Source: a virus
Reading direction: 5' to 3' (one strand)
DNA length: 23,245 nucleotides
Virus record (IMG/VR): IMGVR_UViG_3300042691_036534
Coordinates: 1 to 23,245 of that record
Part shown: positions 1 through 23,245 of the stretch, one piece after another
Position numbering within the stretch: position 1 is the stretch's first letter
Layout of the letters: each line of letters opens with the position of its first letter
Notes under the pieces: generated by a model
Databases searched by the model: none
What the model saw: only the letters and a program-made list of their open reading frames with translations
Told to the model about the DNA's origin: nothing
Program-made: the position numbers and the translations under genes

Positions 1-254
1 TAGCGTTTGAGATTGTGTATCAGTACAATTTGGTTAATTTCTGCACCCAAGTTCTGGTCAGGTGTAATCACATGAAGGTTAGTATGTAGTTGTAGTGATT
101 GCTCATCCCATGTTTCAATTTCCAGAACCATACCGTTATTGGCTTGATGTACAACAAATGATAAACAATTTTTGCGTGGCAACTGAGAAGAATATTGGTC
201 GGTTAGTTTGGCTTCATTACTGGTTAGCCAACGTTTAATCCATCTTTTGATCAT
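1..254 (-). CDS. Hypothetical protein, C-terminus outside window
   Basis: The frame is open from an ATG at 254 to the window edge (84 codons, no stop), so the gene is truncated by the window. The start overlaps the stop of the upstream gene as ATGA, which indicates translational coupling. The protein begins MIKRWIKRWLTSNEAKL, basic and amphipathic, followed by a mixed polar region with no motif I recognise. It shares the 524-552 promoter with the zinc-ribbon gene before it. Function unknown. Confidence 0.6.
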   Translation of the reverse strand, partial: MIKRWIKRWLTSNEAKLTDQYSSQLPRKNCLSFVVHQANNGMVLEIETWDEQSLQLHTNLHVITPDQNLGAEINQIVLIHNLKR

Positions 255-517
255 TGAGTTTTTCTTTCCACCATGCTGGTGATTACGCCAAAGTTTCGGC
301 GGTTGTTGGTTTGAATTTTGATGTTGATGCTGTTGCCTTTGCCAATGGTCAAATGACGCTCGTGTTTGTTGGCGTACACCGTAAGGCCCTGATACTGTTC
401 TACATCAGGTTCATTGCATTCATCGCACAGAGTATATAGTCCAGGTCGACCTGCGTAATGATCAAACTCAGTTTCACATTCTGTGCAAACAATGACTTTT
501 CTGTAATACTTGGGCAT
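251..517 (-). CDS. Small zinc-ribbon protein
   Basis: An 88-residue protein with two CxxC knuckles, CTEC near residue 11 and CDEC near residue 31, the usual pattern of a treble-clef or zinc-ribbon fold. The C-terminal half is polar with no other motif. A consensus promoter at 524-552 leaves only 6 nt between the -10 box and the ATG, so the mRNA is probably leaderless. The stop overlaps the next start (ATGA). Such small zinc proteins are common in phage early regions; binding partner unknown. Confidence 0.75.
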   Translation of the reverse strand: MPKYYRKVIVCTECETEFDHYAGRPGLYTLCDECNEPDVEQYQGLTVYANKHERHLTIGKGNSINIKIQTNNRRNFGVITSMVERKTQ

Positions 518-523
518 GCTTTA

Positions 524-552
524 ATTATAACAACGTTCTGCTAAAAACTCAA
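524..552 (-). promoter_or_regulatory. Sigma70-type promoter, leaderless
   Basis: -35 TTGAGT (547-552), 17-bp spacer, -10 TATAAT (524-529). The ATG at 517 lies 6 nt past the -10, about at the expected start site. Confidence 0.75.
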
Positions 553-565
553 CAAATTTGGTAAA

Positions 566-745
566 CTAAAAAACTTCCCAAACATAATTTCCATTGCGAT
601 CTCGTTTTAATTGCATGGGAACGCCCCGATAAATTCGGTGTTCTTCATATTTCCATTTACCTCGTTCGACTTGAACACCAATTTGATAAGCTGCGATTAT
701 GAAGAATAGTGAGATCAAAATTATCATTGTCATTGTTATTGTCAT
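566..745 (-). CDS. Single-pass membrane peptide (59 aa)
   Basis: Frame from ATG 745 to TAG 566. Residues 3-22 (TMTMIILISLFFIIAAYQIG) form one transmembrane segment; a basic, polar tail follows (KWKYEEHRIYRG). A late-type box AATAAATA at 751-758 sits exactly 5 nt before the ATG, as at other late genes here, which supports the start and suggests a leaderless late transcript. No family recognised. Confidence 0.6.
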   Translation of the reverse strand: MTITMTMIILISLFFIIAAYQIGVQVERGKWKYEEHRIYRGVPMQLKRDRNGNYVWEVF

Positions 746-750
746 ATGAT

Positions 751-758
751 TATTTATT
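751..758 (-). promoter_or_regulatory. T4-type late promoter box
   Basis: AATAAATA followed by 5 nt and the ATG at 745. It lies inside the last codons of the neighbouring phosphoesterase gene. Confidence 0.5.
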
Positions 759-1299
759 CAAGCACTGCAATATTGGTATTTGTCATCGCCCGTGGCTGCA
801 ATACTGATTCAATCAGTTGCGGTTGGTAATCTTGTACCTCCACACTGCAATTCTTGTACCAGCAATTGCCTGACTGAACCCAACCACTGTGGTTGTTATG
901 AACATGACCATACAAACAAACGTCAAATTGACATTTTGGAACAATTTGCCGGTATTCAGGTTCCTGAATGGGAAAGTGGATCAGTAATACCTTTAACCCA
1001 CCCACGTCCAGCAATCGATATTTACTTCTGCTGGCAAAATCAAATGTGTTCCAGGTGATGCTGCTGTCGTGATTACCCTGTATTAAATGAACAGTGCCAT
1101 TGAGTCTGCTGCGAAATTCGCTCATGTCACCAAATCCAAAATCACCCACGTGGTATACAGTGTCCTCAGGGCTCACTACTGAATTCCATTTGTGTATCAA
1201 CTGTTCATTCATTTCCCCCACACTGTGAAATGGTCGGTTGCAATACTTGATAATATTGCTGTGTCTGAAGTGTGTATCACTTACGATAAAAGTTTTCAT
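754..1299 (-). CDS. Calcineurin-like metallophosphoesterase
   Basis: A 181-residue protein when started at MKTFIVSDTHFRH (1299); a longer in-frame start would run into the tRNA-Leu just upstream. Metal-binding motifs of the family appear in order: SDTHF near residue 7, GDFG near 52, GNHD near 77, and GHVHNNH near 127. The family hydrolyses phosphodiesters or phosphomonoesters with a two-metal centre, usually Mn or Fe; the substrate cannot be told from sequence. The ATG is 9 nt after the encoded CCA of tRNA-Leu(GAG), so tRNA processing may create its 5' end. Confidence 0.85.
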   Translation of the reverse strand: MKTFIVSDTHFRHSNIIKYCNRPFHSVGEMNEQLIHKWNSVVSPEDTVYHVGDFGFGDMSEFRSRLNGTVHLIQGNHDSSITWNTFDFASRSKYRLLDVGGLKVLLIHFPIQEPEYRQIVPKCQFDVCLYGHVHNNHSGWVQSGNCWYKNCSVEVQDYQPQLIESVLQPRAMTNTNIAVLE

Positions 1300-1308
1300 T
1301 GATTTGTT

Positions 1309-1395
1309 TGGTGCGGATGAAAGGAGTTGAACCTTCACGCCCCTGCGGGCACTGGACTCTCATTCCAGCGTGGCTGCCAGTTACACCACATCCGC
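1309..1395 (-). tRNA. tRNA-Leu(GAG)
   Basis: Acceptor GCGGATG/CATCCGC, A73, encoded CCA; anticodon stem CTGGA/TCCAG with loop ATGAGAG; long variable arm; T arm with loop TTCAACT. Reads CUC/CUU. Confidence 0.93.
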
Positions 1396-1407
1396 AAAAT
1401 TTTAATA

Positions 1408-1479
1408 CTAACGTGTTGGAGGATATCTAAGTTTAAGATAAAACCCAACTAACATCAATACAAGTACGAGAATCATCAT
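1408..1479 (-). CDS. Tiny membrane peptide (23 aa)
   Basis: The open frame MMILVLVLMLVGFYLKLR plus five more residues ends in TAG at 1408. It is almost entirely one hydrophobic helix with a positive C-terminus. The ATG is 8 nt past the CCA of tRNA-Leu(CAA), and no Shine-Dalgarno is present, as for other post-tRNA genes in this window. It resembles the other micro-membrane proteins at 566-745, 3239-3316, 15003-15146 and 15227-15325 in type, not in sequence. It could be chance. Confidence 0.4.
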   Translation of the reverse strand: MMILVLVLMLVGFYLKLRYPPTR

Positions 1480-1487
1480 AGGATTTT

Positions 1488-1574
1488 TGGTACCAGGGGA
1501 GGGATTCGAACCCTCATGAGCTTGCGCTCAATGGTTTTTGAGACCATCACGTAAACCTATTCCGTCACTCCTGC
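1488..1574 (-). tRNA. tRNA-Leu(CAA), imperfect acceptor
   Basis: Anticodon stem ATGGT/ACCAT with loop CTCAAAA; long variable arm TGAGC-GCAA-GCTCA; T arm GAGGG/CCCTC; A73 and encoded CCA. The acceptor GCAGGAG/CCCTGGT has two mismatches and two wobbles, so aminoacylation may be poor. Confidence 0.75.
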
Positions 1575-1581
1575 TTGTAGA

Positions 1582-1773
1582 TTACTTTATTGATCGATTG
1601 GGTAATTGAGATTGAAATTGTTCCATAGCTGCGATTTCTTTATTCAAAATGTTTAGAGCTTCCTGCCTTCGCCTAATCGCGAACTCGTATGTAGGTCCCC
1701 AACTGAAATCATCGGAATCCGGTCCACATTCCTCTAACGATTCTTTGACTTGACGTAACTGTTGCAGTGTCAT
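1582..1773 (-). CDS. Hypothetical charged protein (63 aa)
   Basis: A complete frame lying exactly between two tRNA genes: the ATG is 6 nt after the CCA of tRNA-Met and the stop is 7 nt before the 5' end of tRNA-Leu(CAA). The protein is polar and predicted helical, with a possible short coiled coil in the C-terminal half (RRRQEALNILNKEIAAMEQF). No family recognised. No Shine-Dalgarno is visible before the ATG. Confidence 0.6.
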   Translation of the reverse strand: MTLQQLRQVKESLEECGPDSDDFSWGPTYEFAIRRRQEALNILNKEIAAMEQFQSQLPNRSIK

Positions 1774-1779
1774 AAATTT

Positions 1780-1854
1780 TGGTGCCTAGAGTTGGATTTG
1801 AACCAACAACTTCTGCCTTATGAGAGCAGCGTTCTACCCTTGAACTATCCAGGC
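1780..1854 (-). tRNA. tRNA-Met/Ile2(CAT)
   Basis: Acceptor GCCTGGA/TCTAGGC, A73, encoded CCA; anticodon loop CTCATAA; T arm GTTGG/CCAAC. The paired G1-C72 argues against an initiator; elongator Met and lysidine-type Ile cannot be separated by eye. Confidence 0.92.
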
Positions 1855-2087
1855 TTTTGATTTTCTTTTTGTTGTTCTTTGTACATTTCAGCTTGTTCTT
1901 CCATTTGCCAACGTTCACGCAATGCGAACTCTTTGAAATACATGAGATCACTCACTGCTGTATTATATAGCTCGTCTGAGATGTCTCCCTGCAATTTTAA
2001 GAATTCCACAAGATGCATTAGCCTAAACCAACGACCTTCTTTGAATTCTTCAACTAAATTTTGATTACACTCATCACATCTTATCAT
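1845..2087 (-). CDS. Small CxxC protein (80 aa)
   Basis: Start chosen at ATG 2087 (MIRCDECNQN) because AGGAG stands 7 nt upstream. One N-terminal CDEC knuckle is visible and the remainder is helical and charged (a Glu/Gln/Lys-rich tail), so zinc would need a partner or dimer. The 3' end runs 10 nt into the tRNA-Met gene, and the start lies inside the end of the upstream paralog, so three genes (2522 to 1845) form one coupled operon. Function unknown. Confidence 0.65.
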   Translation of the reverse strand: MIRCDECNQNLVEEFKEGRWFRLMHLVEFLKLQGDISDELYNTAVSDLMYFKEFALRERWQMEEQAEMYKEQQKENQKPG

Positions 2088-2298
2088 AATCACTCCTGCT
2101 GCAAAACCAGCATTTGAGACCAAAAGCATTACGTCTTTTGGTAGAAGTCCCATCTGGCCAGTGACAATCACACCTTTGATGTACTTGATTGAACAAATCT
2201 CGCCAGGGACCCGAACCAGTGTGACCTCGTTGGGATACGGGCATGTTTTTCATTTGTTCAATTAAATCACGTACTATGATTAAATCAAAAACCGTCAT
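2074..2298 (-). CDS. CDC-PDGT zinc-ribbon paralog, copy 2
   Basis: A 74-residue protein starting MTVFDLIIV, identical over nine residues to the gene just upstream. The C-terminal half carries CDCHWPDGTSTKR followed by CWFC and SD, that is a C-D-C, PDGT, CxxC zinc-ribbon signature shared with 2295-2522 and 13999-14229. The start overlaps the previous stop as ATGA. It is probably a tandem duplicate; role unknown. Confidence 0.7.
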   Translation of the reverse strand: MTVFDLIIVRDLIEQMKNMPVSQRGHTGSGPWRDLFNQVHQRCDCHWPDGTSTKRRNAFGLKCWFCSRSDYDKM

Positions 2299-2522
2299 AA
2301 ACTTTTATAATCGCTTTTACCACAAAACTGACACACTGGTCCCAGCTGCAATTGTTCTGTAAAAAAGGTTTGTTTCCGTGTACTGGTGCCATCAGGAAAT
2401 TTACAATCGCATTTTTGCTTAATCTGAGCAATCAATTTCTTATATTGAGAAGTTTTGACCCACTTGCATTTTTCAATTTGATTGCGTAGGTCTTGTACTA
2501 TGATTAAATCAAAAACCGTCAT
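2295..2522 (-). CDS. CDC-PDGT zinc-ribbon paralog, copy 1
   Basis: A 75-residue protein starting MTVFDLIIVQDL, a predicted helical N-terminal half, then CDCKFPDGTST and CQFCGKSD, four cysteines suited to one zinc. Its ATG is 6 nt after the CCA of tRNA-Lys(CTT) with no Shine-Dalgarno. It is followed without a gap by its paralog. A nucleic-acid or protein-binding zinc ribbon is likely, but no named family is recognised. Confidence 0.7.
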   Translation of the reverse strand: MTVFDLIIVQDLRNQIEKCKWVKTSQYKKLIAQIKQKCDCKFPDGTSTRKQTFFTEQLQLGPVCQFCGKSDYKSL

Positions 2523-2528
2523 AATTTT

Positions 2529-2604
2529 TGGTGATCCCGGTGAGATTTGAACTCACGACTTTATGTTTAAGAGACATATACTCTACCAACTGAGTTACGA
2601 GATC
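2529..2604 (-). tRNA. tRNA-Lys(CTT)
   Basis: Acceptor GATCTCG/CGGGATC, A73, encoded CCA; anticodon stem TATGT/ACATA, loop CTCTTAA; T arm GTGAG/CTCAC. Confidence 0.93.
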
Positions 2605-2719
2605 ATAAACTTTTGGAGTTTTACTACACCACAATGTTGAGCCCCAACAGCGTTCGCAACTTAATCGGGCCTTGCTGAGACATTGCGTAGACGGGCGACT
2701 CCGACCGGTAATTTGTATT

Positions 2720-2791
2720 TGGTGCGCCGATGAGATTCGAACTCACATCCACTATCAAAGATAGTACTCTTGCCAGTTGAGCTACGAGCGC
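2720..2791 (-). tRNA. Degenerate tRNA, anticodon unclear
   Basis: D arm, T arm (GTGAG/CTCAT, loop TTCGAAT), A73 and CCA are present, but the gene is only 72 nt with CCA. The acceptor 3' strand is one base short (CGGCGC), and the anticodon arm ACTAT-CTTTG-ATAGT has a 5-nt loop if paired fully. A parent with loop CTTTGAT (anticodon TTG, Gln) that lost two bases would explain it; a TTT reading needs C33. It lies directly downstream of the rRNA-mimic RNA. Confidence 0.5.
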
Positions 2792-2798
2792 AAAATGT

Positions 2799-3227
2799 TT
2801 TGCAATAACTCTGTGTGCTGCTACGCCAAAAGACACTAAAGGAAGTAACCATCGTCGGACTTCGACCTTGCGACTCTGTAACTAACATTGGCTTCATCGT
2901 TTTTCAGGGTACTGCTAACTTCATTACCTGTTGATCCATCGCCATTCCGCATTATAGATGCCTTCAGGGGCAATACACTTTGTTAGAGTGTATCGGGTCC
3001 ATACCATCTCATTATGGGCATACAACGAAGTAGCAATTCTACGCATAACAAGTTCGACTGTAAAACAGACTTGGACCACACCAGCTTAAACCGGTCTGTG
3101 CTGTATTTTATGCTGAGACCACACGACAAGTCTTGATCAGCAACCAACCAATGGCAGCGTGTCTACTCTTTAAAGGATGGCTGCTTCTAAGCCAACCTCC
3201 AGAGTTATTGCAAATTGTCAAAGAACT
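2799..3227 (-). ncRNA. Structured RNA with 23S GTPase-centre mimic
   Basis: On the minus strand a 15-bp perfect helix (3200-3214 with 2799-2813) closes about 385 nt of non-coding sequence. Just 5' is AGTTCTTTGACAA (3215-3227), an rRNA-type boxA. Immediately inside the helix is GGTTGGCTTAGAAGCAGCCA then TCCTTTAAAGAGT (about 3164-3198). As I remember E. coli 23S rRNA, this matches helices 43-44, the binding site of ribosomal protein uL11 and thiostrepton, nearly base for base. The rest has further hairpins (for example ATACACT/AGTGTAT near 2972-2993) but no rRNA match I can name. Transcription probably comes from the 3459-3487 promoter. Confidence 0.7.
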
Positions 3228-3238
3228 TGAGAACCTGA

Positions 3239-3316
3239 TTAACTGGATTTTTGCGATGCAAGATTCAGTGTGAGAATTGTTCCAAATACTCCCATCAAAA
3301 ACCCTAAAATAAACAT
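3239..3316 (-). CDS. Membrane peptide (25 aa)
   Basis: ATG at 3316 preceded by a clear AAGGAG six bases upstream, ending TAA at 3239. The product is one hydrophobic helix, MFILGFLMGVFGTILTLNL, with a short polar tail. It sits between the expanded tRNA at 3335-3426 and the boxA of the structured RNA, all behind one promoter. Short single-span phage peptides of this kind often act on host membrane functions, but nothing specific is visible. Confidence 0.6.
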   Translation of the reverse strand: MFILGFLMGVFGTILTLNLASQKSS

Positions 3317-3334
3317 GGATTCTCCTTAAAATTT

Positions 3335-3426
3335 TGGTGCGGGCTACTGGTGCCGACCCAGTTTCTAGTCGCTAATCTGGCGAGACTGCTTATAAGGCAG
3401 CTTGAGGAGCCGTCCTCCCAACCCGC
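3335..3426 (-). tRNA. tRNA-like, anticodon UAU, long variable arm
   Basis: Acceptor GCGGGTT/AGCCCGC (7 bp), A73, encoded CCA; D stem GAGG/CCTC with a 6-nt loop; anticodon stem GCTGC/GCAGT and loop CTTATAA giving TAT (Ile, AUA); variable region of 22 nt with helix TCGC/GCGA; T stem ACTGG/CCAGT with a non-standard loop GTCGGCA. Position 8 is G rather than T. Class-II architecture is not expected for Ile. Confidence 0.7.
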
Positions 3427-3458
3427 ATGTTTTGTTGTTGCGTTACTGCTACTCTTTT

Positions 3459-3487
3459 AGTATAACATTATATCAACTGAGTGTCAA
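3459..3487 (-). promoter_or_regulatory. Sigma70-type promoter
   Basis: -35 TTGACA (3482-3487), 17-bp spacer, -10 TATACT (3459-3464), then the AAAAGAGTAGCAG tail shared with most promoters here. It drives the UAU tRNA, the 25-aa peptide and the structured RNA, and lies in the 3' end of the upstream gene. Confidence 0.85.
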
Positions 3488-3806
3488 CTTTTTTCCAGCG
3501 AGTGGTCAACCATTTGCATATTCGCATTCGCGTATATTGTCTTTGTGCTGGGTGGTCCTGGAACGTCACCTGAACAATTTGATTGACTGGTATCACATGA
3601 TGTTGATCATCAATTAAAAATAACGGACTGTTGGACACAAATTGTTCAGCAACGTATCTAGCACTTTGTACCATTTCTAATTTATTGTTTAATTTTGGTC
3701 CCACGTGCAGGCTGTGTGTTTGCTCGTTTGTTTTGATCACAATTTCACACAACCACACCTTGATGGTGCAGCTTTCTCGATGTGATAACCAGGTGGGAAA
3801 TTGCAT
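3468..3806 (-). CDS. Hypothetical protein (112 aa)
   Basis: Frame from ATG 3806, preceded at exactly 5 nt by the late box TATAAATA (3812-3819), so a leaderless late mRNA is likely. The sequence is globular (VWLCEIVIKTNEQTHSL, then LFLIDDQHHVIPVNQIVQVT) with beta-rich patterns and a basic C-terminus; no family recognised. It diverges from the virion-gene block at 3877. The early promoter for the tRNA/ncRNA unit is embedded in its last codons. Confidence 0.65.
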   Translation of the reverse strand: MQFPTWLSHRESCTIKVWLCEIVIKTNEQTHSLHVGPKLNNKLEMVQSARYVAEQFVSNSPLFLIDDQHHVIPVNQIVQVTFQDHPAQRQYTRMRICKWLTTRWKKVDTQLI

Positions 3807-3811
3807 ATGAA

Positions 3812-3819
3812 TATTTATA
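3812..3819 (-). promoter_or_regulatory. T4-type late promoter box
   Basis: TATAAATA, a perfect match to the T4 late consensus, then 5 nt (TTCAT) and the ATG at 3806. Confidence 0.7.
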
Positions 3820-3863
3820 CCATGCAGAACAAGGATTGTTTAGAAAGTTATTACAGTAAAACG

Positions 3864-3871
3864 GATAAATA
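3864..3871 (+). promoter_or_regulatory. Late promoter box for virion block
   Basis: GATAAATA, then 5 nt (ACGAC) and the ATG at 3877. It is divergent from the minus-strand late box at 3812-3819. Confidence 0.65.
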
Positions 3872-3876
3872 ACGAC

Positions 3877-5247
3877 ATGCGATTCACGGAATTTTTAGCT
3901 GAACTCAGACGACAAGAAAAAGAAAAATCACCCGAGCCCAAATACACAGAACTGGGCCATCCTGCTGCCATCGAATATCTCAAAGGCCGTGATCTCAGTA
4001 AGTATGCGATAACCATGACCAATTTGCCCAAAGTTGGTGTTAATCCCAGATCCACATACAAAACTCCCCTGGGCATCTACTTCTATCCAGCCGAATATTA
4101 TGTGGACGTGCAAGGTAGAGTGCCATTTCAGGCTGATGCCAAATACATCAATATTCTGCAATTGACAACCAATAAAATCTTATATCTGAATCAGATGAGC
4201 ACAAACTCAATAAATGCTGCGCTCAACAAACTCAAACAACTACCAATTACTGGCCTGGACCTCAATGGGGTTATCAATGAACTAATTAATGACGCACAAG
4301 GTGGAGCCAGAGTGCGAACAAAATCAGGAAAATTTTGGTATGTGTTGTGGAAGTTGAGCGATGAAATATCTATGCATACCTTGCATACAAAGTATTCAGG
4401 TACATCAGTTGTGTGGAATTATTTGTTTAGACAGATGGGGTACGACGTAGTCATTGATCAAGGCAGAGGCATCATACACCAACAAGAACCCACTCAGGGT
4501 TTTATTGCCAATCCACGTGGCACATATCGTTTGGAAAAAACCATTAATAATATAGGTACTTACGAATTATCCACTAAACAGTTAGCGCATCAAGCAAGTC
4601 AAAGCAGCAACAGCAAAGAAGCGGTACATCTAGCACTGGTAACTCAAAACCCTTATGTAATTGGCAAAATAAAAAACCCCAGCGAACAGGTGCAATTAGC
4701 TGCGGTTCAGGGGAACGGGCGAGCAATTGAATACATCAAAAACCCCAGCGAACAGGTGCAATTGGCTGCGGTTCAGCAGCACGGGAAGGCAATTGAACTC
4801 ATCAAAAATCCCAGCGAACAGGTGCAGTTGGCTGCGGTGCGACGAAATGGGCTGGCAATCCGGTACATCAAAAACCCCAGTGAGCAGGTGCAATTGGCTG
4901 CGGTGCAAAAAGATGGGGATGCGATCATATACATTAATGACCCCAGCGAGGCATTGCAATTGGCTGCGGTGCAACAAAATGGGACGGCAATCCGGCACAT
5001 CAAAAATCCCAGCGAACAAGTGCAACTGGCTGCGGTGCAACGAAATGGATGGGTGATCCAATACATCAAAAATCCCAGCGAACAAGTGCAGTTGGCTGCG
5101 GTGCAACAATACTGGATGTCAATACGGGACATCAAAAATCCCAGCGAGCAGGTGCAATTGGCTGCGGTGCAACAAAATGGGCTGGCAATCCGGCTCATCA
5201 AAAATCCCAGTGAAGCAGTTAAGGCAGCCGCAAAAAATCAAAAATAA
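3877..5247 (+). CDS. Putative virion protein with 22-residue repeats
   Basis: A 456-residue protein. The N-terminus MRFTEFLAELRRQE resembles T4 capsid-targeting peptides of packaged internal proteins (L-x-E is the T4 gp21 protease cleavage pattern). Residues about 25-235 form a globular domain (GVNPRSTYKTPLGIYFYP, FWYVLWKL, MGYDVVIDQGRGIIHQ) that I cannot name. Residues about 240-456 hold roughly ten 22-residue repeats with consensus KNPSEQVQLAAVQQNGLAIR plus two residues, degenerate at both ends, likely alpha-alpha solenoid (HEAT/DUF4116-like). It is read from a late box 5 nt upstream. It may be a packaged or structural protein whose repeats bind a partner; inference only. Confidence 0.8.
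   Translation: MRFTEFLAELRRQEKEKSPEPKYTELGHPAAIEYLKGRDLSKYAITMTNLPKVGVNPRSTYKTPLGIYFYPAEYYVDVQGRVPFQADAKYINILQLTTNKILYLNQMSTNSINAALNKLKQLPITGLDLNGVINELINDAQGGARVRTKSGKFWYVLWKLSDEISMHTLHTKYSGTSVVWNYLFRQMGYDVVIDQGRGIIHQQEPTQGFIANPRGTYRLEKTINNIGTYELSTKQLAHQASQSSNSKEAVHLALVTQNPYVIGKIKNPSEQVQLAAVQGNGRAIEYIKNPSEQVQLAAVQQHGKAIELIKNPSEQVQLAAVRRNGLAIRYIKNPSEQVQLAAVQKDGDAIIYINDPSEALQLAAVQQNGTAIRHIKNPSEQVQLAAVQRNGWVIQYIKNPSEQVQLAAVQQYWMSIRDIKNPSEQVQLAAVQQNGLAIRLIKNPSEAVKAAAKNQK
4610..5230 (+). repeat. 66-bp tandem repeats coding 22-aa units
   Basis: About ten in-frame 66-bp units, most starting with a variant of AAAAAYCCCAGCGARCAGGT and containing GCTGCGGT. Nucleotide conservation is high, which suggests recent expansion by unequal exchange. 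Confidence 0.9.
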
Positions 5248-5254
5248 CTAAATA
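5247..5254 (+). promoter_or_regulatory. Late promoter box
   Basis: ACTAAATA overlapping the stop of the repeat protein, then 5 nt (ACAGT) and the ATG at 5260. CTAAATA is a variant used as a late promoter in marine T4-like phages. Confidence 0.5.
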
Positions 5255-5259
5255 ACAGT

Positions 5260-6167
5260 ATGAGAGCAAATGAAATTTTATTAACGGAAGCAGAGAAAAA
5301 GTTCATCAAGCCTAGTAAAGAAATTATAGCGCCTGCAACAAGCAAAGCAACTGCAACATTTCCCATTGATCCCAACCTAGCTAATCAGCTTGTGAAAGAA
5401 ATTCAAACTAACTGCGGTTGGTTTCTCAACATCTTTAAACAGAAAAAAAATTCCTATATAGAGGTGTGGGCAAATCTGCTAACGGGGTTGCCGCGTTTAA
5501 ATCTACTTCTCCAACTTTAAGACGTCCTAAAGATAGTGAAAAGAATTCTTCAGACATATTTAACCAGATGGCATCTATGTTGGGAATAGAAGCCTTGAGA
5601 TCTAATAGTATTTTTACTACTTCAGATTCACATTTAGCTAAAGACTATGGCGAACTTTATTGCATTTTTCCTTTTGATTCTTGTAAATTCTCATGGAGTG
5701 AAACTCAAGTTGACCTAGTCGTCGACTATGAAATAGATAAATTTATTACAAATAACCTAGCACTACTTCAAGATCTTTTTCAAGATGAATATGAAAAGTA
5801 TACTGACTTGGTTTATAGTGATGATAAAAAAGCAACTCCCAGTGACATTGCCTATTTCAAGCTCTTGGAAAAAATGAGTTATTTGGAGCCTGATGAATCT
5901 GAAAGAGCAAAATACAAAAAAATAGGCGAACAGATACGTCGAGTAATGCCTACATCACCATTATTACTTGCGAAAGTTGATAAAGACAGAGAATACGATC
6001 TAGAAGCATTTCAAGATGTATATCAATTGGCAAGTGATAAGGTTGGGTTTAAATCACCGCAAGAATCACTGTCGGCAGCACTTGACTCAGGACATGAAAT
6101 TCTCATACATGGGCAGTACATTGCAGTTAAAGAGGACCTGTGGCCTTACATCAAAGATCTGCTGTAA
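5260..6167 (+). CDS. YRG-motif virion protein, split by a -1 frameshift
   Basis: Two overlapping frames make one protein of about 302 residues. The first (5260-5520) begins MRANEILLTEAEKKF, a T4-like capsid-targeting start (L-T-E/A fits gp21 cleavage). At A8 (5443-5450) a -1 shift restores KKFLYRGVGKS and continues to 6167 (RRPKDSEKNSSDIF, RSNSIFTTSDSHLAKDYG, FPFDSCKFSWSETQVDLV). The LYRG plus FTTSD pattern resembles a phage family that may be mono-ADP-ribosyltransferases, like packaged T4 Alt, but I cannot place the catalytic Glu pair. The A8 run fits programmed slippage, a mutation or a homopolymer read error. If unshifted, the product is 86 residues. Confidence 0.65.
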
Positions 6168-6169
6168 AA

Positions 6170-6177
6170 GATAAATA
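6170..6177 (+). promoter_or_regulatory. Late promoter box
   Basis: GATAAATA just after the preceding stop, then 5 nt (AACGT) and the ATG at 6183. Confidence 0.6.
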
Positions 6178-6182
6178 AACGT

Positions 6183-6488
6183 ATGAGAGCCACTGACCTA
6201 ATTCGCAACGTGCTGGATCTAATAGACAGCATTGATCAACCCGGTGCTGAAATTGTAGCACCTGTACCGGCACCAGCCGACGACGAACTGCGCAGAATGC
6301 AGCAAATTGCTGGGTTGCAAACAGCAGAACCCACCTGCTTTGCTAACGAACCTGCTGAAGCCTACGCTGATGTTGCGGCTGTGACTGTGAATGCTGGCGG
6401 CGGCGTCAACGGCCCCAAACACCCCAGCGACATTCGCAGTGACAGCGTGAGCATGTATCCTGACTTTCAAGCAAGGGCAAGACGATAA
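6183..6488 (+). CDS. Conserved T4-like small protein (101 aa)
   Basis: N-terminus MRATDLIRNVLDLIDSID is amphipathic and similar in style to the two upstream virion genes. The middle is Ala/Pro/Glu-rich and likely disordered. The C-terminus GPKHPSDIRSDSVSMYPDF is, from memory, a conserved tail in marine T4-like phage hypothetical proteins. It has its own late box 5 nt upstream, and its stop overlaps the start of the ubiquitin-like gene (TAATG), so the two are coupled. Role unknown; a minor capsid or packaged protein is plausible. Confidence 0.7.
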   Translation: MRATDLIRNVLDLIDSIDQPGAEIVAPVPAPADDELRRMQQIAGLQTAEPTCFANEPAEAYADVAAVTVNAGGGVNGPKHPSDIRSDSVSMYPDFQARARR

Positions 6489-6928
6489 TGGCCACCATCA
6501 CAATCACAATTCAAAGTCTACTGAATGCTGCCACTTTTGACAGCTATACTATCGCAGACACCAGCACAGTCGGCACTCTCAAAACCAACATTCAAACAGC
6601 CACCAGCGTGAACACAGCTTGGTTTGATCTCTTTTTGAATGATCAACTGTTGGCAACCGGCAACACACTGGCATCATATGGCATTGTGAATGGATCTGTT
6701 TTGCGTAGCGGAAACAAGATAGCCAACTTAACCACCCGTGAGGATCGACAGGTAGCCAAGTTGGCTCTAGCAGAATTACGCCGTAAAGCTGGTGGCAATG
6801 TCAGCGCCACCTACTACCGTCCACTCAACACAGCAAACGTTGATTTGCTGCCTACTAAGTGGAGTGGGAACACGCTGGTGGACAATCCCAATCCGGGCGG
6901 TGCTCAACAAGGTCGACCCTGGGAATAA
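6488..6928 (+). CDS. Ubiquitin-like beta-grasp phage protein
   Basis: A 146-residue protein. Residues 1-77 match a ubiquitin-like pattern: strand ITITIQSLL, a helix after TVGTLKTNIQTAT, WFDLFLNDQLL where ubiquitin has its central strands, and LASYGIVNGSVL in the position of ubiquitin's last strand. A charged linker (TTREDRQVAKLALAELRRKA) leads to a Pro/Asn-rich tail ending NPGGAQQGRPWE. It does not end in Gly-Gly and no E1 or protease genes lie nearby, so conjugation is not supported; a structural beta-grasp role is more likely. It is coupled to the previous gene. Confidence 0.7.
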   Translation: MATITITIQSLLNAATFDSYTIADTSTVGTLKTNIQTATSVNTAWFDLFLNDQLLATGNTLASYGIVNGSVLRSGNKIANLTTREDRQVAKLALAELRRKAGGNVSATYYRPLNTANVDLLPTKWSGNTLVDNPNPGGAQQGRPWE

Positions 6929-6930
6929 GT

Positions 6931-7104
6931 TCATAGCCACCTCAAGACAAAAGCAGTTTTATCCTGATCACGCTCAAAAACTAACCTGCGGCGGTCATTT
7001 ATTATTGTGGATTCCCAACTAACACCTCTGACTCCCACATTCTCAGTTAGCCATTTTACAATATCCGCCCACTGTCGTTCCAGACGACGGCCTACATCAA
7101 TCAC
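6931..7104 (-). CDS. Hypothetical 57-aa protein, GTG start
   Basis: Open frame from GTG 7104, overlapping the stop of the phosphoesterase as GTGA, to TGA at 6931. The protein (MIDVGRRLERQWADIVKWL near the start, DRRRLVFERDQDKTAFVLRW at the end) has a regular helix-strand pattern and no low-complexity sequence. It lies in the gap between convergent genes. The coupled start and protein-like composition favour a real gene; no family recognised. Confidence 0.6.
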   Translation of the reverse strand: MIDVGRRLERQWADIVKWLTENVGVRGVSWESTIINDRRRLVFERDQDKTAFVLRWL

Positions 7105-7808
7105 ACAGCTTCCACTGTGATGGCGCCGGTTTCAGTGTCCATCAGAGCCACGTGTTGAAGATGGGTGTCCAAGCAAAGATTCTGGTTCTTCCATTTGGGA
7201 AGAGCATGTGGGGTGTGACCCACGATCTGTCTGACGCCATCCAGCTCGTTAAATTCAGTGTCCCAATCCTGCCAGGTAACTCCACCAATGCCACGCCCAC
7301 CTCGACCACGACCTGCGGCAAGCAGTGGTTCAAAAACTCCCAGGTAAAAGTTATCTCCAATCTTTTGGTTTAGTTCCTGGATGTATCCGGGAGTTACGCT
7401 GGTGTTATGACGAATGTGCAATGGATTTAATCCTGCATGACTCAGCACAGTGAGTTGGTCATTGTGAGAAACAAAATGCATCCAGCGACCATGCTGAAGT
7501 AACCAATTATGTGGCATGATTTCTGATATTATCTGATGTTTGGCTGAAAGGTAACCACCGCATCTGTGCATGGCGGGGCCAAAGTAATGCACATCGTGGT
7601 TGCCAATCAAAAAAATATTTTTGGAATCATTGGAGTTCCTCATCAACCATCTTGCAACGCGGGCCCAATGGTCTGGATGAAATTCCCACTCAAAACTGTC
7701 CCAATAATCTCCCAAGAAGTACCGATAGCGACAGTCAGGATACCGGGCAATAATTTCGTCTGTTATATCAATTTTCTCGTGAATATCAGGTATGATTAGA
7801 TCAAACAT
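7101..7808 (-). CDS. Metallophosphoesterase (Ser/Thr phosphatase-like)
   Basis: A 235-residue protein with the full calcineurin-superfamily motif set: PDIHEK near residue 8, GDYWDS near 33, GNHDVHYFG near 69, SHAG near 123, VGHTPHALP near 196. The order and spacing fit the lambda-phosphatase type, which removes phosphate from Ser/Thr/His/Tyr or hydrolyses small diesters; the real target is unknown. A consensus promoter at 7814-7842 leaves 5 nt to the ATG, so the mRNA is probably leaderless. It is unrelated in detail to the shorter phosphoesterase at 754-1299. Confidence 0.85.
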   Translation of the reverse strand: MFDLIIPDIHEKIDITDEIIARYPDCRYRYFLGDYWDSFEWEFHPDHWARVARWLMRNSNDSKNIFLIGNHDVHYFGPAMHRCGGYLSAKHQIISEIMPHNWLLQHGRWMHFVSHNDQLTVLSHAGLNPLHIRHNTSVTPGYIQELNQKIGDNFYLGVFEPLLAAGRGRGGRGIGGVTWQDWDTEFNELDGVRQIVGHTPHALPKWKNQNLCLDTHLQHVALMDTETGAITVEAV

Positions 7809-7813
7809 ATTTT

Positions 7814-7842
7814 ATTATACAACATTTTAATTTTGAGGTCAA
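7814..7842 (-). promoter_or_regulatory. Sigma70-type promoter, leaderless
   Basis: -35 TTGACC (7837-7842), 17-bp spacer, -10 TATAAT (7814-7819), then 5 nt to the ATG at 7808. Confidence 0.8.
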
Positions 7843-7854
7843 GATTTTTGAATT

Positions 7855-8265
7855 TCACAACGTGTTCATATTGTTCATATGACGTAAGCTAAATGCGTGG
7901 CCATGTTTGAACACAGACCAAGTTCCGGTGATCACGTTGTGGTCAGATACGCACTGATCCATCATTGCAGCAAATTCTTCTGAAAGCATGAAATAACGGG
8001 CACCAGTTTCTATATTTGCCATAATTACACCTGGGCCCACGTATGTGACATCTTTCAGAGACACAAATTTTAGATGTCCAGTAATCACTGGATTGTCAAC
8101 CCATTCGTATAGGTCAGGGTGACGTGTAACGTCACCCCAATTTAATGAGGGCGGTATGCTTCCGCCAGTTTTAAACTCTCCTAGCATTCGTAGACGATGA
8201 CTGTTTTGCAGTAACTCAAACATTGTTTCTGTTTTGAGCATGGGTATGAGATTTTTTTTAGCCAT
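7855..8265 (-). CDS. Hypothetical protein (136 aa)
   Basis: A complete frame starting MAKKNLIPMLKTETMFELL. Beta-rich central region (GHLKFVSLKDVTYVGPGVIM, ETGARYFMLSEEF) and a His-rich end (FKHGHAFSLRHMNN). No motif recognised and no clear Shine-Dalgarno. It lies 30 nt after the membrane-protein gene and is probably read from the promoter at 8992-9020. Confidence 0.65.
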   Translation of the reverse strand: MAKKNLIPMLKTETMFELLQNSHRLRMLGEFKTGGSIPPSLNWGDVTRHPDLYEWVDNPVITGHLKFVSLKDVTYVGPGVIMANIETGARYFMLSEEFAAMMDQCVSDHNVITGTWSVFKHGHAFSLRHMNNMNTL

Positions 8266-8295
8266 ATGTGTGTATTATGTTGAAAATAAGTCTAA

Positions 8296-8568
8296 CTACT
8301 GACCCAGTATTTGTTTGCTGAGCCAAATGCCCAATATGGTCCCCAATCCGCCGCCCAGTGTGTAACCGGCAAGACCCCAGTAGCTTTTGTCATCTTGGCT
8401 GGCTACTTTTTTGATGATGAAAAAAGCTGCTGCGCCGTACACCGTGTCAATCAACACACTGGACACATAATTGGCTTGTGCTACTGACCGCCAACTGATT
8501 GTGGCTACACTGTAGTTCCACATCTGTAAGGCAAACAGTGTTAGGAAATTTTTGTAGTTGGTGTTCAC
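8296..8568 (-). CDS. Small multi-span membrane protein (90 aa)
   Basis: Hydrophobic segments near residues 7-25 (LTLFALQMWNYSVATISW), 34-53 (VSSVLIDTVYGAAAFFIIKK) and 63-85 (WGLAGYTLGGGLGTILGIWL) give two to three transmembrane helices, the last with a GGGLG packing motif. The start overlaps the previous stop as ATGA. Size would allow a holin-like role, but nothing links it to lysis here; it resembles an uncharacterised membrane protein found in other T4-like phages. Confidence 0.65.
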   Translation of the reverse strand: MNTNYKNFLTLFALQMWNYSVATISWRSVAQANYVSSVLIDTVYGAAAFFIIKKVASQDDKSYWGLAGYTLGGGLGTILGIWLSKQILGQ

Positions 8569-8969
8569 TGAATCTCTCTACCAATCAATATTGATAATGT
8601 ATTCGTCAGCCGGAAGCAGTCCTTTTTGTGCAAGTCATTTGCAACGGTTTGGATGTCTGGATAAAAATTTCGTTCCCAAAATAATCCTAGATCAAATTGT
8701 TCAGACCCTTTTTCTGATGTTTTGAGTGGTGCGGCTGGATCACGTGCGAGCCAAGTCGCAAACTTAACTCCCATTTGGTCCCCATTGACCTCTTCAGGAA
8801 CATCATCATTCATATATTCGTCATTATCATCATCGGGCACAGTCAAATATTGAATACCCCGGGCCTGACAACCATTCTGTTGCTGGAAACAATAAGGTCT
8901 GCCATAAGTGGTTTTAACCAGCTCGTCAAACTCTTGGCAATCGATCATCTTTACAGTTCGGATGTTCAT
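8565..8969 (-). CDS. Hypothetical acidic protein (134 aa)
   Basis: First gene after the promoter at 8992-9020, with AAGGA about 10 nt before the ATG. Features are YGRPYCFQQQNGC near residue 20, a run of Asp/Glu (DDDNDEYMNDDVPEEVNGD) and WERNFYPDIQTVANDLHKK. From memory this is a conserved hypothetical family in marine T4-like phages; no function known. It is coupled to the following membrane-protein gene. Confidence 0.7.
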   Translation of the reverse strand: MNIRTVKMIDCQEFDELVKTTYGRPYCFQQQNGCQARGIQYLTVPDDDNDEYMNDDVPEEVNGDQMGVKFATWLARDPAAPLKTSEKGSEQFDLGLFWERNFYPDIQTVANDLHKKDCFRLTNTLSILIGREIQ

Positions 8970-8991
8970 AATTTGTAGTCCTTACATTTTA

Positions 8992-9020
8992 AGTATACTA
9001 TGTTGTGATGCTAAAATCAA
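8992..9020 (-). promoter_or_regulatory. Sigma70-type promoter with overlapping palindrome
   Basis: -35 TTGATT (9015-9020), 17-bp spacer, -10 TATACT (8992-8997). A 10-bp inverted repeat, GCTAAAATCA-AA-TGATTTTAGC at 9010-9031, covers the -35 and could be an operator, or a weak terminator for the tRNAs upstream. Confidence 0.7.
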
Positions 9021-9048
9021 ATGATTTTAGCAATATGGTTTATAGGTA

Positions 9049-9126
9049 TGGTGGTCCCGAGCCGGGTCGAACGGCTAACCTTTAGTTTCGTAGACTAATG
9101 CTCTCTCCAAATTGAGCTACGGGACC
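9049..9126 (-). tRNA. tRNA-Arg(ACG)
   Basis: Acceptor GGTCCCG/CGGGACC, A73, encoded CCA; anticodon stem TTAGT/ACTAA, loop CTACGAA; T arm AGCCG/CGGCT. Confidence 0.94.
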
Positions 9127-9132
9127 AAACTT

Positions 9133-9208
9133 TGGTTGGACGTATGGGATTTGAACCCACGTAAACGGTTCCACAGACCGTCCTCTGAAACCACTCGAGT
9201 AACGCCCA
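9133..9208 (-). tRNA. tRNA-His(GTG)
   Basis: Acceptor TGGGCGT/ACGTCCA, encoded CCA; anticodon stem ACGGT/ACCGT, loop CTGTGGA. A G precedes position 1, as needed for His. A73 instead of the usual bacterial C73. Confidence 0.93.
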
Positions 9209-9220
9209 CATAAAAATGAA

Positions 9221-9297
9221 TGGTGGACAAGAAAGGATTTGAACCTTCGATCTTTCGATTATCAGTCGAATGCTTTCGCCAACTAAGCTACTTGTCC
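9221..9297 (-). tRNA. tRNA-Ile(GAT)
   Basis: Acceptor GGACAAG/CTTGTCC, A73, encoded CCA; anticodon stem TTCGA/TCGAA, loop CTGATAA. Confidence 0.94.
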
Positions 9298-9305
9298 ATA
9301 AAACT

Positions 9306-9512
9306 TTAAACAACCTTCAAACAACATTCAGGCATCGTAACGCATGAATAGTTTGAGTGCAAATCTGCAGGATTGTCCAACCGAACAATGTAAATTCTGA
9401 TTACATCGTTAACGGAAACTCCCACTACGGTTGCACCGCATTCAAATCCATCTGGGTACATGGGACCCAACGAATGGATTATGACTTTTTGTCCTTCAGA
9501 TAATAGACACAT
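9306..9512 (-). CDS. Hypothetical small beta protein (68 aa)
   Basis: A complete frame lodged between tRNA-Thr and tRNA-Ile; the ATG is 7 nt past the tRNA-Thr CCA. The pattern EGQKVIIHSLGP, then GATVVGVSVNDVIRIYIVRLD, looks like a small SH3-like barrel, ending CVTMPECCLKVV. From memory a similar short protein occurs in other T4-like phages. No function known. Confidence 0.65.
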   Translation of the reverse strand: MCLLSEGQKVIIHSLGPMYPDGFECGATVVGVSVNDVIRIYIVRLDNPADLHSNYSCVTMPECCLKVV

Positions 9513-9519
9513 AAAACTT

Positions 9520-9595
9520 TGGATCCCAGTATCAGGGTCGAACTGATAGCCTATGCTTTACTAGAGCATCGCTCTGCCAATTGAGCTAACCGGGA
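9520..9595 (-). tRNA. tRNA-Thr(AGT)
   Basis: Acceptor TCCCGGT/ACTGGGA, T73, encoded CCA; anticodon stem ATGCT/AGCAT, loop CTAGTAA. An A34 Thr tRNA is uncommon in bacteria, where only Arg(ACG) normally carries A34. Confidence 0.9.
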
Positions 9596-9600
9596 GTAAA

Positions 9601-9752
9601 ATTTTTGGCGGTTCCGGGTCTAGCGATTATCTCGTTACGATACGGAGCTCTTATCTTCCCCTTTCGCGACCAAAACTTGTATCAAGTAGCAACTGGAATC
9701 ACTTATGAGAATCCGCACAGTTCCAGTTTAACGGCTCTCACTACTTGAAATT
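9601..9752 (-). ncRNA. Structured spacer RNA ending in a tRNA-like CCA
   Basis: No gene here. Nested helices CAAGTAG/CTACTTG (9741-9747 with 9683-9689) and AACTGGAA/TTCCAGTT (9721-9728 with 9691-9698), then GGTC-GCGA/TCGC-TA-GACC. It ends CGGAACCGCCA, nearly the 3' end of the adjacent tRNA-Asp, but no matching 5' acceptor strand or cloverleaf is present. Possibly a 3' extension of the large RNA or a decayed tRNA. Confidence 0.45.
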
Positions 9753-9827
9753 TGGCGGTTCCAGAGGGAATCGAACCCTCGCTAACGCAGAGACAGTGCG
9801 TCCGTCTAGCCTCTAACTTATGGAACC
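9753..9827 (-). tRNA. tRNA-Asp(GTC)
   Basis: Acceptor GGTTCCA/TGGAACC, G73, encoded CCA; anticodon stem ACGCA/TGCGT, loop CTGTCTC; T arm GAGGG/CCCTC. G73 is the Asp identity base. Confidence 0.94.
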
Positions 9828-10212
9828 AAAAACACACTCAGCAGGGACACAGGGCCCGCACTGCTGAAAAATCTTTTGTTTGGTGGTCTGAGATTACAAC
9901 CAACCCAACAGCACCTCGAGCATTATCAATCAACTTTGCGAGTCAACCTTCTCTCGATATCCACCAAACTCCTTGCGGTAATCTGGTCTGCTGTCAGCAT
10001 CGCCGTTTTTAAGGTCAGGCAGTAGACCTATCATTATGTACTACTCTGTAATTTATTATCCGCTGACCTTGCGGGCCATTCAGAGTCGCTAAACCCTTAC
10101 GAATCTTCTGTTACAAATCAGTTGGGCCTTGCGGGCTTTCACTGAGCTTGATTAGCTTGCGCTTCAAGCATTAGATGCTTTTCGTACATAACTGTGACGG
10201 ACTTTGCGTTTG

Positions 10213-10288
10213 TGATAAATGGAAGGAATTGAACCTTCAACCTACTGTTCTAAATACAGTTGCTCTACCAAATGAGCTACATTGCAAC
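10213..10288 (-). tRNA. tRNA-like domain, anticodon UUA, inside large RNA
   Basis: D arm (GCTC/GAGC), anticodon arm ACTGT/ACAGT with loop ATTTAGA and T arm GAAGG/CCTTC are intact. The acceptor is broken: 5' TTGCAATG against 3' CATTTATC pairs only four bases, and the end reads ACA. Anticodon 34-36 is TTA, which would read UAA stop codons. It is probably a structural module of the large RNA rather than a working suppressor. Confidence 0.6.
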
Positions 10289-10750
10289 CTACGATCTCGT
10301 GCCGCCACAGTTGCTAACAGATCTTTTGGATCCATTAATACAACACGAGAAGTACCTTTCTCCTGCCGGATACTCTGTGATGTTTTGCGACACTTGGGTT
10401 GCGACACCCAAACACCGCTCACATTGCAACTGAGCCCTTGACTGCAACATCTCGGACCCAATCACTACCCTTTCGTATACCTGTTCGCAAATTGGTTAGC
10501 TGGGAGGCCAGCACCACCTGTTGCTCTTCGCCAACCCTGGTTCCCTTGCAGGCCAGTCGATTGACATTCTTTCCCCAACACTTGCTTCACAGTTACATCC
10601 ACCGGTTTTTTCGGTGAACGCTACCTCGCGATAGTACGCAGGCTTGCCTGGGTGGACCATTTTGCAATGGCGCAGTCCTGTAGGAGGATACTGCTTTGGG
10701 TTGATTGCTCAACTTGTCCTAGTGGGGCCAGGCCCCCAAAAACAATTCAG

Positions 10751-10763
10751 TTGTCAAAGAACT
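10751..10763 (-). promoter_or_regulatory. rRNA-type boxA
   Basis: AGTTCTTTGACAA about 15 nt after the predicted start site. Identical 13-mer at 3215-3227; one-mismatch copy at 21267-21279. It resembles rrn boxA (TGYTCTTTRA-type), the NusB/NusE site. Confidence 0.65.
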
Positions 10764-10783
10764 TGTACTGCTTTACTTATCTT

Positions 10784-10812
10784 AGTTTAGCATTGCTGCA
10801 AATTTTTGTCAA
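10784..10812 (-). promoter_or_regulatory. Sigma70-type promoter for large RNA
   Basis: -35 TTGACA (10807-10812), 17-bp spacer, -10 TAAACT (10784-10789). It overlaps the last codons of the gene at 10809-11177. Confidence 0.75.
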
Positions 10813-11177
10813 ATCTTGTAAGCAAATGCCACAGGCTGATTGTACATCCGTCCGGGCAATTCATTACCAGCTGGATGGTTGCCGCTAACCAATTCGTCGG
10901 CGAAAAAGTAACCGCTGTGTGGGCACCAAACGCCCACATAAATCGTGCCTTCTTTAGTCTTCAAATAAAGAGTGGGCTGAAAATCATCGTCTGTTCTGTT
11001 GTACTGGTCAACGGGCTGAAAGCTAGCCAACGCTAAATCCCAAACAGCTTCAAACTTGGCAAAGTACTCCAGCGCCTTGTTCATGTTTCCTTGTTTGAGT
11101 GCCAACATTGCAATTCCGTAATGAGGTTGGCCGTTGTGGTTAAACTCTTCCCAAATTGTTTTGTAATCTTTCTGCAT
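10809..11177 (-). CDS. Hypothetical protein with a TPR-like start (122 aa)
   Basis: Residues 1-45 look like a helix-turn-helix pair of the tetratricopeptide type (HYGIAMLALKQGNMNKALEYF). A beta-rich half follows (PTLYLKTKEGTIYVGVWCP, GYFFADELV). It is read from the promoter at 11203-11231; the leader carries AGAAAG but no strong Shine-Dalgarno. Its 3' end contains the promoter of the large structured RNA. No family recognised. Confidence 0.65.
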   Translation of the reverse strand: MQKDYKTIWEEFNHNGQPHYGIAMLALKQGNMNKALEYFAKFEAVWDLALASFQPVDQYNRTDDDFQPTLYLKTKEGTIYVGVWCPHSGYFFADELVSGNHPAGNELPGRMYNQPVAFAYKI

Positions 11178-11202
11178 GTTTGCAACTTTCTGCTACTCTT
11201 TT

Positions 11203-11231
11203 AGTATAGCAAAATGGTTGATTTAGTTCAA
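11203..11231 (-). promoter_or_regulatory. Sigma70-type promoter under a 13-bp palindrome
   Basis: -35 TTGAAC (11226-11231), 17-bp spacer, -10 TATACT (11203-11208), then the AAAAGAGTAGCAG tail. A perfect inverted repeat, GCAAAATGGTTGA-6-TCAACCATTTTGC (11209-11240), covers spacer and -35. Confidence 0.8.
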
Positions 11232-11308
11232 CCATTTTGCGTAACTAAATTTCGCAATTGCCTATCAATGTTGTTATCCAAATAATAGTTGTTTTTGTAC
11301 AAACCAAG

Positions 11309-12748
11309 CTATTTACTATTCGCTCGTGTTCGGATTTCGTCCAGTGTGTATTCGCACAGCATGTTGCCATTTTCCAAAACTGGCAGCAGCTGATCGCCCT
11401 CCACTGGGACCAGTTGTTCCTGTGTAAAGGTTTCCAGTTCGCCATCAGCATTGCGCAAAACGTACACCACACCACGCTTGCTGATCTTGCCCGGATCAGT
11501 GATGGGATCTTTGTACACTTCGTACCAAACTCCGTTAATGTCAATTGCACAGCACTTGAATGCAAACTTCAGCGTGTCTCGATCCACACCCTGCAACAGC
11601 TTGCCACCCATTCCAAAACAGGCAATGTTGTCAATGCTCCACCCAGCTGCCAGCAGTGCTTCGCACAGTTCTCGGATGGTGTTGATGTTCATACCATCGC
11701 CCTGCAACACTCGGACCTGCGGTGGTAGCACACGGTAGCCCTTGCTGTTCACAGTGTACCCAAACCGTCGACCCAGGATGTCCAGAATGCGCAATATAGT
11801 GGGAATGATTTCACCGCTGTCTGGGCGAATTACCAAAACACCATCCCGATTGAGGATCGATTCACGCAACTCAACGCCGTAGATGTTTTCGCAAGCGTTG
11901 AAGATGTCGTAGCTGTCGCTCACAATGCTCACAATACCGTTGGGGTACTGAGTGAGCATGTTACGGTATGCAGCAGATTCGCGCATTCGCCCCCAGCTGG
12001 TGATTGTACTGTGCTCGCTGGCAGGTACGCTGAAGCTGGGCATGCCGTTGGCGCCATAGTAGCGATACAAGAAAGGAATCGCAACCATAGTGTCCGAGCC
12101 CTTGAAGTTTACCAAGTGAGCAGCACCACCCACTGCGGCACTTTCCTGACTGGAAACACCTCTGCTGCCAAAGTCCTGCAACATGAAGTCAATTTTTTCA
12201 GGGGTACCGGACTGCTCCAAGTAGCCTTCAATCATCGTGCGGATGTTGCGGCTCAATGTGGCTACTGAGATTGGATACCACACTCGCATCAGCGCGGTTT
12301 CCAAATAGTTTACAAGCCAAAAACACTTGGGATCCGTGTTGACCACTGTAACCAAAGCGTTGTGAGCACGCACTCGAGTACCTTCAGCAATCGCACAAAT
12401 CCGGATAGGAAGGCGGCCGCCGTGCTCTTGTAAAATGTATCGCCAGCCTTCTTCGTTAAAGGCGTCGGGGGAACCCATGTGAGCATTGATCATCTCCTTT
12501 GCCAGCACAATCATCTCTTCGGTGATCACCACACCCTTGAGGTACCGCTTGAGGAAGTACTGTAACCCAAACATCACCTGATCGTCAAACTTGCCACCCC
12601 TGCTTTCTAGGTAGCTGAACACATATTGTGTACCCGGAGGGTACTGCCTTTTGTGACTCGTCTTATAGGAATCACTGTCAACGATCACATTGAACAGCAA
12701 ATCATCAGTAAAGTCCTGCGTGAGTTCGATAAATCGAGCGTTGGTCAT
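11309..12748 (-). CDS. nadV: Nicotinamide phosphoribosyltransferase
   Basis: A 479-residue protein close to the family length (about 460-490). It converts nicotinamide and phosphoribosyl pyrophosphate to NMN, the first step of NAD salvage. Signature regions: VDSDSYKTSHKRQYPPGTQY near residue 23, FGSRGVSSQESAAVGGAAHL near 192 with the key Arg, SEHSTITSWG near 243, DSYDIFNACE near 278, RPDSGEIIPTILR near 308 and GMGGKLLQGVDRDTLKFAFK near 377. The ATG directly follows the stop of the NMN adenylyltransferase gene (TAAATG), so the two steps are co-translated. The pair can rebuild NAD without host enzymes. Confidence 0.95.
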   Translation of the reverse strand: MTNARFIELTQDFTDDLLFNVIVDSDSYKTSHKRQYPPGTQYVFSYLESRGGKFDDQVMFGLQYFLKRYLKGVVITEEMIVLAKEMINAHMGSPDAFNEEGWRYILQEHGGRLPIRICAIAEGTRVRAHNALVTVVNTDPKCFWLVNYLETALMRVWYPISVATLSRNIRTMIEGYLEQSGTPEKIDFMLQDFGSRGVSSQESAAVGGAAHLVNFKGSDTMVAIPFLYRYYGANGMPSFSVPASEHSTITSWGRMRESAAYRNMLTQYPNGIVSIVSDSYDIFNACENIYGVELRESILNRDGVLVIRPDSGEIIPTILRILDILGRRFGYTVNSKGYRVLPPQVRVLQGDGMNINTIRELCEALLAAGWSIDNIACFGMGGKLLQGVDRDTLKFAFKCCAIDINGVWYEVYKDPITDPGKISKRGVVYVLRNADGELETFTQEQLVPVEGDQLLPVLENGNMLCEYTLDEIRTRANSK

Positions 12749-13669
12749 TTAAGCAACCTCCTGGGTTTTGCGTTCTTCCAACTTGCTGATCAGCGCATCA
12801 AACAGCACTTGGTGTTCAGGTACGATCATGTTTGAATTCAACTGGTCAATGGCAAACCAACGAGCACCTTGTACATCGTCAGCAGCACGAGCAGCGCCAT
12901 AACCGTAGTGACCTAGAAAAAATGTAGTAAAGATGCCGTCACCGCTGCCAGTGTAGCGCCAATCGTCAATTGCGGCACTTGTGACGTACTCCAGCTGAGC
13001 GATAGAAACGCCAGTTTCTTCCTGCACCTCACGCCGAGCAGCACGTTCGCCAGTCTCACCCAAGTCAATGTGACCACCAACGAAGCGCCAACGGTTTGCG
13101 CCGTCCTCATCCTTGTGGACCAACAGTAGTTCATTGCCGCGCATCACTGCCACATCCACTGTGGGATTCTTAATAGGGTAGCGGTTGGCCACCGCATAGC
13201 AGATGCCTGCACGGAAGTCTTCAGTGTCGCGCACTGTGTGAAACGCTTGCTGGCGAACCTGCGTGCCGCTTTCAGACACTGTGGCCTCTAAATCCACCAC
13301 AGGGAATTTACCGCTATAGCAATTGGAGAAACTATCGCGGCCGCCGTACAACACAACCCGTTCATGCGGGTGATAGGCGCGGACCAGCTGGTCCAGGCTC
13401 TTGCTCCAGTCTTCATTCCTGCGCTGGTCGTTGATGGGCAGCACTTCAATGCCCGGGTAGGCTTCCTGCAACATCTTTTGCCGCGTGGCAAAGTCCAGTG
13501 GATTCTTCTTAGTGGGGATCACTCGCGCCACGCCCAACAGAATCATCAGTTTGTTGTGACGACGTTGTACCGTTTCAATCAATTCTCGGTGACCAGGTGT
13601 CAAATGCGGAGTTTGAAAACGGGCAACAATTACGCCCAAATCACCGTCTGGTCCTTTGATGTTCATCAT
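12749..13669 (-). CDS. nadM: Bifunctional NMN adenylyltransferase / Nudix hydrolase
   Basis: A 306-residue two-domain enzyme. Residues 10-165: nucleotidyltransferase with GVIVARFQTPHLTPGH (the GxFxPxHxGH motif) and SESGTQVRQQAF (the ISGTxIR-like motif), making NAD from NMN and ATP. Residues 170-306: Nudix domain with the full box GGHIDLGETGERAARREVQE ending ETGV, usually hydrolysing ADP-ribose. The start is MMNIKG, with AGGAG about 5 nt upstream. It lies directly before nadV; the Nudix domain can remove ADP-ribose released by host NAD-cleaving defences. The fusion is known in phages and bacteria. Confidence 0.95.
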   Translation of the reverse strand: MMNIKGPDGDLGVIVARFQTPHLTPGHRELIETVQRRHNKLMILLGVARVIPTKKNPLDFATRQKMLQEAYPGIEVLPINDQRRNEDWSKSLDQLVRAYHPHERVVLYGGRDSFSNCYSGKFPVVDLEATVSESGTQVRQQAFHTVRDTEDFRAGICYAVANRYPIKNPTVDVAVMRGNELLLVHKDEDGANRWRFVGGHIDLGETGERAARREVQEETGVSIAQLEYVTSAAIDDWRYTGSGDGIFTTFFLGHYGYGAARAADDVQGARWFAIDQLNSNMIVPEHQVLFDALISKLEERKTQEVA

Positions 13670-13676
13670 GTCTCCT

Positions 13677-13844
13677 TTATGTCAGCTGATTGAAAAACTT
13701 AATTGCATCTTCATACGAAGTATCCCACAGAGCACGAACAGTTTTCTTTGTAGTTTGGTTCCAGATTTCGTATTGATAATTTCCGGTTTGGAACAGAACG
13801 AGCTTTTGGTTGTTTTTGTTCTGGGATTTAATGAAGTTTGTCAT
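13677..13844 (-). CDS. Hypothetical protein (55 aa)
   Basis: Start chosen at ATG 13844 because the promoter at 13860-13888 begins inside a longer frame; the -10 to ATG distance is 15 nt. The protein (MTNFIKSQNKNNQKLVLFQT, then YQYEIWNQTTKKTVRALWDT) looks like a small beta-hairpin domain with a helical end. It is the first gene of the nadM-nadV transcript, its stop about 7 nt before the nadM start region. No family recognised. Confidence 0.65.
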   Translation of the reverse strand: MTNFIKSQNKNNQKLVLFQTGNYQYEIWNQTTKKTVRALWDTSYEDAIKFFNQLT

Positions 13845-13859
13845 GTTTGCTACTCTTTT

Positions 13860-13888
13860 AGTATAGCAAATGATATGGTGCTCGTCAA
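13860..13888 (-). promoter_or_regulatory. Sigma70-type promoter of the NAD operon
   Basis: -35 TTGACG (13883-13888), 17-bp spacer, -10 TATACT (13860-13865), AAAAGAGTAGCA tail. Confidence 0.85.
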
Positions 13889-13933
13889 GCACCGTGAAGA
13901 TTTTGTTGTCCTGCGCCTCGTACGAATAGAGGA

Positions 13934-13995
13934 GTTGCATCGAGGGATTCGAACCCTCCCAGCACCGTCGTGCCCGGCCCTAGCCCGCAGGACAA
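13934..13995 (-). tRNA. tRNA-like remnant without anticodon loop
   Basis: A perfect T arm (GAGGG/CCCTC, loop TTCGAAT) and a CGATGCA acceptor-like end are present. In place of a normal anticodon arm is GGCAC-GACG-GTGCT, a tight hairpin with a 3-4-nt loop. No full acceptor stem pairs. Likely a decayed or minimal tRNA-like element. Confidence 0.35.
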
Positions 13996-13998
13996 ACC

Positions 13999-14229
13999 TT
14001 ATAAATCGTTCCTGCCGCAAATGGTACATTCACTGAATGAGAACTTGTCTGCCCAAGTGCCTGTGCCATCTGGAGTCTTGCAATCACAAACACTGCTAAT
14101 TTCTTTGAAGTTTTTGCTCAGACTGTTATCGATAGCCCAAATCTCGTCTGATAAACGAGTGCGTTCAATTTTGAGAATTTCTTTGTAATTTAGTAGATCT
14201 TGTACGTGGTCCCACTGTTCCTGTGTCAT
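13999..14229 (-). CDS. CDC-PDGT zinc-ribbon paralog, copy 3
   Basis: A 76-residue protein with the same C-terminal signature as the tandem pair at 2074-2522: CDCKTPDGTGTWA followed by CTICGRND. The N-terminal half is a charged helix (EQWDHVQDLLNYKEILKIER), different from the MTVFDLIIV start of the others. Four cysteines suit one zinc. It lies alone between a structured spacer and the tRNA-like remnant. Dispersed copies suggest a mobile or duplicated gene family in this phage. Confidence 0.7.
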   Translation of the reverse strand: MTQEQWDHVQDLLNYKEILKIERTRLSDEIWAIDNSLSKNFKEISSVCDCKTPDGTGTWADKFSFSECTICGRNDL

Positions 14230-14239
14230 AAACTTGATA

Positions 14240-14460
14240 GGCCTTCAAACTGGGGTTTCACTGGGGTCCCTGTATACGTTGGGCGTGCCACTTTTGTTCC
14301 GTCGACTGACAGCGCACTTTTCACGCCCGTCCGTACGTCTATCCTGTTTGAAAAATTGCTTTCATCCTTTCTGTTAGTATCCACAGGCCAAGTCCCGCTG
14401 AACGGCTTGGCATTCTGGTCCCTCCTTACTCCCCAAACTGGGAGAGGCAGGCGATGAAAT
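14240..14460 (-). ncRNA. Candidate structured RNA between tRNA-Phe and 14229
   Basis: About 220 nt with no convincing gene. Minus-strand helices: GCCAAG-CCG/CGG-GA-CTTGGC (14406-14411 with 14387-14392) and GGGCGTG/CACGCCC (14322-14328 with 14281-14287). One minus frame is open throughout but lacks a good start codon. A plus-strand frame is also open, as happens in stop-poor structured RNA. Confidence 0.4.
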
Positions 14461-14463
14461 TGT

Positions 14464-14543
14464 TGGTGGCTCCGTTCGGACTCGAACCGAAATCTTACGC
14501 TCTTCAGGCGTATGCTGCAATGCCATTCCAGCTACACAGAGCC
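14464..14543 (-). tRNA. tRNA-Phe(GAA)
   Basis: Acceptor GGCTCTG/CGGAGCC, A73, encoded CCA; anticodon stem TACGC/GCGTA, loop CTGAAGA; enlarged D loop. Confidence 0.92.
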
Positions 14544-14552
14544 ATTAAAACT

Positions 14553-14638
14553 TGGAGCGAGCGGCAGGACTTGAACCTGCATATCTTACGATTTTAACGG
14601 CTTTGCAGACCGCTGCGTAACCATTCCGCCACGCTCGC
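14553..14638 (-). tRNA. tRNA-Cys(GCA) with long variable arm
   Basis: Acceptor GCGAGCG/CGCTCGC, T73, encoded CCA; anticodon stem GCGGT/GCCGT, loop CTGCAAA; T arm GCAGG/CCTGC. The 16-nt variable region forms ATC-GTAA-GAT, and the D arm is of the Leu/Ser type. U73 and GCA are the Cys identity set, so Cys charging is likely despite the class-II shape. Confidence 0.85.
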
Positions 14639-14645
14639 TTAAAAC

Positions 14646-14846
14646 TTACTTTACTTCAACCAGCTGATCCAGCTCAACGTATCCATCAACAGCAACATCG
14701 CCATCAATGCATCGGAGCCAAACATGATCAGTTGCTTCCGGTTCAGGATGCACATGATCAACTACAAACTGATGACCTTTGTACGCATCAAAATAGGGAG
14801 CGTAGGGCTGTGTAAAAACTTTGGGATGAAACTGGTAGATTTTCAT
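14646..14846 (-). CDS. Hypothetical protein (66 aa)
   Basis: Start chosen at MKIYQFHPKVF (14846) because AGGAG lies 5 nt upstream; the longer frame would add 15 basic residues. The pattern is beta-rich (HQFVVDHVHPEPEATDHVWL, then VDGYVELDQLVEVK), suggesting a small OB or SH3-like fold. Its stop is 7 nt upstream of tRNA-Cys. No family recognised. Confidence 0.65.
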   Translation of the reverse strand: MKIYQFHPKVFTQPYAPYFDAYKGHQFVVDHVHPEPEATDHVWLRCIDGDVAVDGYVELDQLVEVK

Positions 14847-15002
14847 TTCTCTCCTGATCTTGTTCCCACATCTACGGATGGCAATAGCCATTGTAAAGGG
14901 TTGTTCACAAGTTTACAATCTAACTGCAACCAACGTCGAAACGGTTTTCCATTAAACGTGTTTCAGTTTAACAGTCCACTCTGTGGGAAGTTGTTTAAAG
15001 TA

Positions 15003-15146
15003 TTACTTCAAAATCAACGACAATGCCCAAATCCCCATCACAAAGAACAGGAACTTGATTGCAAAATTGTACCATTCACGCCTGGTCCAAACGAAGGACA
15101 ACAGGAAGAACAACATCATACTAACGAATTCAAAATTTGTGTGCAT
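15003..15146 (-). CDS. Two-span membrane peptide (47 aa)
   Basis: ATG 15146 to TAA 15003. Two hydrophobic stretches (FVSMMLFFLLSFVW and FAIKFLFFVMGIWALSLIL) flank a charged turn (TRREWYN). First frame after the promoter at 15193-15221. The Shine-Dalgarno is weak. No family recognised; it is one of several micro-membrane proteins behind the same promoter type. Confidence 0.55.
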   Translation of the reverse strand: MHTNFEFVSMMLFFLLSFVWTRREWYNFAIKFLFFVMGIWALSLILK

Positions 15147-15192
15147 TGTGTGTCTTTAACCTTTTTTTGTTTTTTACTTCTGCTACTCTTTT

Positions 15193-15221
15193 ATTATAGC
15201 AAACGCTGTTGAGGTTGTCAA
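15193..15221 (-). promoter_or_regulatory. Sigma70-type promoter
   Basis: -35 TTGACA (15216-15221), 17-bp spacer, -10 TATAAT (15193-15198), AAAAGAGTAGCAG tail. Both hexamers match consensus. Confidence 0.88.
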
Positions 15222-15226
15222 CCTGG

Positions 15227-15325
15227 CTATTCGCCTTCAAAAAAATGTTGGAGGGTCCTAACCATTAAAGCAACAACTGCAATGAATAGGAAAAATTTTC
15301 CAAGTTCGATTAACTCATTAAGCAT
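15227..15325 (-). CDS. Membrane peptide (32 aa)
   Basis: ATG 15325 with AAGGAG six nt upstream, TAG at 15227. One membrane segment (GKFFLFIAVVALMV) between an acidic N-terminus (MLNELIEL) and a short RTLQHFFEGE tail. It fills the gap between two promoters (15355-15383 and 15193-15221) and so is probably its own short transcript. No family recognised. Confidence 0.6.
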   Translation of the reverse strand: MLNELIELGKFFLFIAVVALMVRTLQHFFEGE

Positions 15326-15345
15326 GTTGTCTCCTTGCTTTCTGC

Positions 15346-15400
15346 TACTCTTTTAGTATAGCAAACGGCACAATCTCAGTCAACCATTTGCAAAACTTTA
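15346..15400 (-). repeat. 55-bp direct repeat, copy 1
   Basis: Identical to 15733-15787; contains a complete promoter. See the promoter entries. Confidence 0.9.
15355..15383 (-). promoter_or_regulatory. Sigma70-type promoter
   Basis: -35 TTGACT (15378-15383), 17-bp spacer, -10 TATACT (15355-15360), AAAAGAGTAGCAG tail. It drives the 32-aa peptide. Confidence 0.88.
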
Positions 15401-15420
15401 ACTGCTTTGTTTTCAACAAC

Positions 15421-15720
15421 TTAGTCGTTTTCAGCCAGCTGCTGGAAACGGTTTTCAATGGCGCGGTCCTTGCGCTTGAGGTAACGACGGACGGCAGCCT
15501 TGTGTTTGGGGCGGCAGTAGCCGCGGTCGTTGTGAACAATCTTGCCCTCATTGAGGTTGACGCCCGGACGGCCATCAGCGTAAGAAACAATGTGGTCCTT
15601 GTAGCGAGGGCAAGCACCTTCGCCGCGAGGAATACGGCCAACGCGGCTGCGACGACCCTGTTCTTTAATGTCGCCCACATCAGGAAATTCATAAAACTTG
15701 ATGTTGTTGTAAGCTTGCAT
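15421..15720 (-). CDS. Basic hypothetical protein (99 aa)
   Basis: ATG 15720 preceded by AAAGGA about 7 nt upstream. A tyrosine-rich start (MQAYNNIKFYEFPDV), a glycine/arginine middle (RRSRVGRIPRGEG) and a basic helix end (CRPKHKAAVRRYLKRKDRA). The composition suits nucleic-acid binding, but no known fold is evident. The gene is bracketed by the two copies of the 55-bp promoter repeat. Confidence 0.65.
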   Translation of the reverse strand: MQAYNNIKFYEFPDVGDIKEQGRRSRVGRIPRGEGACPRYKDHIVSYADGRPGVNLNEGKIVHNDRGYCRPKHKAAVRRYLKRKDRAIENRFQQLAEND

Positions 15721-15732
15721 CGTGTTTTCCTT

Positions 15733-15787
15733 TACTCTTTTAGTATAGCAAACGGCACAATCTCAGTCAACCATTTGCAAAACTTTA
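15733..15787 (-). repeat. 55-bp direct repeat, copy 2
   Basis: Identical to 15346-15400. Its upstream end holds the stop codon of the ParB-like gene. Confidence 0.9.
15742..15770 (-). promoter_or_regulatory. Sigma70-type promoter
   Basis: -35 TTGACT (15765-15770), 17-bp spacer, -10 TATACT (15742-15747). It drives the basic protein at 15421-15720. Confidence 0.88.
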
Positions 15788-16117
15788 TTTGGAAACGTCA
15801 ACCAACAGTGCTTGACATTTTGCACCAAGCACTTGACAAACGGCCTGTCTGGTGTTACCAGCCATAATCCACATGCCCCGTTTTCCTTTGAGGATTATGG
15901 GCATGGGCAGCGTTGCGCCTGTTTGCAAACCCTGCACAATGCGTTGAACGTCTCTGGGACGTTGATAGCTGCTGACCATATCCTCAATGTCTTCAATGGT
16001 GTCGTGTTCAGTCATGTTCTGCACTGCACCAATGGTGTGTGGATCCACCGTGCGAGCCGTGTCCAATGCTTGGCGGAACTGTTCAACATCAGTAAAAATG
16101 GGCCATCTAAAACCCAT
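15785..16117 (-). CDS. ParB-like nuclease-domain protein
   Basis: A 110-residue protein. The C-terminal half, GATLPMPIILKGKRGMWIMA then GNTRQAVCQVLG, matches the ParB/sulfiredoxin-like motif (PI-x-wimaGNTR). The N-terminal part is a helical region (ERDTIEDI-like acidic helix and YQRPRDVQRIVQGL). In T4-like phages such small ParB-domain proteins are common and uncharacterised; CTP or nucleic-acid binding is possible. The start overlaps the preceding gene by 11 nt, so both come from the late box at 16271. Confidence 0.7.
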   Translation of the reverse strand: MGFRWPIFTDVEQFRQALDTARTVDPHTIGAVQNMTEHDTIEDIEDMVSSYQRPRDVQRIVQGLQTGATLPMPIILKGKRGMWIMAGNTRQAVCQVLGAKCQALLVDVSK

Positions 16118-16265
16118 TTGTTTGGCTTTGCAGCTTGCGTTTCAGCTCTTGTGCATTTTGCTTTTCGCCTGCTGTGGTTGCTGGATCAGCAATCATAGCA
16201 TCCAGTCCGTCTATTTTACGAAATAGATCAACGGCTGTGACTTCTAGTAGTGCAGATATTTTCAT
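16107..16265 (-). CDS. Small helical protein (52 aa) behind late promoter
   Basis: Start chosen at MKISALLEVTAVDLFRKID (16265) because CATAAATA lies exactly 5 nt upstream. The remainder (AGEKQNAQELKRKLQSQ) is a charged helix. The N-terminus resembles the capsid-targeting style of the plus-strand virion genes. It overlaps the ParB-like gene and probably couples to it. The product could be a packaged protein or a partner of the ParB-like protein; function unknown. Confidence 0.6.
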   Translation of the reverse strand: MKISALLEVTAVDLFRKIDGLDAMIADPATTAGEKQNAQELKRKLQSQTNGF

Positions 16266-16270
16266 GCAGT

Positions 16271-16278
16271 TATTTATG
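16271..16278 (-). promoter_or_regulatory. Late promoter box
   Basis: CATAAATA, 5 nt (ACTGC), ATG at 16265. It overlaps the 3' end of the expanded tRNA-like element. Confidence 0.6.
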
Positions 16279-16418
16279 CTAACCGCAGGATTCGATACCT
16301 GCTCCAGTTTGCGCTCGGCCCCGCACAAACCAGCCTATGGCTATGTCTCACATCCTCTAGCCTTCGACTTTGTGAGAGTAGTTCCAACTCTAAGTGTGTC
16401 CTTCCACACCGGGTTAGC
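16277..16418 (-). tRNA. Hyper-expanded tRNA-like element (142 nt)
   Basis: Acceptor GCTAACC/GGTTAGC pairs perfectly; D-like arm GTGT/ACAC; 5-bp, 7-nt-loop arm AGAGT-TGGAACT-ACTCT (GAA at 34-36 but G33); T arm GCAGG/CCTGC with an 8-nt loop. Between anticodon and T arms are about 70 nt with helices CTCACA/TGTGAG and GTTTGTGC/GCGCAAAC. No encoded CCA. Either a tRNA with a huge variable domain, a tmRNA-like fold, or a decayed tRNA. Confidence 0.5.
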
Positions 16419-16429
16419 AAATTCAATAA

Positions 16430-16507
16430 TGGTCGGGATGACCGGATTTGAACCGATGACCTTCTGTCCCCCAGACAGACGCTCTAGCCAAGCTGAGCCA
16501 CATCCCG
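16430..16507 (-). tRNA. tRNA-Pro(GGG)
   Basis: Acceptor CGGGATG/CATCCCG, A73, encoded CCA; anticodon stem TCTGT/ACAGA, loop CTGGGGG. Confidence 0.93.
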
Positions 16508-16516
16508 TAAAATTTT

Positions 16517-16609
16517 TGGCACCGGTGGAGAGATTCGAACTCTCTAAGTTACTTGTTATTCACACTGGTTTTGGAGACCAGCCCAACCCTCCAGCGTTGG
16601 CGCACCGAT
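16517..16609 (-). tRNA. tRNA-Trp(CCA) with long variable region
   Basis: Acceptor ATCGGTG/CACCGGT, G73, encoded CCA; D stem CCAA/TTGG; anticodon stem CTGGT/ACCAG, loop CTCCAAA; variable region about 20 nt instead of 5; T arm GAGAG/CTCTC. G73 fits Trp identity. Confidence 0.85.
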
Positions 16610-16616
16610 AAAAACT

Positions 16617-16692
16617 TGGCAGCCGGACTAGGATTTGAACCTAGAACATTCTGAGTCAGAGTCAGATGATCTACCAATTGATCTATCCGGCT
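16617..16692 (-). tRNA. tRNA-Gln(CTG)
   Basis: Acceptor AGCCGGA/TCCGGCT, G73, encoded CCA; anticodon stem TCTGA/TCAGA, loop CTCTGAC. Confidence 0.93.
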
Positions 16693-16704
16693 GTAATGAA
16701 CTAT

Positions 16705-17367
16705 TTACTTAAAACTTATTTTTCTGCCTTCGAACCAACCAACAGGCAAAGGGTCACTCTTTTTTATCTTCATACTTCTTTTTTCTTCTAACGAAAAAAC
16801 CCATCTAGTGTTATATTGGCTGTTGCCAGAGCCTTTTTGGTGTACTGATGAATTCTTCCCTATTGCGGTTTTTGTTTCTTCAGTATGGTTCTTGCCTTTA
16901 AAATAACCCTCATGACCTTTCAATGATTTTGAAATTTTTTCATTAATGCTTTTAGCATAATTAGGGTCATTCTGTCTTCGTATAGTCTGAGTTTGCCTAC
17001 CTCTTATAAAATTGTCCTTAACATTTGGTGTTGATCCGTTATTTCCGTAAATATTTTTACCAGTAGTGTTTACAAAGTCCCAGCCACCTTGACCACCTTG
17101 ACCACCTTGTTTTAGGTTGTAAGTATTTTGATCAGCAACAAATTGCTCATTAACAATTTCACGTTCTTTAGCTGACATGTCTGTTGCATTGTCAAAAATA
17201 TATAGTATTTCTTTTTCGAAGTTCTCTATACCATACTTGTTTTGAGAATAAGTTAAATGTTTTCCAGAACCCATGTAACCATCATTGATGTCTTTTGTTT
17301 TATGACATCCAATGTAGACTTTATTGTTAATTTTGTTTGTAACTTTGTAAACGGTATAATACATCAT
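16705..17367 (-). CDS. GIY-YIG homing endonuclease
   Basis: A 220-residue protein. The GIY-YIG domain is at the N-terminus: YTVYKVTNKINNKVYIGCHK (Y-x-Y and YIG), YMGSGKHLTYSQNKYG, FEKEILYIF with the catalytic Glu, and VADQNTYNLKQGGQGG. A NUMOD3-like DNA-binding helix follows (GKNHTEETKTAIGKNSS). This is the SegA/I-TevI type, which cuts DNA to spread its own gene. Its AT-rich DNA differs from the tRNA neighbours. TATAAATA (17373-17380) lies 5 nt before the ATG, giving a leaderless late mRNA. It splits tRNA-Gln from tRNA-Asn. Confidence 0.92.
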   Translation of the reverse strand: MMYYTVYKVTNKINNKVYIGCHKTKDINDGYMGSGKHLTYSQNKYGIENFEKEILYIFDNATDMSAKEREIVNEQFVADQNTYNLKQGGQGGQGGWDFVNTTGKNIYGNNGSTPNVKDNFIRGRQTQTIRRQNDPNYAKSINEKISKSLKGHEGYFKGKNHTEETKTAIGKNSSVHQKGSGNSQYNTRWVFSLEEKRSMKIKKSDPLPVGWFEGRKISFK

Positions 17368-17372
17368 ACTTG

Positions 17373-17380
17373 TATTTATA
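17373..17380 (-). promoter_or_regulatory. T4-type late promoter box
   Basis: TATAAATA, 5 nt (CAAGT), ATG at 17367. Confidence 0.7.
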
Positions 17381-17397
17381 CCGGTTCGAGACTTTAA

Positions 17398-17430
17398 AAT
17401 TTTAATTGGGGTATAATTTCTTATACCCCA
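17398..17430 (-). terminator. Probable terminator after tRNA-Asn
   Basis: 10-bp perfect stem TGGGGTATAA-GAAA-TTATACCCCA followed by ATTAAAATTTT. The GAAA loop matches that of the strong terminator at 21507-21541. The U tract is weak. Confidence 0.55.
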
Positions 17431-17434
17431 GATG

Positions 17435-17522
17435 CTCCGGGGGTAGGACTCGAACCTACGATGGGAGATAAACTCCTCCTGATTAACAGTCAGGCGCCTG
17501 CTACCAACTCGGCGACCCCGGA
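17435..17522 (-). tRNA. tRNA-Asn(GTT) with long variable arm
   Basis: Acceptor TCCGGGG/CCCCGGA, G73, no full CCA (CAT follows). Anticodon stem CCTGA/TCAGG, loop CTGTTAA; variable arm of 18 nt with GGAG-TTTAT-CTCC; T arm GTAGG/CCTAC. The D arm (GCC/GGC) is of class-II type. G73 with GTT fits Asn identity. Confidence 0.85.
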
Positions 17523-17531
17523 ATGAAACTT

Positions 17532-17609
17532 TGGCGTCGATGACGGGGATCGAACCCGTGTATGACCTGAGTGAAAGTCAGGTGGCTTAACCAACTTGCC
17601 AACATCGAC
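17532..17609 (-). tRNA. tRNA-Glu(TTC)
   Basis: Acceptor GTCGATG/CATCGAC, G73, encoded CCA; anticodon stem CCTGA/TCAGG, loop CTTTCAC; T arm ACGGG/CCCGT. Confidence 0.93.
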
Positions 17610-17620
17610 GAAACTTTGAA

Positions 17621-17660
17621 AGCAGGAGTGTAGTGGCTTAACCAATTTGCCTACACCCAC
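17621..17660 (-). pseudogene. 5' fragment of a tRNA
   Basis: Contains the D arm of the adjacent tRNA-Glu in diverged form (GGCAAATTGGTTAAGCCA) with helix GTGTAG/CTACAC, then stops. No anticodon arm, T arm or CCA. Looks like a broken duplicate. Confidence 0.5.
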
Positions 17661-17678
17661 TTATAATTCTTTAAAACT

Positions 17679-17772
17679 TGATCCTGGGAGCGGACCTTGA
17701 ACCCGCATCAGTTAGCTTTGAACTAGCACCCAATTAGTGCCCTGGTTTTTGCCATTGTTAAACTACCCCAGA
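17679..17772 (-). tRNA. Anomalous tRNA with an inserted hairpin
   Basis: Acceptor TCTGGGG/TCCCAGG, A73 then TCA instead of CCA; D stem GTTT/AAAC; T arm GCGGG/TCCGC. Between D and T arms are two hairpins: GGCAC-TAATTGG-GTGCT and GCTAG-TTCAAAG-CTAAC. If the second is the anticodon arm, it reads CAA (Leu) and the first is an insertion of about 17 nt; if the first is, position 33 is A. Confidence 0.5.
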
Positions 17773-18053
17773 TATTGGATTCTCAAGTTCTGGAACTGTG
17801 ATTTCACCTTCACCGGCTCGTCTGGTGAAATTAGGAATAGTCACTGTAATCGATGATATTCATATTCCCTCAAATTGGCTCCGGGTCACCTTCTCCCGAA
17901 ATCCCAGGTTACTTGCGCCCACAAATGGTATTTGTGCCTGGCCCGCTGTTTGTAAGGTATTGAGCCCCCAACTCACTATTCGCTAACAGGACTTTTGTAC
18001 AGCATCCTGATGGTACTCAATTTTATCTGTGATCGACCTGCTATGATCAATAA
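17773..18053 (-). other. Gene-free stretch with hairpins
   Basis: No gene longer than ten codons with a start and Shine-Dalgarno. Minus-strand hairpins: CACAAAT-ACC-ATTTGTG (17920-17936) and TTTCACC/GGTGAAA (17802-17830). Possibly another structured RNA between tRNA-Tyr and the anomalous tRNA; no boxA or promoter seen. Confidence 0.4.
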
Positions 18054-18142
18054 TGGTGGAGCAGGAGTGATTCGAACACTCATACCCGCAAGGGGCGCCC
18101 GGGTTACAGCCGGGTACAGACACCAGTCTCTGCAACTGCTCC
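18054..18142 (-). tRNA. tRNA-Tyr(GTA)
   Basis: Acceptor GGAGCAG/CTGCTCC, A73, encoded CCA; anticodon stem CCCGG/CCGGG, loop CTGTAAC; normal class-II variable arm. Confidence 0.94.
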
Positions 18143-18160
18143 AAAAATGCTAAATTAAAA

Positions 18161-18238
18161 TGGTCGGGGCGGCAGGATTCGAACCTGCGACCTTCTGCTC
18201 CCAAAGCAGACGCGATAGCCGGGCTACGCTACGCCCCG
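18161..18238 (-). tRNA. tRNA-Pro(TGG)
   Basis: Acceptor CGGGGCG/CGCCCCG, A73, encoded CCA; anticodon stem TCTGC/GCAGA, loop TTTGGGA. Confidence 0.94.
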
Positions 18239-18247
18239 AAAAATTGT

Positions 18248-18326
18248 TGGTGGAGGTAAAGGGATTTGAACCCTTCTGATATCCGCATTGCAAGTGCGGT
18301 AAACACCCCAAGCATTTCCTACCCCC
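18248..18326 (-). tRNA. tRNA-Ala(TGC)
   Basis: Acceptor GGGGGTA/TACCTCC, A73, encoded CCA; anticodon stem CCGCA/TGCGG, loop CTTGCAA. D stem is A/T-only (AAAT/GTTT). Its 5' end overlaps the stop of the HNH gene by 8 nt. G3-U70, the Ala identity pair, is present. Confidence 0.9.
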
Positions 18327-19167
18327 AAAAATTAATTAGTCCATTTTTGTTCCATTCATCAATTCTTTGAAGCAACTCATCTAATGTAATGGAACATTTT
18401 GTTCTTTTTTTCTGATTTTGATTTTGCAACATTAGTTCACAATTAGCAGGATGTTTTATAATGTTGGGAGAAATTTTATTTTTCCATCCCCATTCAACGC
18501 TTACTTTGTGATCTCGTGCAACTCCTGTTAGGTTATTACCTCTATTTGAGGCCTTATACCAACCATGTTCTTGTATTAGGTCTGTATTAAACTCTCCAGG
18601 AAAATCTTTTATACTAAACTCAAACTGACATTCTTTTCTGTATTTTCTTTTCTCGCAAAGATGAGCTCTGCGGCGTTGTCTAGTTTGTAATTTTGCGATT
18701 TCTTTACATTCATTTGAGCAAACTCTTCGATGCTTGTGAGCAAAAGAAGTTTGGCAAACCTTACATTGTTTGAACTTTTGAACAGTCCTCCCTCTTTTTA
18801 TAAGAGATTCGATTTGACTCTCACTGATTTTTTGTTTTGTCTTGTCTGAATGAATTCTTGTATTCGAACAAGATCTAGAACAAAAATATTTTTCTTTTAA
18901 AGGAAAAGAAAGTTCTGGTTCAATTACCTCAATCGACTTGTTACAGACCAAACATGAAACGGTAAACGTGTTCATTTCTCCATTTTTCTTTTCAAAAGCA
19001 GCTTTGATTTGTAACTTGTGGCGAGTCTTCCATTCTTCTGTATGGTATTTTCCATTAAAACCGGAAGAATATTTTGATTTAACTTCAAGTGACCCATGTG
19101 CTCGTTCGTAATGAGTATGAATCCCTTTAATTGAAAATTGTTTTTGACAAACAATACAGCTGACCAT
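18319..19167 (-). CDS. HNH homing endonuclease with zinc fingers
   Basis: A 282-residue protein. The N-terminus has a C2H2-like finger (CIVCQKQFSIKGIHTHYERAH), then CxxC pairs near residues 73, 92 and 134 (CLVCNKS, CSRSCSN, CKVCQTSF/CSNEC). The C-terminal HNH core reads DHKVSVEWGWKNKISPNIIK followed by HPANCELM and SITLDELLQRI. It cuts DNA to spread its gene. The gene is AT-rich against its tRNA neighbours. The start has GGAGA about 8 nt upstream and a late box CATAAATA at 19187-19194. The stop runs into tRNA-Ala. Confidence 0.88.
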   Translation of the reverse strand: MVSCIVCQKQFSIKGIHTHYERAHGSLEVKSKYSSGFNGKYHTEEWKTRHKLQIKAAFEKKNGEMNTFTVSCLVCNKSIEVIEPELSFPLKEKYFCSRSCSNTRIHSDKTKQKISESQIESLIKRGRTVQKFKQCKVCQTSFAHKHRRVCSNECKEIAKLQTRQRRRAHLCEKRKYRKECQFEFSIKDFPGEFNTDLIQEHGWYKASNRGNNLTGVARDHKVSVEWGWKNKISPNIIKHPANCELMLQNQNQKKRTKCSITLDELLQRIDEWNKNGLINFWG

Positions 19168-19186
19168 TTTAAAAATCTCCTACATT

Positions 19187-19194
19187 TATTTATG
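19187..19194 (-). promoter_or_regulatory. Late promoter box
   Basis: CATAAATA 19 nt before the ATG at 19167. Unlike most late boxes here it leaves room for a leader with a Shine-Dalgarno. Confidence 0.5.
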
Positions 19195-19341
19195 CTTGGT
19201 GGAGTATTTTTAAAACGAACTCGCTGATTTTTATGTACTAATCTTTGCTATCTGTTTTGTTCGACTTTTCATCTACTGAACGCTGTGGATAGCACACAGC
19301 ACATTGTCCACCACTTGCTTATTTAGCAGCCCGGTGTCAAC

Positions 19342-19533
19342 TCAAGCTAAATTTTCAAAATATCTCTCTGCGTTGGATTTGAATATGGAAGAATACAACT
19401 CGTGCATGTATTCTTTCTGCTGTCTCAGCACCACATAATGTTCAAAGTAAAATCCGTTCTTGTACTTAACGTCCAACACCAATTGTGCATTGGCTGTGAA
19501 ACGAAGCAGCACTGGATAATCTTTTTGCATCAT
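19342..19533 (-). CDS. Hypothetical protein (63 aa)
   Basis: A compact frame starting MMQKDYPVLLRFTANAQLV, mixed beta-alpha, ending in a charged helix (KEYMHELYSSIFKSNAERYF). The promoter at 19540-19568 places the first ATG 6 nt past the -10, so the mRNA is likely leaderless; the second Met is possible. No family recognised. The 147 nt downstream, up to the HNH late box, hold no gene, only a small hairpin GCTGTG/CACAGC. Confidence 0.65.
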   Translation of the reverse strand: MMQKDYPVLLRFTANAQLVLDVKYKNGFYFEHYVVLRQQKEYMHELYSSIFKSNAERYFENLA

Positions 19534-19539
19534 GTATTT

Positions 19540-19568
19540 AGTTTAGTGCATTTTTGCATCTTTGTCAA
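19540..19568 (-). promoter_or_regulatory. Sigma70-type promoter, leaderless
   Basis: -35 TTGACA (19563-19568), 17-bp spacer, -10 TAAACT (19540-19545), 6 nt to ATG. Confidence 0.75.
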
Positions 19569-19621
19569 CTGTTTTGTGACTTTCGTCGTTCACTGTCTAT
19601 TGCAGCTTGCAGACACCCTAT

Positions 19622-19657
19622 GGGCCACCGCCTGGGAATTAAACCCAGCGCCACAAA
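19622..19657 (-). pseudogene. Orphan tRNA 3' half
   Basis: T arm CTGGG-TTTAATT-CCCAG followed by GCGGTGG, C and CCA, a complete tRNA 3' terminus with no D or anticodon arm upstream. Confidence 0.5.
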
Positions 19658-19667
19658 ACAGTTGAAA

Positions 19668-19702
19668 TGGTAGTCCCGAGAGGATTCGAACCTCTGAGAT
19701 TA
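19668..19702 (-). pseudogene. Duplicated 3' half of tRNA-Arg
   Basis: T arm AGAGG/CCTCT, loop TTCGAAT, acceptor CTCGGGACT, A, CCA. It repeats the 3' end of the neighbouring tRNA-Arg; its CTCGGGACT could pair 9 bp with that tRNA's 5' GGTCCCGAG, better than the tRNA's own 3' end. Confidence 0.6.
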
Positions 19703-19705
19703 AAA

Positions 19706-19789
19706 TGGTAGTCCCGGGAGGAATCGAACCTCATGCCGTCCACCTAACTCTAAGGATCGGTTTAGAAGACCGATGTCAGGCTCGGGACC
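19706..19789 (-). tRNA. Atypical tRNA-Arg(TCT)
   Basis: Acceptor GGTCCCG/CGGGACT, A73, encoded CCA; anticodon stem TCGGT/ACCGA, loop CTTCTAA. Only about 9 nt stand in place of the D arm, while the variable region is about 22 nt with CCTTA-GAG-TTAGG. T stem GAGG/CCTC is 4 bp. Confidence 0.7.
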
Positions 19790-19814
19790 AAAACTTAACT
19801 TAAATCTTACTTAC

Positions 19815-19852
19815 GAAATCGTCAATTCTCATTGTAGCTGAGCTACGGAGGC
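19815..19852 (-). pseudogene. Orphan tRNA 5' half
   Basis: GCCTCCGTAGCTCAG matches an acceptor 5' strand plus the start of a D arm, then the sequence leaves the tRNA pattern. No partner 3' strand (CGGAGGC) nearby. Confidence 0.5.
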
Positions 19853-19860
19853 AAAAGTGT

Positions 19861-19936
19861 TGGTGCGCCCGCCCGGGTACGATCCGGGGACCCTCTGATT
19901 AAAAGTCAGATGCTCTACCAACTGAGCTACGAGCGC
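19861..19936 (-). tRNA. tRNA-Lys(TTT)
   Basis: Acceptor GCGCTCG/CGGGCGC, A73, encoded CCA; anticodon stem TCTGA/TCAGA, loop CTTTTAA; T arm CCCGG/CCGGG with loop ATCGTAC instead of TTCRANN. Confidence 0.9.
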
Positions 19937-20012
19937 ATGATGTTGTTTGTAGCGTCCCTTGCATCGCTTCTTTGGGAGTGATCATGCCCAAACAACAGAG
20001 ACATGATCGAAA

Positions 20013-20087
20013 TGGTAGGGTGTACGGGATTCGAACCCGTGTCGAGAATTTGAAGGACTCCAATGCTAACCGCTGCACCAACACCCC
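20013..20087 (-). tRNA. tRNA with anticodon TTC and C33
   Basis: Acceptor GGGGTGT/ACACCCT, A73, encoded CCA; D stem GTGC/GCAT; anticodon stem GGAGT/ATTCT, loop CCTTCAA; T arm ACGGG/CCCGT. Counting from the D stem gives anticodon TTC (Glu), but the near-universal U33 is C. Confidence 0.75.
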
Positions 20088-20097
20088 ATAAAAATTG

Positions 20098-20191
20098 TGG
20101 ATGATTATCGAGAATTACGTCTCTGAAGGAATTGAACCTTCGACCAGTTCAGGTTGGTTTGCATCCAGCAATTTAACCTATAACCATCATC
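20098..20191 (-). tRNA. tRNA-Cys(GCA)-like with inserted hairpin
   Basis: Anticodon arm GCTGG-ATGCAAA-CCAAC gives GCA; T arm GAAGG/CCTTC. The acceptor GATGAT/ATCATC pairs only if a hairpin, GAGA-CGTAAT-TCTC, inserted between T arm and acceptor is looped out. The D arm is weak. Probably inactive or heavily modified; a second Cys tRNA lies at 14553. Confidence 0.5.
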
Positions 20192-20194
20192 AGC

Positions 20195-20263
20195 GTATCC
20201 TGCCCAGAGTCGAACGGGCGTTGACCATCACTTGAACCAACCTGCACCGGCAGTTTTGGATAC
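20195..20263 (-). tRNA. Degenerate tRNA-like element
   Basis: Acceptor GTATCC/GGATAC, D stem CTGC/GCAG with a 4-nt loop, T-loop TTCGACT within GCCC/GGGC. No acceptable anticodon stem; the end is GCTG, not CCA. Confidence 0.45.
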
Positions 20264-20273
20264 TTAAAAATTG

Positions 20274-20359
20274 TGGAGGAGGATGATAGCATCGAACTAT
20301 TATCCCGAGGGATACTACAGTTTTCAAGACTGTGTGGGGAGCCAACCCCAGCATCCTCC
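20274..20359 (-). tRNA. tRNA-Ser(TGA)
   Basis: Acceptor GGAGGAT/ATCCTCC, encoded CCA; anticodon stem ACAGT/ACTGT, loop CTTGAAA; class-II variable arm TATCCC-TC-GGGATA. Discriminator is T, not the usual G73. Confidence 0.92.
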
Positions 20360-20366
20360 AAAATTG

Positions 20367-21014
20367 TTAATTTTCGTACATTGAAGTATAGTTTTTGCCA
20401 TACTTCCTAATCACGTATTCTAAAATATCTTTGAGATCATTTGCATACAAAACTGTTATGTCTGGATTACAACTTAACTTGGCTTCCCATTGTTCAGTTT
20501 TATAGCCTTTGATTTCAATTAATTTTCCCTCGACAATAAAATCTGGAATGTAATTCTTAACTTCACCATTCCAAACATACTGTCTTTTTTCTAAATTTCT
20601 TTCAATAGAAATGTTGTGATCTAGACAATAAATCACATACGCTAGTTCCCAACTACTATCGCAAAAGAAATTTTTGAACCATCCTTTTTTGCCTCTTCCT
20701 GAGCCTTTTACATAACCGCCTAACTTTCGACGTTTAGCGACGTCTCTTAGTTTGTCTTTGCGTTGTTGTTCTTTTTCAGGATCTAAAGATTTTCCCGGAG
20801 AATTTGATTTTCTTCCTTTTAATTTCTTTGAAATGTCTGGCCGTAATCTCCCAGATAATTTAGAAGCAATTGAAGCTATAGAGGCATTAGTAAATTTAGT
20901 TTGCCCCTCATTCCAAGCAGGAATTCTGTTTGTATTTTTCTTACATTTAGATTGATGAATAGACAAAAGACCTGCATTTTTACAAATGCGATCACAAAAT
21001 TGACAAATATGCAT
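20367..21014 (-). CDS. PD-(D/E)XK homing endonuclease
   Basis: A 215-residue protein. N-terminal C2H2-like finger (CQFCDRICKNAGLLSIHQSK), a basic linker with NUMOD-like helices (KLSGRLRPDISKKLKGRK), and a C-terminal nuclease: SSWELAYVIYCLDHNISIER, then YIPDFIVEGKLIEIKGYKTE, that is PD-x-(D/E)-x-K with Asp and EIK. It is a free-standing endonuclease of the kind found in T4-like genomes. AAGGAA lies about 6 nt before the ATG and a perfect late box TATAAATA is at 21035-21042. It sits between tRNA-Ser and a boxA-led structured RNA, a possible target site. Confidence 0.88.
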   Translation of the reverse strand: MHICQFCDRICKNAGLLSIHQSKCKKNTNRIPAWNEGQTKFTNASIASIASKLSGRLRPDISKKLKGRKSNSPGKSLDPEKEQQRKDKLRDVAKRRKLGGYVKGSGRGKKGWFKNFFCDSSWELAYVIYCLDHNISIERNLEKRQYVWNGEVKNYIPDFIVEGKLIEIKGYKTEQWEAKLSCNPDITVLYANDLKDILEYVIRKYGKNYTSMYEN

Positions 21015-21034
21015 GAGTGTTTCCTTTCATACAT

Positions 21035-21042
21035 TATTTATA
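21035..21042 (-). promoter_or_regulatory. T4-type late promoter box
   Basis: TATAAATA, 20 nt before the ATG at 21014, with a Shine-Dalgarno in the leader. Confidence 0.65.
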
Positions 21043-21105
21043 CAATCAAGACCAGTCGTCCTCCATGGACGGCACCCGCTATTAAACTTGTTTTGTTACT
21101 CTACC

Positions 21106-21288
21106 CAGAGTGTATTGATCAAACTTTGATGTCGAACGTTGGATCTCGACCTGTTTGCATTTGAGACATCACGTGCTGAGTAGCGAGGAAGACCGTGGTC
21201 AGCTGCCTATCTCAACACCAAAGTATCAATACACTCTGATAGTTTGTTTGTTTTGGTAATATTCTGTTGTCAATGAACTGTGCTAACA
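21106..21288 (-). ncRNA. Compact boxA-led structured RNA
   Basis: Behind a consensus promoter (21295-21323) and a boxA variant AGTTCATTGACAA (21267-21279). A 14-bp perfect helix CAGAGTGTATTGAT/ATCAATACACTCTG (21225-21238 with 21106-21119) is extended inward by ACTTTG/CAAAGT. Inside are GTTGAGA/TCTCAAA enclosing GCTGA/TCAGC, and a hairpin GTCGA/TCGAC. No protein frame. The layout (promoter, boxA, long closing helix) copies the RNA at 2799-3227. Confidence 0.65.
21267..21279 (-). promoter_or_regulatory. rRNA-type boxA, one mismatch
   Basis: AGTTCATTGACAA, differing at one base from the two 13-mers at 3215 and 10751. Confidence 0.5.
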
Positions 21289-21294
21289 AATACT

Positions 21295-21323
21295 ATTTTA
21301 GCATCTGCTAACGTTGCTGTCAA
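21295..21323 (-). promoter_or_regulatory. Sigma70-type promoter
   Basis: -35 TTGACA (21318-21323), 17-bp spacer, -10 TAAAAT (21295-21300). Confidence 0.78.
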
Positions 21324-21339
21324 CCTGTTTAACAGCTTG

Positions 21340-21468
21340 ACTTTAAAGGACTCAGAATTGAACTAAACTTTAAAGTTTAGCGGCAGGCCTGTTTTACCGT
21401 TTCGGTTCCTGCTCTTCACCTTATTCTGTATTCTGTCAGTTTCTGCTGAGTTGTTAGCTGTCCTCTAC
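21340..21468 (-). ncRNA. Candidate small structured RNA
   Basis: About 130 nt from the 21475 promoter with no gene. Minus-strand helices: GCAGG-enclosed ACCG-AAA-CGGT closing with CCTGC (21383-21412) and the palindrome CTAAACTTTAAAGTTTAG (21363-21380). GGAC and GTCC near the two ends could pair. No boxA. Confidence 0.45.
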
Positions 21469-21474
21469 TCTTTT

Positions 21475-21503
21475 AGTATAGCAAGCTCTACCGAGCCCGT
21501 CAA
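21475..21503 (-). promoter_or_regulatory. Sigma70-type promoter
   Basis: -35 TTGACG (21498-21503), 17-bp spacer, -10 TATACT (21475-21480), AAAAGAGTAGAGGA tail. It begins 4 nt past the terminator U tract, so the terminator insulates it. Confidence 0.85.
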
Positions 21504-21506
21504 CAC

Positions 21507-21541
21507 AAAAACAAAAAAGCCTGCAAATTTCTTTGCAGGCT
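21507..21541 (-). terminator. Rho-independent terminator
   Basis: Perfect 10-bp stem AGCCTGCAAA-GAAA-TTTGCAGGCT followed by TTTTTGTTTTTG on the minus strand. It ends the dCMP-deaminase operon and the 30-aa late ORF. Confidence 0.93.
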
Positions 21542-21566
21542 GTTGGAGTGTACTTTATGAATACGT

Positions 21567-21659
21567 TTATCCAACATCACCTGCATAGATGGGTTCTCTA
21601 TTGGCCCAATTTGGCTGGGCGGAAAATGAAACCATTGAGTGATGTTTTGCTCTGTGCAT
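21567..21659 (-). CDS. Short late ORF (30 aa)
   Basis: ATG 21659 to TAA 21567, preceded by a perfect late box TATAAATA with the standard 5-nt gap and followed 26 nt later by a strong terminator. The peptide (MHRAKHHSMVSFSAQPNWAN plus ten residues) is basic and has no membrane segment. Promoter, spacing and terminator favour a real gene or a short late RNA; no function visible. Confidence 0.5.
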   Translation of the reverse strand: MHRAKHHSMVSFSAQPNWANREPIYAGDVG

Positions 21660-21664
21660 GTTTT

Positions 21665-21672
21665 TATTTATA
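21665..21672 (-). promoter_or_regulatory. T4-type late promoter box
   Basis: TATAAATA, 5 nt (AAAAC), ATG at 21659. Confidence 0.68.
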
Positions 21673-21694
21673 CCAGACAGACCACAAAGATCGA

Positions 21695-22060
21695 TTATTC
21701 TGACAGGATTTTCCAAAAATTATGATCGTGATCAACTTCAAATAGTGCGTCGGATGATCCGCTGCGGATTAACTTGGAATACTTAAAGCCGTGTGTTATT
21801 AGAAAACTCTGTATGAGATTGGTATCCAAAACAGTTTTTTGGCGCAACTCTATCACTTGTTTTGTTTTCCAGCCCCGCTTTGCGTCGTCCCAAACCAGTG
21901 CGCCACGTTCATTGCGGTCGTATTCTTCCTTAACAAATTCACATGTGAGCTTGCTCACGCTCACCTTCAATCGCCAGCTCTTGCCATGCCGAAAAATGGC
22001 AGCACGAAATCCGTTTTCACGCAAAGCCTTTTCCAATGTTGTTTGCTGTTCTTTGGTCAT
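21695..22060 (-). CDS. Hypothetical protein (121 aa)
   Basis: Last gene of the operon; its ATG overlaps the previous stop (ATGA). Two similar halves may be present: ALRENGFRAAIFRHGKSWRL near residue 12 and FLITHGFKYSKLIRSGSSDA near 88, each a helix followed by strands. This echoes the compact alpha-beta units of the three genes before it, so it may be a diverged member. Function unknown. Confidence 0.65.
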   Translation of the reverse strand: MTKEQQTTLEKALRENGFRAAIFRHGKSWRLKVSVSKLTCEFVKEEYDRNERGALVWDDAKRGWKTKQVIELRQKTVLDTNLIQSFLITHGFKYSKLIRSGSSDALFEVDHDHNFWKILSE

Positions 22061-22320
22061 TTGCTAATAGTTGAAATCATATCAAACACTGTGCCAATAT
22101 CATACGTGGCGCGATAAAAGGTAGAGCCTTTTGTTTGCCTTGCGTGAGGTAAATATTCTCGAATGAGCTCATCAAAAATAGCACGTCGATCTCTGCCATA
22201 ATCTCTTGCATATGCACTGAGCACAGTCACGTAATATCTGCCTTTTCTTTGGCGAAATGTACAAATACAGTTATAAACTGGTGCCCAGCGAAGCAAATCT
22301 CCAAAGGCGCCCGGTAGCAT
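22057..22320 (-). CDS. GTVFDLI-family protein, copy 3
   Basis: An 87-residue protein: FGDLLRWAPVYNCICTFRQR, a strand pair (GRYYVTVLSAYA), a helix, YLPHARQTKG, then the shared ending ATYDIGTVFDMI. The same arrangement occurs in the two genes upstream. A tandemly duplicated small domain is likely; no known family recognised. Confidence 0.68.
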   Translation of the reverse strand: MLPGAFGDLLRWAPVYNCICTFRQRKGRYYVTVLSAYARDYGRDRRAIFDELIREYLPHARQTKGSTFYRATYDIGTVFDMISTISK

Positions 22321-22323
22321 AAT

Positions 22324-22704
22324 TTATTCGTCGCCATCCTGCTTAACAGTTAAGCTACCCGATGGGCGGGATGCTGTAATCATTGGTTGAACACCCACAA
22401 TTTGACTGGCAATCACCGTAGGCATCACACTTCTGAAAATGTTCATACTAAAATCCAGAACCGGAGTGGGATTTGCTATCAGATCAAACACTGTGCCTAT
22501 ATTGTAGGTTAATTCTGTATCAGTCCGGCGTATCAGTCGGGCAGCAGGATAATACTGTTTGATTCTTCGAGTCCAGCCACTCTCTGTTATTGAATTCACA
22601 CCTGTGATTTTTACATAATTCCATTTCCTTTTACTGTAAAAGGTGTATTCGAACCCCAATCGTTCTACGACACTTTTGAAGTCTTGCGGCATATCAATGA
22701 ACAT
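22324..22704 (-). CDS. GTVFDLI-family protein, copy 2
   Basis: A 126-residue protein: FKSVVERLGFEYTFYSKRKW, strands, YYPAARLIRRTD, TYNIGTVFDLIANP, then an extra tail of about 40 residues (SVMPTVIASQIVGVQPMITA) absent from its paralogs. The start could be the first ATG (22704) or MPQDF four codons later. Function unknown. Confidence 0.68.
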   Translation of the reverse strand: MFIDMPQDFKSVVERLGFEYTFYSKRKWNYVKITGVNSITESGWTRRIKQYYPAARLIRRTDTELTYNIGTVFDLIANPTPVLDFSMNIFRSVMPTVIASQIVGVQPMITASRPSGSLTVKQDGDE

Positions 22705-22725
22705 GTTAGCTTTCTTTTTCGGCAG

Positions 22726-23022
22726 TCAATGGGAAGTAAGGCAATAATATATCCCTGCGTCTATGTCGTTGTTTGTTTCCTGTGCAGTATTTACTATCAA
22801 GTCAAACGCTGTGCCTAGATCAAATACTAGATAGGAGTTAAAGTGAGATTGACGCAGTTCTTTGTATTTTGATTTGGGATAGTATCGCCAAACTAAATCT
22901 TTTACGCTCACAATATAACCATTCACTGAAACGCAAACAATCAGTTGATACCGATGATCAGCGGTGGTGTGATACTCGAAAGTCCAGCCATATTGTTCGC
23001 AGGCTTTTTCAAATGGTATCAT
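22726..23022 (-). CDS. GTVFDLI-family protein, copy 1
   Basis: A 98-residue protein: FEKACEQYGWTFEYHTTADH, strands (YQLIVCVSVNGYIVSV), helix, YYPKSKYKELRQ, then FDLGTAFDLIVN and a short polar tail. It follows the dCMP deaminase gene by 5 nt, with AGGGG about 10 nt before the ATG. One of three tandem paralogs; function unknown. Confidence 0.68.
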   Translation of the reverse strand: MIPFEKACEQYGWTFEYHTTADHRYQLIVCVSVNGYIVSVKDLVWRYYPKSKYKELRQSHFNSYLVFDLGTAFDLIVNTAQETNNDIDAGIYYCLTSH

Positions 23023-23027
23023 TGTTG

Positions 23028-23245
23028 TTAAAACCCCTCAAAATCCACGCCACGCATGGTGACGCCGCATTCTGCAAACATCTGCTGAGTACGCTCAATG
23101 TGTTCTTGCCATTGCGGTTTTTGCACCCAGGCAGCTACTGCTTGATTGCTGTTGACCACTTCTCTGATACCCACACTCACAATGGCACGGGCGCAATCCA
23201 CACAGGGCAAGCTGGGGATGTAGATGGTGCAGTTGTTGAGACTGG
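23028..23245 (-). CDS. dCMP deaminase, C-terminal part
   Basis: The frame is open to the window edge, so only about 71 residues are seen. NCTIYIPSLPCVDCARAIVS contains the PCxxC zinc and catalytic motif of the deoxycytidylate/ComEB deaminase family, followed by VGIREVV. The upstream HAE motif would lie outside the window. The enzyme makes dUMP for thymidylate synthesis and is common in T4-type phages. The C-terminus WQEHIERTQQMFAECGVTMR is typical. First visible gene of the operon leading to 21695. Confidence 0.85.
   Translation of the reverse strand, partial: SLNNCTIYIPSLPCVDCARAIVSVGIREVVNSNQAVAAWVQKPQWQEHIERTQQMFAECGVTMRGVDFEGF

Follow-up and report, generated by a model that had tools for sequence, protein, structure and literature searches.

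A viral RNA family predicted to carry the 23S rRNA GTPase-associated centre, opened in helix 44 by a variable insert

The two ends of an apparently noncoding RNA encoded in viral DNA jointly rebuild the whole GTPase-associated centre (GAC) of 23S rRNA, helices 42-43-44 (E. coli 1051-1108). This RNA lies on the minus strand, at 3214-2799, of a 23,245-nt stretch of viral DNA (IMG/VR record IMGVR_UViG_3300042691_036534, positions 1 to 23,245), which we refer to as the window. As judged from sequence comparison, it is a complete GAC whose H44 accommodates an extra domain between 1090 and 1091, and a GAC-mimic core was found in more than 100 distinct viral loci. By the same comparison the GAC-mimic RNA forms a widespread viral ncRNA family, carried by many large bacterial viruses, that has no Rfam entry and for which we found no published description. 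The structure and the family are secure; the role that we propose, binding of host uL11 and most simply a decoy, is tentative.

H43 and one half of H44 come from the 5′ part of the window RNA and the H44 loop (GGCGUAGCAGCACA) from the 3′ part, and a 15-bp helix stands in for H42 (Table 1). In E. coli numbering, the 5′ side runs through P1 (the H42 equivalent), G1056, H43 (1057-1081), U1082 to A1086, and G1087, A1088, G1089 and U1090. The insert sits between U1090 and G1091, and the 3′ side then continues with UUUG, G1091, C1092, 1093-1098, G1099, C1100, A1101, C1102, A1103 and P1′. The H43 stem-loop is present with U1060, C1072 and the flanking conserved residues, while the H44 GCGUANNAGC loop and the A1088 bulge are present at 3168-3165 and 2826-2814, divided by the insert. 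The enclosing H42 helix and the 1082:1086 pair are likewise present and are backed by covariation.

Table 1. Elements of the GAC-mimic RNA and adjacent features in the window. Equivalents are in E. coli 23S numbering.
Feature	Position	Strand	Remarks
Sigma-70-like promoter, TTGACA-17-TATACT with TG before the second hexamer	3459..3487	-	11/12 consensus match; consensus match only
P1 5′ arm (H42 equivalent, ends at G1055)	3200..3214	-	15-bp perfect pairing with 2799-2813
H43 hairpin (G1056-1081 equivalent), GAGGUUGGCUUAGAAGCAGCCAUCCU	3174..3199	-	Exact LSU model match
H44 5′ half (1082-1090 equivalent), UUAAAGAGU, including the A1088 equivalent	3165..3173	-	LSU match, model mapping
334-nt variable insert	2831..3164	-	Closed by P2: AGACAC 3164-3159 with GUGUCU 2836-2831
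3′ motif UUUG + H44 loop half GCGUAGCAGC + ACA (1091-1103 equivalent)	2814..2830	-	Model mapping
P1 3′ arm (starts at C1104 equivalent)	2799..2813	-	Pairs with 3200-3214
tRNA-Lys(UUU)	2721..2792	-	Starts 6 nt downstream of the RNA

The original prediction, made from the window sequence, had claimed a minus-strand 23S H43/H44 element, and this was borne out: minus-strand 3200-3165 (GGAGGUUGGCUUAGAAGCAGCCAUCCUUUAAAGAGU) is identical letter for letter to positions 1096-1131 of the Rfam bacterial LSU model. The match scores 26.2 bits (E 5.7e-6 in 801 bases), under the gathering score. It is confined to 42 nt, with the 334-nt insert following and flanks unrelated to rRNA, so that the RNA is not a contiguous 23S gene or fragment and no continuous alignment to host rRNA exists. 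The hairpin had been placed at the edge of a noncoding stretch of about 385 nt sealed by a 15-bp helix. The perfect inverted repeat that encloses the RNA was confirmed and the extent corrected to 416 nt arm to arm, or 386 nt between the arms; the stretch also appears noncoding, with no convincing ORF and a longest stop-free frame inside it of 59 codons. What did not hold was the view that the likeness to 23S is limited to the 5′ hairpin. The 3′ end at 2830-2814 (UUUGGCGUAGCAGCACA), which reads UUUG-GC-GUAGCA-GC-ACA, supplies the H44 loop. The picture of a captured hairpin joined to an unrelated remainder was thus right about the hairpin and wrong about the remainder, which completes a mimic of the whole H42-H43-H44 GAC, its H44 interrupted by a large insert. 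The phage RNA shares with the bacterial 23S GAC the H43 sequence, the 1082:1086 pair, the U1060-A1088 tertiary pair, G1087-C1102, the loop named above, and G/A1056 facing A1103. It differs in being free-standing, in its insert at 1090/1091 with a UUUG linker (about 37 to 365 nt across members), in having A1101 instead of U, and in the variable sequence of H42.

Single-sequence folding of the window RNA was only moderately better than that of shuffles (z -2.3), and the case for the RNA therefore rests on comparison rather than energy. A covariance model trained without the window matched 3208-2805 at 58.6 bits (E 7.1e-15), its sole match in 23 kb; only other members had been used for training. 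The window RNA lies far beyond chance. Covariation was evaluated in an alignment of 47 members from which the window was also left out. The named structure had 95.2% of cells paired, compared with 73.1% when shuffled and at most 52.1% when slid, and the covariation score was 0.567, compared with 0.139 shuffled and at most 0.152 slid. Fifteen of 24 pairs vary on both sides, comprising three of three in P2, three in H43, 1082:1086 (U-A, C-G or A-U in the homologues) and eight of nine in P1, the closing helix for which covariation had been in question; P1 has 92% of its cells paired in the homologues. Covariation is strong at the base of H43 and at 1082:1086, as it is in P1 and P2.

Conservation was read from two sets of members, one selected by H43, in which the 3′ part was not chosen, and one selected by the 3′ motif, in which H43 was not chosen. 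In the H43-selected members, UUU is kept at 96-98%, G1091 at 96%, C1092 at 98%, G1093 at 100%, U1094 and A1095 at 96% and A1098 at 98%. For the 3′-selected set, 20 of 76 distinct members among the matches listed were set aside, mostly for small insertions near H43. In the in-register members among the matches listed, G1059, U1060, G1063, G1071, C1072, C1075, A1077, A1084 and A1085 are invariant, with 1059-1060, 1071-1072 and 1084-1085 fixed by the register filter itself. Again among the matches listed, 66 of 68 3′-selected members have U-A at the tertiary pair U1060-A1088, and the loop is freer than the fold core at 1067, 1068 and 1070, which lie towards the factors and thiostrepton, with 73-77% consensus (A1067 77%). 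Sequence and covariation show the secondary structure, and they show that the pairs and unpaired residues responsible for the tertiary fold of the rRNA GAC are conserved.

Searches for homologues in viral contigs uncovered a widespread family. An exact scan with the H43 20-mer returned 93 stretches, two of which are plain 23S that runs on into an uninterrupted H44; the others that were read are isolated elements with differing flanks. At many of these loci the upstream arm pairs with a downstream arm of very different sequence, preceded by UUUGGCGUANNAGCACA. An independent scan for the 3′ motif gave at least 119 stretches. Among the matches listed, an H43-like stretch lay no more than 560 nt upstream of 118 of the 126 distinct strict 3′ sites, and of the eight sites without one, four are recognised by the model as full members while two are cut by the contig end. 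At equal looseness, a fuzzy H43 occurred in 68 of 3,000 shuffled windows (2.3%), and in none of the 3,000 with two or fewer differences. When loci were fetched with nothing but the H43 20-mer, the covariance model found a full GAC in 51 of the 54 distinct ones (E 2e-6 or better). Whether homologues lack the hairpin was answered favourably by the loci fetched by the 3′ motif, of which 92 of 95 among the matches listed, some having trained the model, hold a full GAC (E 4e-5 or better). After removal of near-duplicates, the 120 members among the matches listed measure 121-435 nt between model ends, with a median of 203 nt.

The RNA is present in cultured phages, among them Xanthomonas phages XacN1 and XbC2, Cronobacter phage GAP32, Pectobacterium phage CBB, Serratia phage BF, Erwinia phages (the SNUABM series and Kaldavass), Pseudomonas phages pf16, UNO-G1W1, Astolliot and Milchi, and Aeromonas phage 4_4572; in Acinetobacter phage ME3 it was seen through its 3′ end only. 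All 11 complete phage genomes searched with the model carry one strong copy. Two strong GAC-mimic RNAs stand in tandem at one locus (L215, 3846-4336), and Astolliot and Milchi (L115 and L113, about 1165-1480) have a diverged second copy upstream of the good one. Across 84,980 bacterial and archaeal species the 5′ pattern occurred in 17 stretches, of which the model recognises 10 as full members, so the RNA is rare in chromosomes. A plasmid search returned many records resembling ordinary rRNA operons.

Contamination by host rRNA, which the original prediction had considered unlikely, and chimeric assembly are excluded by the occurrence of the same architecture in complete cultured phage genomes and in more than 100 loci. 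True 23S pieces, which were identified as such and excluded, do exist among viral and phage records (L074, L079 and Paenibacillus phage record MZ092003.1), as an account by artefact or by neutral relic of a captured rRNA fragment would have it. Against these stand the constant insert position and the phage-specific UUUG and ACA in all those loci and genomes, as well as the strong covariation, and we consider this account refuted, with a negligible probability left to it. The uninterrupted 23S H43-H44 in the record MZ092003.1 of Paenibacillus phage Pd_22F (L116, ~83977-84012) is probably host rRNA that was misassembled or carried. Recent capture from a host is also unlikely. At the sites that read U1061 and GAAA in an enterobacterial-type 23S (L079), GAP32 and CBB carry U1061A and GAGU, which argues that they are not fresh copies of host rRNA, and members share both the insert point and A1101. 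The common insert point, the UUUG linker and an A1101 that is absent from rRNA make a single origin likely.

An identity with a known Rfam family was ruled out, as none reached the gathering score. In 20 member loci no family other than tRNA scored at or above this threshold, and a search of the window RNA down to E 5 returned only the LSU match and a chance-level DUF805b match. No covariance model for GOLLD, ROOL, OLE or other Rfam families matched the GAC-mimic RNA at gathering score, LSU being weak and sub-threshold. The literature searched contained no report of a phage mimic of the GAC or of rRNA. Preprints and most subscription journals fell outside this search, and an earlier description there is possible. 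Ribosomal-protein leader RNAs such as the L10 leader also mimic an rRNA protein site. However, leaders are cis-regulatory and lie ahead of ribosomal-protein genes, whereas the GAC-mimic RNA is phage-borne and lies elsewhere; in the window, as in the annotated phages, it lies next to tRNAs or other genes, none of which is annotated as a ribosomal protein.

The promoter-like site lies about 245 nt upstream of the window RNA. Among the matches listed, 55 of 126 members have a tRNA within 200 nt, compared with 28% for random places in the same loci; in each of the 55 the tRNA shares the strand of the RNA, and in most it is no more than 15 nt away. The RNA would be transcribed together with neighbouring tRNAs and trimmed by tRNA processing, and in the window 5′ processing of tRNA-Lys would define its 3′ end. 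Such processing is not universal, since in XacN1 and in the GAP32/BF-type jumbo phages no annotated tRNA adjoins the RNA. The cultured phages viewed showed no conserved partner gene next to it. Other elements were observed in the window, all on the minus strand except the last. At 3426-3335 is an unannotated tRNA-like cloverleaf, detected by neither ARAGORN nor Rfam, with a 7-bp acceptor (GCGGGTT/AGCCCGC), an encoded CCA, an anticodon-type loop CUUAUAA (UAU), a long variable arm and a non-canonical T-loop (GUCGGCA; fold z -2.7). Between it and the GAC-mimic RNA, at 3239-3316, is a 25-aa hydrophobic mini-ORF with an SD-like AAGGAGA just upstream. A GOLLD RNA (9885-10351, 203.6 bits) has a tRNA-like match in its linker (10218-10283), and adjoining genes for a NAMPT-like phosphoribosyltransferase and a nucleotidyltransferase-Nudix protein form an NAD-salvage pair (11309-13669). 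On the plus strand, 3877-5247 encodes a 456-aa protein with many near-identical DUF4116-type repeats (NPSEQVQLAAVQ...).

In the ribosome, the GAC is the docking place of L11 and translation factors; uL11 is the core ligand of the fold, and its C-terminal domain reads the folded GAC core. The phage RNA probably takes hold of some component of host translation in the course of infection. We tentatively propose, from the sequence pattern described above, that it is a trans-acting ncRNA whose GAC core, joined to a variable and separately folding P2 domain, is a binding site for uL11 of the host or for another GAC ligand; its simplest role would be that of a decoy. The roles suggested in the original prediction, titration of uL11, hijacking of the ribosome or retention for the fold, all stay plausible. 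The RNA would fold like the rRNA GAC and bind uL11 off the ribosome as a decoy or sink. The uL11 bound would be that of the host, as no uL11 gene was found in the 11 carrier phages searched. If uL11, or a factor that docks at its site, were withheld from ribosomes, processes dependent on the uL11-GAC site would be weakened, most likely the activation of RelA and with it the stringent response; a second function, specific to the phage or the host, would come from the insert. The freer loop tip at 1067/1068/1070 weakly suggests that a ligand reading the folded core, such as uL11, fits better than a GTPase factor. Thiostrepton blocks the activation of RelA through the site where L11, H43 and H44 lie (PMC9998046). 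In view of the role of uL11, the physiological effect would most likely be damping of RelA, although ppGpp strongly affects phage growth both ways and helps as many phages as it hinders (PMC12814882). The main structural objection to uL11 binding is the insert, which enters the H44 stem near the contact region of the uL11 C-terminal domain and, with the change of U1101 to A, could weaken it. Moreover, because uL11 is mostly ribosome-bound, a decoy would need to be highly abundant or to target newly made protein, and inserts of up to 365 nt exceed what a sponge needs.

The main rival to a decoy is a scaffold, in which the GAC core would serve to dock uL11 of the host, or a protein of the phage, on a phage RNP that works through its variable insert; sequestration would be incidental. 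We consider this somewhat unlikely. It would account for the large P2-closed inserts in nearly all members and for their recurring sub-architectures, with CACCCC..GGUAAGG in 25 of 120 members among the matches listed and others sharing GACCCUUAGAG or GUGCGAAAUG..GUGAUGUGC; some inserts, however, are only 37-60 nt, small for a complex machine, and the inserts fold better than shuffles by a modest margin only (mean z -1.3). OLE RNA, which binds ribosomal protein bS21 via an rRNA-mimicking site (PMC12054373), offers a precedent. Both are large structured ncRNAs with an rRNA-mimicking site for a ribosomal protein, uL11 binding by the phage RNA being putative, but they have no sequence or structural relation, and OLE is chromosomal in Bacillota and binds another ribosomal protein. 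The tRNA islands are a setting in common with the large phage ncRNAs GOLLD and ROOL, which form RNA cages (PMC12286853) and of which a GOLLD copy lies within the same window; these have another fold, no rRNA GAC and no Rfam match to the GAC-mimic RNA.

The RNA might instead lure a translational GTPase, RelA or some GAC-recognising defence protein of the host, so that the phage-directed ribosome is protected. This is less probable still. Retention of both the H43 and H44 loops (A1095 96%; A1067 77% among the matches listed) fits such a lure, as does a region rich in counter-measures, namely the tRNAs and the NAD-salvage gene pair. EF-G and EF-Tu, however, require the sarcin-ricin loop and whole-ribosome contacts, which makes a lone GAC a weak lure, and the factor-facing loop tip is the freer part; we know of no defence protein that targets H43/H44. 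Finally, the GAC fold might be a tertiary module only, binding a phage protein or holding the RNA ends together with no host ligand, a reading that we regard as improbable. The insertion and U1101A would suit an evolved non-ribosomal version and the P1 sequence is free, but the uL11-site and loop nucleotides are kept exactly across distant phages, beyond what end-joining needs, and the cultured phages viewed offer no conserved adjacent gene for a partner.

The uL11 decoy, then, is the reading that we carry forward. A slightly more tentative generalisation is that these are phage RNA-mimicry decoys, in which a GAC grafted onto a variable domain would divert uL11 or a GAC-dependent factor such as RelA and reprogram translation or the stringent response. 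The family adds to current RNA libraries, from which it is missing, a widespread structured RNA found in cultured laboratory phages. If the proposal is true, phages took a functional ribosome domain as an RNA tool, phage infection would be linked to uL11/RelA signalling, and ribosome biochemistry would gain a natural GAC with a permissive insertion site.
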